A stretch of 64,000 bases of DNA from an uncultured Kordia sp. (lineage in GTDB: Bacteria > Bacteroidota > Bacteroidia > Flavobacteriales > Flavobacteriaceae): positions 124,001-188,000 of the forward strand of contig NZ_CANLEA010000005.1 in the NCBI RefSeq assembly GCF_947489565.1, read 5' to 3'. A program made the translations under genes and the position numbers. This document shows positions 1-64,000 of this stretch, one piece after another; position 1 is the stretch's first letter, and every line of letters starts with the position of its first letter. The notes beneath the pieces were generated by a model that was not told where the DNA came from, did not search any database, and saw only the letters and a list, made by a program, of their open reading frames with translations.

Positions 1-1469
1 TGGGCGTCAATATTAAAATAATCAAATCGACCACCAACTTCGACCAAAAAGTTGTCCGTTATTGAAAAATCAGCAACTCCATAGATTCCAAAATTGAATC
101 GCTCATAATCAGGAATCAATCTTCGTACACCTGTACTTGGGTCTGCCACATTTTTTTGATATTGTGCCAAGATTCCAGTTTTTAGGTTGAAAAGATCGGA
201 GTTATTTGTATCTAAATCCAAACGAATGGTTTGTGAGTTTAATGCTAAATCTAAAGATGCTCTATCGTTATCATCGCTACTTCTACGAACATCAAATTCG
301 AGACGTTCATTTTTTTGAAAGTCGTATTGGAGCGTTACTTTTCCTAAATTTTTAAAATTTTTGAATCCACGTACTTTAAACAAGTGATGTGTTACATCCT
401 GCTTTGGAGCGTCAATGTCATACGTGAAATCTCTAATTATAAGTGGAATACCACTATTGATGGAACGCACCTGATCGCTGGCACCACCAATATGTGATGC
501 ACGCAAAATGCCGATTTCATTTTTAAAGAAAGAATAATAAGCTTCTACACCATAGTCAAAACGATTGATTCCAATTCTCGCAGCAATACTGCGCCCAAAG
601 ATGCCTGTGTTGCTTAACACATAATCTGGTGCTTCATAATCACCAAATCGTTTGAGACTTCCTTGAATTGAACCATACCAACCATTTACATAACTTTTTG
701 TGAGCGTTGAGGTAATTACTCCTCCACGACCATTGGATGCAGCCGCTACATGTGTTTTACCATATATGGTATCTTTTACAGGAACTTTGGCAGCTTCCGC
801 TACAATAATTCCTCCAACAGCATCACCACTATATTTTAATGCTCCTGCACCTTTAATAAGTGTGATATTTCCGATGGAATTTACATCAATACTAGGTGCG
901 TGTTCTGCTCCCCATTCTTGATCTTCCATACGGACACCATTGTTCATGATAACAACTCTGCTACTATGCAAACCATTAATCATTGGTTTTACTAATGTAT
1001 TTCCTGTATTTAACGAAGAAACACCACTCAAGGTATTTAACACATCTCCTAAAGAACCGTTACTAAAACGATCTAATTGTTGTTCCGTTACTTTTTGTTC
1101 AAAGTTTGTCTTTGTTTTATTGCCAAAAATCGAGGCGCGTAACGTTATGGCATTCAGTTCTTCTAAATGATGTTCTAGTTTGAAATTTCGTTTCGTATCA
1201 CTAGAAACTTTTACTTTAAAAGCCTGCGTGTCACAATTAGGATGTGATATTTGTATGGTGTACGTTCCTTCGCATAAGTTAGAAAACGTATAGATTCCAT
1301 TGATGTCAGATTCAACTACTTTCTCTAGCCCTGCTATAATTAGCGTAGCGCCAGGAAGTACAGAGTCGTCATGTAAATCGATAATCTTACCAGATAGTGT
1401 ATAGTTACAGTTTTGACTTTGCATAACCATAGCACTACATAGCATTAACATATATAAATATGTTCGCAT
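1..1469 (-). CDS. TonB-dependent outer-membrane receptor (N-terminal part; runs off the window)
   Basis: An open frame of about 489 codons begins with ATG at 1469 and continues past base 1, so the C-terminal part of the barrel is missing. A short signal peptide (about residues 1-17) is followed by a carboxypeptidase-like regulatory domain (about 20-95, with GATLIIAGLEKVVESD and YTIQISHPNC), then a plug domain (about 105-215: LGDVLNTLSGVSSL, VVIMNNGVRMEDQEWG, SIGNITLIKGAGALKYSGD, VGGIIV). The first barrel strands follow. This is the usual order for Bacteroidota SusC/TonB-family receptors that bring ligands into the periplasm using energy from TonB-ExbBD. The small His/Cys-rich gene just upstream (40 bases away) hints at a metal or metallophore ligand. 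That is inference; the substrate cannot be read from the sequence. Confidence 0.9.
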   Translation of the reverse strand, partial: MRTYLYMLMLCSAMVMQSQNCNYTLSGKIIDLHDDSVLPGATLIIAGLEKVVESDINGIYTFSNLCEGTYTIQISHPNCDTQAFKVKVSSDTKRNFKLEHHLEELNAITLRASIFGNKTKTNFEQKVTEQQLDRFSNGSLGDVLNTLSGVSSLNTGNTLVKPMINGLHSSRVVIMNNGVRMEDQEWGAEHAPSIDVNSIGNITLIKGAGALKYSGDAVGGIIVAEAAKVPVKDTIYGKTHVAAASNGRGGVITSTLTKSYVNGWYGSIQGSLKRFGDYEAPDYVLSNTGIFGRSIAARIGINRFDYGVEAYYSFFKNEIGILRASHIGGASDQVRSINSGIPLIIRDFTYDIDAPKQDVTHHLFKVRGFKNFKNLGKVTLQYDFQKNERLEFDVRRSSDDNDRASLDLALNSQTIRLDLDTNNSDLFNLKTGILAQYQKNVADPSTGVRRLIPDYERFNFGIYGVADFSITDNFLVEVGGRFDYFNIDA

Positions 1470-1509
1470 GTAAATTCTTTAATTAAAAATAAATGTATCT
1501 TGATTGTAC

Positions 1510-1842
1510 TCAAGAAAATACCGGCGGTGCACGAAGTTGCGTATTTGTAAGCGGTAAATAATAACATAAAGGCGTTGTAGAGCCTAATGTTGATTTTGAA
1601 ATAATTGGAGATACTTCTAATTCTGGGTAACTTGTGAATTCAAAATAGAAATTCGTAAAGTGATAATTACACAAGTCACAATGCACATTGTTTTCATGAA
1701 CGTGATCTTCTTGTTCATGACACGTAATGTATGCGTGATCTTCTTCTAATTGATGTGAAAACTGTATATAAGAAGGAAGCACCAATGTTACAAGTAACAA
1801 TGAAGCAATCAATATTTCTTTTATGTTTTTTACGGTTTTCAT
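1510..1842 (-). CDS. Small His/Cys-rich exported or membrane-anchored protein next to the TonB receptor
   Basis: A 110-residue protein with a basic N-terminus and one hydrophobic segment (about residues 9-25), then a short region dense in His, Cys and acidic residues (HAYITCHEQEDHVHENNVHC, then CNYH), and a C-terminus ending LRAPPVFS. I chose the ATG at 1842; the longer frame would start with TTG at 1857. The HxxxCH / HVH / HC-CNYH pattern looks like a metal-binding patch. Small proteins of this kind with an RAPP-like tail are often found beside TonB receptors in flavobacteria, but I cannot name a characterised family. It probably shares a transcript with the receptor 40 bases downstream. Either a role in metal sensing or delivery, or a simple structural role, is possible. 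Confidence 0.7.
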   Translation of the reverse strand: MKTVKNIKEILIASLLLVTLVLPSYIQFSHQLEEDHAYITCHEQEDHVHENNVHCDLCNYHFTNFYFEFTSYPELEVSPIISKSTLGSTTPLCYYLPLTNTQLRAPPVFS

Positions 1843-1879
1843 TGGGTTTATCACCAATTCATAGAATGATGAACGCTCA

Positions 1880-1887
1880 CAAAAATA
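1880..1887 (-). promoter_or_regulatory. Candidate -7 element (TAnnTTTG) upstream of the His/Cys-rich gene
   Basis: On the minus strand this reads TATTTTTG, the Bacteroidota -7 box, about 38 bases before the ATG at 1842. No clear TTTG lies 19-21 bases further upstream, so only half of the signature is present. Confidence 0.35.
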
Positions 1888-1985
1888 GTAAAAGCTTTCT
1901 TGTAAAAAAAATAAGTGCTTACAGAATTGTCAAATTATAACAAAGTTGGTAGAGTTTGTAGGTATTTGAAGAGATAAATCTGTTA

Positions 1986-3080
1986 TTAATTCACTATAAA
2001 ACGATCAAAAGATTGCCAGTATTTGTCTTTATAGATATCGAAGTCTATTTTAATGCTGTTTTGATATTCTTGTTGAATGTTATAAAGAACTTTAGAAGGT
2101 TTTCTGAATTCTATACAGGCAAAATATACTTCTCGTGAAGAATCTGCCGTTTGCCTTCCAATATTTATATAACCATCAGCATCTTTCAATTCAGTCACTA
2201 TTTTGTCTTCTATTTCAGAAAGCAATTGATAGGTTTTTTCATCAGGCATTCCGTTGGTGTTTTTACCATCGTATTTTATTTCTAAGACAGCGATCCAAGG
2301 ATGTGAAGCTTTGCTATCCCAATTCAATACATCTGTATTTACGACGGCAAATAATGGAAGTCCATTTTCTAAAAAAGCTTCCAATCCTGCATAACTGTCG
2401 TTTTCAGTATCGTGACGTAAGCCTTTGTATTTTTCTATAAATTCTTTTTCTCTCCAGATTAAGAAGTCTTTTAGTTTTCTTATCGGAACTAGTTCTTTTG
2501 TAGCATCTTTGGTGTTGATAATGTGTATGTTATCAATAGTGGTGACAGTGTTCAATTCTCCCAAGAAATTATCTAAGGTAAGATATACGCCATTAACGAC
2601 ATTGTTTTTAGTTGCTTCCGAAAAGTCTTCATGTGTAATGGTAATATCAATTTCATCAGGCAGATGCGGATGATCGTTTGAATAGAAGAATAGCGTATCT
2701 TCACTAAATACATGTCCATTCATTTCAAGACTATATTTTGAAATATTGGAAGGTTGTTTGAGCGCAGTTATTTTCCAATGCTTCATTTTTGGAGCTGCAG
2801 CTACTAATTCTTCTGTAAAAACAATGTTTTTGGTAATACCATCAGCTGTTAAAATAAGTTCGGCTGTATCATCGTCAAACATACCTGCTAGATACCAAAA
2901 ACCTTCTTTTAATTCAGTTAGTTTTGGACCAAGCTTGTGAAAGAATTCACTTTGAATATCGCCATCGTTTTTTAAAACTTTATAGAATTTATTTTCGTGT
3001 TTTTCAAACCATTCCCAAAAGTCAGCATATGAATTTATGGGTTCTTTTTTTCCGTTAAATAGTGATTTGAAAAAATTCAT
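1986..3080 (-). CDS. DUF695 domain protein
   Basis: A cytosolic protein of 364 residues with no signal peptide or membrane segment. The C-terminal half (about residues 225-364) matches my memory of DUF695: an aromatic/charged start (LIWREKEFIEKYKGL), then GLPLFAVVNTDVLNWDSKA, HPWIAVLEIKYDG, GMPDEKTYQLLSEIEDKI and a final REVYFACIEFRKPSKV strand. The N-terminal half (NSYADFWEWFEKHENKFYKV) is a separate domain found in flavobacterial homologues. Function is unknown. I start it at ATG 3080, 20 bases after the upstream membrane-protein stop; the longer frame (ATG 3140) would overlap that gene by 41 bases. It is probably co-transcribed with the gene at 3100-3627. Confidence 0.8.
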   Translation of the reverse strand: MNFFKSLFNGKKEPINSYADFWEWFEKHENKFYKVLKNDGDIQSEFFHKLGPKLTELKEGFWYLAGMFDDDTAELILTADGITKNIVFTEELVAAAPKMKHWKITALKQPSNISKYSLEMNGHVFSEDTLFFYSNDHPHLPDEIDITITHEDFSEATKNNVVNGVYLTLDNFLGELNTVTTIDNIHIINTKDATKELVPIRKLKDFLIWREKEFIEKYKGLRHDTENDSYAGLEAFLENGLPLFAVVNTDVLNWDSKASHPWIAVLEIKYDGKNTNGMPDEKTYQLLSEIEDKIVTELKDADGYINIGRQTADSSREVYFACIEFRKPSKVLYNIQQEYQNSIKIDFDIYKDKYWQSFDRFIVN

Positions 3081-3099
3081 GTCTTTTGAGTTTGAAGTC

Positions 3100-3627
3100 T
3101 TATTTGATGATACGCATACGTTTGAGCATTTTCTTTTCAAATTCCCAGAAAAATTTAAATTGCCCTAGAAGCGTTCCAAATACAATCAATAGTACTTGAT
3201 AAATTGGTAGAATGATGATGATTCGAATCATCCAATATAAAAAACCACCAAAAAAGCCTTCTGGAAAGATAGTTTGTGTAAATCCAACCCATTCTAACAA
3301 CGGTTTTGCAATGCGTACTGAGCTTGTTCCTGTTAAGGCAAATACCAAAAATATGGCGATGATTTCCCAACGATAATTGGTAATCCATTTGCCTTCCAAT
3401 TTTTTAAAACACCACAAAAAGAAACGCAACATGATGTAAAAAAACAAAATGACAGCGACTGTTACGAGTGCGTAATATAGTATTTTGGTTTCATGACGAT
3501 CAATAAAAGAACGAATGATATTTTTTGAAAAAAGATATGCAGTATAGAATAACGAAAGGATTCCTAAAAAAGGAAAGATTAGTTGCCAGTTGTGTTTAAT
3601 TTCCCAACGTTCTTTAAATGAAGTCAT
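3100..3627 (-). CDS. Small integral membrane protein (DUF6787-like)
   Basis: A 175-residue protein with about four hydrophobic segments (roughly residues 16-34, 48-72, 84-106 and 128-155). Two internally similar motifs are visible: ERWEIKHNWQLIFPFLGILS near the start and KWITNYRWEIIAIFLVFALT near residue 80, the second followed by GTSS. This 'W-x-I-x-(S/N)-N-x-Q/E' pattern resembles DUF6787, a flavobacterial membrane family of unknown function. The internal similarity suggests an old duplication of a two-helix unit. It is the first gene of a pair with the DUF695 gene downstream. No catalytic residues stand out. Confidence 0.7.
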   Translation of the reverse strand: MTSFKERWEIKHNWQLIFPFLGILSLFYTAYLFSKNIIRSFIDRHETKILYYALVTVAVILFFYIMLRFFLWCFKKLEGKWITNYRWEIIAIFLVFALTGTSSVRIAKPLLEWVGFTQTIFPEGFFGGFLYWMIRIIIILPIYQVLLIVFGTLLGQFKFFWEFEKKMLKRMRIIK

Positions 3628-3667
3628 GTGTATTTTTTTGCGCTAGCAAATATACATAACTTCTACC

Positions 3668-4102
3668 TTATATCCGAGCAGGAAAAGCTGCTAACTGTTG
3701 CTTGTATTTTTGTTGAAAGAATACAAAATAATAATACAGTTGGTAGTTTACTTCATACCCATAATCAACATTTGAACGGTAATTGATTTGCTGCTGATAC
3801 AACGTATTGTCATATCGAGAAGGTTCAATAACACGCTGATTCCACTCCGTTACATAAATAATGTTCTTGTTTTGTAAGAAGTTTTTAGAGTAATACTCTC
3901 TCGGTCTTGCATAACTTTGCAGCCAAGCACTAAAACCAGGTTCAAAGATGATAATTTCGTGCTCTAGCTCATCGCTAGCAATACGAATGGTATCAGATAC
4001 TTTTTGAGGTTCGCCTTTTTTTTGGGTGATTGTTTTTTCTTGACTTGCACATGAATAGACGACAATTCCGGCCAAAGCCATTAATAAGAATACTTTTTTC
4101 AT
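3668..4102 (-). CDS. Lipoprotein (DUF6146-like)
   Basis: A 144-residue protein with an N-terminal hydrophobic stretch ending in a lipobox (VVYSC, Cys about residue 18), so it should be lipid-anchored in the envelope. The body contains a DELEHEIIIFEPGFSAWLQS motif, then ARPREYYSK, VTEWNQR and a Tyr/Gln-rich end (YGYEVNYQLYYYFVFFQQKY). This order resembles DUF6146, a Bacteroidota lipoprotein family of unknown function. The ATG at 4102 is the only reasonable start. It is 40 bases upstream of the 3100-3627 gene on the same strand, so the three genes 4102 to 1986 may form one transcript. Confidence 0.75.
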   Translation of the reverse strand: MKKVFLLMALAGIVVYSCASQEKTITQKKGEPQKVSDTIRIASDELEHEIIIFEPGFSAWLQSYARPREYYSKNFLQNKNIIYVTEWNQRVIEPSRYDNTLYQQQINYRSNVDYGYEVNYQLYYYFVFFQQKYKQQLAAFPARI

Positions 4103-4317
4103 AAAATAATCATTTTACATAAAGGTACGATTTTTTCAATAGTTGCCATGCGGTAAGGAGCGAACTGCTTGTTTCAATTCGTGAACGTAGCTTTTGAGTG
4201 ATTTTATTTTTTAGCATATCAGAATTTTTTATTTCAGTAAAAAAACTATCTTTATAAAGTCTCTCCCAAAATATAGTTGATCTAGCCATTCACTATAAAC
4301 CAAATATTATTATTGTT

Positions 4318-4548
4318 ATGTTATCAAAAATTACACGATTAGACATTTTTCAACTTTCACTACTTATTTTAACAATTACAGCGATTACTCAGATTTTTAT
4401 TTTTTCTGAAAAAAATATTTATAATGAACAGAGTTCAAGAGCAATACAATTTTTAGGCGCAATGATTGGCTTTGGTCTGACTGCTGCAGCAAGTATTATA
4501 GGCATTATTTGGATCGAGGTTTTCAGAATAAAAAATAGAAAAGCCTAA
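4318..4548 (+). CDS. Small two-helix membrane protein flanking the peptide array
   Basis: A 76-residue protein with two hydrophobic segments (about residues 10-29 and 44-68) and a short basic tail (FRIKNRKA). It has no family I recognise. Its C-terminal half resembles a reading frame at 5767-6009: LGAMIGFG...SIIGIIWIEVFRIK here versus AGAIIACG...CIISIVWIEITKVK there, about 12 identities in 28 positions. The two therefore bracket the four precursor peptides between them. Possible roles are a self-protection or export accessory protein for the peptides, or an unrelated small membrane protein. The position and the second copy are observed; the role is inference. Confidence 0.65.
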   Translation: MLSKITRLDIFQLSLLILTITAITQIFIFSEKNIYNEQSSRAIQFLGAMIGFGLTAAASIIGIIWIEVFRIKNRKA

Positions 4549-4664
4549 GCTTATAATACGATCTCTTTATTTCCTCGGAATTTATGAATCACGAGCATAC
4601 GAACTTGTAATGGACTTTAATATCTTTTATTTTTAAATGATTATTAACTTTAAAATCATTTGTC

Positions 4665-4841
4665 ATGAAAAAAAGGAATCTTAAAACCTTGGATCTGAAT
4701 AAAAAAACAATTTCAATTCTAGAACAAATAAGTGGAGGACGTGTAGATGCAAAAGAATCTTGGAGTGTATGTTTTTGTATGACTGATATGTGTCAAACAA
4801 AAACGATATGTAAGCCAAAAAAACCCGGACAAAACGATTGA
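4665..4841 (+). CDS. Class I lanthipeptide-type precursor peptide (array member 1)
   Basis: A 58-residue peptide. The leader MKKRNLKTLDLNKKTISIL matches the flavobacterial class I lanthipeptide leader pattern (Lys/Asn-rich start, LNKK, then IS-I/NL). A GG at residues 24-25 gives a double-glycine-like cleavage point. The predicted core begins RVDAKESW and carries four Cys (VCFC, MC, IC) with several Ser/Thr. In this peptide class those Ser/Thr would be dehydrated and joined to the Cys thiols. No modifying enzyme is encoded in the window, so whether it is processed is unknown. The ATG at 4665 is the only start in frame; the T/A-rich region before it resembles the upstream region of members 2 and 3. 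Confidence 0.75.
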   Translation: MKKRNLKTLDLNKKTISILEQISGGRVDAKESWSVCFCMTDMCQTKTICKPKKPGQND

Positions 4842-4916
4842 TACATGAGCGAACATAGTTCTGTAGAAAATTATGTTTTCTCTTTCAGTTATTATTCATT
4901 TAAAAATCATTAAATC

Positions 4917-5102
4917 ATGAAAAAAAGAAATCTTACATCATTAAAACTCAACAAAAAAGTTGTGTCACAATTCTATTATGAAGCTCCTATCTTTGGTGGT
5001 GCTGCGGCGATTCAAAGTATACCGCTTACAAAATGTCCATGGGTGCAACGTGTTTGTAGGGAGAAAAAAGATGTGCCTTTAGATCACAGTCCACAGGCTT
5101 AA
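4917..5102 (+). CDS. Class I lanthipeptide-type precursor peptide (array member 2)
   Basis: A 61-residue peptide with leader MKKRNLTSLKLNKKVVSQF and an IFGGAAAI segment giving a GG or GGA cleavage site at about residues 27-28. The core has two Cys in a CPW-(4 residues)-C arrangement (KCPWVQRVC), then a charged EKKDVPLDHSP tail. It is nearly identical to member 3 (5227-5412), differing mainly at YY/EY after QF, QSI/AST, VQ/MH and R/W. It is followed within ten bases by a UUCG-capped terminator hairpin. Family assignment rests on the leader; activity and modification are not shown. Confidence 0.8.
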   Translation: MKKRNLTSLKLNKKVVSQFYYEAPIFGGAAAIQSIPLTKCPWVQRVCREKKDVPLDHSPQA

Positions 5103-5109
5103 TTTTTTT

Positions 5110-5130
5110 AGTGAGCTTCGGTTCGCTTTT
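5110..5130 (+). terminator. Rho-independent terminator with UUCG loop after array member 2
   Basis: A seven-pair stem (AGTGAGC with GTTCGCT, two G-U pairs) closes on TTCG and is followed by TTTTC. Compared with the copy at 5420, two stem positions changed on one side only, but pairing is kept through G-U. Confidence 0.75.
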
Positions 5131-5226
5131 CTCGTTGTTTTAAAGCTATTTTTTAGTCTTTAATTCAATAAACTCAGAACTATTCTTTGGCCTTACAGTT
5201 ATTATTCATTTAAAAATTATTAAATC

Positions 5227-5412
5227 ATGAAAAAAAGAAATCTTACATCATTAAAACTTAACAAAAAAGTTGTGTCACAATTCGAATATGAAGCTCCTAT
5301 CTTTGGTGGAGCTGCGGCGATTGCTAGCACACCGCTTACAAAATGTCCATGGATGCATCGTGTTTGTTGGGAGAAAAAAGATGTACCTTTAGATCACAGT
5401 CCACAATCTTAA
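5227..5412 (+). CDS. Class I lanthipeptide-type precursor peptide (array member 3)
   Basis: A 61-residue near-copy of member 2 with the same leader (MKKRNLTSLKLNKKVVSQF), the same IFGGAAAI cleavage region and the same Cys spacing (KCPWMHRVC). The leader is identical at protein level and the tail EKKDVPLDHSP is conserved, while the core differs at about six residues, giving it extra Ser/Thr (IASTP). That pattern fits a duplicated precursor diversifying in its product part. It has its own upstream region and terminator. Confidence 0.8.
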   Translation: MKKRNLTSLKLNKKVVSQFEYEAPIFGGAAAIASTPLTKCPWMHRVCWEKKDVPLDHSPQS

Positions 5413-5419
5413 CTTTTTT

Positions 5420-5441
5420 AGCGAACTTCGGTTCGCTTTTC
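5420..5441 (+). terminator. Rho-independent terminator with UUCG loop after array member 3
   Basis: A perfect seven-pair stem AGCGAAC / GTTCGCT with a TTCG loop, then TTTCTTTT. It starts eight bases after the stop codon. Confidence 0.8.
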
Positions 5442-5574
5442 TTTTGCCAAGTATTTTCATAATTACAACGGTTTGCATACGTAAATGAATTCATCTGCTA
5501 CGCTTTTACATTGTGTATTTCATCTCTATGCTGCTTTCTTTACATTGCTCGCTCAACACTAAAATATAGTTATT

Positions 5575-5766
5575 ATGAAAAAAAGAAATTTTACATCTTT
5601 AAAACTGAATAAAAAATCTATTTCTAATCTTCAAAGTGGAAACGTATTAGGAGGAGCAATTTCAATTTTTTCGTGTCCAACAGTTCGAAACTGTAAATCT
5701 GTACACATTGATTGCCATACTACAGATCCAGGAGAAATAGGACCTTGTACAGAGTGTGAAAGATAA
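5575..5766 (+). CDS. Class I lanthipeptide-type precursor peptide (array member 4)
   Basis: A 63-residue peptide with leader MKKRNFTSLKLNKKSISNL, the closest of the four to the textbook flavobacterial pattern, then QSGNVLGGAIS with a GG cleavage site at about residues 26-27. The core holds five Cys (FSC, NC, DC, PC, EC) spread through a Ser/Thr-containing chain ending GPCTECER. It is more divergent than members 2 and 3 and lacks their terminator. The frame stays open after its TAA (5764-5766) into a membrane-protein remnant at 5767-6009. Confidence 0.8.
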   Translation: MKKRNFTSLKLNKKSISNLQSGNVLGGAISIFSCPTVRNCKSVHIDCHTTDPGEIGPCTECER

Positions 5767-6009
5767 TCACATCGTATATTAAATAGACCTCATACCAAAG
5801 CGTATTCAACGGATTTTAATGAGTATGCGTTTATAGAAAGATCATATATTTCTACTGAATATGCAGGCGCTATTATTGCTTGTGGTTTTATTGCAATGTC
5901 ATGTATTATTTCTATTGTTTGGATTGAAATTACAAAGGTAAAATTACAAAAGGACGGTTTGCATAAGGAAAACATGCAAAAGGAAAACCAGCAAAAACCA
6001 TGGCTTTAA
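5767..6009 (+). pseudogene. Start-less remnant related to the small membrane protein at 4318-4548
   Basis: Directly after the stop of array member 4, in the same frame, the sequence stays open for 80 codons to TAA at 6007-6009. It encodes one strong hydrophobic helix (AGAIIACGFIAMSCIISIVW) then IEITKVKLQKDG and a Lys/Gln/Asn-rich tail. It has no ATG, GTG or TTG before the helix. The helix and the following WIE-(I/V)-x-(K/R)-(V/I)-K match the second half of the 4318-4548 protein, whose first helix has no counterpart here. It is best read as an N-terminally truncated second copy. Use of a rare start codon cannot be excluded. Confidence 0.55.
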
Positions 6010-6018
6010 TACCATTTA

Positions 6019-8937
6019 TTAATGTGATTTTTTATACCAAAACCATCCGCCAAGTACTAACAAACTAATTAATACCGCAATGAGATAGTTTGAGAAATTA
6101 CTTTTTTGTTCAAAAGTAATCGTAGTATTAGCTCCAATATGTGTCCACGCAGACCAATAAAATGGTAGGCGAGAAGCTGGACTGCTAATTTCATCGTTTT
6201 CAAAATATTCAATTTGTGCTTTTTGCAAAGCAATACTTTTGGAATGTCCTTCTTGTAAATAAGTGTAGTACAGTTTCATGATTGTTGCCGAAGATGCATC
6301 TGGAATGCTCCATAAGGTTGCCGTAACACTTGGTATTTTGGCAAAATTGAACGCGCGTGCAAGACTTTGCAAACCTTCTCCTTTTTGATATTTTCCAAAT
6401 CCGGTATTGCATGCGCTCAATGTAATCATATTGGAATTGAAGGTATGATTGTAAATTTCATCTAATCGTAAAAGATTACTGATAGAATCCTGTGTTTTGG
6501 TAAAAATTAAGGATGAAAAGTTAGGATTTTTGGTGTTTATCAACGAATGTGTTGCTAAGTGAATTCCAGAAACATTTTTAGCATGCTTGATAAAGTTTGT
6601 TTTTGTTGCGGCTGAATTTGTCCATGAGTTTCCATGCATGAGTTCTGCAAGTAGCAAAGCTTCATCGTCTGAATATGTCAGTTTTTTCAGGGCTTCTCCA
6701 CGTAAGTTTACATTGGCAGTCATGCTGTTAATGCTATCCTGCGTAAGTCCTTGCAAATAATTTAAGGTATAATCATCTAATTCTAAACCAAAGGAAGCAA
6801 ACGTTTCTTTTGAAGAAGTTGTTGCTGTTGGATTTTGCATCATTTTACAAAAATAATGATAGCCAATAGCGTACTTTTTGATCACAGTATTTTCTAAAGT
6901 TGTCCATGAATCACTTTTTTCTATTAGCAATGCTTGAAAAGGAATGGTATGTAAAATACCATCTGGAATGATCACTAATTCCTTGAAATCACCATTTTTA
7001 ATAGATTGTAATGGTTTTTCTAAAAGTGTTTTATATAAGGAATGTGCCGACTGTAAATATTGTTGTTCCGCAAGGTCTGGCGTATTGTTTATAAAGTCAA
7101 TATCGCTTAATGCTTCTCGATATTGAAAAATAGTCGTTTGAAAATTTTCGGGGAGTTCAATCTGATGTACCTGGAAATCTTGTTTTGTAATCGAGAAAAT
7201 ATACAAGGTTTTAGCGCCTAAAAAGTACTTAATTAATACGGTATGATCGGCAATATTTTTTTGTAAATCGGTTACTAAAATACCTTCGAGATCATTGCGA
7301 AGCTTGTCGAACTTTGGATATTTTTCAGCGATCGCTTTTTTGAGATTTTGAAAATCTTCTTTTGTGCTGATGAGTTTTTTCTGAGAAGCATTAAAATCGA
7401 TAGAGTCTTCTACTTTCCGATTGAGAATTGCTATGTTTTTTTGGTATTCCTGAAACAAGTTAAAAGTATCTTTAGGAATATTCGCAGCTCTCAACGCTTG
7501 TTGTTCATTGACCAATTCGCGTAATACAAATGCATTGGCATGTTGTGATATTTGAAAAGCTTCTCGTTGAAATTTTTGATCTTTCGTGCGTTCAAATAAC
7601 GCCAATTTCACTTTGATGAGTTCTTCATAAAACTCGTTGGTATAGGAACCTAAAATCAATTTAGATTTTGTCTCTGAAAAGTTTAAACGTATCGTTTCGC
7701 TAATATTTACGGCAAATTCATAATTTTCAGCGGCAACTTGCAACCATGTATCATTACCAGATTCTTGGTATTTAGAAAAATAACAATCTCCTTTATTTCG
7801 AAAGATATCCATCAGCCAAATTTCCAATGTCCACATGTCCTTTGAAGGATTTTGAAGCGGATCATGTTCTTGAAAATCAGGAATAAATGAATGCAATGCT
7901 TTTTGGTAACTGTTTAAAGCTTTACCAAATTGTTTGAGCTGTTTATAAGCATCGCCAATAGCAATATGCAATTGACCAATTCTTCGTTGGTTTCCAATAC
8001 TTTTTATGTGTCCTAGACAGCTTTGAAACTGAATAAGAGCTTTGTCTGGTTGTCCAAGTTGCAAATAAATTTGACCAAGCAATTCAATTGCGGAGTTGAA
8101 ATTGCGTTGACATGTATACGTATCTTTAGAAACATCTTTTTTGCAATCACTAGTCAAGCGAATTGTTTCTTTAGTTACTAGTAAAGCCTTTTCATATGCT
8201 TTTAATTCATATAAAATTTCAGCATCAATAAGTTCAAATGTTCCATCTTTATCATCAATAATCTGTTGTGCTTTTTTGAATGTTTTTTGTGCTTTTTCAA
8301 ATTCACTAGCATAAAAATAGGCATCTCCTAAAGCTTTTGTATTCTTCCAAATGGTGAGTGTGTCTTTATCAGTTTTTGCATAGGTAATTGCAATTTTTGA
8401 ATAGTGTTGTGCGTTGCCATAATCGCCCTGCTGTGTATAAATTAGACTAATATTTCCGAGTATTTTAGCTGCTTGTTTATAATCGTTTGCCTCTTTAAAA
8501 TACGCTTGACTCAGTTTGTAATGAGTTAAAGCATCAGAAATACTTCCTAATGCATTTGCTAAATATCCGAGTATGAATTGAATTTTTCCATGTACAAATA
8601 GTTCTGTTTTTGGAAGCTGTGAGATGTTTTTTTCAATCAGATCAATACTGGTTTCATAATCTTTAGCATAATAGCCATTATAAAAAATAGCATTATAAGC
8701 TTTGTACCATAAATTCCATTTTTTTGCTTTTTGGAATATAGTCGCTGCTTGTAATGCTACTTTATTGGCTTCTGTATATTTTTTTTCTTTAGCTAAAACT
8801 TTTACTTTTTGTAATAAGTCTTTCGCAAAAATGGTATCGTTTTGTACAGTTTGTGCGGTTGTTTTTGGTATTAAAAAAACAAAGACACACAGAATAATAA
8901 TATTTTTTATACTTCGTAACTTGTAATAATGGCTCAA
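6019..8937 (-). CDS. TPR-CHAT protease-like protein, exported and anchored by a C-terminal helix
   Basis: A 972-residue protein. Order: signal peptide (about 10-29, ending TTAQ), a long tetratricopeptide region (about 30-450, repeats such as AQHYSKIAITYAKTDKD and ALIQFQSCLGHIKSIGNQRR), a helical linker, and a CHAT (caspase-HetF-associated) domain at about 640-940. His797 (HLATHS) and Cys843 (LSACNTG) form the expected caspase-like dyad. A membrane helix (about 950-967) and KKSH tail follow. CHAT enzymes are cysteine peptidases often controlled by attached TPRs. The signal peptide and tail anchor predict a protease facing the periplasm. The start is TTG at 8937, overlapping the TGA of the cargo gene upstream (TTGA), and no ATG occurs before the TPR region. 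Substrate unknown; neighbouring gene products are the obvious candidates. Confidence 0.85.
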   Translation of the reverse strand: MSHYYKLRSIKNIIILCVFVFLIPKTTAQTVQNDTIFAKDLLQKVKVLAKEKKYTEANKVALQAATIFQKAKKWNLWYKAYNAIFYNGYYAKDYETSIDLIEKNISQLPKTELFVHGKIQFILGYLANALGSISDALTHYKLSQAYFKEANDYKQAAKILGNISLIYTQQGDYGNAQHYSKIAITYAKTDKDTLTIWKNTKALGDAYFYASEFEKAQKTFKKAQQIIDDKDGTFELIDAEILYELKAYEKALLVTKETIRLTSDCKKDVSKDTYTCQRNFNSAIELLGQIYLQLGQPDKALIQFQSCLGHIKSIGNQRRIGQLHIAIGDAYKQLKQFGKALNSYQKALHSFIPDFQEHDPLQNPSKDMWTLEIWLMDIFRNKGDCYFSKYQESGNDTWLQVAAENYEFAVNISETIRLNFSETKSKLILGSYTNEFYEELIKVKLALFERTKDQKFQREAFQISQHANAFVLRELVNEQQALRAANIPKDTFNLFQEYQKNIAILNRKVEDSIDFNASQKKLISTKEDFQNLKKAIAEKYPKFDKLRNDLEGILVTDLQKNIADHTVLIKYFLGAKTLYIFSITKQDFQVHQIELPENFQTTIFQYREALSDIDFINNTPDLAEQQYLQSAHSLYKTLLEKPLQSIKNGDFKELVIIPDGILHTIPFQALLIEKSDSWTTLENTVIKKYAIGYHYFCKMMQNPTATTSSKETFASFGLELDDYTLNYLQGLTQDSINSMTANVNLRGEALKKLTYSDDEALLLAELMHGNSWTNSAATKTNFIKHAKNVSGIHLATHSLINTKNPNFSSLIFTKTQDSISNLLRLDEIYNHTFNSNMITLSACNTGFGKYQKGEGLQSLARAFNFAKIPSVTATLWSIPDASSATIMKLYYTYLQEGHSKSIALQKAQIEYFENDEISSPASRLPFYWSAWTHIGANTTITFEQKSNFSNYLIAVLISLLVLGGWFWYKKSH

Positions 8938-10493
8938 TTTTTAATAACTTTTTTTGTATATATTCCCTTATAAGTTTTTAAAGTTATAAAATACAAACCG
9001 CTTGAAAGATTTTTTATGTCAATTGTTTTGGTAAAAATTGAAGAATCGTTTTTTTGAAGGTCAAATTCTTTGATTACTCTTCCTGAAAAATCAAGTAATT
9101 TTATCGTAAAATCTGAACTTTCTTGTGTACTGAAATTAATATTGAGATTTAAAGCATCTGTTGCAGGATTAGGAAATGCAGTAAACTGAAATTCTTGTTG
9201 GGTTTCTGTTTTTTCAAATTGTGTTGCAGCTTCTGCTTGATTTCGCTGATTAGGATCTATAGAACATACATCATAATCTGGACAATCTCCCATGATGCAA
9301 ATTTTTGAAACATTGGTGTAAAAAACAGGTTGTGTGTCAAATACAATACTCGCTTGATTTTTAATACAATCAACTAAATTCGATTTGGTGCATATCTTAA
9401 ATGAAAAATATGTGGAGGCATCATCGTAGGTGTACATATACGGAATTGTTTGATTGGTGCCAGGCAAATTGATGTTTAAAAAATTAAAATACAATATTCC
9501 ATTATCTTCTAGCCAAGTTGGCTGTACTTCATAATCAATGAGTCTGATATTATCTTTATCAAAAGCACTAGCAAGTTGATCTTTTACATAAACATCTTGT
9601 GCAAAGTATTCTCCATCATTAAAAAAACCGATGGTATAAATTAACTCTTGTTTATCAGATATTCCTTCCTTTATACAGCTCTTATTGACGATCTTAAAAT
9701 TTGGATCATGTGGATATCTGCGTGTTAAGAATTCATAGTTCAAATCTGTATTTTTTCCTCTATCCTTGCAATGAATATTATATTTTACTCTTAGGTCTAA
9801 TTCTTCTCCAATGGCAGTTTTGGTTACTGCAGGGATGTATACATATCGCATTTCGTTGTATTGTAGTCCTGTAAATTGCCAAGATATTTTATAGTTGTGT
9901 ATATTATTATTTAGTGTAGGAGTTCCAGATGAAATTGTATTTGGTGTCACCCAATTATTATACACTTCTATGTTTGGAAAATTAATGTCAATTTCGGCAT
10001 CGTTATAATAAAATTCAATACAACCATCTATAGGAGTTTGAGAAGTCGTATTTGTAAATGCTATGATATAATAATTCTCATATCCATATGCAGTTGCCCA
10101 ACTTGTCATTAAATGTATATCATTGGTCATTTGTATGGTTGGGTTTGTAAACGATGTTGGGTTTGGAGTTCCTGTAGCAGTAAAAGGCGGAACGTCTATG
10201 GTTTCTTTAGGTGGTAAATTGGGGTCATAAGCACGCGCAAAATATGTTTCTGTAGTATATCCAGTAGTACTTGGCTCAAATATGTGTCCAGGATTTTTTT
10301 GTGTACTAAATGTACCATCTCCAAATAAGGTAAAAGTGTATACATCTTCGATATTGTCAGTTCTCATTTCATACTTAACGTATCCGTTTCCATCAGTTAG
10401 AAAATCAATACCAGTATTATTTTGCGCCTGTACTGAAAAACAGCAATACGTCCATAGTAAGGATGTTATGATAAAATTTCTTATGTTTTTCAT
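8934..10493 (-). CDS. Secreted protein with type IX secretion C-terminal sorting domain
   Basis: A 519-residue protein with an N-terminal signal peptide (about 1-23, ending SVQAQ). A large middle part has paired Cys and a region like the surface-protein 'conserved repeat' domain (about 265-400: KQELIYTIGFFNDGEYFAQD, VYVKDQLASAF). The C-terminus (about 440-519) is a T9SS type A sorting domain: FPNPATDALNLNI, LLDFSGRVIKEF, NLSSGLYFITLKT, ending YTKKVIKN. It should cross the outer membrane by type IX secretion and be released or attached at the surface. It lies directly upstream of the CHAT gene with translational coupling, so the two proteins are probably made together. The N-terminal module is not one I recognise. 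Confidence 0.85.
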   Translation of the reverse strand: MKNIRNFIITSLLWTYCCFSVQAQNNTGIDFLTDGNGYVKYEMRTDNIEDVYTFTLFGDGTFSTQKNPGHIFEPSTTGYTTETYFARAYDPNLPPKETIDVPPFTATGTPNPTSFTNPTIQMTNDIHLMTSWATAYGYENYYIIAFTNTTSQTPIDGCIEFYYNDAEIDINFPNIEVYNNWVTPNTISSGTPTLNNNIHNYKISWQFTGLQYNEMRYVYIPAVTKTAIGEELDLRVKYNIHCKDRGKNTDLNYEFLTRRYPHDPNFKIVNKSCIKEGISDKQELIYTIGFFNDGEYFAQDVYVKDQLASAFDKDNIRLIDYEVQPTWLEDNGILYFNFLNINLPGTNQTIPYMYTYDDASTYFSFKICTKSNLVDCIKNQASIVFDTQPVFYTNVSKICIMGDCPDYDVCSIDPNQRNQAEAATQFEKTETQQEFQFTAFPNPATDALNLNINFSTQESSDFTIKLLDFSGRVIKEFDLQKNDSSIFTKTIDIKNLSSGLYFITLKTYKGIYTKKVIKN

Positions 10494-10555
10494 ATTTTAT
10501 TTTTTTGAGATTAAAAATTTACTATGTAGCTTTTAAATATACATAAAAGCAGTAA

Positions 10556-10591
10556 GAAAATATCACATAGCGATGAATCGCTATGTGATAT
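10556..10591 (-). terminator. Long perfect hairpin between the lipoprotein and cargo genes
   Basis: A 14-pair perfect stem (10560-10573 with 10578-10591) closes on a four-base loop. On the minus strand it follows the lipoprotein gene and is trailed by ATTTTCTT, a weak T run. It probably ends the lipoprotein transcript and separates it from the cargo-CHAT pair. Confidence 0.6.
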
Positions 10592-10610
10592 AAAGTGTTA
10601 GCAATTTAGT

Positions 10611-12461
10611 TTAGTTGTCTCTAAGAATGTGTGCATCTCCAGTAATGGTATTTGTACCGCCAAACTGATCGATATAAGTTCCTGAAAAACTAACATCAAT
10701 ATAGGCACCTACACCACCAATACTTGTGATGTTAAATACAATACTTCCTGTAATACCTGTAGAAGAAACTGGATCAATACCCGTTGAAGTTCCCAAACGT
10801 TTTATGGCCATTGAAGGTGTTCCTGTAGCAAATGGATTGCTATCAAAAGGATACGTACCTAAAGTTGTAGCATTCCCAATAAGCATTGTGCCACCTCCAA
10901 TAGGAGAAGTAGTTCCCATAGAAAGGTACATTCCTTGTTCAATATTTGCCCATGGACTTTGAATTTCATAGACCACTGGGTTTCCATTAATGCTATATCT
11001 AATATACTCTGGAGCTAATCCGCCACAAGCAGTTAAATTTGCGGTAGCGTTTGGATTGGCAATTACTGTGGTAGAAGCAATAACTTGTCCTGTACCTACA
11101 TCAGCACCTTCAACATTAATAGTTGCAGGAATACTACATGATACGGCACTATAACTATGTGTTCCAGCTGTGACTAAAGTAGTTCCAAAAAATTGACCGC
11201 CACCGCTAGAGTAGGTAACATATCCATTTGTTACAGGAAGTCCGTTACAATCCAATACAGTTCCCGATACGTTTATGGAAGAAACGGATACTAAGGAGAC
11301 TGGAATTGTAATACTCGTAGCGCCTGTGAAAGGACCAAAATTAGGATCGTTATAAAGAACAGTTCCACAATGATCCGTAATTGTTAAGGTCATTGTTTGA
11401 TTCGTTGGAATTTTTCCACTAACGTTTCCATTGTTATCCGTAATAGCATAACGTGAAAAACTGTTATAATTGATTGTTACTGTAAGACCAGAAACAGGAA
11501 CTAATGTTCCAGCATCAACTACGGTAGCATTAAAGTTGGCTACTGGGAATGGTGCATCACAATTCCAAAAAGAAAAATGATTTACAACTGCTTTATAGTA
11601 TGCTCCATCTTTATAGGCAACAGTTTCTTCAAACCACGTGCCTGTTTCTTTAATGAATGACCAAAATGGAACTTGACTTGGAGCCGATGCCATTTGGTTA
11701 GGATGGATAGGCATTAAAATTGTTGCAGGATTAGAAATTTGTAATTTTTGTCCCATACTTCCTCGAAGTTCAACATGTACCATTCCGTACGAACCTAAAG
11801 CAACTTCTTGATAATTTCTGTCAAGTCCATATAATTCTCCAGGCATTGTATTGGCAGTTTCTTCAGATAAAGGATCTAAATGATTTACGGTTACTGCTAC
11901 ATTTCCTGAATATGGGTTTCCGTTTTCGTCTACAAAACCTCCGTCAAAAGCTATAATAACTTCTCTTCCTAATTCTGTTCTCACTGAAACTTCACCTCCC
12001 GAAGAAGAAATAGTTTGTGCATTTTCTAAACTAAAGAGTTTTATAGTAAAGGTATTTTCATTATTATCTCCATAATTTGGCACCATAACTCTTGAACCGT
12101 CTGTGTACCCTGAAGCAGTTGCAGTTGCGTATGCAAAATTTTCATATACCACAGCACCAATAAAAGTAACAATTCCATTATCATCAGTTACTTGTTGTTG
12201 TCCGCCTAAAGTAACCGTAGCACCAGCAATTGGTTGGTCTCCACGACCTATTACACGACCAATAAAGTTTGTTCGCACACGTCTTCCTTGAAATTCTCTG
12301 AGCGCTTCCCTTATACGATCAGTGTTTACGTATTGTGCTTTTTGTACAACTTGTGTTGCGTTGGAGGATTCCGAAAGTGGTTCATTTTCTTTTTGACATG
12401 CTAGTAAGGCTATCGCTATGATACCAAACATTGCCAAATACTTAAAAAGGTTTTTTTTCAT
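10611..12461 (-). CDS. Surface lipoprotein with carboxypeptidase-like regulatory domains
   Basis: A 616-residue protein beginning MKKNLFKYLAMFG with a lipobox at IALLAC (Cys about residue 22). ATG 12461 is preferred to the longer frame from 12515 because it starts the signal peptide directly. At least three beta-sandwich modules of the carboxypeptidase regulatory type are visible: about 45-120 (GRGDQPIAGATVTLGG then VTDDNGIVTF), about 310-385 (AGTLVPVSGLTVTINYN, ITDNNGNVSG) and about 400-450 (VSGTVLDCNGLPVTNGYVTY). A middle domain has PGELYGLDRNYQEVALGSYG and HFSFWNCDAPFPVANFN. The protein looks like a surface scaffold rather than an enzyme. It is transcribed divergently from the sigma-factor gene and is probably part of the same locus. 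Confidence 0.8.
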   Translation of the reverse strand: MKKNLFKYLAMFGIIAIALLACQKENEPLSESSNATQVVQKAQYVNTDRIREALREFQGRRVRTNFIGRVIGRGDQPIAGATVTLGGQQQVTDDNGIVTFIGAVVYENFAYATATASGYTDGSRVMVPNYGDNNENTFTIKLFSLENAQTISSSGGEVSVRTELGREVIIAFDGGFVDENGNPYSGNVAVTVNHLDPLSEETANTMPGELYGLDRNYQEVALGSYGMVHVELRGSMGQKLQISNPATILMPIHPNQMASAPSQVPFWSFIKETGTWFEETVAYKDGAYYKAVVNHFSFWNCDAPFPVANFNATVVDAGTLVPVSGLTVTINYNSFSRYAITDNNGNVSGKIPTNQTMTLTITDHCGTVLYNDPNFGPFTGATSITIPVSLVSVSSINVSGTVLDCNGLPVTNGYVTYSSGGGQFFGTTLVTAGTHSYSAVSCSIPATINVEGADVGTGQVIASTTVIANPNATANLTACGGLAPEYIRYSINGNPVVYEIQSPWANIEQGMYLSMGTTSPIGGGTMLIGNATTLGTYPFDSNPFATGTPSMAIKRLGTSTGIDPVSSTGITGSIVFNITSIGGVGAYIDVSFSGTYIDQFGGTNTITGDAHILRDN

Positions 12462-12643
12462 GATTAAAAATTGATTAAAAATTGTTCCTACTCTATTGAA
12501 AGCTTTTCGGATCACGCTTTTTCTGTTAATTAGTGGTTAGGTTGATGTACTATTTGTGCTATTTTTTGAATGATGTTGTGATGATAATGAGGTGATCGTT
12601 GTTTAAAAATGTTTATAATTTGTAGTTTTATTTGTCATATAAC

Positions 12644-12685
12644 TTTCGCGAAAAAGAAACGTGACAATTTTTTTAGTCACATTTC
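12644..12685. promoter_or_regulatory. Inverted repeats in the divergent region between the lipoprotein and sigma-factor genes
   Basis: Two inverted repeats lie side by side. One is the ten-base palindrome TTTCGCGAAA (12644-12653). The other is GAAACGTGAC (12656-12665) paired with GTCACATTTC (12676-12685), nine of ten matching. They sit 59-100 bases before the sigma-factor ATG. They could be regulator sites controlling both directions. No standard TAnnTTTG box was found here. Confidence 0.45.
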
Positions 12686-12743
12686 GTTTAATTTTTATTT
12701 ATACTAGAGATGAAGACTTTTTTCTTTAGTTTTATAGGAAATT

Positions 12744-13349
12744 ATGAAACATCAACCTGCCAAAAATATTACAGACGAAAAGCGTACTTATGCACACCAA
12801 AACTTTGGGCTTAGTGAAGCAGATTTTGAAGAGATGCTTCAAAAAATGAAAGAAGGTGATGATGGTTTGTTTGAAAAGATATTTTTAGCGCAGTTTGAAG
12901 AGACGATTTCTTATTTAATGTACCGTTATAAAGTCAACCAATCCAGTGCGTATGACGCTACTATGGAAGCGTTGTTAAAGTTTAGAAAGCGATTGTTAGA
13001 AGGGAAAATAGCGTATTTCAATATGCGTTTTTTGTTTACGCAAATCGCTGGGCAGTTTTTGATTGCTTCATTGAAAGAGAATAATAAATCGGTAGAAATA
13101 ACAGTCAATGATGATGTTGGAGAGGAAGAAGAGGAGAAGATAGATGATGCAATTCTTGATTATTTGGACATTGCTTGGAAACAATTAGGAGAACAGTGCA
13201 GTAAATTATTAGAAAATTATTATTACAAAAAAATAGCGTTAAAAGAAATAGCAAAAAAACTCGGCAAATCGGATGTAGCATTAAGAAAGCAAAAACAGCG
13301 ATGTTTAGAAGCATTGCGATCCTTTTTCCTAAAACAGTATAAACCTTAA
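12744..13349 (+). CDS. RNA polymerase sigma-70 family factor (ECF-like)
   Basis: A 201-residue protein with a region-2-like N-terminal part (about 30-115: LFEKIFLAQFEETISYLMYR, AYDATMEALLKF, FNMRFLFTQIAGQFL) and a region-4 helix-turn-helix (about 145-195: YYYKKIALKEIAKKLGKSDV, ALRKQKQRCLEALRSFF). An acidic linker (GEEEEEK) lies between them. This is the layout of small alternative sigma factors that direct polymerase to a limited promoter set. The membrane TPR gene follows 38 bases later. The divergent minus-strand genes (lipoprotein, cargo, CHAT) are likely targets, but this is inferred from position only. Confidence 0.8.
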   Translation: MKHQPAKNITDEKRTYAHQNFGLSEADFEEMLQKMKEGDDGLFEKIFLAQFEETISYLMYRYKVNQSSAYDATMEALLKFRKRLLEGKIAYFNMRFLFTQIAGQFLIASLKENNKSVEITVNDDVGEEEEEKIDDAILDYLDIAWKQLGEQCSKLLENYYYKKIALKEIAKKLGKSDVALRKQKQRCLEALRSFFLKQYKP

Positions 13350-13387
13350 TGACTACCATTGCAGGCATGTAATGGGAAAAAAGTATA

Positions 13388-14077
13388 ATGGATCATAAAA
13401 AATATACAGAAGGAACAGAACTTTCGGGAGATGAACTTGAAGCAATTAGCGAGAAATTGATTCAAGCGAAGTTTGATCGAGAGAAACGAAAAGCCTGGGA
13501 GCATCGGCTTAGAGATGAATATGGAGTAACGCGTGAATCTACTCCTAAAAAGAAAAAATTTCCCTTTTCGAACTTAGCAATTGCCGCAATTTTAATGTGT
13601 ATTGCAGGGATTGTAACATACAGTGTTGTTTCATATTTGACGCCAAGCTATGATTCGGTTGTCAATGAATCTATTGAACAATTGATTACGATAGACAATC
13701 ACGCTGTTGTGACACGTGGAAACAAATTGGTTAATGAAGAAGTTTTAGCAGCTATCAATGCCTATGAAGATAAGAAATATGACGAAAGTATCGCGATATG
13801 GAAAAAATTGATTTCTTCCGAAAAAATACGAGGAACTTTCCATTATAATTTAGCATTGTGTTATTTACAAAAAACACCTCCCGAAACAAGTAGTGCCATT
13901 ACAAATTTAGAAGCAGCTCGTAAAACGAAAACCATTCAAGAAGAAGCAAATTGGGCATTGGCTTTAGCGTATTTACAAATAGATCAAAAAGATAAAGCAA
14001 AAAAAGTTTTACAAGAGATTATTCAAGCGAAAGCATATAAATATAAAAGAGCAGAAATAATACTAGCAAAGCTGTAA
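13388..14077 (+). CDS. Single-pass membrane protein with periplasmic TPR repeats, in anti-sigma position
   Basis: A 229-residue protein. Residues 1-57 are hydrophilic, helical and rich in Lys/Arg/Glu (KFDREKRKAWEHRLRDEYGV), followed by KKKK and one membrane helix (about 60-84). The rest (about 115-229) is tetratricopeptide-like (AINAYEDKKYDESIAIWKKL, HYNLALCYLQ, ANWALALAYLQIDQKDKAKK). The positive-inside rule puts the N-terminus in the cytoplasm and the TPRs in the periplasm. Following a sigma gene by 38 bases, it has the layout of a transmembrane anti-sigma regulator whose outside domain senses a partner. It lacks a recognisable zinc-type anti-sigma domain, so this role is inference. Confidence 0.75.
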   Translation: MDHKKYTEGTELSGDELEAISEKLIQAKFDREKRKAWEHRLRDEYGVTRESTPKKKKFPFSNLAIAAILMCIAGIVTYSVVSYLTPSYDSVVNESIEQLITIDNHAVVTRGNKLVNEEVLAAINAYEDKKYDESIAIWKKLISSEKIRGTFHYNLALCYLQKTPPETSSAITNLEAARKTKTIQEEANWALALAYLQIDQKDKAKKVLQEIIQAKAYKYKRAEIILAKL

Positions 14078-14150
14078 CATAAAGCAGAAACTTTACGATC
14101 ACTTTTTAAAAAACAAAACATTAAGTTTCATTTGTTAAGTTATAAAATGC

Positions 14151-14182
14151 AAAAAAGCATCAACTTTCGTCAATGCTTTTTT
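14151..14182. terminator. Two-way terminator between convergent genes
   Basis: AAAAAAGCAT (14151-14160) pairs with ATGCTTTTTT (14173-14182), giving an A-run and a T-run on either side of a GC-containing stem. It lies between the TPR membrane gene (+) and the DUF937 gene (-). Confidence 0.7.
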
Positions 14183-14205
14183 TAATGTATGTTTTGTAAG
14201 AACGC

Positions 14206-14874
14206 TTATTTTCCTCCAAAAAGACCACCTAGCAATCCGCCTAATCCGCCGCCGCTATTGTTATCGTTCTTGTCATTTCCTCCGCCGAAAAACATTCCAG
14301 CGATATCATCTAAAACACTTCCGTCATTATCACCATCTAAAATAGACTCAATAAAACTTTGTTGTTGAGGTGCTTGTGCTGCTGAGTTTCCACCACCAAG
14401 TAATCCGCCAAGTAAATCTCCAATTCCGCTAGAGCTTTGTACATTTTGTTGACGTTTTTGCTTTCCTAACATTCCCATTAATAATGGAGCTGCTACTTTT
14501 AAGATGTTTCCGATAGAAGAAGTATTTACTCCAGATTTTTTACTGATAGCATTTTCAACATTCTGTCTACTATTTCCTAATACATGTCCAAGAATTCCAT
14601 CTCCATCATCTTTTACTTCTTGATCCACTCCGCCGCCAAAAAGACCAGCTAAATTATCTAAAATACTACCATCGTGTTTTTTCTCTAAAGCACTATTTAA
14701 TCCTTCAGCTCCTTCAGGTGAATTTGCGTTTCTTTTCATTGCTCCCATAAGTACAGGTAGCGCCATACTTAATACAGAAGCAGTTTTGTTTTGATCTTCT
14801 CCAACTTCATTACTCACTCCACCAATGATTTGTTTTCCCAAATCACTATTTAATAAATCTAAAATTCCAGACAT
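14206..14874 (-). CDS. DUF937 domain protein
   Basis: A 222-residue protein starting MSGILDLLNSDLGKQIIGG, a typical DUF937 opening. Repeated short helices follow (TASVLSMALPVLMGAMKRNA, IGNILKVAAPLLMGMLGK) separated by Gly/Asp-rich loops (DGSILDNLAGLFGGGVD, DGDGILGHVLG, DGDNDGSVLDDIAGMFFGGG). The C-terminus is very Gly/Asn/Asp-rich and ends GGLLGGLFGGK. DUF937 is widespread in bacteria, with a fold related to YidB and no agreed function. No signal peptide is seen. The family is clear from the motif spacing; a role in this locus is not implied by its neighbours. Confidence 0.85.
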   Translation of the reverse strand: MSGILDLLNSDLGKQIIGGVSNEVGEDQNKTASVLSMALPVLMGAMKRNANSPEGAEGLNSALEKKHDGSILDNLAGLFGGGVDQEVKDDGDGILGHVLGNSRQNVENAISKKSGVNTSSIGNILKVAAPLLMGMLGKQKRQQNVQSSSGIGDLLGGLLGGGNSAAQAPQQQSFIESILDGDNDGSVLDDIAGMFFGGGNDKNDNNSGGGLGGLLGGLFGGK

Positions 14875-15008
14875 TTTAAAAACGATATTTATTGTTAATA
14901 TGAAAACAAGATAGTAATATTCTGTAAGACTTGTAGTATGTGTTCTTATTTTTTAGATGAAGTGTATGAAATGCAGAAATATCAGATGAAAGGATTTTTT
15001 TCTCGTCT

Positions 15009-15040
15009 AAAAACACGAAAAGCACTCCGAAGAGTGCTCT
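15009..15040 (-). terminator. Terminator of the serC-serA operon
   Basis: On the minus strand AGCACTC and GAGTGCT form a seven-pair stem with a TTCG loop, followed by TTTCGTGTTTTT. It starts 22 bases after the serA stop. Confidence 0.8.
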
Positions 15041-15061
15041 TTTATATTGTTAAAAGTTTTC

Positions 15062-16015
15062 TTATCCTTTTAAAATAGTATTGATTTGTGAAGCCAATTC
15101 AAGTCCAATTCGGTCTTGTGCTTCGTTGGTTGCTGCTCCAATATGTGGTGTTAATGATACATACGGATTCATTAATACTTTGATGGCTGGCGTTGGTTCG
15201 TTTTCAAATACATCCAAACCGGCAAAACTTATTTTTCGTGCATCTAAAGCATCAATCAAAGCTACTTCATCAATAGTACCGCCACGAGATGCATTTACAA
15301 TTCCTACACCTTGTTTCATCAATTCAATTTCTTTCTTTCCTATGATATATTCTTTCTGAGCAGGAACGTGTAAAGTGATAAAATCAGCATCTTTTAAAAC
15401 ACTTTCCATAGATTCAGTTGCAATATCAATATCAATAGATTGTCCGTTGAAGAAATCTACAGTAATAGTAGCTTTGTCAATAAACTTGTCTGTAGCAATA
15501 ACTTTCATGCCTAAACCAAGCGCCATTTTTGCAGTAGCTTGTCCAATACGACCAAAACCGATAATACCTAAAGTCTTTCCTCGTAGCTCAACACCTTTTG
15601 CATATGATTTTTTCAATTCTTTAAAGCGAGAATCACCTTCTAAAGGCATATTTCTGTTGGCATCGTGTAAAAAACGAACACCACTAAATAAATGGCCAAA
15701 AACCAATTCTGCTACTGAGCTAGAAGACGCTGCTGGCGTATTGATGACATGAAGTCCTTTATCGCGAGCATATGCAACATCGATATTATCCATACCAACA
15801 CCACCGCGGCCAATGATTTTTAAGCTCTCACAGGCATCAATAATATCTTTACGCACTTTGGTAGCACTACGGACTAAAAGTGCTGTAATTTGATGCTCAT
15901 TGATGTAATTGATTAACTGTTCCTGTGCAACTTTTGTAGTAATTACTTCAAAACCATCATTCGTTAATGCGTCAACTCCGCTTTGAGAAATTCCGTCGTT
16001 TGCTAATATTTTCAT
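15062..16015 (-). CDS. serA: D-3-phosphoglycerate dehydrogenase (short form)
   Basis: A 317-residue NAD-dependent dehydrogenase of the D-isomer-specific 2-hydroxyacid family. It should oxidise 3-phosphoglycerate to 3-phosphohydroxypyruvate, the first step of serine synthesis. Seen: the substrate-side domain (LLVRSATKVRKDIIDAC, IIGRGGVGMDNIDV), the nucleotide-binding site (LGIIGFGRIGQATAKMALGL), a conserved Arg in IVNASRGGTIDEVAL, and a His near the C-terminus (VSLTPHIGAAT). It lacks the ACT domain of the long SerA forms, so serine feedback through that domain is not expected. The start is ATG 16015 (MKILANDG), not the longer frame. serC lies 36 bases upstream, and this pairing supports the assignment. 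Confidence 0.93.
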   Translation of the reverse strand: MKILANDGISQSGVDALTNDGFEVITTKVAQEQLINYINEHQITALLVRSATKVRKDIIDACESLKIIGRGGVGMDNIDVAYARDKGLHVINTPAASSSSVAELVFGHLFSGVRFLHDANRNMPLEGDSRFKELKKSYAKGVELRGKTLGIIGFGRIGQATAKMALGLGMKVIATDKFIDKATITVDFFNGQSIDIDIATESMESVLKDADFITLHVPAQKEYIIGKKEIELMKQGVGIVNASRGGTIDEVALIDALDARKISFAGLDVFENEPTPAIKVLMNPYVSLTPHIGAATNEAQDRIGLELASQINTILKG

Positions 16016-16051
16016 GTGTATTTGATTCAAAAATTAAAAATAATTGAAAGC

Positions 16052-17116
16052 TTAGGCTTTCTTTTCAAGCGCTTGCATTACATCTACTAATACTTGTACA
16101 CTTTCTAATGGCAAAGCATTGTACATAGAAGCACGATAGCCACCAACACTTCTGTGCCCGTTTAATCCATTAATGCCAGCTTCGGTCCACATTGTATCAA
16201 AAGTTTCTTTCAACGCTTCATTTGTCAATGTAAATGTAGCATTCATATGACTTCTATCTTCTGTGGCAACAACTCCATTAAACAATGGATTTCTGTCAAT
16301 TTCATTATATAATAAAGCAGATTTTTGCTCGTTGATTTTTTCAATCGCAGCAATTCCGCCTAAATTTTTCAACCATTCTAAGGTTAGCATAGAAACATAT
16401 ACTGGAAATACAGGTGGTGTATTAAACATACTGTCTTTTCCAAGATGTACTTGGTAGCTTAACATTGATGGAATAACTCTGTTTACTTTTCCTAAGATAT
16501 CTTCTTTAATGACAACTAAAGTAGTTCCTGCAGGTCCCATGTTTTTTTGTGCACCTGCGTAGATTAGATCAAATTTTGAGAAATCTAATTGACGAGAAAA
16601 GATATCAGAACTCATATCACATACCATAGGGACATTAGTTTCAGGGAAACTCTTCATTTGTGTTCCAAAAATGGTATTGTTACTTGTACAGTGAAAGTAG
16701 TTTGCATCTGTAGGGATTGTATATCCTTTAGGAATATACGTGAAGTTTTTATCTTTAGAAGAAGCAACTTCTACAACATCTCCAAACATTTTTGCTTCTT
16801 TTACTGCTTTAGAACTCCATGTTCCTGTATTTAAATAGGCAGCTTTTGTGTCTAATAAGTTATAAACAACTGCTAGAAACTGTGTGCTTGCGCCACCTTG
16901 TAAAAAAAGTGCTTGGTATCCTTTTCCTTCTAAACCTAATAATTCTATAGCCAAACTACGCGCGTTTTCCATAACGTTTACAAATGGCTTACTTCTGTGC
17001 GAAATTTCAATTAATGAAAGGTTGTCATCATTAAAATTAATCACTGCTTCAGAAGCTTTTTGTAATACTTCTTGTGGTAAAATACAAGGTCCTGCGCTAA
17101 AGTTATGTTTTTTCAT
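16052..17116 (-). CDS. serC: Phosphoserine aminotransferase
   Basis: A 354-residue PLP enzyme that converts 3-phosphohydroxypyruvate plus glutamate to phosphoserine (it can also act in pyridoxal phosphate synthesis). It begins MKKHNFSAGPCILPQEVL, the hallmark SerC start, and carries SLIEISHRSKPF, LFLQGGASTQFL, CDMSSDIFSR and AGAQKNMGPAG, where the Lys is the PLP-binding residue. The C-terminus has GHRSVGGYRASMYNALPL, again typical. Length matches the family (about 355). It is the first gene of the serC-serA operon, which ends at the UUCG hairpin near 15020. Confidence 0.96.
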   Translation of the reverse strand: MKKHNFSAGPCILPQEVLQKASEAVINFNDDNLSLIEISHRSKPFVNVMENARSLAIELLGLEGKGYQALFLQGGASTQFLAVVYNLLDTKAAYLNTGTWSSKAVKEAKMFGDVVEVASSKDKNFTYIPKGYTIPTDANYFHCTSNNTIFGTQMKSFPETNVPMVCDMSSDIFSRQLDFSKFDLIYAGAQKNMGPAGTTLVVIKEDILGKVNRVIPSMLSYQVHLGKDSMFNTPPVFPVYVSMLTLEWLKNLGGIAAIEKINEQKSALLYNEIDRNPLFNGVVATEDRSHMNATFTLTNEALKETFDTMWTEAGINGLNGHRSVGGYRASMYNALPLESVQVLVDVMQALEKKA

Positions 17117-17207
17117 TGTTATGTATATGTATTTGTCGTATGCTGTTAATTTGAGTGCAAAGTTGCTAAATTATGAACAAACTGTTGTTATGATTTTATT
17201 AAATATT

Positions 17208-18269
17208 TTAAGATAAATTGGTCAAAAATTCCAAAGTATCAACACCGTCTGCATAATCGTGTAATTCTGGATGTTGTGTGCGTCCAAATTGGACTTCATT
17301 TTTCATATTGATATCCGCTACAACACACTGAATTAGCTCAGCATCTGTATGAAGTTTTTCTTGAAGTGTATCCAAATCTTCATAATACTCATAAAAAACA
17401 GTAGCAATGGGAGAAGCATATTGTGCATCTTCTTTAATCATGACAAAACCATTTTCCAAAATGTCGAACAAACTCATTAAATAAACAGCTTTGTTATAAT
17501 CGTAATTATTAGCGTATTTGGCGCTGTTCATAATATTACTTTTGGCATAAATACCTTTGAAAAAAGCGTCGAAGTTATAGTCTTTCGGAACAAAAATTTT
17601 AGAAACGCTTCTACAACCCAATCCGAAATACGTAAAAATATCGTCACTTAATCCTACCATTTGTGCTTCCGTTTCATTGCCTGTTAAGATGGCAACCGAA
17701 TTTCTGTTTTTACGAATGATGTTTGGTTTGTTTTTAAAATAGTATTCAAAATAACGCGCTGTATTATTACTTCCTGTAGCGATGACAGCTTCAAAACCTG
17801 TTAATTTTTCATCAGTAAATGTTATTTTACCTTTAAAAGAAGGTTCTGCATATTCTAAGAATTTTGCCAAATAGGGTAGCAGGTGCTTATCATTTGATGA
17901 TTGTTTTACCAATACTTCATGACCAGCAATTAACACAGATAAAAAATCGTGAAAACCTACTAGCGGAATGTTTCCAGCCATAATAATGGCCACTTTTTTA
18001 GGAGTTACCGTATCAATTGCATACTCAGCTGTCCAACGTTCCAATGAATCTTTTTGCAATGCTTTTGCCCAATTTCTGATAGCAAAACGCAGAGATTCTT
18101 TTGTAAACCAACCATTATTTTCTTGAGCCAGCTTCAATTGATGTTTCATTCCATCAAAAAAAGGATCGTTAAGATGCACCATCATATTGGGTTGTGGATT
18201 TTCTGTGGAAAATTGTGATAAAAAGTCACCTAATTTTACAAAAGCGTTAATTCTTTCTGCTAAAGCCAT
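17208..18269 (-). CDS. Acyl-CoA reductase (LuxC-like)
   Basis: A 353-residue protein of the aldehyde-dehydrogenase superfamily, LuxC branch. Seen: VAIIMAGNIPLVGFHDFLSV, LVKQSSNDKHLLPYL, ATGSNNTARYFEYYF, IRKNRNSVAILTGNE and FTYFGLGCRSVSKIFVP, the last holding the likely catalytic Cys. LuxC-type enzymes reduce acyl groups from CoA or carrier protein to aldehydes. In flavobacteria the gene commonly lies head-to-head with a dicluster ferredoxin, as here, but its substrate is unsettled. I start at ATG 18269 (MALAERI); the longer frame to 18659 would run antisense through the ferredoxin gene and is rejected. No luciferase genes are present. Confidence 0.85.
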   Translation of the reverse strand: MALAERINAFVKLGDFLSQFSTENPQPNMMVHLNDPFFDGMKHQLKLAQENNGWFTKESLRFAIRNWAKALQKDSLERWTAEYAIDTVTPKKVAIIMAGNIPLVGFHDFLSVLIAGHEVLVKQSSNDKHLLPYLAKFLEYAEPSFKGKITFTDEKLTGFEAVIATGSNNTARYFEYYFKNKPNIIRKNRNSVAILTGNETEAQMVGLSDDIFTYFGLGCRSVSKIFVPKDYNFDAFFKGIYAKSNIMNSAKYANNYDYNKAVYLMSLFDILENGFVMIKEDAQYASPIATVFYEYYEDLDTLQEKLHTDAELIQCVVADINMKNEVQFGRTQHPELHDYADGVDTLEFLTNLS

Positions 18270-18410
18270 CTGAATTTGTTTATGAATAGTTTTGGCGTTA
18301 TTTTTGTAATTCAATAAATGTTGCCAAACATTAATTTTTGGCGAATTTATAAAACTTTTACCGCATATGTGGTAGAACCTAAAAAGATTGTAAACGAATA
18401 CGAAAAAATA

Positions 18411-18764
18411 ATGGCAATAATTATAACTGACGAATGTATCAATTGTGGAGCTTGCGAACCAGAGTGCCCAAACACTGCAATTTATGAAGGCGCTGATGAT
18501 TGGCGTTATGCTGATGGAACTGCTTTGACGGGAGATGTTGTACTTCCTAGTGGGACAGCAGCCAATGCTGATGAAGCACAAGAACCAATTTCGGACGAAA
18601 TTTATTATATAGTTCCTGATAAATGTACTGAATGTAAAGGATTTCATGAAGAGCCACAATGTGCTGCAGTATGTCCTGTAGATTGCTGTGTGCCAGATGA
18701 AGATATTGTAGAAACAGAAGAAGAATTATTAGGAAAGCAAGCATTTATGCATCCTGAAGAATAG
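18411..18764 (+). CDS. 4Fe-4S dicluster ferredoxin
   Basis: A 117-residue cytosolic electron carrier. The first cluster motif is [12 protein letters not shown] (Cys 9, 12, 15, 19), followed by [11 protein letters not shown]. The second is [20 protein letters not shown] with an insertion in the spacing, typical of the 7Fe/8Fe Azotobacter-like and 'YfhL' type ferredoxins. The C-terminus is acidic. The start is ATG 18411 ([12 protein letters not shown]), preferred to the upstream frame from 18318, which adds a 31-residue non-ferredoxin sequence. It is divergent from the acyl-CoA reductase, 141 bases apart, so the two may be co-regulated and the ferredoxin could feed reductive steps there. That link is inference. 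Confidence 0.92.
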
Positions 18765-18832
18765 GATTTGCTTTAAAAAGCTGCGTGATTTTACGCAAAT
18801 CACTAATGCTCAATAAAATATATAAAAATTAA

Positions 18833-18870
18833 AAAGCCACTAACAAACTTGTGTTTAGTGGCTTTCTTTT
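18833..18870. terminator. Two-way terminator between ferredoxin and DUF3276 genes
   Basis: AAAGCCACTAA (18833-18843) pairs perfectly with TTAGTGGCTTT (18855-18865), with A-rich sequence on the left and CTTTTTTT on the right. It lies between convergent genes. Confidence 0.85.
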
Positions 18871-18897
18871 TTTGGTTTTTGGGTTGGTTGTAGCTTG

Positions 18898-19284
18898 TTA
18901 TATATCTTCGAAATTGATATCCGTAAAACTTTCTACATCTGTTTTTGGTAATACTGAAGCGGTTGCATCTTCTGTATTGAATTCTCTTTTAAAATCTTTT
19001 TGGTGACGTTCAGAGATGACTTCTTCTCCTTTTTCGTTCACAATGTACTGAGTCATTTCGTTCAAAATTTCTGAAAATGCTGAGAAATCCTCTTTGTACA
19101 AATAGATTTTGTGTTTTTTGTAATGGAAAGATCCATCGTCGTTCGTAAACTTTTTGCTTTCAGTAATGGTTAGGTAATAGTCGCCAGCCTTGGTAGCTCT
19201 GACATCAAAGAAATAAGTTCTCCTTCCTGCCCGCAATACTTTAGAGAAAATTTCTTCTTTCTCTAACAATTCTTTGTCACTCAT
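18898..19284 (-). CDS. PUR-alpha-like DNA/RNA-binding protein (DUF3276)
   Basis: A 128-residue protein with a PUR repeat: EEIFSKVLRAGRRTYFFDVR, then ATKAGDYYLTITESKKF, and YKKHKIYLYKEDFSAFSEIL with a final amphipathic helix. This is the bacterial PUR family (DUF3276), known in Bacteroidota and Borrelia to fold like eukaryotic Pur-alpha and bind single-stranded nucleic acid. The C-terminal 35 residues are acidic and probably flexible (FTDINFEDI end). It probably acts in the cytoplasm as an RNA- or DNA-binding regulator; the target is not known. It stands alone upstream of the two-way terminator at 18833. Confidence 0.88.
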   Translation of the reverse strand: MSDKELLEKEEIFSKVLRAGRRTYFFDVRATKAGDYYLTITESKKFTNDDGSFHYKKHKIYLYKEDFSAFSEILNEMTQYIVNEKGEEVISERHQKDFKREFNTEDATASVLPKTDVESFTDINFEDI

Positions 19285-19363
19285 AATCCCTTTTTTCTAA
19301 AATTTAGTTGTTTGTTAATCTCCCTCAAAAATGTAAAAAAAAAATTAACTGAACAACAAAATC

Positions 19364-21118
19364 TTACAAATCTTTTTCGGAAAGCTGTTTTAAATAGAGC
19401 TCTTTGAAGTAACCATCTTCCTCTATAAGATCGTCATACGTACCGTTTTGAATAATGTTTCCATCGTCAAGTACAATAATCTTATCGGCATTTTTGGCAG
19501 ATGAAATACGGTGACTTACAATGATAGTCGTTTTGTTTTGAGTCATTCGCTCAATGTTAGATAAGATTTCTTCCTCTGTCTCAGTGTCTACAGCTGATAA
19601 ACAGTCATCTAGCAATAAAATATTTGGATCTTTAATGATAGCTCTTGCGATAGAAACACGTTGTTTTTGTCCACCACTTAAGGTAATACCACGTTCCCCA
19701 AGAATGGTGTCATATCCTTTCTTAAATCCGATAATATTTTTGTGGACAGAAGCAAATTTTGCAGCTGCAATGACCTCTTCTTCAGTAGCATCTTCTTTTC
19801 CAAACTTAATATTGTCCTGAATGGTTTCCGAAAATAAGAATGCATCTTGCGGTACAATACTAATTGCGCTTCGTAAATTGTTTAGGTTGAGGTCTTTAAT
19901 TGGAACATTGTCGATTTCTATCACACCTTGACCAGTATCATACATTCTACTTATCAAATCTAACACTGTCGTTTTCCCAGAACCTGTTTTCCCAACAATG
20001 GCTAGGGTTTCTCCAGTATGAAGCGTAAACGATATATTTTTTAATGCCGTAATATTGGTGTCATCATACGTAAACGATACATTTTTAAATGCAATATTTC
20101 CTTGAATAGGTGTTGATTCGGTAACTAAGTTTTGAATTTCAGGTTCTACCTTCAAAAATTCATTGATACGTTTTTGAGATACTTCTGCTTGTTGCACAAT
20201 AGAAGTTACCCAACCAATTGTTGCTACGGGCCATGTAAGCATGGCTACATACATAATGAATTCTGCCAGTACTCCAAATTCAATTTGTCCATTGATATAT
20301 TGCAATCCACCAATATAGATAACAAGAATACTACTGGCGCCAATTAATAAGATCATCATAGGAAAAAACCAAGCATTTACTTTAACCAAGGCCATATTTT
20401 TAGTCTTTCCTTCTACAACCATATCGTCAAAAGTTTTTTTGATTTCTGGCTCTATTCCGTAGGCTTTAATAACTGAAACTCCCGAAAATGATTCTTGTGT
20501 AAACGTAGAAAGTTTGGATAAAAACTGTTGTACAATAGTACTTCGCTTTTGAATAGCTCGACTCAATTTATAAATTAGAAATGATAAAATTGGTAGCGGA
20601 ATTAAGGTATAAATGGCAACTTTTGGTGCAGTAATAAACATTAACGGCACTAAGCAAGCAAACAAGGTAATGGTACGAATACTGTACATAATAGCAGGTC
20701 CTGCATACATACGCACCTTTCCAACATCTTCGCTAATACGATTCATTAAATCACCCGTACGATTTTTTTTATAAAAATTAGTAGACAAGTCTTGATATTG
20801 TTGATATACCTCATTCTTTAAGTCATATTCAACAAACCTAGAAATTTTAATAATTGTTTGTCTCATTAAAAAGGTGAAGAAACTTGCCAATATTGCGTAA
20901 CCTATAATATAGAATATATTTTCTAGCAAGGCACTTTCTACAATCGCTATATCTGTAACTTCTCCTTTATTATATTTATCTACGATTGTGAGAGAATCTC
21001 CTATAAGTTTTGGAGGAAAAAGCGCAAAAATTTGTGCAATTATGGTAATTAATATTCCTAAAAGTAATCTTCCTTTATATTTTAGAAAGTATTTATTTAA
21101 GTATTGTAACTCTTTCAT
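19364..21118 (-). CDS. ABC transporter, fused permease and ATPase (MsbA/LmrA-like exporter)
   Basis: A 584-residue half-transporter. Residues about 1-310 form a six-helix exporter domain (KYKGRLLLGILITIIAQIFA, QDLSTNFYKKNRTGDLMNRI, QQAEVSQKRINEFL). Residues about 335-575 form the ATPase, with Walker A IVGKTGSGKTTVLDL, Q-loop IVPQDAFLFSETIQDNI, signature TLSGGQKQRVSIARAI, Walker B ILLLDDCLSAVDTETE and H-loop IIVSHRISS. It should work as a homodimer exporting lipids, peptides or drugs. Length and order match MsbA-like exporters. It lacks an N-terminal C39 peptidase, so it is not an obvious double-glycine peptide exporter for the precursors elsewhere in the window. It stands alone on its strand. 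Confidence 0.92.
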   Translation of the reverse strand: MKELQYLNKYFLKYKGRLLLGILITIIAQIFALFPPKLIGDSLTIVDKYNKGEVTDIAIVESALLENIFYIIGYAILASFFTFLMRQTIIKISRFVEYDLKNEVYQQYQDLSTNFYKKNRTGDLMNRISEDVGKVRMYAGPAIMYSIRTITLFACLVPLMFITAPKVAIYTLIPLPILSFLIYKLSRAIQKRSTIVQQFLSKLSTFTQESFSGVSVIKAYGIEPEIKKTFDDMVVEGKTKNMALVKVNAWFFPMMILLIGASSILVIYIGGLQYINGQIEFGVLAEFIMYVAMLTWPVATIGWVTSIVQQAEVSQKRINEFLKVEPEIQNLVTESTPIQGNIAFKNVSFTYDDTNITALKNISFTLHTGETLAIVGKTGSGKTTVLDLISRMYDTGQGVIEIDNVPIKDLNLNNLRSAISIVPQDAFLFSETIQDNIKFGKEDATEEEVIAAAKFASVHKNIIGFKKGYDTILGERGITLSGGQKQRVSIARAIIKDPNILLLDDCLSAVDTETEEEILSNIERMTQNKTTIIVSHRISSAKNADKIIVLDDGNIIQNGTYDDLIEEDGYFKELYLKQLSEKDL

Positions 21119-21185
21119 TAGCTAAAAATCAGGCTCTTAAATTTGGTTTCTATTTTGAAAAATATTCATTTTAACAACAAGTTTA

Positions 21186-21215
21186 TTGCATAAACTGTAA
21201 TTATCACTATTTTTG
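21186..21215 (+). promoter_or_regulatory. Bacteroidota-type promoter of the leucine dehydrogenase gene
   Basis: TTG (21186-21188), 19 bases, then TATTTTTG (21208-21215) match the -33/-7 consensus (TTTG, 19-21 bases, TAnnTTTG). The start codon is 44 bases downstream. Confidence 0.7.
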
Positions 21216-21259
21216 CAGTCTATTTTTTATATAATATATAATTTAACATACAGTAGCCT

Positions 21260-22363
21260 ATGGTTTCAGATGTCGTAAACACAAGCGAATTACACAAGGT
21301 TGATCCTGTTTTTGGACAGCTATCTTTTGACAATCATGAACAAGTTGTTTTTTGTAATGACAAAGATACAGGATTAAAAGCAATAATAGGAATCCATAAC
21401 ACAGTTTTAGGACCTGCACTCGGAGGAACTCGAATGTGGCAATACAAAAATGAATGGGAAGCCTTAAACGATGTACTTCGTTTATCTCGTGGAATGACAT
21501 TTAAATCAGCGATTACAGGATTGAATTTAGGTGGTGGAAAAGCCGTAATCATTGGAGATGCTAAGACGCAGAAAACACCTGAGTTAATGAAAAAGTTTGG
21601 AGAATTTGTACATTCTTTAAGCGGACGTTATATTACTGCTGAAGATGTAGGAATGGAAACTAGTGATATGGATCTTGTACGTGATGTAACTCCATATGTA
21701 ACTGGAATTTCAGAATCAAGAGGTGGCGCAGGAAATCCATCTCCAATTACAGCATACGGTGTTTTTATGGGAATGAAAGCTGCCGCAATGCACAAATTTG
21801 GATCAAATCTTTTAGAAGATCGTATTGTATATGTACAAGGAATTGGACATGTTGGTGAAGCTTTGGTAGAGCATTTGTCAAATGAAGGTGCAAAAATTGT
21901 CATTGCAGATATCAATGAAGAGCGTTTGCAAGAAGTAAGTAAAAAATACGGAGCCGAAATTTACCGTGGCGCTGATATCTATGCAGAAGATATGGATATT
22001 TATGCACCATGTGCTTTAGGAGCTACTATTAATGATGATAGTATCTTTAAAATGAAAGCACAGGTAATTGCTGGAGCGGCAAACAATCAGTTGAAAGACG
22101 AAGTTAAGCACGGAGAAATGCTAAAAGATAAAGGCATTGCATATGCGCCAGACTTTTTAATCAATGCAGGAGGAATTATAAATGTATACGCAGAATTAGA
22201 AGGTTACGGAAAAACTGAAATTATGCGTAAAACAGAAAATATTTACAATACTACTTTGGAAATATTCAAACATTCTGAAAACAACAATTCCACAACACAC
22301 AACTCTGCATTAAGTATTGCATTGGATAGAATAGAAACTAGAAAAAAAGAAGCGAACAAATAG
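21260..22363 (+). CDS. Leucine dehydrogenase (Glu/Leu/Phe/Val dehydrogenase family)
   Basis: A 367-residue NAD-dependent amino-acid dehydrogenase that interconverts branched-chain amino acids and their keto acids. Seen: HNTVLGPALGGTRMWQYKNE, GMTFKSAITGLNLGGGKAVI with the substrate and catalytic lysines, RYITAEDVGMETSDMDLV with the catalytic Asp region, and the dinucleotide site VYVQGIGHVGEALVEHL. C-terminal GAANNQL and APDFLINAGGIINVYAE are characteristic. Length matches leucine dehydrogenases rather than the longer glutamate dehydrogenases. A good promoter lies just upstream and a terminator just downstream, so it is likely a single-gene unit feeding branched-chain amino-acid breakdown or iso-fatty-acid priming. 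Confidence 0.9.
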   Translation: MVSDVVNTSELHKVDPVFGQLSFDNHEQVVFCNDKDTGLKAIIGIHNTVLGPALGGTRMWQYKNEWEALNDVLRLSRGMTFKSAITGLNLGGGKAVIIGDAKTQKTPELMKKFGEFVHSLSGRYITAEDVGMETSDMDLVRDVTPYVTGISESRGGAGNPSPITAYGVFMGMKAAAMHKFGSNLLEDRIVYVQGIGHVGEALVEHLSNEGAKIVIADINEERLQEVSKKYGAEIYRGADIYAEDMDIYAPCALGATINDDSIFKMKAQVIAGAANNQLKDEVKHGEMLKDKGIAYAPDFLINAGGIINVYAELEGYGKTEIMRKTENIYNTTLEIFKHSENNNSTTHNSALSIALDRIETRKKEANK

Positions 22364-22396
22364 TAGCATTCTTTTAAAATAATTATATTTTTGCGG

Positions 22397-22430
22397 GGCG
22401 AAAGAATTAATTTCTTTCGCCTTTTGTTTT
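22397..22430 (+). terminator. Terminator after leucine dehydrogenase
   Basis: GGCGAAAGAA (22397-22406) pairs perfectly with TTCTTTCGCC (22412-22421), loop TTAAT, then TTTTGTTTTTT. A TATTTTTG box at 22386-22393 lies immediately before it. Confidence 0.8.
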
Positions 22431-22461
22431 TTATTTTTATAAAATTAAAGTTCTTACGCAG

Positions 22462-23403
22462 ATGCTAACAAGAAGACATATTCGAGTTAAAGTAATGCAA
22501 TCTATTTATGCATTGTCACAATCACACAGTGATCAAGTTGATAAAGAATTGAAATTCATCAACATGAGTATAGCGAATATGCATGATTTGCATGTGCTTA
22601 CGCTTGATTTATTTGTGAAATTGAGTGAGTATGCACAAAATCAAATTGAATTATCTCAAAAAAAATATCTAGCCACTTCCGCAGATAAAAATCCAAATAA
22701 AAAATTCATCCAAAATGCCATCATTTGTCATTTGGTAGAAAATGAAGCATTAAAAGATGCTGTTCATGATCGTAATTTGAACGATTGGGAATTGAATGAT
22801 GAGTACATTCGTGTGATTTTTGAAGCCATGCAACAAAGTGATTTGTATAAAAAGTATATGGCCGACACGGAAACGGGATATGAAAAGGATAGAGCTTTTG
22901 CCGCAAAGTTATTTTCAGAAATCATTGCGCCAAATGAAAAGTTATATGAATTCTACGAAGACCAAAAACTTACGTGGATTGATGACTTGCCAGTGGTAAA
23001 TACGTTGATTCTAAAATCAATCAAACAAGCCAAGCAAGGAAAGGAACGTATTTTTCTATCAGAATTGTATAAAGACGATGAAGATAAGGCATTTGTGAGA
23101 GATTTGTTCCGAAAAACAGTACTGAACGATGAAATGTTAACGACAGAAATTCAAGGAAAAACACCAAATTGGGATAAAGATCGAATTGCTAATTTAGATT
23201 TAATACTCTTAAAAATGGCCATTTGCGAATTCTTAAAATTTCCTTCAATACCTGCAAAAGTCACAATAAACGAGTATATTGAACTCGCTAAAGAGTATTC
23301 CACATCAAAAAGTAGTATGTTTGTAAATGGAATTCTTGATAAGTTAATTAAAGAATATAAAAAAGAAAATAAGTTAAATAAAATCGGTCGCGGTTTGATG
23401 TAA
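22462..23403 (+). CDS. nusB: Transcription antitermination factor NusB (long Bacteroidota form)
   Basis: A 313-residue protein. It opens LTRRHIRVKVMQSIYALSQS, the conserved NusB start that binds boxA RNA with S10/NusE. Its C-terminal half has the helical NusB body (FVRDLFRKTVLNDEML, RIANLDLILLKMAICEFLKF, KVTINEYIELAKEYSTSKSS, FVNGILDKLIKEY). Typical NusB is about 140 residues; the extra 150 in the middle is common in Bacteroidota. It acts in rRNA antitermination in the cytoplasm. The DUF1573 lipoprotein and yajC follow on the same strand with gaps of 43 and 18 bases, so they are likely co-transcribed. Confidence 0.9.
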   Translation: MLTRRHIRVKVMQSIYALSQSHSDQVDKELKFINMSIANMHDLHVLTLDLFVKLSEYAQNQIELSQKKYLATSADKNPNKKFIQNAIICHLVENEALKDAVHDRNLNDWELNDEYIRVIFEAMQQSDLYKKYMADTETGYEKDRAFAAKLFSEIIAPNEKLYEFYEDQKLTWIDDLPVVNTLILKSIKQAKQGKERIFLSELYKDDEDKAFVRDLFRKTVLNDEMLTTEIQGKTPNWDKDRIANLDLILLKMAICEFLKFPSIPAKVTINEYIELAKEYSTSKSSMFVNGILDKLIKEYKKENKLNKIGRGLM

Positions 23404-23446
23404 CGAAAACAATTATTAAATTTACCCCATTAAAATTTTAGATACT

Positions 23447-24040
23447 ATGATCAGAAAAGGATTTTTACTATTAGGAGCAATGACATTAGTCTTATTCACA
23501 TCATGTAAAGACGATGCTACAAAAAAAGTAGATATAGCGAAAGTTGAAGATGCAGCTAAAAGAGATGCACAACCAACAAATTTTGCAGCAATGAAGTTCG
23601 ACAAGACGGAGCATGACTTCGGAACAATCAACGAAGGTGACCAAGTAGAAACTGTATTTAAGTTTGAAAATACTGGAAAAGCACCATTGTTAATTTCTCA
23701 AATTAAAGGTAGCTGTGGATGTACAGTTCCTAACGATTGGCCAAGAGAACCTATCGCGCCTGGAGCAAGTGGACAATTTACTGTAAAGTACAACTCTACT
23801 AACAAGCCAAACCTTAAAAAGAATACAGTAACAATTACTGCTAACACTGAAAAAGGAAGAGAAATTGTTCGTATCCAAGCATTTGCAAATCCAAACCCAG
23901 AGTTGGAAGCAAAAAGAGCTAAAGCAAAAGCTGAAAGAGAAGCTAGAATGAAGCAACAGCAAGCAGCTCAAAAAGCAGCAGGAGCTAACAATGCAGCTGC
24001 AACAAAGACTCAAGCAGGTCACGAAGGACACAATCATTAA
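23447..24040 (+). CDS. DUF1573 lipoprotein
   Basis: A 197-residue protein with a lipobox at LFTSC (Cys about residue 20). The single DUF1573 immunoglobulin-like domain spans about 50-145: KFDKTEHDFGTINEGDQVET, FENTGKAPLLISQIKGSCGC, PGASGQFTVKYNS, KNTVTITANT. The two Cys in GSCGC are conserved in the family. The C-terminal 50 residues are low complexity (Ala/Lys/Gln/Glu-rich) and end His-rich (HEGHNH). It should sit in the envelope; the function is not known. It lies between nusB and yajC, a common flavobacterial order. Confidence 0.88.
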   Translation: MIRKGFLLLGAMTLVLFTSCKDDATKKVDIAKVEDAAKRDAQPTNFAAMKFDKTEHDFGTINEGDQVETVFKFENTGKAPLLISQIKGSCGCTVPNDWPREPIAPGASGQFTVKYNSTNKPNLKKNTVTITANTEKGREIVRIQAFANPNPELEAKRAKAKAEREARMKQQQAAQKAAGANNAAATKTQAGHEGHNH

Positions 24041-24058
24041 TCACTTATTTAAGAAAGA

Positions 24059-24340
24059 TTGGAACAGATATTACCACTATTATTAATGGTTGCCGTGTTA
24101 TATTTTTTAATCATAGCACCATCAATAAAGAAACAAAAAAAGGAGAAAAACTTCATGGCATCCGTTAAAAAAGGAGATCGTGTAATCACCAAAAGCGGAA
24201 TTCATGGAAAGATTGTTGAGCTCAACGACAAAGATTTTACCTGCGTTATTGAAACAGGAGCAGGGAAAATTAAGTTTGAACGAGCTGCGCTTTCAGTAGA
24301 AGCAACAGCAAGACTTAACAAGACTTCTGAAAAAAAATAA
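24059..24340 (+). CDS. yajC: Preprotein translocase accessory subunit YajC
   Basis: A 93-residue protein with one N-terminal membrane helix (about residues 4-20, LPLLLMVAVLYFLIIAPSIK) and a cytoplasmic domain with KKGDRVITKSGIHGKIVELN and a later KIKFERAALSVEATARL strand. This is the classic YajC layout, a partner of SecDF at the SecYEG channel. The start codon is TTG (24059) preceded by AAGAAAGA; the next ATG (MVAVLY) would cut into the membrane helix, so TTG is preferred. It is 18 bases after the DUF1573 stop and followed by a strong terminator. Confidence 0.92.
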   Translation: MEQILPLLLMVAVLYFLIIAPSIKKQKKEKNFMASVKKGDRVITKSGIHGKIVELNDKDFTCVIETGAGKIKFERAALSVEATARLNKTSEKK

Positions 24341-24363
24341 ATGTACTATAGTGTACAACAAAG

Positions 24364-24393
24364 AAAAAGCATCGTATGTACGATGCTTTTTTT
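24364..24393. terminator. Two-way terminator after yajC
   Basis: AAAAAGCATCGTA (24364-24376) pairs perfectly with TACGATGCTTTTT (24379-24391), with runs on both sides. It separates yajC (+) from the LytTR regulator gene (-). Confidence 0.85.
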
Positions 24394-24422
24394 ATGTATA
24401 AATTTTTGTGAAATAGCGTGTT

Positions 24423-25160
24423 TTATGCTAAAAGATCAAAAACAGCTTTGCTATTGGTTTTACTAATTGGAATTTCTTGATTGGCAATCGTAACAGAGCG
24501 TTTCGATTTTGAAAATGTTGAAATATGCTTTCTATGAATCATCCAGCTTCTGTGCACGCGAATTATTGAAGCATGTTGCTGAAAAATACCTTCGTAAAAA
24601 TTGAGTTTATGCGATTGTAAATAAGATGCTTCAGTGGTTTGAATGTGTGTATAAGCACCTTCTGCTTTAAAGTATAAAATATCGGAAACATTAAGTATTT
24701 TATAGCTGTCCTTGTATTTTATAGTTATGGTTTGTACTTCATTTGTAGCTAGGTTTGACTTTAACCCTTCGTAATTTAAAGCTTCTTTTTCCGTCTTTAT
24801 CTGCTGAATCATACGTTCAATAGCAACTAGTAAACGTTCTGGTAAAATAGGTTTTAATAAATAATCAACTGCAGAAGCTTCAAAAGCTTTTACCGCAAAT
24901 TTCTCATAAGCTGTAGTAAAAATTATTTTTGATTTGTGTTTCTTCAAACAATCAATGATATCAAAACCATTTCCACCAGGCAATTCTATATCCAAAAAAA
25001 CAAAATCAGGTGTATAGGTAGCAATATCTTTTTTAGCTTCCTCTACCGTGCTAGAAATGTGTGCAATTTGTATAAGTGACTTATGTTTTTCCAGCAAATT
25101 GATCAACACACGTTGTGCAAAATATTCATCTTCAATAATTCCAATAGTATACATCATCAT
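24423..25160 (-). CDS. LytTR-family response regulator
   Basis: A 245-residue regulator. Residues about 4-120 form a receiver domain with IGIIEDEYFAQ (acidic pocket), phospho-acceptor Asp57 in DFVFLDIELPGGNGFD, and FTTAYEKFAVKAFEASAVDY (conserved Thr) ending LLKP. Residues about 145-245 form a LytTR DNA-binding domain (VSDILYFKAEGAYTHIQTT, SFYEG-like loop, IIRVHRSWMIHRKHISTF). Its ATG directly abuts the stop of the sensor kinase gene (TAA then ATGATGATG), so translation is coupled and the two are partners. Targets are unknown; there is no obvious candidate next door. Confidence 0.93.
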   Translation of the reverse strand: MMMYTIGIIEDEYFAQRVLINLLEKHKSLIQIAHISSTVEEAKKDIATYTPDFVFLDIELPGGNGFDIIDCLKKHKSKIIFTTAYEKFAVKAFEASAVDYLLKPILPERLLVAIERMIQQIKTEKEALNYEGLKSNLATNEVQTITIKYKDSYKILNVSDILYFKAEGAYTHIQTTEASYLQSHKLNFYEGIFQQHASIIRVHRSWMIHRKHISTFSKSKRSVTIANQEIPISKTNSKAVFDLLA

Positions 25161-28040
25161 TTATTTCATTAAAGGAATTGTAATTATCACTTTAGTACCT
25201 AAACTTTCGTCATTTGAATCGAGCAAATCTTCATATAGATATTTCATCTCCATATCATGATGTTTTTTATACAAATCAAATCGTTTTTGTACCGAAGAAG
25301 TCGCCATATTTAAATGCGCATCTTTGCGGTTTTGAGAAAGTAATCCGGAAGCTTTTCTACCAATTCCATTATCTACAATGATGCAATGCACATGATTTTC
25401 GTCTGTTTGAAATTGAATGCTCAGTTTTTTTGTTCCTTGTTTGTGAAGTAAGCCGTGTTTAATGGCGTTTTCTACAAATGGTTGTATAATCATTGCTGGA
25501 ATTTTATAAAAACGATCTTCCAAAGCCGTATCATCAATTTGGTAATCGAGTTGATTGTTAAAACGTTTCGATTCAATTTTTAAATAGGTTTCCAAAAAGG
25601 TAATTTCTTCATTAAACGTATTAAAAGTTTTGGAAGAGAAGTCAATGCTTTTGCGAAATAGATTGGAAAAGTGTGCCAAATACGTATATGCATCTTCTTT
25701 CTTATCATCCAAAATGAGTCCTTGTACTGTATTTAAAGCATTGAAAGTGAAATGTGGATTCATCTGACTCGTTAGATTTTGCAATTTGGCTTCTGCCAGA
25801 TTCTTCTCTAAATCTAATTGCTCCAATTCAAAACGTTGTTTAGTTCTTATTTTTCCTAAATACAAACGCAAAATAATGAAAGAAATGCTTAGTACTAAAA
25901 GTAATATGGTTGTAAAAAACCACCATGTTTTCCAGTATGGATGTAAGATGGTAAATTGGATATTGTCTTCATGAATGACTTTATCATTTTGCAATGTTTG
26001 ATAGGTTAGGGTATAATTTGCAGGCGATAAATAGCTGAGATAGATAGGATTTTGGATATCTGAAATTGTTTCCCAATTGTTAGAAATATTATTTAATTTA
26101 TACCGAAATGTATACGTATTCCTTCCTGAGAAATCTATGTTCCTTAAAAATATTTTTACAGAGTTTTCATCGTATGAAAGTGCTGTTAATTCATTTTTCT
26201 GCTTGGAAATTTCATTCACTAAAATTTGCTGAATTACAGTTGAAGCAACTGAATTTTTGAAACTGTCTTTATATAAAGAAATTTGTAAAATACCTTGATT
26301 GGTGGTCAAAAAACAAGTTTGGTCAGTGACTTCGAAATCTACAACTTTTATATTTTTTATTTGTGAAGAAATATCTTTTACCAAATCTAACGAAAGTGCT
26401 TTTTCATTAATTTGAAATAGTTTTCCAGTCTCTAAAACATAAATATTATGATTTGATTTTTTTACAATTGCGTTTTTTCCTTGCAATCTAGAAAGTTGCT
26501 GAAAGGTATTATTTTTTGTATAAAACAGCCCTTGATTCTTCTTGAAAGCCCATAAATAATCAGCTCCTGCAAACAAACGATCCGTATATAAAATTTTATC
26601 TTGATACGTAACAGGCGTGTAGTTATTGTTGTGTATGCTAAAAGTACCATCTGCAAAAGCACCATAGAGTTTGCCAGCAAAAGATGCTACAGATAGACAT
26701 CTTTTTTGTCTAATAGCTCTTTTTTTAGTAGTGCTTTGAAAGTTATCAATTTGATCCAAACTGTATGAATGTCCAATATAAAGTTTGCCTTTATGTTTCG
26801 TAATATCTTTAATAGAAGAAAAGCTAAAACCTTTTAAAGATTGCAAGTCGCTATCGATTTTTATAATGTAATTTTCATTCTCAATCACATAGGCTTTTTT
26901 ATCAAAAGCAAATAATCTTTTCAGTTCCTTCGGACTCTGCCATTGATTTTTTAGTTGTAATTGCCCGTTTAGTTCATATTCATAGATGTTATTGCTAAAA
27001 TCTGTTACAACATAATTTTGAGCATCTGTTTGTACAATATGGTTTAAATTGTTGGATTGCAAGCCAGAAGTTTCCGCTTGATATTTAAAATTCTCTTGTC
27101 CATCCCAATAATAAATACCGTTATTTAGCGTCGTGAAAATATAATTGCCAAAATCATCTTCTAAGATTTTTGATACTTTTGAGTTTTGTAAAAACGTATA
27201 TTTTGATACCAATGCATCTTCGGTTTCTTCCATGACAAAGCCTCCTTTTTCTGTACCTAAGTATAACAATCCGTTTGAATCTTTAGATACATCATACACT
27301 TCAAGATATAGAGCTTTAGGAACAGAAAGTTTAACGAGTTTGCCATTTTTTAAGATACATAAATTTGTGAGTTTAAATTTTTCATCATGCAGAAGTATAT
27401 AAAAATCTTCGTGAAGATTATATATTTTCGGATTGGTTCCTTTGAATGATAACGGAAAGATTTCTAAGGTATTTGTCTTAAGGTTTTTCTTGTTGAGACG
27501 ATTCAGATTATGATAAAATAAATCATCCTGAAACCTCACAATATTTGTAAATTCTCCAACTGAATCGGTGAGTATGGTTTTTTCTTTAGAGTCAAAGTGA
27601 TACTGAAATAGTTTGTTGTTATCTATTTTTACAAAGAGGTGTTTTTTATAAAGTTCGTATGCAGGCAACCGACCGATCAATTCCTCTGATACATCAATAA
27701 AAAACTCTAGCTTGTCTTTAGCAGGATCGATCACAAAAAACTGACCATTCAAGCTATTGCACCAAATGCGCCCAAAATCGTCTTCCTTTAAATTAAATAG
27801 TGATTGACTGCGTTGCGCTGGATTTGTATAATGTATAAACGAAATTCCATCAAAACGATACAAGCCAGAATCTGCACAGAACCAATAATTTCCCTTTGAA
27901 TCTTGTAAAACATCGTAAAACTCATTGTCAGGCAAACTGGCAAGTTCAGCTACATTTTTAGTAACAACTTCTTGTGCATAACCCGTAGTCAGTACAAAAA
28001 GAAATATCCAAAAAAGATATTTTACAAAAAATGTATTCAT
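25161..28040 (-). CDS. Sensor histidine kinase with periplasmic propeller (LytS-type kinase core)
   Basis: A 959-residue membrane kinase. A signal peptide (MNTFFVKYLFWIFLFVLTTG) precedes two-component-regulator propeller repeats (for example NEFYDVLQDSKGNYWFCADS, DFGRIWCNSLNGQFFV), forming a large periplasmic sensor to about residue 610. A Y_Y_Y-type sandwich (about 630-690) follows, then one membrane helix (about 700-722). The cytoplasmic part has the His_kinase family motif QMNPHFTFNALNTVQGLI (phospho-His near residue 754) and an ATPase domain (IIQPFVENAIKHGLLHKQGT, IIVDNGIGRKASG). ATG 28040 is chosen because it begins the signal peptide. The architecture resembles hybrid systems for sugars, but without the fused regulator; the ligand is unknown. 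Confidence 0.9.
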   Translation of the reverse strand: MNTFFVKYLFWIFLFVLTTGYAQEVVTKNVAELASLPDNEFYDVLQDSKGNYWFCADSGLYRFDGISFIHYTNPAQRSQSLFNLKEDDFGRIWCNSLNGQFFVIDPAKDKLEFFIDVSEELIGRLPAYELYKKHLFVKIDNNKLFQYHFDSKEKTILTDSVGEFTNIVRFQDDLFYHNLNRLNKKNLKTNTLEIFPLSFKGTNPKIYNLHEDFYILLHDEKFKLTNLCILKNGKLVKLSVPKALYLEVYDVSKDSNGLLYLGTEKGGFVMEETEDALVSKYTFLQNSKVSKILEDDFGNYIFTTLNNGIYYWDGQENFKYQAETSGLQSNNLNHIVQTDAQNYVVTDFSNNIYEYELNGQLQLKNQWQSPKELKRLFAFDKKAYVIENENYIIKIDSDLQSLKGFSFSSIKDITKHKGKLYIGHSYSLDQIDNFQSTTKKRAIRQKRCLSVASFAGKLYGAFADGTFSIHNNNYTPVTYQDKILYTDRLFAGADYLWAFKKNQGLFYTKNNTFQQLSRLQGKNAIVKKSNHNIYVLETGKLFQINEKALSLDLVKDISSQIKNIKVVDFEVTDQTCFLTTNQGILQISLYKDSFKNSVASTVIQQILVNEISKQKNELTALSYDENSVKIFLRNIDFSGRNTYTFRYKLNNISNNWETISDIQNPIYLSYLSPANYTLTYQTLQNDKVIHEDNIQFTILHPYWKTWWFFTTILLLVLSISFIILRLYLGKIRTKQRFELEQLDLEKNLAEAKLQNLTSQMNPHFTFNALNTVQGLILDDKKEDAYTYLAHFSNLFRKSIDFSSKTFNTFNEEITFLETYLKIESKRFNNQLDYQIDDTALEDRFYKIPAMIIQPFVENAIKHGLLHKQGTKKLSIQFQTDENHVHCIIVDNGIGRKASGLLSQNRKDAHLNMATSSVQKRFDLYKKHHDMEMKYLYEDLLDSNDESLGTKVIITIPLMK

Positions 28041-28076
28041 ATAAGAAGGTTTATAAAAAATATTTACAAAGTATAT

Positions 28077-28108
28077 CAAAAGTAATAGATACAAAACAAG
28101 ACAACAAA
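28077..28108 (-). promoter_or_regulatory. Candidate promoter of the kinase-regulator operon
   Basis: On the minus strand TTTG (28105-28108), 20 bases, then TACTTTTG (28077-28084). The start codon is 37 bases downstream. It overlaps the terminator of the preceding gene. Confidence 0.5.
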
Positions 28109-28128
28109 TTACCTTGCTGCCTTGTTTT
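28093..28128. terminator. Terminator after the FG-GAP T9SS gene
   Basis: AAAACAAG (28093-28100) pairs with CTTGTTTT (28121-28128), with additional inner pairing (CAACAA with TTGCTG). It follows the 28147-29607 stop on the minus strand and has a T run there. Confidence 0.55.
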
Positions 28129-28146
28129 TTAAATAGCTTCTAAAAT

Positions 28147-29607
28147 TTATTGTTTCACGATTTTAAAGCTGGTGTTTGAGGGTGATAATTTTAAAATATA
28201 AACTCCTGATTGTAGTGTGTTTATTGGGAATCGATTATTTTGAGAACTAAGTTCTTGTGTGCGAATCAGTCGTCCACTAATATCATATAAATCTCCACTT
28301 TTGACAGATGATGGTACGTTTGAAATGATAATTTCTGAATCTGAAGTAATTACTTTTATGTTTTTTGTAGAAACTTCTGGTGTACTTAATACGATGGCAT
28401 CATTTCTCAAAATTTGAATAAATCCGCCAGAATTAGCTCCGCTGCCATTGTTACTGGTAAGAATATCTAAATCTCCGTCATTGTCCAAATCTACAGCATC
28501 AATCCAAGTAGGAGCGTTTGTAGTAGAACTTAATACGGAAGTTGTACCAAAAGAGATGTTTGTTGTGGCCATACCACTTGAAGCATTATTGGGGAATAAT
28601 AAAACTTCATTTGTTACATTATCAATGGCAGCAATATCTGGTACATTATCATCATTAAAATCACCTGCAGCAATTGATATTAAATTTCGACTTCCATCGG
28701 TTGAGAAAAAATGTGAAGTTTCACCTTGACTCGGATTATAAGATTTGATACTTGTGGTAGTTCCCGCAGCACTTACAGCAATATAGTCATTCACACCGTT
28801 TTCATTAAAATCATCAATCACAGTCTTTCGAGTGCCTGCTACCGTATGTGTTGCATTGGTAATCAAACTAATTCCAAAGTTATATGAGGGACTTTGCAAT
28901 GTTTTTACTCCATTTGTAGAACTTGTACTGTTGTTAGCTTCTGAACCTGTACCAAATGAAGAATAGATAAGATCTTGAATACCATCATTTGTGATATCAG
29001 TCGAAGTTACATGCAATGGTCTACGATTGGCATAATAATTTAATAAAACGATACTGCCACCTGAAGTGGTGATATTTAGTATTTTCAGATTTCCAATGGA
29101 ATTATTATCACCTGCAACGACTAATTCATCGCGTGCATCAGTATCAAAATTCCCTTTATAAATGCCGCGACATCTATCATGGAAACGAATCAATTGAACA
29201 CTTCCAAATGTTCTACTTCCTGTATTTTGCATCCAATACACGCCATCGGTAGCATTTGCAGTATTGGCGTAGTTTGAAAAAACAATATCGTCCGAGTTGT
29301 CATCATCAATATCCATAATTACAATTGCCCAAGGTTTCATGTTGCCACTTACTGTCGGATCTACGAGTGTATATCGAACCATGGTATAACTAGATAAATC
29401 GCCAGTACCATACAAAACACTAATGCTGCTATTGGTGTTTTCGGGAACAATGATGTCAATATGACCATCGCCATCAATATCTCCAGTGGCAAACTCTCTA
29501 GGATTAAAAATGTTCTGACTAGGAACGGAATATTCCGTAAACTGTTGTGCATATAGGCTACTAGCAATACAGCCAAAAAGAAGTAAAGAAAGTACAGTTT
29601 TTTTCAT
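28147..29607 (-). CDS. FG-GAP/VCBS-repeat secreted protein with T9SS sorting domain
   Basis: A 486-residue protein with signal peptide MKKTVLSLLLFGCIASSLYAQ. At least five FG-GAP-like repeats follow, recognisable from the calcium-loop pattern DxDxDGxxD: TGDIDGDGHIDIIV, IMDIDDDNSDDIVFS, DITNDGIQDLIYSS, IDDFNENGVNDYIAVSA, AAGDFNDDNVPDIAAID, AVDLDNDGDLDILTSNN. These would build a beta-propeller. The C-terminus (about 415-486) is a T9SS sorting domain (GDLYDISGRLIRTQELSS, NTLQSGVYILKLS, ending SFKIVKQ). It is exported to the cell surface or medium. The ATG 29607 is preferred to the upstream frame start because it begins the signal peptide. Confidence 0.9.
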   Translation of the reverse strand: MKKTVLSLLLFGCIASSLYAQQFTEYSVPSQNIFNPREFATGDIDGDGHIDIIVPENTNSSISVLYGTGDLSSYTMVRYTLVDPTVSGNMKPWAIVIMDIDDDNSDDIVFSNYANTANATDGVYWMQNTGSRTFGSVQLIRFHDRCRGIYKGNFDTDARDELVVAGDNNSIGNLKILNITTSGGSIVLLNYYANRRPLHVTSTDITNDGIQDLIYSSFGTGSEANNSTSSTNGVKTLQSPSYNFGISLITNATHTVAGTRKTVIDDFNENGVNDYIAVSAAGTTTSIKSYNPSQGETSHFFSTDGSRNLISIAAGDFNDDNVPDIAAIDNVTNEVLLFPNNASSGMATTNISFGTTSVLSSTTNAPTWIDAVDLDNDGDLDILTSNNGSGANSGGFIQILRNDAIVLSTPEVSTKNIKVITSDSEIIISNVPSSVKSGDLYDISGRLIRTQELSSQNNRFPINTLQSGVYILKLSPSNTSFKIVKQ

Positions 29608-29627
29608 AATGTTTGTGAATTTTGACA

Positions 29628-29635
29628 CAAACATA
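29628..29635 (-). promoter_or_regulatory. Candidate -7 element of the FG-GAP gene, next to a seven-base inverted repeat
   Basis: The minus strand reads TATGTTTG, about 21 bases before the ATG. GTTTGTG (29611-29617) and CACAAAC (29626-29632) form an inverted repeat between the box and the start codon. No -33 element is evident. Confidence 0.35.
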
Positions 29636-29754
29636 GAATTGAAATTAATGGAGAAAGAATCTATTTCATGAACGGGAACTTTTTCTTCATGAATTGATAG
29701 TTAGCTAATTATTTTTTAAAAAAGAAATTGAATACGAGTCTATGAAACAGTATG

Positions 29755-30351
29755 TTATCGATACTTATCATTCAAACCAGCACCTTCTAAAATCATCGGA
29801 ATAATCTTTGCCAAGCGACTTTGTTTGGTAGCTTCTCGTTTTGCTGTATCAATATATTCAGCATATTCTCTGCGCTTTGAAAGTGATAGCTTTGAAAACG
29901 CTGCTTCAAGATCATTATTTGAAGTCAACACCTCTTGTAGTTCTTTTGGAACTTCTAATGTCTTGCTTTTTCGTACGGGTTTTACTTCTTTGCCGTCACG
30001 CTGATTCTGAATAGCTTCTTGTATATAGTTGCTCACCAAATCAGGAACGATATCTTCTTCAGAATTAAAACGCCACTGACGCATTGCTTTGGTTTTTCCT
30101 TCTTGTGCATTCATCAATACCTGTGAAGCATCTTTTAAGAAAACACCTTGAAAAAACCACAATCCTACATAAGACTTAAAAGCTCCAAGACCTACAATAT
30201 TTTTTCCTTTAAAAGTATACGTCGGTGCTCCCCATTTTATAGTTTCCTCAAGTTCATCTTGCTGTAAGACGATATCATGCAATTTTCTGAGTGCAGTTTC
30301 CCATTGCGGAAAACCATTTATAAAATCTTCTACAGACGTATACTTTTTCAT
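29755..30351 (-). CDS. DUF1801 / YdeI-like (OmdA) protein
   Basis: A 198-residue protein in two parts. The N-terminal half (about 1-120) is a DUF1801 domain: SVEDFINGFPQWETALRKLH, EETIKWGAPTYTFKGKNIVG and YVGLWFFQGVFLKDASQVL, the pattern of small cytosolic proteins related to iron-chaperone-like YdhG. The C-terminal half (about 135-198) is the YdeI/OmdA tail: VPKELQEVLTSNNDLEAAFS, LSLSKRREYAEYIDTAKREA, TKQSRLAKIIPMI. No signal peptide. The ATG abuts the stop of pepT upstream (30352), so translation is probably coupled, though no functional link to peptidase T is obvious. Function is not settled. Confidence 0.85.
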   Translation of the reverse strand: MKKYTSVEDFINGFPQWETALRKLHDIVLQQDELEETIKWGAPTYTFKGKNIVGLGAFKSYVGLWFFQGVFLKDASQVLMNAQEGKTKAMRQWRFNSEEDIVPDLVSNYIQEAIQNQRDGKEVKPVRKSKTLEVPKELQEVLTSNNDLEAAFSKLSLSKRREYAEYIDTAKREATKQSRLAKIIPMILEGAGLNDKYR

Positions 30352-31587
30352 TTATTTAGCGTATTTAAGAGCTGTCAACTCTGTAATCTTTACAATTACA
30401 TCAATGGCACTTTGAATGCTTTCTACAGGCACGTATTCATAACGTCCGTGGAAATTATGTCCACCTGCAAAAATGTTTGGACATGGTAAGCCCATGAAAG
30501 ACAATTGCGAACCATCTGTTCCGCCACGAATTGGTTTAATTAATGGTGTAATTCCTAACGATTTCATTGCTTCTTCAGCAATTTCTACAATATGAAATAC
30601 AGGCTCTACCTTTTCTTTCATATTATAATATTGATCTTTAATTTCTACAGAAATTGGATCAGTTGCATGCTTTTCATTGATGTCTGTAGCAATTTGTTGC
30701 ATCAATACTTTTCTCGCTTCAAATTTATCCTTATCGTGATCCCTAATAATATATTGTAAGGTAGTTTCTTCAACTTTACCATTCATAGTATGTAAATGAT
30801 AAAATCCTTCACGACCAGTTGTTTCTTGCGGAATTTCATTTGAAGGCAATGCAGCAATAAACTCATTGGCGATCAACATTGAATTGATCATTTTCCCTTT
30901 TGCATATCCAGGATGTACAATTTTTCCTTTAATCGTAACAACAGCTCCAGCAGCATTAAAATTTTCGTACTCTAACTCTCCGACTTGGCTTCCATCCATC
31001 GTATATGCCCAATCTGCACCAAACTTTTCTACATCAAACTTATGAGCGCCACGACCAATTTCCTCATCTGGAGTAAAACCAACACGAATTTTTCCATGCT
31101 TAATTTCAGGATGATTGATCAAATATTCCATCGCAGAAACAATTTCACAAATTCCTGCTTTATCATCGGCACCGAGTAGAGTAGTACCATCAGTAGTAAT
31201 CAATGTATTTCCTTTGTATAATAATAAATCATCAAAATAATCTGGAGAAAGTACAATGTTTTGTTCAGCGTTCAATACAATATCTTTTCCGTCATAATTG
31301 GGTACAATTTGCGGTTTTACATTGGCACCAGTAAAATCTGGCGAAGTATCAAAATGTGAAACAAATCCGATGGTTGGTACTTCATGAGCTACATTACTTG
31401 GTAATGTAGCCATAATATATGCGTTTTCGTCAATAGTAACGTCTTGCATGCCAATTCGTCTCAATTCATCAACTAATAAATTAGCTAAATTCCACTGTTT
31501 CTCAGTACTTGGCGTAGTTTCAGAAGTTGGGTCAGATTCCGTATCAATAGTAACGTAACTTATGAATCTATCTATAATATGTTGCAT
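30352..31587 (-). CDS. pepT: Peptidase T (tripeptide aminopeptidase)
   Basis: A 411-residue zinc aminopeptidase of the M20B family that removes the N-terminal residue from tripeptides in the cytoplasm. Seen: metal ligands in [18 protein letters not shown] (His and Asp), [20 protein letters not shown] (Asp), [20 protein letters not shown] (catalytic Glu pair), [19 protein letters not shown] (Asp) and [16 protein letters not shown] (His). It starts [18 protein letters not shown], a typical PepT beginning. Length matches the family (about 410). The next gene (29755-30351) starts immediately after its stop. Confidence 0.96.
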
Positions 31588-31602
31588 GTGTTATGTTTTT
31601 GT

Positions 31603-31610
31603 CAAAAATA
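31603..31610 (-). promoter_or_regulatory. Candidate -7 element of pepT
   Basis: The minus strand reads TATTTTTG, 15 bases before the pepT ATG at 31587. No -33 element is evident. Confidence 0.4.
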
Positions 31611-31692
31611 ATGCATTTTCAAAATGATACATATTTTATGAAGGATTAATTTGTAACTTATTGAAGATGAATTTTAAAAAAATATTCATTTT

Positions 31693-31738
31693 AGTTTCCT
31701 AGTCTGGAAACTTTGTTGTAGTTTCGCATCATGGAAAC
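31693..31738 (+). promoter_or_regulatory. Two tandem inverted-repeat operators at the efflux operon regulator
   Basis: GTTTCC-6-GGAAAC (31694-31711; flanking A and T extend the first arm match to seven bases) and GTTTCG-6-GGAAAC (31721-31738) have the same arm sequence and the same six-base spacer. Their centres are 27 bases apart. The second overlaps the regulator start codon (31731) and a TAGTTTCG box at 31719. They are likely sites for the adjacent GbsR/MarR protein. Confidence 0.65.
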
Positions 31739-32207
31739 CAAAGAAAAAAGAAAAAAAGATATCATTAATACTTTCGGAGAGCTATTGGTAAAAGACAATT
31801 ATCCACCAATCGCTGGGAGAATATTAGGGTTATTTTATACGTCAGATCAAAAGTATTTCACCTTTGAGGAGATCAAAGAAGAACTGAACATAAGCAAAAG
31901 TGCAACGAGTAAAGCTTTATCATTTTTGCATAATATTGAAGAGGTAGGTTTTACATACGATGAAAATAACAAGCGTTTGCGCCTTTTTTATGTAAATATT
32001 GAAGGACTCGTTAAAAGAATTAGTCTGGTATTAGAAGCCTATAATGAACAAACGAAATTATTTGAGGAAGTACTGGAAATCAGGAGTAAAGAGAATGAAT
32101 TATTGAACAATTATATAGACAAAAGCATCCTATTTAGTCAAGATATTTTAGGTTTTGTACAAGAAAAACTAGAACATCATTTCAAAGATATTTTAAAAGC
32201 GAACTAA
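31731..32207 (+). CDS. GbsR/MarR-type transcriptional regulator
   Basis: A 158-residue winged-helix regulator (about residues 12-85): TFGELLVKDNYPPIAGRILG, TFEEIKEELNISKSATSKAL, FLHNIEEVGFTYDENNKRLR, then a long C-terminal dimerisation helix region. This is the GbsR/MarR pattern. It is the first gene of the efflux operon (TolC-type gene 10 bases downstream). With the two inverted repeats over its own promoter and start, autorepression and control of the pump are the simplest reading. The inducer is unknown. Confidence 0.88.
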   Translation: METKEKRKKDIINTFGELLVKDNYPPIAGRILGLFYTSDQKYFTFEEIKEELNISKSATSKALSFLHNIEEVGFTYDENNKRLRLFYVNIEGLVKRISLVLEAYNEQTKLFEEVLEIRSKENELLNNYIDKSILFSQDILGFVQEKLEHHFKDILKAN

Positions 32208-32216
32208 CAAACCATC

Positions 32217-34562
32217 ATGAGGAATATTTTTTCAATCGTACTTATTTTATGTACAACATTGGCTTTTTCACAAGTAAAAAAGTCATACGACATTGGGATT
32301 CTGTTAGATAACAGAACTCAAGAACTAGAGCCACTACTACAACAGCTCGAAAATCAAATCAAAGCAGTTGTAGGAGAAGATGCCATCATTAATTTCCCAG
32401 CACAAAACATTCTGGTTAATAATTATGATTTAGAGAAGGCAAGAACGCATTACGAAAAGCTGATAGCAGGTGAAACAGATATCATTTTGGCGTTTGGAGT
32501 CATCAATAATTTTATCGTAAGCAAACAAAGTACACACAAAAAACCTACGATTTTATTTGGTGCCGTAAATCAAGATATCAGCGGAATTGATATTGCTAAG
32601 AAAACCTCAGGAATTCAAAACTTCACGTACCTTATTGAATCAAAAACTTTTAGAGGCGACTTGCAAAAGCTAAAAGAGTTGACCAATTTCAAAAAAGTAG
32701 GCGTAATTATGGAGAAACAATTGGTAGATGTACTATCAATAGAAGAAACATTTGCGCCCATTGTAAAAGAGTTGGAAGCCGAATTCAAAGTAATTCCGTT
32801 TACGTCTTTGGCAGATATTGTAGATAACTTAAACGGTTTGGATGCAGTATATCTTGCAGGCGGATTTTTCTTGACTAGCGAAGAAGTAAAAGCGTTGGCA
32901 AAAACGTTTATAGAGAAAAAAATACCATCATTTACGAATAACGGAACCAATCAAGTGAAGTTAGGATTTATGGCGACGAATCAAGCTGAAAATAATTTTG
33001 AGCAATTCTCCAGAAGAATCTCACTTACGGTAGAATCCTATGTGAATGGAACGCCGCTTTCAGAAATGCCCGTATTTATAGATTATAATTCGCGATTAAC
33101 GATGAATTACAATACAGCTGAATTGGTAGATGTATCTATAAAATATAGTTTGATCAACGATACAGACTTTGTCGGCGAGTTTAAAAACGTATTATCTGAA
33201 AAGCAATACAATTTACTTTCTGTGATTGAAGATGTTATTGGTAAAAACTTATCGCTACAATCATCACAAAAAGATATTGATCTTGTAGAGCAAGATGTAA
33301 AAACATCCAAAAGTAACTATTTACCTAGTCTTACAGCTTCTGCAACGGGCGCGTATGTCGATCCGAATTTGGCAGAAGTGAGCAATGGACAAAACCCTGA
33401 GTTTTCAACTTCTGGAAATATTACACTGCAACAAACAATCTTTTCAGAATCGGCAAATGCCAATATTGACATTCAGAAAGACTTATTGGAAGCACAAAAA
33501 GAGAATTTTAATGCAGAACAATTAGATTTGATATTTAATGCTTCCAATGCTTACTTTACAGCATTAATTCTAAAAGCAAACGCACAAATACAATTGCAAA
33601 ACTTGGCATTGACTAAGAAAAACTTAGAATTGGCAGAGCAAAACTTTGATGTTGGAGAATCTGGGAAATCAGACATGTTACGTTTCCGAAGTGAAATGGC
33701 ACAAAACACACAAGCCATGGTGGAAGCTGTAAATCAATTGGAACAATCTTTTGTGTCCTTAAATCAATTGCTAAACAATCCTACAGGAACCGAAATTGAC
33801 ATTGAAGATGTAGAATTGGGCGAAGGAATTTTTAAAACCTACAACTACGATGAGTTAACGCAATTATTGGACGATCCAAAATTAAGAGAACCATTCATTG
33901 AGTTTTTAGTAGAAGAAGCGCAGCGAAATGCACCCGAATTAAAAGCATTAGGATATAACCTAAATGTAACGGAACGAAACATAAAGCTAAACGGAAATGG
34001 ACGTTTTTTACCAACGGTTTCCTTGGAAGGACAATACAATCGTACCTTCAGTCGATCGGGCGTAGGAAGCACATTTCCTACGGGATTCCCTACAATACCA
34101 GATGGAAACTATAATGTTGGTGTCAATGTGTCAATTCCAATATTTAACAGAACACAAACAAACATCAACAAGCAAATCGCAACCATTCAAAAAGATCAAA
34201 TAGGAATTAATATTGACAATACAGAATTGGCGATTTCTGCAAACATTCGAAATAGCGTATTGACATTGGTCAATCAAATTTCAAACTTAGAGCTCTCTAA
34301 AATTTCTGAAGAAACGGCAAAAGAATCTTTAGAATTAACACAAACATCTTATGCTAGCGGCGCTGTCAATGTTGTACAATTACTAGATGCACAAAACAAT
34401 TATTTAAGTGCACAATTGGCGCGTGCCAATGCAGTATACAACTATTTAATCAGCATTTTAGAACTAGAACGCAACTTAGGATATTATTTCTTATTAAACA
34501 CACAACAAGCAAATACGGCGTTCAGACAACGCTTTGTAGATTATTTAAATCAAAGAAACTAA
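32217..34562 (+). CDS. TolC-family outer-membrane efflux protein with N-terminal binding-protein-like domain
   Basis: A 781-residue protein. After the signal peptide (about 1-19, TTLAFSQ), residues about 22-310 look like a periplasmic binding protein of the ABC_sub_bind type: YDIGILLDNRTQELEPLL, TDIILAFGVINNFIVSKQ, KPTILFGAVNQDISGI, FKKVGVIMEKQLVDVLS, GLDAVYLAGGFFL, KKIPSFTNNG. Residues about 335-775 are a two-repeat TolC domain (VEQDVKTSKSNYLPSLTASA, LDLIFNASNAYFTALILKAN, LGYNLNVTERNIKLNGNGRF, SYASGAVNVVQLLDAQNNYL). Ordinary TolC proteins are about 450 residues, so this is a fusion. It should form the outer-membrane exit duct of the RND pump encoded next. The binding domain could sense or deliver the exported compound. 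Confidence 0.88.
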   Translation: MRNIFSIVLILCTTLAFSQVKKSYDIGILLDNRTQELEPLLQQLENQIKAVVGEDAIINFPAQNILVNNYDLEKARTHYEKLIAGETDIILAFGVINNFIVSKQSTHKKPTILFGAVNQDISGIDIAKKTSGIQNFTYLIESKTFRGDLQKLKELTNFKKVGVIMEKQLVDVLSIEETFAPIVKELEAEFKVIPFTSLADIVDNLNGLDAVYLAGGFFLTSEEVKALAKTFIEKKIPSFTNNGTNQVKLGFMATNQAENNFEQFSRRISLTVESYVNGTPLSEMPVFIDYNSRLTMNYNTAELVDVSIKYSLINDTDFVGEFKNVLSEKQYNLLSVIEDVIGKNLSLQSSQKDIDLVEQDVKTSKSNYLPSLTASATGAYVDPNLAEVSNGQNPEFSTSGNITLQQTIFSESANANIDIQKDLLEAQKENFNAEQLDLIFNASNAYFTALILKANAQIQLQNLALTKKNLELAEQNFDVGESGKSDMLRFRSEMAQNTQAMVEAVNQLEQSFVSLNQLLNNPTGTEIDIEDVELGEGIFKTYNYDELTQLLDDPKLREPFIEFLVEEAQRNAPELKALGYNLNVTERNIKLNGNGRFLPTVSLEGQYNRTFSRSGVGSTFPTGFPTIPDGNYNVGVNVSIPIFNRTQTNINKQIATIQKDQIGINIDNTELAISANIRNSVLTLVNQISNLELSKISEETAKESLELTQTSYASGAVNVVQLLDAQNNYLSAQLARANAVYNYLISILELERNLGYYFLLNTQQANTAFRQRFVDYLNQRN

Positions 34563-34586
34563 CCATCAACGCAAAATCATTTAAAG

Positions 34587-35669
34587 ATGAAGCATTTATA
34601 TAAAATATTAATCGTAATTACACTATTCTCGTTTACTTCTTGTGGAGAAGAAGAAAAAGAACAAGTACAAGTCAAACGTCCAGTAAAATATCAAAAAGTA
34701 GGATATTTAGGAGGCGAAAAAATCCGAACATTCAGCGGAACAGCACAAACAGATAAAATCGTAAAACTAAGTTTTCGAAACTCAGGTATTGTAACGCAGT
34801 TTGGTATAAAACTAGGACAAAAAGTAAAAAAAGGACAGCTTTTAGCAAAATTAGATAATGTGTCTTCTCGTTTAGCGTATGAACAAGCAGTTACACAAGT
34901 AAATAGTGCAGAATCACAGGTAAATACTGCAAAGTTAAGCTTAGACAGAATCCGTACTTTATACGAAAAAGGAAGTGCTTCCTTAAGCGATTTTGAAGCT
35001 GCCAAAAACTCACACAAAACGGCTTTAGAAAGCTATAAATCTTCTAAAAGAGGTTTGGCAATTCAGCAAGAACAAATCAATTACGGATATGTATATGCAC
35101 CAGAAAATGGAACCATTTCGACAGTAGACGTGGAAATAGACGAAAATGTAAGCACAGGACAATTGATTGCAACACTCAACTCAGGAACAGACATGGAAAT
35201 TACTTTGGGAATTCCTGAAAGTGTCATCAACGGAGTTAAAAACGGTATGGAAGTTTCTGTAGATTTCTCTTCGCTAGCAAATGAAAAATTTCAAGGAAAA
35301 GTTACTGAAGTATCGCCAGCAGTAGATGTCAATACTGCAACCTATCCTGTTCGTGTTACTTTAAACAATCCATCCGAAAAAATAAAAAGTGGAATGACGG
35401 CAAATGTTACCTTCGATTTTGGCGATCAAAAGATGAATAATAAAACTTTAGTCGTTCCAGCAAATGCTGTTGGAGAAGATAGCAATGGACGTTTTGTCTT
35501 TTTGATAGAAGGCGAAGGAGACAATGTGAAAGTGAAAAAACAACAAATAACGATCGGTACCTTAACTCCAGAAGGTTTTGAAATTACATCTGGATTGACT
35601 GTAGGACAAAGAATTGCAACAGCAGGTTTACAAACCTTACTCAACGGTCAAGCAGTAAAACTTAACTAA
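34587..35669 (+). CDS. RND efflux periplasmic adaptor (membrane fusion protein)
   Basis: A 360-residue lipoprotein (lipobox FTSC, Cys about residue 19). Order: beta-barrel strand (RTFSGTAQTDKIVKLSFRNS), first lipoyl half (QFGIKLGQKVKKGQLLAKLD), a coiled-coil hairpin (VTQVNSAESQVNTAKLSLDR to LYEKGSASLSDFEAAKNSHK), second lipoyl half (YVYAPENGTISTVDVEIDEN), and a membrane-proximal barrel (VVPANAVGEDSNGRFVFLIE). It bridges the RND pump to the TolC-like protein. The gene lies 24 bases after the TolC-type gene and 18 before the pump gene in the same operon. Confidence 0.93.
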   Translation: MKHLYKILIVITLFSFTSCGEEEKEQVQVKRPVKYQKVGYLGGEKIRTFSGTAQTDKIVKLSFRNSGIVTQFGIKLGQKVKKGQLLAKLDNVSSRLAYEQAVTQVNSAESQVNTAKLSLDRIRTLYEKGSASLSDFEAAKNSHKTALESYKSSKRGLAIQQEQINYGYVYAPENGTISTVDVEIDENVSTGQLIATLNSGTDMEITLGIPESVINGVKNGMEVSVDFSSLANEKFQGKVTEVSPAVDVNTATYPVRVTLNNPSEKIKSGMTANVTFDFGDQKMNNKTLVVPANAVGEDSNGRFVFLIEGEGDNVKVKKQQITIGTLTPEGFEITSGLTVGQRIATAGLQTLLNGQAVKLN

Positions 35670-35687
35670 TCGATCAACACAAAAGGT

Positions 35688-38600
35688 ATGAATTTAGCAA
35701 AATTTTCCATAGAAAAGAATAGAATTACGCTGATGGTACTGATTACAATCATCCTTATGGGAGTAGTGATGTATTCAGGATTATCGCGAGACAGTATGCC
35801 GCCTTTCACCATTCGTGTTGCTTCTGTAGTTTCAGCATTTCCTGGCGCAAGTCCGGAACGTGTAGAACAATTAGTGTCCGATAAAATTGAAAAACTAGCA
35901 CAAGAACTTCCAGAATTAAAAGAAGTGACAAGTACTTCCAGAACAGGATTGTCGATTGTGGCAGTAACGTTGAAAGATGAAGTAAAAGAAGAAAAATTAC
36001 AAGCTGTTTGGGATCGTTTGCGTAGAAAAATAAACGCATTGCAAGGATTGCCCGAAGGTGTAGTTCCCGATTTGCAAGATGATGGAATTGGTGATGTATA
36101 TGGAATTGTGATTGGAATTACTTCGGATGGTTTCTCGTATGCAGAAATGAAAGAATATGCAGATGATATCAAAGACGATCTCATCAAGCTTCCAGATGCC
36201 GCAAAAGTGGTTTTAGGAGGAACACAAGAAGAACGTGTCTTTGTAGAGTTTGACAATGCACGTTTAAAAGAATACGGTTTGTCCGCTTCCAAATTGCAAC
36301 AAACAATCGCGGCAACCAATATTTTAAGTTCGGGAGGACAAGTAAATACAGGACAAGAACGTGTAATTTTAGAACCTACAGGAAACTTCAACTCTGTAGA
36401 AGAAATCAAAGAAATGTTGATTCCCGTAGGAGCCAATGGAACTCAATTGGTAAAATTGGGAGACATTACCACCATCAAGAAAGGATATATTGATCCGCCG
36501 AATCAAAAAGTACGTGTCAACGGAAAAGATGCGGTTTCAATTCATGTAAATCTAAAAGAAAACTCCAATGTCATAAAACTCGGAGAAGAAGTAGACAAAG
36601 TCGTCAATCGATGGAAAGCAAAACTTCCTGTTGGTTTGGAGTTAACACGTGTATCTTCATTGGATACGTATATTGATGATAAAGTGCAAAATTTCATCAG
36701 TAACTTAATGCAATCCATAGGAATTGTGTTAATAGTAATGCTCATCTTCTTAGGATTGCGAACAGGATTTGTAATTGCCAGTTTAATTCCTATCGTAACC
36801 ATCATGACATTAATGATCATGGGCGTGATCAATATGGGGCTCAATCAGGTAACACTGGCAGCGTTAATTATGGCATTAGGAATGTTGGTAGATAATGCAA
36901 TTGTGGTCGCCGAAACCATTATGGTAAAAATGGAACAGGGAATTGACCGAAAAACGGCTGCCGTCAAAGCATTTTCAGAATTGTGGATGCCATTGCTAAT
37001 TTCAACCTTAACCACTTCGGCAGCATTCTTAGCATTTTACATGTCGCCAACGTCTATGGGAGATATCGTAGGACCTATTTTTGTGGTAATTACCATTGCG
37101 TTAATGTCTTCTTGGATTATTGCCTTGACAGTGATTACGATGTTTTGTTATTTATTCCTAAAAATAAAGCCAAAAGGAGAAAAGAAACCGAGCTTTATAG
37201 ATAGAATCATCAATACCTTAAAAAAATATTATAAGAACTTAATTCTTTCCGCTTTGGCGAATAAATACAAAGTCATCGTCGGTATTTTTCTAGTATTTTT
37301 CTTGTCGCTATATGGTTTTACAAAAATTGAATTTCTGTTTTTCCCTGATAGTGATCGTAATATGGTAACGATAGATATTAATTTGCCTTCCGGGACAAAA
37401 ATTGAAGTGACAACAGACTTGGTAAAAGAATTAGAACAATACATGACCGATTCTTTAAAAGTCAACGACAGCAGAACCAAAGGAATTATAGATTGGTCAT
37501 CGTATATTGGTCAAGGACCAGAATCGTACGATTTGGGATATTCTCAAGACGAAGCTAATTCTAGTTATGCGCATATCTTAGTCAACACGTCTTCATTCAA
37601 TGAAAACAACGAAATTATAGCGAAATTGGATGCTTATGGTTTTGAAAACTTTCCGAATGCAGATATAAAAGTAGGTTCGTTGGCAGCTGGTGGCGGAGGA
37701 ACGCCAATAGAAATCAAAGTATCGGGAAAAAGTCCTGATGAATTGGCAAAAATTTCAGAAAGCATCAAAACAAAACTGTTCAATATTTTCGGAACTAAAA
37801 ATATCAAAGACGATTGGGGACCAAAAAGTAAAAAGTTCTTAATTCAAATTGATCAAAACAGAGCGCAAACGGCTGGAGTTTCGAGTCAAGATATTGCTAC
37901 TTCCTTAAAAACGGTGTTGGACGGATTTCAAACAGGAGAATACCGAGAAGAAGACAAATCAATTCCAATCTTAATGCGTAGCAATGCGAGTCAGCAACAA
38001 TCGTTAGCGTCGTTAGAAACGTTAAATATATATGCGCAGAGTTCAGGGAAAAGTATTCCATTATTACAAGTAGCTTCGATCATTCCTCAATGGCAATATT
38101 CCAAAATAAAGCGTTTGGATTTAAGTAGAACCATCAATATTTCGAGCGAATTACGCGAAGGTGGAAACGCATCGGCAATTACGGCAGAAATTACGCCTTG
38201 GTTGGAAGAACAAATGAAAACTTGGCCAGCAGAATACACGTATGAATTTGGAGGAGATGCAAAAAGTTCAGCAGAAAGTATGGGATCTGTAATAGCATAT
38301 TTGCCTTTATCAGGATTCATCATCGTTATGTTACTCATCATACAATTCAACTCGTTCCGTAAAATGATCATGGTTGTATTGACTATTCCGCTAGGAGTAA
38401 TTGGTGTTGTTATAGGATTGCTAGTCTTTCAAGAACCTTTTGGTTTTATGCCGTTTTTAGGTGTAATTTCCTTGGCGGGAATCGTTATCAACAATGCCAT
38501 TGTACTCATAGATCGCATGGAAATAGAACAAAACGAACTCAAACGAACCGAAGAAGATGCTGTCATTGCGGCGTGTTTGCAACGTTTTCGTCCAATTTTA

Positions 38601-38804
38601 TTAGCTACATTTACGACCGTATTAGGATTGATTCCTTTATATTTAAGTGGAGGAGAAATGTGGGAAGGAATGGCTGTTAGTATCATGGTAGGACTGCTTT
38701 TTGGAACGGTAATTACCTTACTTTTCATTCCAGCATTATACAGTGCTTTATTTAGAGTGAATTACAAGAATTACGAGTTTAATGAAAAACTTTTAGAAGA
38801 CTAA
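35688..38804 (+). CDS. RND efflux transporter permease
   Basis: A 1038-residue inner-membrane pump of the AcrB/MdtB-type family. Seen: N-terminal helix and periplasmic start (DSMPPFTIRVASVVSAFPGA, SPERVEQLVSDKIEKLAQEL), helices 2-6 with LIMALGMLVDNAIVVAETIM containing the Asp of the proton relay, a second porter loop, and a second helix bundle with SLAGIVINNAIVLIDRMEIE and ATFTTVLGLIPLYLSGGEMW. Length and duplication are standard. Substrate is unknown; the neighbouring regulator and the TolC fusion suggest an inducible drug or metabolite exporter. It is followed one base later by the channel-like gene. Confidence 0.95.
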   Translation: MNLAKFSIEKNRITLMVLITIILMGVVMYSGLSRDSMPPFTIRVASVVSAFPGASPERVEQLVSDKIEKLAQELPELKEVTSTSRTGLSIVAVTLKDEVKEEKLQAVWDRLRRKINALQGLPEGVVPDLQDDGIGDVYGIVIGITSDGFSYAEMKEYADDIKDDLIKLPDAAKVVLGGTQEERVFVEFDNARLKEYGLSASKLQQTIAATNILSSGGQVNTGQERVILEPTGNFNSVEEIKEMLIPVGANGTQLVKLGDITTIKKGYIDPPNQKVRVNGKDAVSIHVNLKENSNVIKLGEEVDKVVNRWKAKLPVGLELTRVSSLDTYIDDKVQNFISNLMQSIGIVLIVMLIFLGLRTGFVIASLIPIVTIMTLMIMGVINMGLNQVTLAALIMALGMLVDNAIVVAETIMVKMEQGIDRKTAAVKAFSELWMPLLISTLTTSAAFLAFYMSPTSMGDIVGPIFVVITIALMSSWIIALTVITMFCYLFLKIKPKGEKKPSFIDRIINTLKKYYKNLILSALANKYKVIVGIFLVFFLSLYGFTKIEFLFFPDSDRNMVTIDINLPSGTKIEVTTDLVKELEQYMTDSLKVNDSRTKGIIDWSSYIGQGPESYDLGYSQDEANSSYAHILVNTSSFNENNEIIAKLDAYGFENFPNADIKVGSLAAGGGGTPIEIKVSGKSPDELAKISESIKTKLFNIFGTKNIKDDWGPKSKKFLIQIDQNRAQTAGVSSQDIATSLKTVLDGFQTGEYREEDKSIPILMRSNASQQQSLASLETLNIYAQSSGKSIPLLQVASIIPQWQYSKIKRLDLSRTINISSELREGGNASAITAEITPWLEEQMKTWPAEYTYEFGGDAKSSAESMGSVIAYLPLSGFIIVMLLIIQFNSFRKMIMVVLTIPLGVIGVVIGLLVFQEPFGFMPFLGVISLAGIVINNAIVLIDRMEIEQNELKRTEEDAVIAACLQRFRPILLATFTTVLGLIPLYLSGGEMWEGMAVSIMVGLLFGTVITLLFIPALYSALFRVNYKNYEFNEKLLED

Positions 38805-38805
38805 T

Positions 38806-39489
38806 ATGGAGTCTATTGTAAACTATTTATACAAACATCGATTCGAACTGTTTATAGCAACACAGTTCTTTATTCTGTTCGGATCGTTGTTTTTTCCAGA
38901 TGCTTTGTTTCAAAATACCTTATTACCTGCATTATTTATCTTAAATATTGCCAGTGGAGTTTTGTTAGTATCTAAGCAGCGAAAAATCATGTGGTTTTTA
39001 ATCATTTTATTCATTGTTGCCTTATCCGTGTTTGGAAACAGTTTATTTACAGAAGTAGAGCGAAGCGAGTTCATCCTTACACGATTATCTGTATATTTTC
39101 TATTTTACATCATCGTTACAATTCACATCATCAAACAAATTTGGATTGAAAAAGAAGTTGATAAAACGGTTATTATTGGCTTAATGAGTGGTTATATCTC
39201 GCTAGGGTTTCTAGCATTTTTTATGTTGGTTTCTATCGAATTGGTGACGCCAAATTCGTTTACAGGAATTCTATTAGATTCTCAAAATATTGAAGTGCGG
39301 GTAGACAGTCTCATGTATTACGCATACATTACTTTGTTAACTATTGGATACGGAGATATCATTCCGGTTACACCGATTGCACAAAAAGCAGTGGTTTTAA
39401 TTGGATTGATAGGACAATTTTATATTGTAATTATTACTTCGGTTGTGGTTTCAAAATATATAAACACTGCAATCATTGGGAAAAAATAG
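38806..39489 (+). CDS. Potassium-channel-like membrane protein (ion channel family)
   Basis: A 227-residue protein with about six hydrophobic helices and a clear K+ selectivity filter between the last two: LTIGYGD, residues 178-184 (TLLTIGYGDIIPVTPIAQK), followed by the inner helix (VVLIGLIGQFYIVIITSVVV). It is a small two-pore-helix type channel with four additional N-terminal helices. No RCK/TrkA regulatory domain is attached. It starts one base after the RND stop, so it is probably the last gene of the efflux operon. A link between ion balance and the pump is plausible but inferred only from this arrangement. Confidence 0.85.
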   Translation: MESIVNYLYKHRFELFIATQFFILFGSLFFPDALFQNTLLPALFILNIASGVLLVSKQRKIMWFLIILFIVALSVFGNSLFTEVERSEFILTRLSVYFLFYIIVTIHIIKQIWIEKEVDKTVIIGLMSGYISLGFLAFFMLVSIELVTPNSFTGILLDSQNIEVRVDSLMYYAYITLLTIGYGDIIPVTPIAQKAVVLIGLIGQFYIVIITSVVVSKYINTAIIGKK

Positions 39490-39527
39490 CCATAGCTATA
39501 ATTTCCTAAAATTACAGCGTTAAAATA

Positions 39528-39558
39528 TTTGACATCTAAAGAATAGACTATATTTTTG
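39528..39558 (+). promoter_or_regulatory. Strong Bacteroidota-type promoter of pyrD
   Basis: TTTG (39528-39531), 19 bases, then TATTTTTG (39551-39558) match the full -33/-7 consensus. The box ends 15 bases before the ATG at 39574, giving a very short 5' leader and ruling out the TTG at 39556 as start. Confidence 0.85.
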
Positions 39559-39573
39559 CACAAACAAAACAAC

Positions 39574-40593
39574 ATGTACCAATTCCTCGTAAAACCTATT
39601 CTTTTTCGATACGATCCAGAAAAAGTTCATCATTTTACCTTTTCATTGATTCGAACACTGTGCAAAATTCCCGGAGTCTCTAGTATTTTTAGAGGAATCT
39701 ACACAGTAAATGACAAACGTTTAGAACGTACTGTTTTTGGTTTAAAATTTAAAAATCCTGTAGGTTTAGCTGCCGGATTTGATAAAGATGCCAAGTTGTA
39801 CAACGAACTGTCAAACTTCGGATTTGGTTTTATAGAAATCGGAACCTTAACGCCAAAACCACAAGTAGGAAATCCTAAAAAACGTTTATTCCGTTTGAAG
39901 GAAGACGAAGCGATTATCAATCGTATGGGATTCAATAATGGAGGAGTAGCGGAAGCTGTAGAACGTTTAAAAAAGAACAAAGGCGTTTTAATTGGTGGAA
40001 ACATTGGGAAAAATAAAGTCACACCAAATGAAGAAGCTGTAGAAGATTACAAAATCTGTTTTGAAGCTTTATTTCCACATGTTGATTATTTTGTGGTGAA
40101 TGTAAGTTCTCCAAATACGCCAGGTTTACGAGAATTACAGGACAAAGAGCCGCTCACTAAGTTACTTGCAACCTTACAAACGATGAATAAGGAGAAAGAT
40201 GCTCCGAAACCAATTCTACTCAAAATTGCTCCCGATTTAACAAACGAGCAACTAGAAGATATCATCGAAATTGTGGCAGACACTAAAATTGCAGGAGTCA
40301 TTGCTACCAACACAACTATTTCGAGAGAAGGTTTGCAATCAGAAGACAAAGGAGAAAAGGGCGGATTAAGCGGAAAACCATTAACCAATCGTTCTACAGA
40401 AGTCATTCGTTTCCTAGCTGAAAAAAGCAACAAAGCATTTCCAATCATTGGAGTAGGAGGAATTCACTCTGCAAAAGATGCATTAGAAAAACTAGATGCT
40501 GGAGCGGATTTGGTTCAACTTTACACAGGTTTCATCTACGAAGGTCCAAAACTGATCAAAAACATCAATAAAGAGTTGTTGAAAAGAGCTTAA
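39574..40593 (+). CDS. pyrD: Dihydroorotate dehydrogenase, quinone-dependent (class 2)
   Basis: A 339-residue flavoprotein that oxidises dihydroorotate to orotate in pyrimidine synthesis and passes electrons to quinone at the membrane. The N-terminal amphipathic region ([20 protein letters not shown]) typical of class 2 is present. The FMN barrel shows [59 protein letters not shown] with the catalytic Ser region, [28 protein letters not shown] and [15 protein letters not shown]. Length matches class 2 (about 340). The ATG 39574 fits the promoter. The stop is ten bases from the end of the convergent T9SS gene. Confidence 0.96.
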
Positions 40594-40603
40594 AACAAGA
40601 AAA

Positions 40604-41524
40604 TTAAAACAATACTTTTTTAGTCACAATTCCATTCTCTGATTGTAGTTTTACAAAATACAATCCACTCTTTGCTGTTGGAAAAGTCAGTGTTTTAGCA
40701 GCTTCATTTGTTGGCGTTGCATATTGTTTCACGAGATTCCCGATAGCATCATACACAGCAATTTGTTCAATGGTTTTTCTACTTGAATTGTATATCTGAA
40801 TAGACTTCGTATTTGAATTGGTAATGATCTGAATTGGAGATTTCGCATCTACGTCTTCCGTACTTAACGAAACCAACGTAATGGTCAACGTACCCACTTT
40901 TGCATTTGAAAAAGGAGCAATGTTCTGTAACGGATGAATCAATTCTTGCGGATCACTTTCTGGATTGATAAATTCATACATATCTCCATCTTCGGTGCCT
41001 GCATCATACGGGAACAAATCCATCACAATAGACGGTTTCCAATCTCCATTAGTATCTATCAAAGACAAACTATTCACCTGAATCATCCAATCGGGACTAG
41101 GCGCAATCATAGAAGCTAAGGAAAGTAACGGAAAATTACTATTTGCAGTTACATTCACAGAAGCGCTAGCTGTTGGGGAAAACGCATCAAAAGGCTGATG
41201 AATATAAAGACTGGCATTTCCTGCAGTAATTGCATTCTGTACTTCATTGCTAAAAGCATCATTCACGCCTCTTTCTGCTACATCTTCAATTCCTGTAGTG
41301 GCCAATGTTCCCGGACTCACAAAAACAATAATATTATTATGCAGCGCGCCTACTAAATCAGACCAATGCGCATTTGATGGAAAATTAGGATACGGATGTG
41401 TAGCATCGCTCCAAGTTCCTTGAAATGAAATTATATAATTTGCAGTTGCGGTTTGCGCCTGTGTGACAAGTGTGAAAAATAAAATAAAAATACTAGTGTT
41501 TATATGTGTTTTGATCGCTTTCAT
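40604..41524 (-). CDS. Spondin-domain secreted protein with T9SS sorting domain
   Basis: A 306-residue protein with signal peptide (about 1-24, ending TQAQT). Residues about 26-225 match a spondin N-terminal domain: ANYIISFQGTWSDATHPYPN, PSNAHWSDLVGALHNN, SPGTLATTGIEDVAERGV, FPLLSLASMIAPSPDWMIQV, IVMDLFPYDAGTEDGDMYEF. The DWMIQV and DAGTEDG motifs are characteristic. The C-terminus (about 235-306) is a T9SS sorting domain (IYNSSRKTIEQIAVYDAIGN, SGLYFVKLQSENGIVTKKVL). It should be exposed at the surface or secreted. Bacterial spondin proteins are of unknown function; in animals the domain is in extracellular-matrix proteins. Confidence 0.9.
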   Translation of the reverse strand: MKAIKTHINTSIFILFFTLVTQAQTATANYIISFQGTWSDATHPYPNFPSNAHWSDLVGALHNNIIVFVSPGTLATTGIEDVAERGVNDAFSNEVQNAITAGNASLYIHQPFDAFSPTASASVNVTANSNFPLLSLASMIAPSPDWMIQVNSLSLIDTNGDWKPSIVMDLFPYDAGTEDGDMYEFINPESDPQELIHPLQNIAPFSNAKVGTLTITLVSLSTEDVDAKSPIQIITNSNTKSIQIYNSSRKTIEQIAVYDAIGNLVKQYATPTNEAAKTLTFPTAKSGLYFVKLQSENGIVTKKVLF

Positions 41525-41634
41525 AGTCTAATCCTATCGTTTATTCTAAGTCAGTCGTTGCAAAAAGGAATTTCATTACAGTGCGAGTTGTTAAATTAAA
41601 AAGATATATTTTTATACACTCAAAAATCATTGTA

Positions 41635-42258
41635 TTGAATATAGAAATACTCATAGGATTTATCACGGCAACATCACTCTTAGCCATTTCGCCAGGACCT
41701 GATAATATTTATGTACTCATGCAGAGTATTGTAAATGGACGTAAATACGGAATTGCAACAGTTGCAGGATTAATGACAGGTTGCATCATTCATACCACAT
41801 TAGTGGCATTTGGAGCTTCTACGATATTAAAACAGAATCCTAAAGTATTCTTTGCTGTAAAGCTTTTAGGTGCATTGTATTTAGTATATCTGGCATACAA
41901 AGTTTTCAAAAGTCCAAATACGATTGAATTAGAAGGCGATGCTGTGCCTAAAAAGTCAATGTTTGAATTATTCAAGCAAGGATTTATCATGAATGTGCTA
42001 AATCCGAAAGTAACCTTATTCTTTTTGGCACTATTTCCGGGATTCTTATTCAGTGATACGATGAGTGAAGTATTGCAATTCTACATTCTTGGATTCATCT
42101 TTATCTTGGTATCTTTCATTGTTTTTGGAGCTTTTGCGGTTTTTGGCGGAACCATCTCAGAATCGATCAAAAAAAATAAAAACATAGGAATATATATGAA
42201 GTGGCTACAAATAGTAGTTTTTATAGGAATTGCCGTGTATATTATGGTAACAGATTAA
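41635..42258 (+). CDS. LysE/RhtB-family amino-acid or metabolite exporter
   Basis: A 207-residue inner-membrane exporter with about six helices. It has the LysE-family N-terminus (FITATSLLAISPGPDNIYVL, with the SPGPD motif), the KLLGALYLVYLAYKVFKS turn and FIMNVLNPKVTLFFLALFPG. No ATG occurs before the SPGPD helix. I use TTG at 41635 (then NIEILIG), which gives the normal LysE start; a GTG at 41581 would add 18 basic residues. The substrate is unknown. It is followed by a short inverted repeat (42260-42265 with 42276-42281) and a convergent precursor-peptide gene. Confidence 0.85.
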   Translation: MNIEILIGFITATSLLAISPGPDNIYVLMQSIVNGRKYGIATVAGLMTGCIIHTTLVAFGASTILKQNPKVFFAVKLLGALYLVYLAYKVFKSPNTIELEGDAVPKKSMFELFKQGFIMNVLNPKVTLFFLALFPGFLFSDTMSEVLQFYILGFIFILVSFIVFGAFAVFGGTISESIKKNKNIGIYMKWLQIVVFIGIAVYIMVTD

Positions 42259-42290
42259 AAAGGCGAACCAAAGTCCGCCTTAGTACGTTT

Positions 42291-42485
42291 TTAGTCATCT
42301 GGACATGTCAATTTAGTTACACAAATTAATACGCAAGACAAAGTGGTGGGTTTTTGACAAAAAGGAATAATCGTAGTAAGATCGCCTATAATAATAGAAG
42401 TGGCACCTTCACCTGCTTTTATTTGATCAAGATTAGCAATAGACTTTTTGTTCAATTTCAAATTTTTTAAATTCTTTTTTTTCAT
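42291..42485 (-). CDS. Class I lanthipeptide-type precursor peptide (second locus)
   Basis: A 64-residue peptide starting MKKKNLKNLKLNKKSIANL, a near-perfect flavobacterial class I lanthipeptide leader, followed by DQIKAGEGATS with a G-E-G instead of GG at the expected cleavage site. The predicted core has four Cys (FC, SC, IC, TC) and many Thr/Ser (TSIIIGDLTTI, KPTTLSC), a good substrate layout for ring formation. It points away from an M50-type membrane metalloprotease gene (42633, 147 bases away). No modifying enzyme is nearby. Confidence 0.82.
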   Translation of the reverse strand: MKKKNLKNLKLNKKSIANLDQIKAGEGATSIIIGDLTTIIPFCQKPTTLSCVLICVTKLTCPDD

Positions 42486-42632
42486 GATAATATGTTTTAA
42501 TGTAAATTAATATATATCAAGTTACTGGTAAATAAAGCATTATCATAAAGTTGTAACTCGTATTTATAAAATACAGAGTTGTTTTTTTGAGAGAGAATTA
42601 ATTTTTAAAACATTGATTATTAGAATTTTAAA

Positions 42633-43370
42633 ATGCTGTATGTAATAAATAAAAAATACTTTTTACTCTTTTCGTTAGGATTTTTTCTAGCAACGATTAT
42701 TGGTACACAAACACATGAATTGGGACATATTGCTGTGGCAAAAAGTTTAGGCTATGAAACCACATTGAGTTATGGAAGTATGTCACATAACTACAAGGGA
42801 TTTGCTGAAGATGAAGATGTGATTGCTTGGCGAAATATCTTTAAAAATATAAAATCAGATGAAGAACTTACACAATCTCAAAAAGAGGAAACAGGAAGAC
42901 TATATAAAAAAATAAAAGAAAAATATCCAATAAACGAAAAGCATAACTTTTATGTGACACTTGGCGGACCTGCACAAACCATTTTAACATGTTTTATTGG
43001 ACTCTTTATTTTGGCATATAGAAACACAAACAGACAAGAAAATTTCAAATTTGTAGATTGGCTAGCAGTGTTTATGTCGCTCTTTATTCTCCGCGAAGTA
43101 TTCAATACAGTGATGGCGGGCGGAAGCTACTTTATCAATGGAACCAACAATTTTAGAGGAGATGAATTTGGAATTTCAATATATCTCGGATTCAGCAAAT
43201 GGACAATTCCCATTATGACAGCTATTTTAGGAGCTATCATTGCAAGTTTTGTCATTTTTATGATTGTGCCTAAAAAGTACCGATTTACCTTTATGCTAGC
43301 AGGTTTTTTTGGAAGCATACTAGGTTTTGTTATGTGGTTCAATTACTTAGGACCATGGTTATTTTCTTAA
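42633..43370 (+). CDS. Membrane zinc metallopeptidase-like protein (M50/site-2-protease type)
   Basis: A 245-residue protein with about five membrane helices. The zinc motif THELGHIAVAKSLGYETT places His28-Glu29-x-x-His32 at the end of the first helix, as in site-2 proteases. A second conserved segment FYVTLGGPAQTILTCFIGLF (about 108-127) resembles the S2P GP motif region, with Gln where S2P usually has Asn. A later Asp (NFRGDEFGISIYLGF) could be the third ligand. No PDZ domain. It lies head-to-head with the precursor peptide at 42291-42485 and could share its control. A role in processing, sensing or resistance is inference. Confidence 0.75.
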   Translation: MLYVINKKYFLLFSLGFFLATIIGTQTHELGHIAVAKSLGYETTLSYGSMSHNYKGFAEDEDVIAWRNIFKNIKSDEELTQSQKEETGRLYKKIKEKYPINEKHNFYVTLGGPAQTILTCFIGLFILAYRNTNRQENFKFVDWLAVFMSLFILREVFNTVMAGGSYFINGTNNFRGDEFGISIYLGFSKWTIPIMTAILGAIIASFVIFMIVPKKYRFTFMLAGFFGSILGFVMWFNYLGPWLFS

Positions 43371-43414
43371 CAAAATCTGTTATAAAAAACATTTTCTAAA
43401 ACGTTTTCGTTGTG

Positions 43415-43422
43415 TATCTTTG
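43415..43422 (+). promoter_or_regulatory. Candidate -7 element of the HMG-CoA lyase gene
   Basis: TATCTTTG ends only seven bases before the ATG at 43430, which would make the mRNA nearly leaderless. No clear TTTG lies at -33. Confidence 0.5.
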
Positions 43423-43429
43423 GCATTCT

Positions 43430-44293
43430 ATGGAGAACATTAAAATAATAGAATGCCCACGTGATGCCATGCAAGGTATCAAGATGTTTATTCCAACAGA
43501 AAAAAAAGTACAGTACATTCAATCCTTGCTTCGCGTTGGCTTTGATACGATTGATTTCGGGAGTTTTGTATCACCAAAAGCTATTCCGCAAATGGTAGAT
43601 ACTGCTGAGGTATTGTCAAAATTAGATTTGTCTACGACCGAAAGTAAATTGCTTGCCATTGTAGCCAATGTTCGTGGTGCCAATGACGCAAGTACACATC
43701 CAGAAATTCAATACTTAGGCTATCCGTTTTCGATCTCAGAAAACTTTCAAATGCGTAACACACACAAAACCATTGCGCAATCCATAGAAACATTACAAGA
43801 AATTTTAAACATTGCCGATAAAACCAACAAAGAAGTTGTGGCGTATCTTTCCATGGGATTTGGAAATCCGTATGGAGATCCTTGGAATGTAGAAATTGTA
43901 GGAGAGTGGACAGAAAAACTCTCTCACATGGGCGTAAAAATACTATCGCTTTCGGATACTATTGGTTCTTCTACACCAGAAGTGATTGACTATTTATATT
44001 CGAATCTCATTCCAAAATATCCAGAGATCGAATTTGGTGCTCATTTACACACAACACCAAGTTCATGGCACGAAAAAGTAGATGCAGCTTACAAAGCAGG
44101 TTGCAGACGTTTTGATGGCGCTATTCAAGGTTTTGGCGGTTGTCCGATGGCAAAAGATGAACTCACAGGAAACATGCCTACCGAAAAAATGGTATCCTAC
44201 TTTACAACGGCAAAAGCCAATGCAAATATTCAAGCCATGAGTTTTGAATCGGCATATAATGAAGCTTCTAAAATCTTCAACTACTATCATTAA
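43430..44293 (+). CDS. Hydroxymethylglutaryl-CoA lyase
   Basis: A 287-residue HMGL-type TIM-barrel enzyme that splits HMG-CoA to acetyl-CoA and acetoacetate, the last step of leucine breakdown. Seen: IIECPRDAMQGIKMFIPT with the conserved Arg-Asp, VGFDTIDFGSFVSPKAIPQM, ALVANVRGA-like LLAIVANVRGANDAS, LSLSDTIGSSTPEVI, FGAHLHTTPSSWHEKVDAAY with the metal His pair, and the signature DGAIQGFGGCPMAKDELTGN containing the catalytic Cys. ATG 43430 is used; the GTG at 43412 overlaps the promoter box. Leucine dehydrogenase at 21260 belongs to the same pathway but is not linked. Confidence 0.92.
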   Translation: MENIKIIECPRDAMQGIKMFIPTEKKVQYIQSLLRVGFDTIDFGSFVSPKAIPQMVDTAEVLSKLDLSTTESKLLAIVANVRGANDASTHPEIQYLGYPFSISENFQMRNTHKTIAQSIETLQEILNIADKTNKEVVAYLSMGFGNPYGDPWNVEIVGEWTEKLSHMGVKILSLSDTIGSSTPEVIDYLYSNLIPKYPEIEFGAHLHTTPSSWHEKVDAAYKAGCRRFDGAIQGFGGCPMAKDELTGNMPTEKMVSYFTTAKANANIQAMSFESAYNEASKIFNYYH

Positions 44294-44369
44294 AGTTCTG
44301 TTTTACTGTTGAATACGGTATGATTATTGATGCTTTTGTGTTATGCATTAACATAAAAAATTACGTATT

Positions 44370-44975
44370 ATGATCAATTACCTTTACCCAGTAATAAAAA
44401 AAGCAACACTTTTCATTTTCTGTCTATTTTCTTTTTCGCTAACCGCGCAAGATGCAGGTTTAGAAATACTTGCTGTCACAACGCAACAACTTCAAAACAA
44501 TGATGAAATGTACTTTTATAATGGAAGAATTCATCTCAAAGACAACACTGTTTTAGAAGGAAGAGTGAGCATTAACGATCGAAGATATGGAGAACACTTT
44601 ACGGTAGTAAGAATGAAAGATTCTTGTAAATACATTCCAAATACTAAAATCAATGCTGTCATCATGTATGAAGAAAAGGATGATGTAATTATAGAGACAA
44701 AATTTGAAGCTTTAGATCATGGAGATAAATTGTACAGAGAAATTTTTTACAACGAAAAAAAGAACATTACTGTATATGATTCTTTCGAAAGACCTTTTAA
44801 GAATCATTTGGGCTATGGAGTCTTTGTAAAGGAAAATGGAGTCATTACAAATACCTATGATTTCTGGACATCAGGACCTAAAAAAGACCTAATCAACTAC
44901 ATCAATAAAAGAGATAAAACCAAATACAAACGAAGAGATTTTAAAACCTTACAAGACCTGTTTGATAAACTATAG
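44370..44975 (+). CDS. Exported protein of unknown function
   Basis: A 201-residue protein with a signal peptide (about 12-27, FCLFSFSLTAQ). The mature part is predicted mostly beta-strand with charged turns: MYFYNGRIHLKDNTVLEGRV, EHFTVVRMKDSCKYIPNT, INAVIMYEEKDDVIIETKFE, KLYREIFYNEKKNITVYDSF, and a basic C-terminal helix (KKDLINYINKRDKTKYKRR). One Cys remains in the mature region. I do not recognise a family. It stands alone between HMG-CoA lyase and guaB. Confidence 0.7.
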   Translation: MINYLYPVIKKATLFIFCLFSFSLTAQDAGLEILAVTTQQLQNNDEMYFYNGRIHLKDNTVLEGRVSINDRRYGEHFTVVRMKDSCKYIPNTKINAVIMYEEKDDVIIETKFEALDHGDKLYREIFYNEKKNITVYDSFERPFKNHLGYGVFVKENGVITNTYDFWTSGPKKDLINYINKRDKTKYKRRDFKTLQDLFDKL

Positions 44976-45062
44976 CTAGCATTGAAGACCTGCGAAAGTA
45001 AACCCTGTTATTAATAAATTGTTATCTGCTGTAGCAAATAGTATTAATTATTGAAAAAGTAG

Positions 45063-45070
45063 TATATTTG
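45063..45070 (+). promoter_or_regulatory. Candidate -7 element of guaB
   Basis: TATATTTG lies 25 bases before the guaB ATG. A -33 TTTG at the right spacing was not found. Confidence 0.5.
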
Positions 45071-45095
45071 CACGCAATTATATTTTAATTGCACA

Positions 45096-46571
45096 ATGAC
45101 AGCACACAACAACAAAATTCTAGGCGAAGGTTTAACATATGACGATGTCTTATTAGTTCCAGCGTTCTCCGAAGTACTTCCAAGAGAAGTTAGCATTCAA
45201 ACAAAATTTACGAGAAATATAACAATCAATGTTCCTATCATATCGGCAGCGATGGATACGGTTACAGAATCGGCGATGGCAATTGCGATGGCACGTGAAG
45301 GTGGAATTGGTGTGTTACACAAAAACATGACGATTGAGCGACAAGCGCAAAAAGTACGCAAAGTAAAACGTGCCGAAAGCGGAATGATCATCGATCCAGT
45401 TACTTTACCACTAACAGCGATTGTTGCAGATGCCAAAGCAAGCATGCGCGAACACAGTATTGGAGGAATTCCAATTGTAGATGAAGAAGGAACTTTGAAA
45501 GGTATTGTAACGAATAGAGATTTACGTTTCGAACATAACAATCAACGTCCAATTATTGAGGTAATGACCAGCGAAAACTTAGTTACATCTTCTGAAGGAA
45601 CTTCGTTAAAAGATGCTGAGGCAATTCTACAAAAAAACAAAATTGAAAAATTGTTAATTGTAGATGGAAATTACAAACTGAAAGGACTCATTACTTTTAG
45701 AGATATTACGAAAGTAACGCAAAAACCAATCGCAAATAAAGATTCTTACGGACGTTTACGTGTCGCAGCTGCATTAGGAGTTACGGCAGATGCAGTAGAA
45801 AGAGCAGAAGCTTTAGTAAACGCAGGTGTAGATGCTGTTGTGATTGATACAGCGCACGGACATACCAAAGGTGTGGTAAATGTACTAAAAGACGTAAAAG
45901 CAAAATTCCCTGATCTTGAAGTCATTGTTGGAAATATTGCTACTGGTGCTGCGGCTCGCTACTTAGTAGAAGCTGGTGCCGATGCAGTAAAAGTAGGAAT
46001 TGGTCCAGGATCTATCTGTACAACAAGAGTTGTCGCTGGTGTTGGATTTCCACAATTTTCTGCGGTACTAGAAGTTGCTGCAGCGATTAAAGGAAGTGGT
46101 GTTCCTGTTATTGCAGATGGAGGAATTCGTTATACAGGAGATATTCCAAAAGCTATTGCAGCAGGAGCAGATTCTGTGATGTTAGGATCATTACTAGCAG
46201 GAACCAAAGAATCTCCAGGAGAAACGATCATTTACGAAGGAAGAAAATTCAAATCATACCGCGGAATGGGTTCTGTAGAAGCTATGAAACAAGGATCAAA
46301 AGATCGTTACTTCCAAGATGTTGAAGCAGATATCAAAAAATTAGTTCCAGAAGGAATTGTAGGTCGTGTACCGTACAAAGGAAACTTAGACGAAAGTATT
46401 CACCAATTTATCGGAGGATTACGTGCTGGAATGGGATATTGTGGAGCAAAAGATATTGAAACACTCAAAGAAACAGGACAGTTTGTGCGTATTACGGCAA
46501 GTGGAATCAACGAAAGTCATCCACATGATGTTGCTATTACCAAAGAAGCACCAAACTATTCAAGAAGATAA
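45096..46571 (+). CDS. guaB: Inosine-5'-monophosphate dehydrogenase
   Basis: A 491-residue cytosolic enzyme that oxidises IMP to XMP, the committed step of GMP synthesis. Seen: [60 protein letters not shown], two CBS domains (about 95-205), [40 protein letters not shown], the catalytic loop [20 protein letters not shown] with the active-site Cys, [20 protein letters not shown], and the flap region [20 protein letters not shown]. Length and order are standard. It is likely monocistronic with a strong terminator after it. Confidence 0.98.
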
Positions 46572-46593
46572 TTATATATTTTACATAAAATAC

Positions 46594-46643
46594 AAAAGGC
46601 TGTTTACATTTCGATTTCGCTCAATGTAAGACAGCCTTTTTTT
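46594..46643. terminator. Terminator of guaB (two-way)
   Basis: AAAAGGCTGT-TTACATT (46594-46610) pairs with AATGTAAG-ACAGCCTTTT (46623-46640) with one bulged base, then a T run. It also lies downstream of the convergent precursor peptide at 46662. Confidence 0.85.
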
Positions 46644-46661
46644 CATACTAAGGTTTCCTTC

Positions 46662-46856
46662 TTAAGGATTCGTATCTGTTGGTGGGCATTGTGCTGCACA
46701 CTTCAAGAAATTACTTGTCTGTACTCCATAACATAAATCTGCAAAAATAGTTGTGAAAAGTGTCGTTCCAGTTCCTCCTTTAGCAGCTTTATCAGAAAGT
46801 GAAGAAATAGTTCTCTTCTTTAAGGTTAATCCGTTTTTTAAATTTCTTTTTTTCAT
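46662..46856 (-). CDS. Class I lanthipeptide-type precursor peptide (third locus)
   Basis: A 64-residue peptide starting at ATG 46856 with leader MKKRNLKNGLTLKKRTISSL, then SDKAAKGGTGTT with a GG cleavage site at about residues 27-28. The core has three Cys (DLC, KC, QC) and is rich in Thr/Ser (TGTTLFTTIF, VQTSN), ending PPTDTNP. The frame could extend ten residues upstream from another start, but the MKKRN leader decides the choice. It sits alone between guaB and ompH, with a 20-bp perfect-arm palindrome about 86 bases upstream. No modifying enzyme is nearby. Confidence 0.78.
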   Translation of the reverse strand: MKKRNLKNGLTLKKRTISSLSDKAAKGGTGTTLFTTIFADLCYGVQTSNFLKCAAQCPPTDTNP

Positions 46857-46941
46857 GATTAATTGATTTTGATTTGATCTCAAGATATTAAATCATCAAT
46901 GTTTTGTGAAGAAAATCAGGAGAATAAACAGGAAGTACTGC

Positions 46942-46961
46942 CTCAAATTCAAGAATTTGAG
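46942..46961 (-). promoter_or_regulatory. Palindrome upstream of the third-locus precursor peptide
   Basis: CTCAAATTC and GAATTTGAG are perfect nine-base arms around AA. It is 86 bases before the precursor start codon and could be an operator, or part of an RNA hairpin; no T run follows. Confidence 0.45.
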
Positions 46962-46975
46962 ATCAGTGATGAGCA

Positions 46976-47013
46976 TAAAAAAAGCCTTGTACTTACATGA
47001 AATACAAGGCTTT
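46976..47013 (-). terminator. Terminator after the OmpH-family gene
   Basis: AAAGCCTTGTA (46981-46991) and TACAAGGCTTT (47003-47013) pair perfectly; on the minus strand the stem is followed by TTTTTTT. It starts 20 bases after the OmpH stop. Confidence 0.85.
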
Positions 47014-47032
47014 GTATGTTTTAAAGAAGAAT

Positions 47033-47554
47033 TTACTTCTTAGTTTCTAATTTAAGACCGAGTTTTGTCGCGGTTTTTAATGTAAGATCAAACGCTGGAT
47101 CCACATACGCCAATTCGTTTCCATCAAGTGTAAAAACTTGTGTATACTTTTCAGTTTTTGCAACTGCTGCAACAGCATCACCTACCTTTTTATACAACGG
47201 ACGCATCAATTCATCTTGACGTAACTGTACTAACTGTACTGCGTTTTGTCTGAATTTTTGAATATCATTTTCTAAATCGAAAATTTCTTTTTGCTTTTTC
47301 TTTTTATTTTCCTCCGTCATAGTTGCAAAAGCTTTATTAGCTTCTTCAACTTCCTTTCCGTAAGCGTCTAATTTAGCTTTTAAATCAGCTTGTAATTCTT
47401 TTTCATACGATTCCATTCCTGATTTAACACTAGCAATTTCTGGTAATTTAGAAACAAGAATGTTAATATTAACCGTTCCTACTTTTGTTTGCGCAGTAAC
47501 TGTGTATGAACAAAATACGATAGCGAATGTGTAAAGTAAATGTTTAATTTTCAT
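47033..47554 (-). CDS. OmpH/Skp-family periplasmic chaperone
   Basis: A 173-residue protein with signal peptide (MKIKHLLYTFAIVFCSYTVT, ending AQ). The mature part starts TKVGTVNINILVSKLPEIAS, followed by a long charged coiled-coil (about 45-120: KELQADLKAKLDAYGKEVEE, KKKKQKEIFDLENDIQKFRQ) and a return helix (LRQDELMRPLYKKVGDAVAA, YTQVFTLDGNELAYVDPAFD). This is the Skp/OmpH 'jellyfish' layout that holds unfolded outer-membrane proteins. Length is typical. ATG 47554 is used rather than 47578 because it begins the signal peptide. Together with the SurA-like cluster at 49027-53286 it indicates strong outer-membrane assembly support in this region. Confidence 0.9.
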   Translation of the reverse strand: MKIKHLLYTFAIVFCSYTVTAQTKVGTVNINILVSKLPEIASVKSGMESYEKELQADLKAKLDAYGKEVEEANKAFATMTEENKKKKQKEIFDLENDIQKFRQNAVQLVQLRQDELMRPLYKKVGDAVAAVAKTEKYTQVFTLDGNELAYVDPAFDLTLKTATKLGLKLETKK

Positions 47555-47625
47555 TAGATTATATTTTTTAATTTTCAAAGTTGGCTAATGTAATGAAAAC
47601 ATCATACCAAAAAAACAAAGTTGTA

Positions 47626-47633
47626 CAAAATTA
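47626..47633 (-). promoter_or_regulatory. Candidate -7 element of the OmpH gene
   Basis: The minus strand reads TAATTTTG, about 71 bases before the ATG at 47554. No -33 element is evident. Confidence 0.3.
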
Positions 47634-47663
47634 ACGTTTTTAACATGCTTTTTTCACGAAAAA

Positions 47664-47900
47664 CTATGCTTCAACTCGTTGTCCTCTATGTGGTTTTAAC
47701 TTTTCTCGCATAAATGGAACATCTTCTTCATTAATAATCATAATAGCTGCAGCGTGCATTTCTGAAAATTCTACTACTTCGATCGATTCTCCATGGATAT
47801 TTTCCATTTTAATAAAATCACGTAAGTGAATGCAATGATGCTCGGCAGTTCGTTTTCCGGATGGACCTCTAAAATCCCAAATCAATTTTACTTTTCCCAT
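47664..47900 (-). CDS. Small conserved-looking cytosolic protein of unknown function
   Basis: A 78-residue protein with no signal or membrane segment: MGKVKLIWDFRGPSGKRTAE, then HHCIHLRDFIKMENI, VVEFSEMHAAAIMIINEED and a basic end KLKPHRGQRVEA. The balanced composition, standard codon use and own promoter box just upstream support a real gene. I do not recognise the family. The HHCIHL motif is suggestive of metal binding but unproven. Confidence 0.65.
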   Translation of the reverse strand: MGKVKLIWDFRGPSGKRTAEHHCIHLRDFIKMENIHGESIEVVEFSEMHAAAIMIINEEDVPFMREKLKPHRGQRVEA

Positions 47901-47914
47901 TCAAATATTTTTTG

Positions 47915-47922
47915 CAAAAATA
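47915..47922 (-). promoter_or_regulatory. Candidate -7 element of the 78-residue protein gene
   Basis: The minus strand reads TATTTTTG, 14 bases before the ATG at 47900. No -33 element is evident. Confidence 0.4.
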
Positions 47923-47950
47923 ACCATCTAACATGAAAAAATATGTAAAA

Positions 47951-47982
47951 CATAAAAAAAGCGAATGAAAATCATCCGCTTT
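47951..47982 (-). terminator. Terminator after the T9SS gene at 48029
   Basis: On the minus strand AAAGCGGATGA and TCATTCGCTTT pair with one mismatch (A opposite C) and are followed by TTTT. Confidence 0.7.
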
Positions 47983-48028
47983 GTATATTATATGTTGTTG
48001 TAATTGTTGTATCTAAATTGATCTAAAA

Positions 48029-48769
48029 TCACTTCGCAACAATCTTAAATGTTTTCGAAAATGTCGGAGAAGAAATTTTTACGATGTAAATATTATTCTT
48101 TGGTAAATCTAAATATTTAGTGAAAGTGCCATTAATCGCTACATTTTTTAAATCAACTACTTTGCGACCTAATAAGTTATAGATTGCGATATTTGAAGTC
48201 GTATTAATTCCAGAAATTTCTAGTTTTCCACCATTATAGCGTGTTAATACGTTTGTTTTAGAACGATCATTGGTACTCAACGTACTACTATTTAAAGTAT
48301 CATCAACCAAATCTATAAACAAATCAACAGTTTGATTATTTCCGCCGCCGCCAAATTGATTTTGGAATAAAAAATTGATTCCTAAGATGTTTTCATTTTC
48401 TAAAGAAGGAAACATCATTCCTGGTGTGAACGTAATTTCATAAGTATTTGATGGAGCAGAAGCATCTCCGTCTGTCAAATTCAACACTGGTTGCCAAGTT
48501 AAATCATTAAAATCTCCTGGAACGGCTTGAAAAACGCCACTACTTGTTTGCAATCCTAAATACATATAAATAGAATTTTGATTCTCAGAATAAAAATTAT
48601 TGATGATGTCTGTATCTTCAAATCGGATTGTAATTTCATCATTAATCGTGGAAGTAGTTGCCGTTACTGAATTAGTTGCACCATCATAGCCTACAAAACT
48701 CAACACTTCTTGAGAAAAACCTACTGTTGTCTGTAGTATAAAAAATAATAAAAAGTAAATTTTCTTCAT
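48029..48769 (-). CDS. Secreted protein with T9SS sorting domain
   Basis: A 246-residue protein with signal peptide (about 1-19, ending GFSQ). The middle (about 20-155) is predicted beta-sandwich: VLSFVGYDGATNSVTATTST, NDEITIRFEDTDIINNF, SIYMYLGLQTSSGVFQ, YEITFTPGMMFPSLENENI, ILGINFLFQNQFGGGG. It resembles starch-binding outer-membrane or CBM-like domains in position and strand pattern but I cannot name the family. The C-terminus (about 175-246) is a T9SS sorting domain (GGKLEISGINTTSNIAIYNL, GRKVVDLKN, NNIYIVKISS, ending FSKTFKIVAK). It should be exposed on the cell surface. Confidence 0.85.
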   Translation of the reverse strand: MKKIYFLLFFILQTTVGFSQEVLSFVGYDGATNSVTATTSTINDEITIRFEDTDIINNFYSENQNSIYMYLGLQTSSGVFQAVPGDFNDLTWQPVLNLTDGDASAPSNTYEITFTPGMMFPSLENENILGINFLFQNQFGGGGNNQTVDLFIDLVDDTLNSSTLSTNDRSKTNVLTRYNGGKLEISGINTTSNIAIYNLLGRKVVDLKNVAINGTFTKYLDLPKNNIYIVKISSPTFSKTFKIVAK

Positions 48770-48903
48770 ATGAGTTAATTTTTAGATAAAATTAGGTTAA
48801 AAACACCAAAGTTCAAAGTTGTAATATTATGTTTTTTTATTGTAAATATTCAATAATTAAGCCAAAAAGTGAAAAAGCATATAATAATAGACTTTCTATT
48901 TAG

Positions 48904-48933
48904 TTGTGTAATATTGATGAATTCTTATTTTTG
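48904..48933 (+). promoter_or_regulatory. Promoter of the SurA-like/PPIase cluster
   Basis: TTG (48904-48906), 19 bases, then TATTTTTG (48926-48933). The preferred start codon is at 49027, so the leader would be about 85 bases long. Confidence 0.65.
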
Positions 48934-49026
48934 TCTTTCTCAAAAAACAGATTAAAGAAATTTACTGTATAATATATGTTGATTAAAGAGAAATTATATT
49001 TGACAGAAATACCTAAAAAAAGATAC

Positions 49027-51009
49027 ATGAAAAAGAGCATTCAATTACTTCTCATTCTTTTTATAACGTTCACAAGTTTTGGACAATCTAAAAAAGACAA
49101 AGTATTATTTACGATCGAAGATGAGCCTACGTATGTCTCAGAATTTTCAAGAGTATACAAAAAGAATCTTGATATTATTGACAAGAAAGATCAGAAAGAG
49201 ATTGAAGAATACTTTGATTTGTTTCTTGAATATAAGCTAAAGTTGAAAGAGGCAAGAAGCTTAAAACTTGACGAAAAAGATTCGTATAAGAAAGAATTGG
49301 CAGGATACCGAAAGCAATTGTCTAGAAACTATCTTACAGATAATAAGGCTACTGAAAAATTGACAAAGGAAGCATACGATCGTTTGCAAAAAGAAGTGAA
49401 AGCGAGTCATATTTTAATCAAAGTATCACTAGATGCGGCTCCTCAAGATACATTGGCTGCCTATGAAAAAATCATGAAACTTCGTACATCTATTCTTGAT
49501 GGTGCTGATTTTGGAGAAGTTGCGATGAAAAATTCAGACGATCCATCTGCAAAAGGAAACAAAAATATTCCAGCAAATAAAGGGAATCTAGGCTACTTTT
49601 CTGCATTCCGAATGGTATATCCGTTTGAATCTGCTGCATTCAACACGAAGGTGGGAGAAATTTCAATGCCAATTCGTACGCAGTTTGGATATCATATTAT
49701 AAAAACAGAAGATATTCGCGATAATGTTGGTGAGGTAACCGTAGCTCATATTCTATTATTGGATAAAAAAGAAGGTGAAAACAAAGAAGATCCTGCACAA
49801 AAAATAAAAGATATCTACTCGCAAATTGAAGCTGGTGGCGATTTCGGAACATTGGCAAAGCGTTTTTCTGAAGACAGAAGCTCTGGTGTAAACAATGGAA
49901 AACTGCCAAAATTTGGACGTGGACGTTTGCGCTCAAAAGCTTTTGAAGAAATTGCTTTTTCATTAAAAGAGCCGAATGAAATCTCTAAACCATTCAAATC
50001 TGAATTCGGATGGCATATTGTACAGTTAGTGTCAAAACATGCAATGAATAGTTATGAGCAAGAAAAAGCAAACCTAGAACGTAAAATAAAGAATGACAAA
50101 AGAGCAAATGTGATTAACTCTTCAATTCTTAAGAAAATAAAAAATCTATATAAAATAGAAGAAGGCGAGAATGCAAGAAGTGATTTTTATGAATTGGCAG
50201 ATGCAACCTTTTTCAGTAAAAACTGGAAAAAACCAACTGATGAATCATTCTTAAATAAAACCTTATTCCAAGTAAAAGATACGAAAGTAACGTATGATGA
50301 ATTTGCGACGTATTTATTAAAAACGCGTGCACGTATGATGATTAAAAGTCCAGATGGAAAAGGATTTATCAATCGTTATTACACAGAATTCATGAATGGC
50401 AAATTGATGGCTTTTTATGAAAATGATTTAGAAAACATCAATGAAGAATTTGCCGCAATCTACGGAGAATACCGTGATGGTTTATTATTATTTGATTTAA
50501 TGGAAACGGAAATCTGGGAAAAAGCAAAAACAGATACGATTGGCTTAGAAAAATTCTTCAATGCAGCAAAAGATGATTACAAGTGGAAAAAACGTGCAGA
50601 AGGCGTTATTGCTTCTTGTACAAAAGAAGAGGCTGCTAAAAAAGTACAACAACTTTTAAAAGAAGGAAAATCATTAGATGAAATCAAACAAGCGATCAAC
50701 ACAGACAACAAAGTAGATGTTATCTTTTCGCCTGGCGTATATGAAGAAGGACACAGAAACTTGCCTAAAGATTTCAAATTTGAAAATGGTGTTTCTAAAA
50801 TTTTCAACGACGGAAAAACAGATTTTACCATTGTAAAAGTGAATGAAATCATGCCGGTGAGTTACAAAAAGCTTTCTGAAATCAAAGGAAAAGTGATCAG
50901 TGACTACCAAGTACATCTCGAAAAAGAGTGGATAAAAACCTTAAAAAACAATTACAAAGTAAAAATAAACAAGCGAACTTATCGTAGACTAGAAAAACTC
51001 GTAAAATAA
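49027..51009 (+). CDS. Periplasmic peptidylprolyl isomerase with two parvulin domains (SurA/PpiD-like)
   Basis: A 660-residue protein with signal peptide (MKKSIQLLLILFITFTSFGQ). An N-terminal SurA-N-like helical part (about 30-115) precedes two parvulin rotamase domains: about 120-225 (VKASHILIKVSLDAAPQDT, GADFGEVAMKNSDDPSAKGN, GNLGYFSAFRMVYPFESAAF, MPIRTQFGYHIIKTED) and about 230-335 (VTVAHILLLDKKEGEN, GGDFGTLAKRFSEDRSSGVN, RSKAFEEIAFSLKEPNEISK, SEFGWHIVQLVSKH). A C-terminal helical part follows. It should assist folding of outer-membrane and secreted proteins. ATG 49027 begins the signal peptide; 48976 would add 17 residues. First gene of a four-gene run to MoxR. Confidence 0.9.
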   Translation: MKKSIQLLLILFITFTSFGQSKKDKVLFTIEDEPTYVSEFSRVYKKNLDIIDKKDQKEIEEYFDLFLEYKLKLKEARSLKLDEKDSYKKELAGYRKQLSRNYLTDNKATEKLTKEAYDRLQKEVKASHILIKVSLDAAPQDTLAAYEKIMKLRTSILDGADFGEVAMKNSDDPSAKGNKNIPANKGNLGYFSAFRMVYPFESAAFNTKVGEISMPIRTQFGYHIIKTEDIRDNVGEVTVAHILLLDKKEGENKEDPAQKIKDIYSQIEAGGDFGTLAKRFSEDRSSGVNNGKLPKFGRGRLRSKAFEEIAFSLKEPNEISKPFKSEFGWHIVQLVSKHAMNSYEQEKANLERKIKNDKRANVINSSILKKIKNLYKIEEGENARSDFYELADATFFSKNWKKPTDESFLNKTLFQVKDTKVTYDEFATYLLKTRARMMIKSPDGKGFINRYYTEFMNGKLMAFYENDLENINEEFAAIYGEYRDGLLLFDLMETEIWEKAKTDTIGLEKFFNAAKDDYKWKKRAEGVIASCTKEEAAKKVQQLLKEGKSLDEIKQAINTDNKVDVIFSPGVYEEGHRNLPKDFKFENGVSKIFNDGKTDFTIVKVNEIMPVSYKKLSEIKGKVISDYQVHLEKEWIKTLKNNYKVKINKRTYRRLEKLVK

Positions 51010-51014
51010 TCATA

Positions 51015-51863
51015 TTGAGAAAACTAAGTGTCATAATTGCGGTCTTTCTATGTATTTCTTGTGAATACTTCCAATCTAAAGATGTGGGCGAACCTGTAGC
51101 TAGAGTTGGAGAAAGTTATTTGTACAAGAGCGATTTAGAACCGTTACTTTCAGACAATATAAATGCACAAGACAGTGCTATTATTGTCAGCAATTATATT
51201 GATCGTTGGGCTACGCAAGAACTCTTCATCCAAAGAGCTAAAATCAATCTTCCGCAAGAAAAACAAGATGCATTTGAAGAATTGGTGGAAGAATACCGAA
51301 ACGATTTATACATTGAAGCGTATAAAGAAGCTATTGTAAAACAATCGATTGATACAATGGTGACAAGTTTTGATGAAGCATCGTATTATGCAACGAACAA
51401 AGAAAACTTTAAACTCAATGAAGAATTATTAAAGTTGCGTTATATTAATATTGCTAAAGACAATTCGAATATTGACGAAATCATAGAACGTTTTGAACGC
51501 TTTGATGTAGAAGATAAAACGGTATTAGATTCCTTAGCGATTCAATTCAATAACTACTCATTAAACGACTCTATTTGGGTAAAACAGACACAGATTTTCA
51601 ATAAAATTCCTGTCATAACTAACGAAAACAAAGATAAATACTTAAAAAAATCACAATTTTCTCAGATAGAAGATTCATTAGAACTATATTTGGTGCGAAT
51701 TGAAGATAAAATAGGTAGAAACGATATTGCGCCACTCGCGTATGTTCGTCCTACAGTTCGACAAATCATTCTCAACAAGCGCAAGCTTGAATATATCAGA
51801 AAATTAGAAAAAGACATCACAAAAGATGCAATTAAGCAAAAACAGTTTGAAACTTACAATTAA
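51015..51863 (+). CDS. SurA-N-like lipoprotein lacking a rotamase domain
   Basis: A 282-residue protein with a lipobox (FLCISC, Cys about residue 15). The body resembles the SurA N-terminal chaperone region and its C-terminal helix (VARVGESYLYKSDLEPLLSD, VSNYIDRWATQELFIQRAKI, YRNDLYIEAYKEAIVKQSID; and RPTVRQIILNKRKLEYIRKL) but has no parvulin signature between them. It starts with TTG (51015), five bases after the first PPIase stop; no ATG precedes the lipobox. It probably acts with the two PPIases as a membrane-bound holdase. The family name 'peptidylprolyl isomerase' often given to such genes would be misleading here. Confidence 0.8.
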   Translation: MRKLSVIIAVFLCISCEYFQSKDVGEPVARVGESYLYKSDLEPLLSDNINAQDSAIIVSNYIDRWATQELFIQRAKINLPQEKQDAFEELVEEYRNDLYIEAYKEAIVKQSIDTMVTSFDEASYYATNKENFKLNEELLKLRYINIAKDNSNIDEIIERFERFDVEDKTVLDSLAIQFNNYSLNDSIWVKQTQIFNKIPVITNENKDKYLKKSQFSQIEDSLELYLVRIEDKIGRNDIAPLAYVRPTVRQIILNKRKLEYIRKLEKDITKDAIKQKQFETYN

Positions 51864-51864
51864 C

Positions 51865-53286
51865 ATGAAGCGAAGTATATATGTACTTATGCTGCTTGTA
51901 GCATTTGGAATGCAAGCGCAAGAAAAGGACGATGCAACCGTGGTTTCTGAAACCATGATGGAAGCGAAAACACAAGTGAAAGACTCTACAAAATCAAACA
52001 CAAAACGTGTCAAAATTGATGGTGTGGCCGCAGTAGTGGGCGATTTTGTCATTTTAGATTCTGATGTAGATAAATTTTTGTTGGATTTAAAACAACAAGG
52101 AGTGAATTCTACAGACTTAACAAAATGTGGTCTATTAGGGAAATTAATGGAAGACAAATTGTATGCACACCACGCAATACAAGATAGTATCTCTGTTTCT
52201 GATGGCGAAATTAACGATCGTGTAAATCAATCTATAGAATACTTCAGCCAACAAACTGGAGGAATGGAAAACTTATTAAAGTTCTACGCAATGGAAGATG
52301 AAGCATCACTTCGTAAGCGTTTAACAGAAATCACGAAAGTACAATTCTTAACCAACAGAATGCAGTCAAAAGTGGTGCGTGATGTGGAAATTACACCAGA
52401 AGAAGTACGTCAGTTTTTTGAAAAAATTCCTGTAGATCAACGTCCAGTAATTGGTGTTGAATTAGAAGTGTCTCAGATTCTTATTGAACCAGAACCTTCA
52501 AAAGAAGCTGTAGACAAAGTCATCAAAAAACTAAAAGACATCAAAGCGGAAGTAGAAGCAGGTTCTAGTTTTGGAACCAAAGCAATCTTATATTCTAAAG
52601 ATAGAGCTTCTGGTCGTCAAGGTGGTTTAATGCCAATTAACAAAAGAATGTCTTTAGCAAAAGAATTCAAGGACATGGCATTCTCATTGCAACAAGGTGA
52701 AATTTCAGATCCGTTTGAAACTGAATTTGGATGGCATATTGTAATGGTAGATAAAGTTCGTGGACAGGAAAGAGATGTACGTCACATTCTATTAATTCCT
52801 GAAGTAACGGCAGACAAATTAGAAGAAGCACGTAAAGAAATAGATACCTTACGTACACGAATTATTGATGGAGAACTTACCTTTGAAGAAGCAGCTCGAT
52901 CATTCTCAGATGATAAAGAAACGCGTAACAATGGAGGGAAATTAATCAATCCTGCTACGTTTGATACACACTTCGAATTGACAAAAATGGATCCTGAGCA
53001 ATATTCGCAAATCGAACCATTAAAAGGTGACGAAATCTCAATTCCTTTAATTGATGAAACTCGTACAGGTCAAAAAAGATTCAAGCTACTTAAAGTAACC
53101 AATCGTTACGATGAACACGTAGCAGACTATTCTAAAGACTACATTAAAATCAAAAGTTTGGCACTCAAAGAAAAACAGCTGAAAGAAGTTGGGAAGTGGA
53201 TCAAACAAAAGATTGAAGATACCTACATTAATGTAAACTCAGACAATCGCAACTGCGAATTTCAAAATAACTGGTTAAAAAAATAA
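51865..53286 (+). CDS. Periplasmic peptidylprolyl isomerase SurA-like
   Basis: A 473-residue protein with signal peptide (MKRSIYVLMLLVAFGMQAQ). Residues about 50-165 are SurA-N (VAAVVGDFVILDSDVDKFLL, CGLLGKLMEDKLYAHHAI, SVSDGEINDRVNQSIEYF), then two parvulin domains: about 188-290 (VGVELEVSQILIEPEPSKEA, EAGSSFGTKAILYSKDRASG, GLMPINKRMSLAKEFKDMAF, FETEFGWHIVMVDKVRGQ) and about 295-395 (RDVRHILLIPEVTADKLEEA, ELTFEEAARSFSDDKETRNN). This is the classical SurA order. The ATG is one base after the previous stop (51863), so translation is coupled. Confidence 0.92.
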   Translation: MKRSIYVLMLLVAFGMQAQEKDDATVVSETMMEAKTQVKDSTKSNTKRVKIDGVAAVVGDFVILDSDVDKFLLDLKQQGVNSTDLTKCGLLGKLMEDKLYAHHAIQDSISVSDGEINDRVNQSIEYFSQQTGGMENLLKFYAMEDEASLRKRLTEITKVQFLTNRMQSKVVRDVEITPEEVRQFFEKIPVDQRPVIGVELEVSQILIEPEPSKEAVDKVIKKLKDIKAEVEAGSSFGTKAILYSKDRASGRQGGLMPINKRMSLAKEFKDMAFSLQQGEISDPFETEFGWHIVMVDKVRGQERDVRHILLIPEVTADKLEEARKEIDTLRTRIIDGELTFEEAARSFSDDKETRNNGGKLINPATFDTHFELTKMDPEQYSQIEPLKGDEISIPLIDETRTGQKRFKLLKVTNRYDEHVADYSKDYIKIKSLALKEKQLKEVGKWIKQKIEDTYINVNSDNRNCEFQNNWLKK

Positions 53287-53293
53287 TAATTCT

Positions 53294-54247
53294 ATGTCAG
53301 ACGTTGCTGCTATTGAAAACCTTGTAAAAAAACACAAGGAACTCAAGGATGAAATCTCTAAAATAATTGTTGGTCAAGAAACAGTAATAAATCAAATATT
53401 ACTTTCTATATTTTCTGGCGGACATGCCTTATTGATTGGTGTTCCAGGACTAGCAAAAACGTTAATGGTAAATACCATTGCTACCACTTTAGGATTAGAC
53501 TTTAAGCGTATTCAGTTTACACCAGATTTAATGCCGAGTGATATCTTGGGAAGTGAAATCTTAGATGAATCAAGAAATTTTAAATTCATCAAAGGTCCGA
53601 TCTTTGCAAACATCATTTTAGCAGATGAGATCAACCGTACGCCACCAAAAACGCAAGCTGCTTTACTAGAAGCCATGCAGGAGCGTGCTGTAACGGTTGC
53701 TGGTCAACATTACAAATTAGATTTACCATACTTTGTATTGGCAACACAAAACCCAATTGAGCAAGAAGGAACCTATCCGTTACCGGAAGCACAATTAGAC
53801 CGTTTTATGTTTGCCATTCACTTAACATATCCAACGTTTGCAGAAGAAGTAGAAGTTGTAAAAGCAACAACTACCGATGTTGAAGCTTCTGTAAAACCAT
53901 TATTCAATGCGCAGGAAATCATTAAAATTCAACAACTCATTCGTAAAATTCCAGTAGCGGATAATGTAATTGAATATGCAGTGCGTTTGGTGTCTAAAAC
54001 ACGTCCAAAAGAAGCAAGTGCTATTGATATCGTAAAACAATATGTAGATTGGGGAGCAGGACCAAGAGCTTCGCAAAACCTAATCTTAGCAGCAAAAGCA
54101 CATGCAGCAATCAATGGGAAATTTTCTCCAGATATTGAAGATGTGCAAGCAGTTGCCATAGGAATTTTATCGCACAGAGTCATTAGAAATTACAAAGCTG
54201 AAGCTGAAGGAATCACAATTGAAAAGATTATAGAAAGTTTATTCTAA
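53294..54247 (+). CDS. MoxR-family AAA+ ATPase
   Basis: A 317-residue AAA+ ATPase: Walker A GVPGLAKTLMVNTIA (residues 49-63), FKRIQFTPDLMPSDILGSEI, Walker B IILADEINRTPPKTQAALLE, sensor 1 FVLATQNPIEQEGTYPLPEA, QLDRFMF, and the C-terminal lid with GASPRASQNLILAAKAHA-like GAGPRASQNLILAAKAHAA. MoxR ATPases act as chaperones for enzyme maturation and are often next to DUF58 and von Willebrand genes; here those are absent and the neighbours are PPIases. It is the last gene of the cluster, seven bases after the SurA-like gene, and is followed by a strong terminator. Confidence 0.95.
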   Translation: MSDVAAIENLVKKHKELKDEISKIIVGQETVINQILLSIFSGGHALLIGVPGLAKTLMVNTIATTLGLDFKRIQFTPDLMPSDILGSEILDESRNFKFIKGPIFANIILADEINRTPPKTQAALLEAMQERAVTVAGQHYKLDLPYFVLATQNPIEQEGTYPLPEAQLDRFMFAIHLTYPTFAEEVEVVKATTTDVEASVKPLFNAQEIIKIQQLIRKIPVADNVIEYAVRLVSKTRPKEASAIDIVKQYVDWGAGPRASQNLILAAKAHAAINGKFSPDIEDVQAVAIGILSHRVIRNYKAEAEGITIEKIIESLF

Positions 54248-54272
54248 AAGAAAACATACTTTAAAATCATAT

Positions 54273-54306
54273 AAAAAATCACAAGCAACTGTTTGTGATT
54301 TTTTTT
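54273..54306 (+). terminator. Terminator after the MoxR gene
   Basis: AAAAAATCACAA (54273-54284) pairs with TTGTGATTTTTT (54293-54304), seven-base spacer, then more T. It closes the PPIase-MoxR cluster. Confidence 0.8.
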
Positions 54307-54402
54307 GTTTTAAATAATATCAAGTTGTTAATACGAATTTATATCACCATCAAATTTTAAAAAAGCAACGGTTCGTTGTATATTACGATTAAAGACAATC
54401 AT

Positions 54403-55353
54403 ATGAAGAGATTGATGCTATTAATACTACTAATTTTCACTTCCAATATTGCATGTGCTCAAACAATTAAAAATTTGAAAACATTCAAAGAAGTAGTAAC
54501 ATTCCTTGAAAAAGAAATCAATAAGGAATATACTTTTGAAGCAATTTTTGAAGGAGAAAACGAAATTGACACAGAAGATTTTAACGAAGTTGTTCAAAAA
54601 ATAGACTTAGACAATAATGGAACTACGGATGTAATCATTGATTATATTGGTGATCCGATCTTTATTTTAGATAGAGGACATAATGTCTACAAAGAAATAA
54701 AAATGTTAGATGTTAATAGAGTTTGGGAAGGTGAAGAACTGACCTCAATGGTAATGAAACAAATTGATAACAAAACTATTTTTATTCGCGAAATAAAGTT
54801 GCCATCCTATACTACTGAGAAATCAAAAAACATCATTATTAAGAAGAATCAAAAAGACGTTGTTTATGATCGAAAAACAAATAAAGCAACTGAAGTTATT
54901 CGTGATCGTAAGTTTCGGGTTGATACTTTGGAAGTCAAATTTGGAGATTTCGTAGCATCTAATCCCAATAAGAAAAAAATAAAAAACAAAATCAAAGAAA
55001 TTCATTTTGAAGCAACTCCTTGCTACGGAAGCTGTCCTGTATTTGAATTAAAAATAACTTCGGATGGAAATCTAGAATATCATGGAAAGCAATCTACCAA
55101 TTTTATAGGACGAAAAAAACTAAAACTAGACGCAACGCAATTAGAAGAATTATTTGGACTTATTGAATATATGGATGTTAAAAGCCTAAAAGATCGCTAT
55201 GCGGTAAATGCAACAGACAATCCATCTGGAAATCTCAAAGTTGTTTTTAAAAATGGAGATATAAAAGAAATTTATGATTACGGACGGTTCGGAACATATA
55301 ACCTACGGGTTGTTTATAAAAAACTGATGCAAATAAGTGATGATATAAAGTAG
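54403..55353 (+). CDS. Exported DUF6438 protein
   Basis: A 316-residue protein with signal peptide (MKRLMLLILLIFTSNIACAQ). Residues about 20-190 have no family I recognise but include a calcium-loop-like KIDLDNNGTTDVIIDYIG as in FG-GAP repeats. The C-terminal 110 residues match DUF6438: IHFEATPCYGSCPVFELKIT with its Cys pair, EYHGKQSTNFIGRKKLKLDA, ELFGLIEYMDVKSLKDRYAV, IKEIYDYGRFGTYNLRVVYK. DUF6438 is a Bacteroidota envelope domain of unknown function. ATG 54403 begins the signal peptide. It stands alone. Confidence 0.83.
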   Translation: MKRLMLLILLIFTSNIACAQTIKNLKTFKEVVTFLEKEINKEYTFEAIFEGENEIDTEDFNEVVQKIDLDNNGTTDVIIDYIGDPIFILDRGHNVYKEIKMLDVNRVWEGEELTSMVMKQIDNKTIFIREIKLPSYTTEKSKNIIIKKNQKDVVYDRKTNKATEVIRDRKFRVDTLEVKFGDFVASNPNKKKIKNKIKEIHFEATPCYGSCPVFELKITSDGNLEYHGKQSTNFIGRKKLKLDATQLEELFGLIEYMDVKSLKDRYAVNATDNPSGNLKVVFKNGDIKEIYDYGRFGTYNLRVVYKKLMQISDDIK

Positions 55354-55693
55354 CGCAAAAAATGCTCATATTTTGTTTGAATTTAATAAAATTAGCAATT
55401 TTAAGAGTTTCTGCACCAAAAAAACTAGCTGCAATCTGCCAAAAATACCATTCAAATACTATCAAAGAAACATATCAATTTCGTGTATTTTTGAGGATAT
55501 CGAAATTTTAAACGCCTAAATTATGAATTTCGTAATTTGAAGTGTTTTTTTTATCCAATTTTAAATTTAATTCAACAAAATTGAATATTTGGTAAAAATA
55601 ATTCGCTCAAAATAATGTTATACTGTTGATTTTTAAAAATCAAGATAATTTCGTAATTTCGCTGGACTTTCAAAAACACTAAAAAACGAATAT
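55354..55693 (+). other. AT-rich 340-base gap before aconitase
   Basis: No coding frame with a sensible start was found on either strand. It holds a TATTTTTG box (55485-55492) without a -33 partner, a 13-base direct repeat AATTTCGTAATTT (55526-55538 and 55647-55659), and a TAATTTCG box (55654-55661) about 32 bases before the aconitase ATG that may be its promoter. Confidence 0.5.
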
Positions 55694-57964
55694 ATGGCCT
55701 TTGATATTGACATGATAAAAAAGGTTTACGAAACAATAGTGGAACGTGTAGACAAAGCACGCGAAATTACTGGTAAACCATTAACACTTTCAGAAAAAAT
55801 ACTATACTCACATTTATGGGATGGAACGGCAAACAAAGCGTTTGTTAGAGGAAAAGACTATGTAGATTTTGCTCCAGACCGTATCGCTTGTCAAGATGCA
55901 ACCGCACAAATGGCATTATTGCAATTTATGCAAGCTGGGAAAAGCAAAGTAGCAGTTCCTACAACCGTTCACTGTGATCACTTAATTCAAGCAAAAGTTG
56001 GTGCAACTACCGATTTACAGTTTGCAATGAATAACAGTAGTGAAGTATTTAATTTCTTAGAGTCAGTATCAAACAAATACGGAATCGGATTCTGGAAGCC
56101 AGGTGCAGGAATTATTCACCAAGTAGTATTAGAAAATTATGCCTTTCCAGGCGGAATGATGATCGGAACAGATTCGCATACAGTAAATGCTGGTGGATTA
56201 GGAATGGTTGCCATTGGAGTAGGTGGAGCTGATGCAGTAGACGTAATGGCTGGAATGCCTTGGGAATTAAAATTTCCTAAATTAATAGGTGTAAAATTAA
56301 CTGGAAAAATTTCTGGTTGGGCAGCACCAAAAGATGTCATCTTAAAAGTAGCCGGAATTGTTTCTGCAAAAGGAGGAACAGGCGCTATCGTAGAATATTT
56401 TGGACCTGGAGCTGTATCAATGTCTTGTACAGGTAAAGGAACCATCTGTAACATGGGAGCTGAAATTGGAGCAACAACTTCAACATTTGGATACGATGAA
56501 TCTATGGAACGTTACTTACGTGCAACCGATAGAGCAGATGTAGCTGATGCAGCAAACGAAGTAAAAGACTATTTAACAGGAGATGCAGAAGTGTATGCAA
56601 ATCCTGAGCAATATTTTGATCAAGTTATTGAAATTAACTTATCAGAACTTGGCCCATTATTAAACGGACCATTTACGCCAGATTTATCTACAACAGTTGG
56701 TTCAGAAATGACAGGTAGAGCACAAGAAAAAGATTGGCCACTTCAAGTAGAATGGGGATTAATTGGTTCTTGTACGAACTCTTCGTATGAAGATTTATCA
56801 AGAGCATCTTCTGTTGCACAACAAGCTTTAGACAAAGGAATAAAAATGAAGTCTGAATTAGGAATCAATCCAGGATCAGAACAAGTACGCTACACAGCAG
56901 AACGTGACGGAATCTTAGATATATTCGAAAAACTAGACGCCAAAATATTTACAAACGCTTGTGGACCTTGTATCGGACAATGGGCACGTTATAGCGATCC
57001 TAAAAATGCACCAAAAAACAGTATTGTTCACTCATTCAACAGAAACTTTGCTAAGCGTGCAGATGGAAACCCAAATACACATGCATTTGTAGCTTCTCCT
57101 GAAATTACTGCGGCAATCGCAATTGCAGGTCGTTTAGATTTCAATCCAATGACTGATACATTGATCAATGAAAATGGAGAAGAAGTAATGTTAGACGAAC
57201 CAACAGGATGGGAATTGCCTCCAAAAGGTTTTGATGTAAAAGATAACGGATACTTAGCACCAGAAGAAGACGGAAGTGGCGTAGTCGTAACCGTAGCGGA
57301 TGATTCTGAACGTTTACAACTATTAACTCCTTTTGTACCACTTGGAGATGCTATTACAGGAGCAAAACTATTGATCAAAGCACACGGGAAATGTACAACT
57401 GACCATATTTCTATGGCTGGACCATGGTTACGTTTCCGCGGGCACTTAGATAATATTGCAAACAATACGTTAATTGGAGCTGTCAATGCATTCAACATGA
57501 AAACGAACTTTGTAAAAAGTCAGTTAGATGGAGAATATGATGCTGTTCCAAAAACGCAAAGAGCATACAAAGCAGCAGGAATCAAAACAATAGTTGTTGG
57601 AGATCACAACTACGGAGAAGGTTCTTCTCGTGAGCATGCAGCGATGCAGCCAAGACACTTAGGTGTGGCAGCAGTAATTGTAAAATCATTTGCACGTATC
57701 CACGAAACAAACTTGAAAAAACAAGGAATGTTAGGATTAACTTTTGCAAATGAAAATGATTACGATTTAATTCAAGAAGATGACACGTTCAACTTCTTAG
57801 ACTTAAACGAATTTGCGCCAGGAAAGCCATTAACAATTGAAGCAGTTCATGCAGATGGAAGCAAAGACGTAATCTTAGCGAATCATACATACAACCAAAG
57901 TCAGATTGACTGGTACAATGAAGGTTCTGCCTTAAACTTAATCAAAAAAGAAAACAACGCTTAG
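55694..57964 (+). CDS. Aconitate hydratase (mitochondrial-type)
   Basis: A 756-residue iron-sulfur enzyme that interconverts citrate and isocitrate in the TCA cycle. Seen: [91 protein letters not shown] with the first cluster Cys, [11 protein letters not shown]-like [16 protein letters not shown] with the other two, [53 protein letters not shown], and [19 protein letters not shown] in the swivel domain. Length and order match the mitochondrial/AcnM type rather than AcnA (about 890) or AcnB. No adjacent TCA genes. Confidence 0.95.
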
Positions 57965-57992
57965 TAGTAAACAAGCACGTTTTTAATCATAC

Positions 57993-58026
57993 AAAAGCTC
58001 TGAACGAAAGTTTGGAGCTTTTTTTT
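57993..58026 (+). terminator. Terminator after aconitase
   Basis: AAAAGCTC (57993-58000) pairs with GAGCTTTT (58015-58022), and the stem continues inward (TGAAC with GTTTG, two G-U pairs) to a GAAA loop, then TTTT. Confidence 0.85.
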
Positions 58027-58121
58027 GAAATAATTTTAAAGAAAAATACAAATAGTATATACTAAATAACTTACAACTGGCGTTATAGTGTCATAGTATT
58101 GCTACTATTTCATTTGGAAAG

Positions 58122-58147
58122 CCTTGGATGTATGTTCAAGGTTTTTT
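58122..58147. terminator. Second terminator-like hairpin in the aconitase-pabB gap
   Basis: CCTTG (58122-58126) and CAAGG (58137-58141) form a five-pair stem followed by TTTTTT on the plus strand. About 95 bases separate it from the aconitase terminator. It also lies just beyond the minus-strand frame at 58152-58265. Confidence 0.45.
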
Positions 58148-58151
58148 GTTT

Positions 58152-58265
58152 TTAAAAGTCTTTCATTAAAAAAATACAAACGCCAAACACTAACAAAGCA
58201 CACATAAATGCACAAACAAACCATAAAGATTTGGCAAACTGCTTAGTAATTGTGAAATTAGCAGC
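58152..58265 (-). pseudogene. Start-less short membrane-helix frame (possible gene remnant)
   Basis: Between a TAA at 58266-58268 and the TAA that ends it, the minus strand is open for 37 codons. It encodes a hydrophilic start (AANFTITKQFAKS), then a strong membrane helix (LWFVCAFMCALLVFGVCIFL) and MKDF. There is no ATG, GTG or TTG before the helix. It could be a small membrane protein using a rare start, or the tail of a lost gene. The rest of the gap (57965-58279) holds only the two hairpins. Confidence 0.35.
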
Positions 58266-58279
58266 TTAAACTTGAATTC

Positions 58280-59590
58280 TTGAGAGTCACGTTAAAATTT
58301 TCCCTAGAAAACTCAGTATCTATAAAGCAACAATTGTTGTTATGGAGTCAACAATATCACGAAGTGGTTTGGCTCGATTCTAATAAGTATCACTCGCAAA
58401 GCAATGAATATGATGCGATACTTGCGGTAGATGCATTGACGCTTTTACAAACAGATGCCGTCAATGGTTTTCAAAAACTAGAAGAATATCAAAAAATAAC
58501 TAACGACTGGATTTTCGGGTATTTATCGTATGATTTAAAGAATGATGTTGAAAACTTAATTTCACAAAATCATGATGGTTTAGACTTTCCAGAATTGTAT
58601 TTCTTTCAACCTAAAAAAGTATTCTTTCTGAAAGGGAACATGCTTGAAGTTCATTATTTATCAATGGTTGATGATGAATTGCAAAGTGACGTTCATACAA
58701 TTTTGAATACAAAAATTGATCAAGAAGTATTCAATCATGAGGATTCTAACAAAGAACATCGTCCCAAAATAAAACTTCGAATTCATAAAGATGAATATCA
58801 TGAGAAAGTAACAAAAATGCTTGCGCATATTCATCGTGGTGATATTTATGAAGCAAATTTTTGTCAGGAATTCTATGCAGAAAATGCTGAGATTGATCCG
58901 CTTTCCACATATACACATTTAAATTCCATTTCAAAACCGCCTTTTGCAACCTATATGCGATTGGAAGACAAGTATATTCTGTCGGCTTCGCCAGAACGTT
59001 ACATTAAAAAGAAAGGCACAAAAATTATTTCGCAGCCCATCAAAGGAACTGCAAAACGTTCAAAAGATGCGGAGGAAGATCAACAATTCATAGAAAATCT
59101 AAGAAACGACGAAAAAGAACGTGCAGAAAACATCATGATTGTCGATTTGGTACGAAACGATTTGTCAAAAACGGCCATCAAAGGAAGCGTACAAGTGCCT
59201 GAGCTTTGCAAAATATATACCTTTGATCAAGTACATCAAATGATTTCCACAGTAGTTTCTGAAGTTACAGAAACACAAAATCCTATCGAAATCTTAAAAA
59301 CTACCTTTCCAATGGGAAGTATGACTGGAGCTCCAAAAATTTCTGCGATGCAAATCATAGAAAACTTAGAGGAAACCAAACGCGGTATCTATTCTGGAGC
59401 CATTGGTTATTTTACACCAAACAATGATTTCGATTTCAATGTGGTCATTCGTTCTATTCTTTACAACAGCACAAAAAAATACGTTTCGTATTCGGTTGGC
59501 GGTGCCATTACTGCCAAATCTATTCCTGAAAAAGAATACGAAGAATGTTTAATAAAGGCAAAAGCCATGCGCGAAGCTTTAGAATCATAA
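58280..59590 (+). CDS. pabB: Chorismate-binding enzyme, aminodeoxychorismate synthase component I-like (PabB)
   Basis: A 436-residue cytosolic enzyme of the anthranilate/aminodeoxychorismate synthase component I family. The C-terminal chorismate-binding domain (about 165-430) is clear: EYHEKVTKMLAHIHRGDIYE, ANFCQEFYAENAEIDP, FATYMRLEDKYILSASPERY, QPIKGTAKRSKDAEEDQQFI, ERAENIMIVDLVRNDLSKTA, MISTVVSEVTE, TFPMGSMTGAPKISAMQIIE, RGIYSGAIGYFTPNNDFDFN. PIKGT (not PIAGT) in the active-site loop points to PabB rather than TrpE, and a lone copy with no trp genes agrees. The start is TTG 58280; no ATG precedes the conserved region. Its product feeds folate synthesis. Confidence 0.85.
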   Translation: MRVTLKFSLENSVSIKQQLLLWSQQYHEVVWLDSNKYHSQSNEYDAILAVDALTLLQTDAVNGFQKLEEYQKITNDWIFGYLSYDLKNDVENLISQNHDGLDFPELYFFQPKKVFFLKGNMLEVHYLSMVDDELQSDVHTILNTKIDQEVFNHEDSNKEHRPKIKLRIHKDEYHEKVTKMLAHIHRGDIYEANFCQEFYAENAEIDPLSTYTHLNSISKPPFATYMRLEDKYILSASPERYIKKKGTKIISQPIKGTAKRSKDAEEDQQFIENLRNDEKERAENIMIVDLVRNDLSKTAIKGSVQVPELCKIYTFDQVHQMISTVVSEVTETQNPIEILKTTFPMGSMTGAPKISAMQIIENLEETKRGIYSGAIGYFTPNNDFDFNVVIRSILYNSTKKYVSYSVGGAITAKSIPEKEYEECLIKAKAMREALES

Positions 59591-59717
59591 ATTAGAATGG
59601 TCTTTTTATCTAATTTTTTGAAGTAAAACGATTCTCTTTTTTCTCAAATTCTTGTGAGAAACATAACACTTTGGTAACATTTCTAGGTCGTTTTCATGGT
59701 TAATTCGTCTATTTAAT

Positions 59718-59725
59718 TATCTTTG
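59718..59725 (+). promoter_or_regulatory. Candidate -7 element of tilS-dsbD
   Basis: TATCTTTG lies 46 bases before the TTG start of tilS. No -33 element is evident. An inverted repeat TTCTCA (59641-59646) / TGAGAA (59655-59660) lies further upstream. Confidence 0.4.
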
Positions 59726-59771
59726 GGAACAGTAAGTATAATAAGGGTTCTACTCTGTTTAATCTATTCGT

Positions 59772-61082
59772 TTGCTAGGAAATATAGAGAAACATATTGC
59801 TGAGCATTTATCATTTTTGAAGGCGTCAAAATTATTGATTGCCATCAGTGGAGGATTGGACAGCGTAGTATTGGCAAAACTTTTTTATGATTTGAAATTT
59901 TCAGTTGCTTTTGCGCATTGTAATTTTCAATTGAGAGGAGAAGAAAGTGATGGTGATGAAAGTTTTGTAAAGCAATTAGCCGCCAACTGGAATGTAAAAG
60001 TATTTACCAAGAAGTTTGAAACAGAAAATTTTGCAAATACTCAAAAAATTTCCATTCAAATGGCTGCACGAGTATTGCGTTACGAGTGGTTTCAGGAAAT
60101 TGCCAATACCTATGAATACGATTATATCTTAACAGCGCATCACAAAGACGATGCACTGGAAACGTTCTTAATCAATCTGTCACGCGGAACAGGAATTGAA
60201 GGTTTAACTGGAATTCCTCAGCAAAACGAAAATATTGTACGTCCACTATTAACATTCACGCGAAGTGATATCAAAGCATATGCAGAAGCACATAATTTGC
60301 AGTGGCGAGAAGATAGCAGCAATGCTTCTACAAAATACATTCGCAATAAAATAAGACATGATATTGTACCGTTGTTAAAAGAATTGAATCCAGCGTTTAT
60401 GGACAATTTCGAAAAAACACAAGAATATCTGCGTCAAAGCAAGGACATTCTTCACGAAAGTGTTCAAAAGCTTCGGGAACAATTTGTAGAAAATGTTGCA
60501 GACGGTCAGTATAGAATTGAAATTGACGAATTACAAAAACTCGCAAATCCGAAAGCATATACTTATGAATTGCTCAAAGAATTTGGATTTAATGCTTGGG
60601 ACGATATTTCAGATTTGTTGACAGGACAGAGTGGGAAACAATTATTTTCACCCAACTATCGATTGATTAAAGACAGAGCGTATTTGTTAATTCAAAAACG
60701 CACAAATGAAGAAACTGCTTCCGAAATTCTAATTAACGATTCGGAATCAATAATAAAAACACCTATTCGACTACAAATCGAAGAAGTAACGCGCATAACT
60801 GATACAGGAAAAAACGTCTTATATGTTGAAAAAGAGATGTTAAAGTTTCCATTAATCGTAAGAAAATGGCAAAATGGAGACTATTTTTATCCATTCGGTA
60901 TGAAAGGAAAGAAAAAGTTAAGCAAATACTTCAAAGATGAAAAGTATTCGTTGATTGATAAGGAGAATCAATGGTTGCTTTGTAGTGGAGAAAACATTGT
61001 ATGGATTATTGGAAAACGCTCCGATAATCGGTACAAATTAACCAAACCAACTAACACAATTATTAAGCTAACATTGCAATGA
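59772..61082 (+). CDS. tilS: tRNA(Ile)-lysidine synthase
   Basis: A 436-residue ATP-dependent enzyme that converts cytidine 34 of the CAU-anticodon isoleucine tRNA to lysidine. Seen: the PP-loop LLIAISGGLDSVVLAKLF (SGGLDS at 26-31), FAHCNFQLRGEESDGDESFV, AARVLRYEWFQEIA, ILTAHHKDDALETFLINLSR, GTGIEGLTGIP, WREDSSNASTKYIRNKIRHD and a C-terminal TilS domain (LIVRKWQNGDYFYPFGMKGK, KLSKYFKDEKYS). The start is TTG 59772, which gives the expected N-terminus (MLGNIEKHI). It overlaps the downstream dsbD-like gene by four bases (ATGA). Essential in bacteria. Confidence 0.94.
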   Translation: MLGNIEKHIAEHLSFLKASKLLIAISGGLDSVVLAKLFYDLKFSVAFAHCNFQLRGEESDGDESFVKQLAANWNVKVFTKKFETENFANTQKISIQMAARVLRYEWFQEIANTYEYDYILTAHHKDDALETFLINLSRGTGIEGLTGIPQQNENIVRPLLTFTRSDIKAYAEAHNLQWREDSSNASTKYIRNKIRHDIVPLLKELNPAFMDNFEKTQEYLRQSKDILHESVQKLREQFVENVADGQYRIEIDELQKLANPKAYTYELLKEFGFNAWDDISDLLTGQSGKQLFSPNYRLIKDRAYLLIQKRTNEETASEILINDSESIIKTPIRLQIEEVTRITDTGKNVLYVEKEMLKFPLIVRKWQNGDYFYPFGMKGKKKLSKYFKDEKYSLIDKENQWLLCSGENIVWIIGKRSDNRYKLTKPTNTIIKLTLQ

Positions 61083-63463
61083 AAAAATTAATTACGCTCT
61101 TACTTTTATGTGTGTCCAGCTTTGCGGTACATGCACAAATGAACGATCCTGTACAATGGACTTCTGAGATTGAACAAATTTCGGACACCGAATTCAACCT
61201 AATTTACAAAGCTGAAATTCAAACAAAATGGCGTTTGTATTCTCAGTATTTGGGAGAAGGAAGTGGTTTTCCAACAGAGTTTATGTATGACTCAATTCAA
61301 CAAGTCAGTGATTTTAAACTGGTAGGGAAAAACGAGGAAAGTAAAGGAATTACCAAGTTTGATAAAGTATTTCAAGCAGAACTTACATATTTTACCGGAA
61401 CTGCAACCTTCACACAAAAAGTAGAAGTCACAAACCCCAATTTGACTACAATTACTTCTGAAGTGATTTATCAAAGTTGTGACGATGAAAAATGTGTTTT
61501 AGGAGATAAAGAATTCACCTTTGAAATTCCAGGAAGAGAAAATGTACTTCAAAATCAACAATCAAAAATATTTGATCCAGTACAATGGAAAGGCTCTGTA
61601 AACAAACTGTCTGATGACGAATATGAGCTAGTCATGGATGCTACTGTAGAAGACAAATGGCATTTATACTCACAAAAAAGTTATGGAGACGATGGTCCTT
61701 TTCCAACTGAGTTTTCTTTTATCGATGCAGGTAAAGGTTATCAAACTGTAGGAAACGTAGAAGAATCAGAAACCAAAGAAGTATTTGATAAGGTCTTCAA
61801 TAAAAATATTTCTTTTTACGAAGGAAAGGCAACATTTACTCAAAAAGTAAAGGTAACAGATAAGAATATCAAGGATATCATTGCAGAAGTAGTATTCATG
61901 GTATGTGATGATGAAAAATGCTTACCACCAACTGCTAAAGAAGTTAAGTTTAACTTGACGACAGCGAAAGCCGTTAAAAAATCTGGGAAAGGAGATTCTA
62001 AGAGAAGCTTGTGGGCTACATTCTTTATTGCTTTCGGACTCGGATTTGGAGTATTACTAACACCATGTGTATTTCCTATGATTCCTATGACCGTAAGTTT
62101 CTTTACGAAGCAAAGTAAAAATAGGTCAACAGGAATTAGAAATGCAATACTTTACGGATTATTCATTATCGTAATTTATACAGGTTTAGGAACCGCTATT
62201 TCTGCACTATTTGGATCGAATGTCATGTACGACATTTCCACAGGAGTTACCTTTAACTTGATCATGTTTTTAGTCTTAATGATCTTTGCATTCTCGTTTA
62301 TGGGAGCATTTGAAATTATGTTACCTAATTCCTGGATGAACAAAGTAGACCAACAATCGAATCGTGGAGGAATTATAGGAATCTTCTTTATGGCATTGGC
62401 ATTGGCGATTGTATCGTTTTCATGTACATTTCCAATTGCAGGAACAGCTTTATTAGAAGCAGCTACAATAGGAGGAATCACACCAATTATTAGTATGTTA
62501 GGATTCTCTTGTGCTATTGCAATTCCGTTTGCATTATTTGCTATTTTCCCTGCATGGATGAATTCTTTACCAAAATCAGGAGGTTGGTTAAATACGGTAA
62601 AAGTATTCTTAGGTTTCTTAGAACTTGCTTTTGCGTTCAAGTTCCTATCAATGGTAGATATCGTTTTAGAAACACATTTCTTAGACAGAGAAGTATTCTT
62701 AGCGATTTGGATTGCTATTTTTGGAACGCTTGCCTTATATCTTTTTGGAAAAATTCAATTGCCACACGACAGTCCATTGCAAAAAATATCAGTGGGAAGA
62801 GCCTCTTTAGGAATGCTAGTATTGGCATTTACACTATACATGCTGCCAGGATTATGGGGAGCGCCATTAAAAATGATTAGTGGTTTTCCACCACCAATGA
62901 ATGGATTTAGTGAATCTCCATACGGAGTAGGTTATAAAAAGAATGTACAGGCTAATGTGAATTATTCTGATGCAAATCATAAAGATCAACCTAAACTAGA
63001 AGAAGAAGTATCGCATGAAGGACCACATGGAATTATTGCCTTCTTAGATTACGAAAAAGGACTAGAATACGCTAAAAAAGTAAACAAACCAGTAATGATT
63101 GATTTTACTGGAGTAACTTGCGTAAATTGTAGAAAAATGGAAGAGCAAGTGTGGACAGAAGGAAATATTTTGAGCATGATTAAAAACGATGTTGTTTTAA
63201 TCTCTTTATATGCAGATAACAGAACGAAGCTTCCAAAAGAAGAGCAATATGAATCAAAATTAACAGGAAATAATGTTCGTACGATAGGAGATAAGTGGAA
63301 AGAATTTCAACAAACACGCTACAATACCAATGCACAACCATTATATGTGATTCAAGATGTAAATGGAAATGATTTAACAGAACCTGTTGCCTATACACCG
63401 AATCCAGTAGAATATGAAAAGTGGCTACAAGATGGTATTGATAAATTCAATAAAAAGAAATAA
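61079..63463 (+). CDS. dsbD: Thiol:disulfide interchange protein, DsbD-type with duplicated N-terminal domain
   Basis: A 794-residue inner-membrane reductant carrier. After a signal peptide (about 1-20, FAVHAQ) there are two DsbD-alpha-like domains in tandem: about 22-155 (DPVQWTSEIEQISDTEFNLI, YQSCDDEKCVL) and about 168-300 (DPVQWKGSVNKLSDDEYELV, MVCDDEKCLPPTAKEVKFNL). The membrane domain (about 315-620) has GFGVLLTPCVFPMIPMTVSF and VSFSCTFPIAGTALLEAATI with its Cys pair. The C-terminal thioredoxin domain (about 640-794) has DFTGVTCVNCRKMEEQ with Cys681-x-x-Cys684. Electrons pass from cytosolic thioredoxin to periplasmic targets. E. coli DsbD has one alpha domain; a second is seen here. It is translationally coupled to tilS. 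Confidence 0.92.
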   Translation: MKKLITLLLLCVSSFAVHAQMNDPVQWTSEIEQISDTEFNLIYKAEIQTKWRLYSQYLGEGSGFPTEFMYDSIQQVSDFKLVGKNEESKGITKFDKVFQAELTYFTGTATFTQKVEVTNPNLTTITSEVIYQSCDDEKCVLGDKEFTFEIPGRENVLQNQQSKIFDPVQWKGSVNKLSDDEYELVMDATVEDKWHLYSQKSYGDDGPFPTEFSFIDAGKGYQTVGNVEESETKEVFDKVFNKNISFYEGKATFTQKVKVTDKNIKDIIAEVVFMVCDDEKCLPPTAKEVKFNLTTAKAVKKSGKGDSKRSLWATFFIAFGLGFGVLLTPCVFPMIPMTVSFFTKQSKNRSTGIRNAILYGLFIIVIYTGLGTAISALFGSNVMYDISTGVTFNLIMFLVLMIFAFSFMGAFEIMLPNSWMNKVDQQSNRGGIIGIFFMALALAIVSFSCTFPIAGTALLEAATIGGITPIISMLGFSCAIAIPFALFAIFPAWMNSLPKSGGWLNTVKVFLGFLELAFAFKFLSMVDIVLETHFLDREVFLAIWIAIFGTLALYLFGKIQLPHDSPLQKISVGRASLGMLVLAFTLYMLPGLWGAPLKMISGFPPPMNGFSESPYGVGYKKNVQANVNYSDANHKDQPKLEEEVSHEGPHGIIAFLDYEKGLEYAKKVNKPVMIDFTGVTCVNCRKMEEQVWTEGNILSMIKNDVVLISLYADNRTKLPKEEQYESKLTGNNVRTIGDKWKEFQQTRYNTNAQPLYVIQDVNGNDLTEPVAYTPNPVEYEKWLQDGIDKFNKKK

Positions 63464-63481
63464 ATCAACTCGAATAAGTAT

Positions 63482-64000
63482 ATGAAGAAGATCACCAAAA
63501 GTTTAGTAATGCTTCTAGTTTTTACAAGTTTTATTGCTTGTGAAAGTGAAAAAAAAGAAACTACAAAAACATACACAGAAGCAGAAATTACTGAACATTC
63601 AACACGTTTAAATAATTGGTTTCAAGAACAATTTAAGCAAGACTTAAAAGATTCGCCAGAAATGCAAACGCGTATTGGAGATAAAACCGATTATGGAAAA
63701 TGGGACGATATTTCAGCTGCAGCCGAAGAAAAGCGCCTGCAAGTAGCCAAAGATCGTTTAAAATGGCTCAATGAAAATATCGATGTAGCTGCTTTAAATA
63801 AAGATGCAGCATTGAGTTATAAATTATACAAGCAAGATGTTGAAAATCAAATCAATGATTATAAATATCGTTTGTATAACTATCCATTGAACCAGATGCA
63901 TGGAATGCAAGCAGAAATTCCAGCCTTTTTAATCAATATGCATCAAATAAAAGATAAAGGAGATGCCAAAGCCTATATCTCACGTTTAATAGGAATGAAC
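63482..64000 (+). CDS. DUF885 family lipoprotein (N-terminal part; runs off the window)
   Basis: The first 173 codons of a gene that continues past base 64000. It starts at ATG 63482, 18 bases after the dsbD stop. Signal peptide with lipobox SFIAC (Cys about residue 20). The visible body (LNNWFQEQFKQDLKDSPEMQ, GDKTDYGKWDDISAAAEEKR, SYKLYKQDVENQINDYKYRL, YPLNQMHGMQAEIPAFLINM) matches the N-terminal region of DUF885 proteins, a family with a gluzincin-like HExxH-type active site later in the chain, which is outside the window. Likely a periplasmic peptidase-like lipoprotein. Confidence 0.85.
   Translation, partial: MKKITKSLVMLLVFTSFIACESEKKETTKTYTEAEITEHSTRLNNWFQEQFKQDLKDSPEMQTRIGDKTDYGKWDDISAAAEEKRLQVAKDRLKWLNENIDVAALNKDAALSYKLYKQDVENQINDYKYRLYNYPLNQMHGMQAEIPAFLINMHQIKDKGDAKAYISRLIGMN

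Follow-up and report, generated by a model that had tools for sequence, protein, structure and literature searches.

To our knowledge, few CHAT proteases have known targets. For sigma factor control of the RseA/DegS type, a membrane-crossing anti-sigma factor is cut by a periplasm-facing protease. Such regulated proteolysis of anti-sigma factors is also discussed in the Craspase literature (PMC10028731). The TPR-CHAT protein Csx29 of Craspase (type III-E CRISPR) works in a Cas7-11 complex, activated by target RNA, and cleavage of an inhibitor relieves the ECF-like CASP-sigma (PMC10028731). In Myxococcus xanthus, DdvS is active once DdvA is inactivated (PMC4374960) and controls a defence island (PMC12288465). 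For ECF54, with a model protein from Geodermatophilus, PMC8999054 describes gene neighbourhoods that contain CHAT, subtilase and carboxypeptidase proteins, and proposes proteolytic control as well as action without an anti-sigma factor.

Genes of the locus and related systems

The locus compared here with these systems lies in a 64,000-nucleotide stretch of DNA from an uncultured Kordia sp., a marine bacterium (the window is this whole stretch). Five genes had been predicted, and all five reading frames are open, which confirms this observation. On the minus strand, the TPR-CHAT gene (6019..8937) encodes 972 residues with TPRs and a CHAT domain at residues 630-936; its Pfam score of 155 bits against a cut-off of 24 places it in PF12770, the CHAT fold with a His/Cys dyad. 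Both residues of the predicted dyad, His797 and Cys843, are found exactly at these positions. Judged by hydropathy, the protein has an N-terminal hydrophobic stretch or signal peptide and a C-terminal hydrophobic stretch (TM) followed by a KKSH tail. The C-terminal stretch with a basic tail is present in 54 of 55 CHAT proteins and the N-terminal stretch in 47 of 55. The protein should be exported, tail-anchored and periplasm-facing. The gene overlaps by 4 nt with that of a T9SS cargo protein (8934..10493, minus strand), which carries Por_Secre_tail and DUF7619 (Pfam) and the sorting domain TIGR04183. A surface lipoprotein of 616 residues with an LLAC lipobox (10611..12461 from the ATG, minus strand) occupies a slot that proved variable; its Pfam matches, including CarboxypepD_reg, are weak and below the cut-offs.

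On the plus strand, the ECF sigma factor gene (12744..13349) encodes 201 residues. Its TIGR02937 score of 39.7 bits is just below the cut-off of 42.9, and all 16 members of the sigma family match TIGR02937 at E<=0.001. The family contains sigma regions 2 and 4 only, as expected of ECF factors, and its profile matches solved ECF sigma factors with E 2e-12 over positions 3-180 of 185. Orthologs in four genomes (G002, G005, G006, G008) are 69-77% identical to the window sigma factor. A phage origin of the gene was sought in phage records, without a match. Directly behind it lies the gene of the proposed anti-sigma factor, a single-pass protein with TPR matches (13388..14077, plus strand). About 60 cytoplasmic residues, a TM at about 63-84 and a periplasmic TPR part are predicted from hydropathy and charge, Lys and Arg being enriched before the TM.

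The AlphaFold model of the CHAT protein (mean pLDDT 87) has Csx29 (Craspase) as its top PDB match (E 2e-16), with separase and DdvA, a transmembrane anti-sigma factor, also among the leading fold matches; a DdvA chain is the best PDB sequence match of the CHAT profile (E 5e-6). The locus resembles Craspase in this top fold match and in the combination of a TPR-CHAT protein with an ECF sigma factor and a proposed inhibitor. It differs from Craspase in the predicted export and tail anchoring of its CHAT protein and in having a TPR/TM protein as the proposed inhibitor. Moreover, the sigma factor falls outside the CASP-sigma family (NF041236, 15.9 bits versus a cut-off of 100). With DdvS/DdvA it shares an ECF sigma factor and a transmembrane anti-sigma factor, and the DdvA chain, named a CHAT domain-containing protein, matches the CHAT fold from the window. 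However, DdvA is one chain, whereas two genes are present in the window and in 52 complete modules, which therefore are not of the DdvA type; the neighbours here are surface proteins. ECF54, compared by description, likewise has CHAT proteins in its gene context but is proposed to act without an anti-sigma factor. The RseA/DegS type has the membrane-crossing anti-sigma factor and the periplasm-facing protease in common with the proposed arrangement, but that protease belongs to a family other than CHAT. Since DdvS/DdvA, the CASP-sigma arm of Craspase and ECF54 are related precedents, the original statement that no described system is known to have this exact set needs qualifying.

Recurrence of a three-gene core

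As judged by gene content, the unit is a trio of ECF sigma factor, single-pass TPR protein and predicted exported, tail-anchored TPR-CHAT protein, not a set of five genes. The trio is found at all seven full-length TPR-CHAT loci of the same genome; an eighth CHAT match (303 aa), lying without sigma or TPR partners, is a different protein and was set aside. The trio recurs at 45 of 48 further CHAT loci from 12 relatives. CHAT-profile matches of 564-658 aa at three loci (L057, L087, L097) were left out as probable TPR-only proteins. The search for the original set in relatives hence bore out that the sigma-TPR pair belongs with CHAT. Co-occurrence of all five genes had to be given up because the lipoprotein slot changes between orthologs: the same kind of protein is found in L050, and T9SS-type proteins replace it in L049, L051 and L052, the last of which has an extra 202-aa lipoprotein. 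In all five orthologous loci the cargo place is occupied by a protein that has a T9SS-like end.

In 40 divergent loci, 102 genes lie between sigma and CHAT; a crude classifier assigns a signal or lipobox to 100 of them and a T9SS-like end only to one more, whereas among control genes the figure is 45/94 (56/111 when multi-TM proteins are included). The three proteins also diversify coherently. For 49 of the 52 complete modules (three whose TPR gene runs off the end of the sequence were dropped), clustering at thresholds of our choice groups the TPR and CHAT proteins alike, with L063 and L057/L075 as the two small exceptions; each sigma cluster either coincides with one of these groups or combines several of them. 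Spearman correlations between trio members in these 49 modules are 0.51-0.66, a level reached in none of 999 permutations. However, nearest neighbours agree among the three trees in just 27-30 of 49 cases.

Against the module, a CHAT protein without a recognisable pair is common (41 of 75 named loci, many on short contigs; 20 of 34 loci flanked by 6 kb or more on each side) and occurs also in Kordia (L080, L082). CHAT was consequently rejected as a sufficient marker of the module. Among the 94 best TPR matches, at least 43 have a sigma factor nearby, at least 62 a CHAT protein and at least 26 both, and 15 have neither among the matches listed. In 16 loci from across the phylum, selected for TPR and CHAT genes already close together, the sigma gene is directly beside the TPR gene in 11, about 4 kb away in one and absent in four. 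Also against the module, one subtype-E locus (G007) has retained the sigma, TPR and surface genes while CHAT has shrunk to an ORF of 82 aa.

The TPR protein is a likely membrane-bound restrainer of the sigma factor, as suggested by gene position and predicted topology. Its N-terminus is predicted to be inside: Lys and Arg are more frequent before than after the TM in 49 of 50 family members and equally frequent in one. Against the module stands that the cytoplasmic part of the window protein has only about 60 residues and departs from the motif of other subtypes. The AlphaFold model has a mean pLDDT of 82, with 67-77 over residues 1-50. Fold support for an N-terminal anti-sigma domain was sought and rejected, the 50 PDB matches listed being TPR proteins throughout. 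An anti-sigma family is found neither among the eight Pfam families listed for the window protein nor among the 25 listed, out of 89, for 43 TPR proteins.

Promoter-like elements and peptide genes

Two mirror-image promoter-like elements lie between the divergent genes. The first (12676..12707, plus strand; GTCACATTTC-N14-TATACTAG; 23.9 bits) points to the sigma-TPR pair and the second (12634..12665, minus strand; GTCACGTTTC-N14-TATATGAC; 22.7 bits) to the lipoprotein, T9SS and CHAT genes, both scores being those of training sites. Estimated from the elements, transcripts would start near 12712 to the right and near 12629 to the left. The mirror pair GTCACRTTT-N14-TATA is conserved in all five orthologous loci (subtype W). 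In the window this pattern occurs at the two sites only, with 0.02 occurrences expected for a pattern chosen after the sites had been seen. The exact mirror consists of GTCAC plus TATA at equal spacing. In subtypes W, C, D and F, no inverted word of 6-8 letters is common to all orthologs, and the W element hence rests on the alignment of the 32-nt elements rather than on the word test. In subtype D a loose resemblance to TTMCCCWATAT, not counted, was seen by eye.

Subtypes B and E each have three inverted 8-mers common to their orthologs, and none that are reversed, complemented or direct. In B, GTTAATATT is located upstream of both the sigma gene, at a distance of 28 nt, and the divergent gene, at 51 nt (8/8 each); in E, the corresponding distances of GTTAACCTTT are 29 nt and 51-52 nt (6/6 each). 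Counting against the module, the rightward B and E elements leave just 28-29 nt to the sigma ATG, and the -10-like sequence of the leftward ones is missing from them. Stray words in the same loci number six GTTAACC (E) and one GTTAATATT (B), five of the seven inside genes. Genome searches with element models scored only 150 candidates per genome, taken from a first screen. The 13 best matches (E<1e-4) of the subtype-E model R3, comprising 12 training sites and one new site (G007), all belong to sigma loci of that subtype. The claim that the sigma factor turns on the minus-strand genes is supported in silico by the mirror-image elements at all five orthologous loci, and this sigma factor probably drives them. 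That the neighbours are functionally unlinked and the elements belong to another regulator is conceivable insofar as elements were assigned to sigma factors by position and subtype match only, but is highly improbable given that the arrangement recurs in several subtypes as well as in a second class of the phylum, that the subtype clusters match and that the genes decay jointly in G004, as described below.

A link of the sigma factor to peptide genes elsewhere is supported by elements in front of such genes. When a model of the window-type element (R1) was searched in five genomes, four of the six best non-training matches (E<1) had a small GG-leader peptide gene about 50 nt downstream; the other two (L181, L182), however, are away from peptide genes. 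The peptide-gene element in the genome of the window (gene at G000 C11:148464) is weak (E 0.15, GTCACC), in a model that included the peptide sites of relatives. Up to E 10, none was found before the four peptide precursors of the window. Their adjacency, originally put forward as an argument for the locus, carries no weight because peptide genes are so common in the genus: each of 11 Kordia genomes has from 115 to at least 150 precursor matches at E<=0.01, four of them at least 150. The peptides fall outside the class I lanthipeptide leader family NF038153 (cut-off 22), with a single match, of 18.5 bits, among the three window peptides scanned out of four, and 12.7-16.4 bits for six regulon peptides and no match for the seventh. 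In locus L061, a stray GTTAACC precedes a GG-containing ORF (60 aa, different in type) by 22 nt. In the relative G004, the sigma and TPR genes are decayed in place and the subtype-W CHAT and cargo genes are missing; peptide genes are absent at both orthologous sites, one of them behind an intact element.

Proposed role of the CHAT protein

We consider a repeated signalling module, in which a periplasm-facing TPR-CHAT protease releases a dedicated ECF sigma factor from a membrane TPR anti-sigma factor, to have an about even chance of being correct. It is supported by the trio, the coherence of subtypes, the dyad, the topology, the mirror elements, the regulon, the joint decay in G004, the surface genes and the precedents. 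At rest, the TPR protein would use its N-terminal cytoplasmic segment to tether the sigma factor to the inner membrane. According to the predicted topology, the tail-anchored CHAT protein would adjoin the TPR protein on the periplasmic side and meet its TPR domain. An envelope cue, perhaps via the co-transcribed lipoprotein or T9SS protein, may activate CHAT, which would cut the TPR protein or otherwise loosen its hold and free the sigma factor. As suggested by the elements, the sigma factor would then read back-to-back promoters, to the right for itself and its restrainer and to the left for the surface proteins and CHAT, which would result in positive feedback. In the window subtype, a small GG-leader peptide gene outside the locus may be a further target. 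CHAT would release the sigma factor, probably by cleavage; the conserved dyad, the topology prediction and two solved precedents all agree with a model of cleavage or release.

Possible, although rather doubtful, is the same circuit with CHAT as a sensor or scaffold that binds the TPR domain and tightens or loosens its grip, a version of DdvA in separate genes. The CHAT-like region of DdvA indeed resides in the same chain as the transmembrane anti-sigma factor, 17 of 43 sigma-TPR pairs have no CHAT within 8 kb among the matches listed, and G007 has lost most of its CHAT. However, equivalents of His797 and Cys843 are kept in all 55 CHAT proteins although identity between the window protein and other subtypes is only 18-24%, which suggests that catalysis matters. 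We regard it as unlikely that CHAT is an output, switched on by the sigma factor to mature or remove the surface proteins expressed with it, or else the GG-leader peptide. Its place at the end of the divergent set, overlapping the cargo gene, and the sigma-type element before peptide genes would agree with this role, but CHAT stays with the sigma-TPR pair when the surface genes differ, or are absent between them as in eight codirectional loci, and no leader-type peptide gene was found within 200 nt of subtype-E elements.

An extension of the preferred release module, which we consider improbable, is an envelope peptide-response circuit. A sigma-controlled GG-leader peptide would be exported and recognised by periplasmic TPR domains, CHAT would cut the anti-sigma factor, and peptide, surface coat and switch would be amplified, as in a free-standing relative of the protease-sigma arm of Craspase. 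The seven paralogs with subtype-specific promoters would then be insulated parallel channels.

If the release module itself is correct, many TPR-CHAT proteins of Bacteroidota would be periplasm-facing controllers of dedicated sigma factors with their own promoters and surface genes. The adjacent TPR protein would be a concrete candidate substrate for CHAT. A promoter sequence matched to the sigma subtype would assign an orphan surface lipoprotein, a T9SS cargo protein and a GG-leader peptide to their sigma factor, and the arrangement would be a plausible non-CRISPR relative of Csx29/Csx30/CASP-sigma.

Genes of the window and recurrence of a three-gene module

The five genes named in the original prediction are all open and have the identities assigned to them there. 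In the CHAT protein (6019–8937, minus strand) the CHAT domain scores 155 bits, His797 and Cys843 are at the expected places, and the N-terminus contains a hydrophobic stretch and the C-terminus a second one with a basic tail. The genes of the type IX secretion (T9SS) cargo (8934–10493) and the lipoprotein (10611–12461) are on the same strand. The sigma gene product (12744–13349, plus strand) scores 39.7 bits against TIGR02937, slightly below the cut-off of 42.9. It is nevertheless an ECF sigma factor: TIGR02937 is matched by all 16 members of the sigma family that were scanned, and a comparison of the family profile with solved structures finds ECF sigma factors at an E-value of 2e-12. The TPR protein (13388–14077, plus strand) has a TPR fold according to its predicted structure and fold comparison. 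Its single transmembrane segment shows the charge bias expected for a predicted topology with the N-terminus inside and the TPR part outside. Small transmembrane proteins of similar composition adjoin the CHAT gene in the window's own subtype of the module, subtype W (4318–4548 in the window; 11609–11803 and 12087–12317 in the comparison locus L051).

The five genes had also been proposed to form a unit. This set did not hold up, but its core of sigma, TPR and CHAT genes recurs in the source genome and its relatives. The source genome has eight CHAT matches, and genes for a sigma factor and a single-pass TPR protein lie near all seven that are full-length. A search of 20 relatives' genomes (E ≤ 1e-20) listed 48 further CHAT loci from 12 genomes, for each of which 12–19.5 kb were fetched. 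Both partners are present at 45 of these; they are absent from the fetched stretches of L080 and L082, and L090 stops at a contig end. The orientation is divergent in 40 of 52 complete loci, codirectional in 8 and convergent in 4. In the divergent loci, 102 genes lie between sigma and CHAT; a crude classifier assigns a signal or lipobox to 100 of them and only a T9SS-like end to one more (22 T9SS-like ends in total), compared with 45 of 94 control genes passing the same signal test (56 of 111 with multi-transmembrane proteins included).

For subtype clustering of 49 modules (three with cut TPR genes were left out) the thresholds were our choice. The TPR and CHAT clusters have identical membership except for two small shifts, and the sigma clusters are either the same or unions of them. 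The distance matrices are concordant (Spearman 0.66, 0.53 and 0.51; 0 of 999 permutations as high), with a lower agreement of nearest neighbours (only 27–30 of 49). At all five subtype-F loci (L011, L056, L058, L059 and L060), the CHAT gene is followed on its own strand by one or two peptide genes.

Removal of five repeats of loci already in the set left 75 of 80 CHAT loci from named genomes. The sigma-TPR pair occurs at 34 of 75, and at 14 of 34 where at least 6 kb is present on both sides; Marinifilum, Labilibaculum, Fulvivirga, Splendidivirga and Aquimarina are among the genera with the pair. The TPR-CHAT family is wider than the module, since Saprospira grandis (two loci) and Aureispira (seven loci) have CHAT genes and lack the pair. 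Tandems of two to four TPR-CHAT-type ORFs, likewise without the pair, are seen in L136, L162 and L175 (MAG HKST-UBA03 and Aureispira sp. CCB-QB1). In a phylum sample of 198 genomes, 94 TPR matches were compared among the sigma and CHAT matches listed: at least 43 have a sigma gene within 300 bp, at least 62 a CHAT gene within 8 kb and at least 26 both, while 15 have neither among the matches listed. Sigma directly adjoins TPR in 11 of 16 phylum loci that were fetched for TPR-CHAT closeness, three of them from outside the class (L198, L200 and L203). In L201, L202, L204 and L205, also from outside the class, TPR adjoins CHAT and no sigma gene was found within the fetched stretch.

Mirror-image promoter-like elements and peptide genes

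Alignment of the window's sigma/surface-gene intergenic region with four Kordia orthologs revealed back-to-back elements, GTCACRTT(T)-N14-TATA, in all five sequences, one directed toward sigma and the other toward the surface genes. Aside from the stretch immediately before the sigma ATG, this pair is the strongest conserved feature of the alignment. The pattern, written after the sites had been seen, has two matches in the 64-kb window, both at the pair (0.02 expected); a looser pattern finds the same two sites alone, which is not significant (1.17 expected). In subtype B, GTTAATATT precedes the sigma ATG by 28 nt and the divergent gene by 51 nt (8 of 8); in subtype E the corresponding distances of GTTAACCTTT are 29 nt and 51–52 nt (6 of 6). 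Three inverted 8-mers are common to all orthologs in each of B and E, in which no reversed, complemented or direct 8-mer is; a few such control words do appear at length 6. In none of the subtypes W, C, D and F do all orthologs have an inverted word of length 6–8 in common, and exact mirroring in W is limited to GTCAC and the equally spaced TATA. Since the sigma-directed copies in subtypes B and E are very close to the start codon and do not have the -10-like sequence of the leftward copies, their role is less clear.

Promoter model R1, built solely from 10 half-sites at sigma loci, was searched in the five genomes having subtype W, and 150 first-pass candidates per genome were scored. Excluding training sites, six matches among these had E < 1. 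Four of the six are each followed, after about 50 nt, by the ATG start codon of a small GG-leader peptide gene in the same orientation (G008, G005, G002 and contig C141 of G006); the remaining two, L181 and L182, do not precede peptide genes. Two weaker sites, from a local search only, are upstream of the peptide gene behind the TPR gene in L049 and L050. Model R2, which includes peptide-gene sites of relatives, gave a weak site in the source genome (C11:148382, GTCACC, E 0.15) before the peptide gene at C11:148464. In the five Kordia genomes without the module or a remnant (G001, G003, G007, G009 and G010), no R2 match among the candidates scored was better than E 0.07, and the four matches examined (L186, L190, L191 and L192) had no peptide gene downstream. 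For subtype E, model R3 recovered its 12 training sites and one further strong site, at the G007 subtype-E sigma locus; beyond these 13, no match among the candidates scored was better than E 0.017. Since the strong matches all lie at subtype-E sigma loci, the targets of this sigma factor appear to be limited to its own locus.

The peptide genes with a sigma-type element have a common inverted repeat in the 5' leader, about AGAAAGAAGTCA...TGGCTTCTATA (approximately 3464–3490 in L051; the same leader in L179, L180, L183, L049 and L050). GG-leader small-peptide matches number from 115 to at least 150 in each of 11 Kordia genomes (at least 150 in four), an unusually large repertoire.

Loss of module genes in one relative and possible loss in another

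In G004 the genes flanking the locus are 80–98% identical to those of the window. Its sigma and TPR genes have decayed in place (L098 9346–10086, C42), and a 22-residue leader remnant is left at the position of the orthologs' peptide gene. The T9SS cargo was not found at E ≤ 1e-8, and the five CHAT matches, all in other subtypes, show 27–38% identity compared with 57–60% for orthologs. At a second peptide site (L184 5146, C67) the promoter-like element is intact with no peptide gene behind it; the genome has many further peptide genes. Judging from these remnants, G004 is losing a regulon of sigma, TPR and peptide genes together. Conversely, in the subtype-E locus of G007 (L196 4506–4754, C33), CHAT is reduced to an 82-residue ORF keeping only its two ends, and the locus retains an intact set of sigma, TPR and surface genes. 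This reduction could be genuine or could stem from faulty assembly; whichever the cause, sigma-TPR can apparently stand without CHAT.

Possible mechanism and relation to known systems

In the usual sigma/anti-sigma arrangement, the sigma gene adjoins that of a membrane protein whose N-terminal segment lies in the cytoplasm. The TPR proteins of most subtypes, the window's own not included, carry the N-terminal motif LIxxYLxGxLSxxExxxF, which to our eye resembles that of other Bacteroidota anti-sigma factors; the Pfam matches listed for TPR proteins include no anti-sigma family. Export as predicted would place the CHAT domain in the compartment that holds the putative restrainer's TPR domain, apart from sigma. 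Fold comparison of the CHAT protein as modelled by AlphaFold (mean pLDDT 87) gives Csx29 of Craspase as the first match, followed by separase and DdvA, and a chain of DdvA, a transmembrane anti-sigma factor, is the best PDB sequence match of the CHAT profile (E 5e-6). The Craspase report describes Csx30 binding and inhibiting an ECF-like sigma factor, and cleavage of Csx30 by Csx29 (PMC10028731). Because of the Craspase and DdvA precedents, our best guess is that CHAT would release the sigma factor. The chances are roughly balanced between this and two alternatives taken jointly, in which CHAT would act as a partner without cleavage or as an output protease.

No description of the module was found in the titles and abstract openings of the literature searched; papers on DdvA or ECF classification might contain one. 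ECF54 is described with CHAT neighbours and without an anti-sigma factor (PMC8999054), and ECF sigma and TPR genes are reported near caspase-domain systems (PMC8195603). We place the module among sigma factors freed by regulated proteolysis, a kind already known, from which it would be set apart by the split TPR/CHAT sensor, the mirror-image promoter and the peptide gene in the window's subtype.
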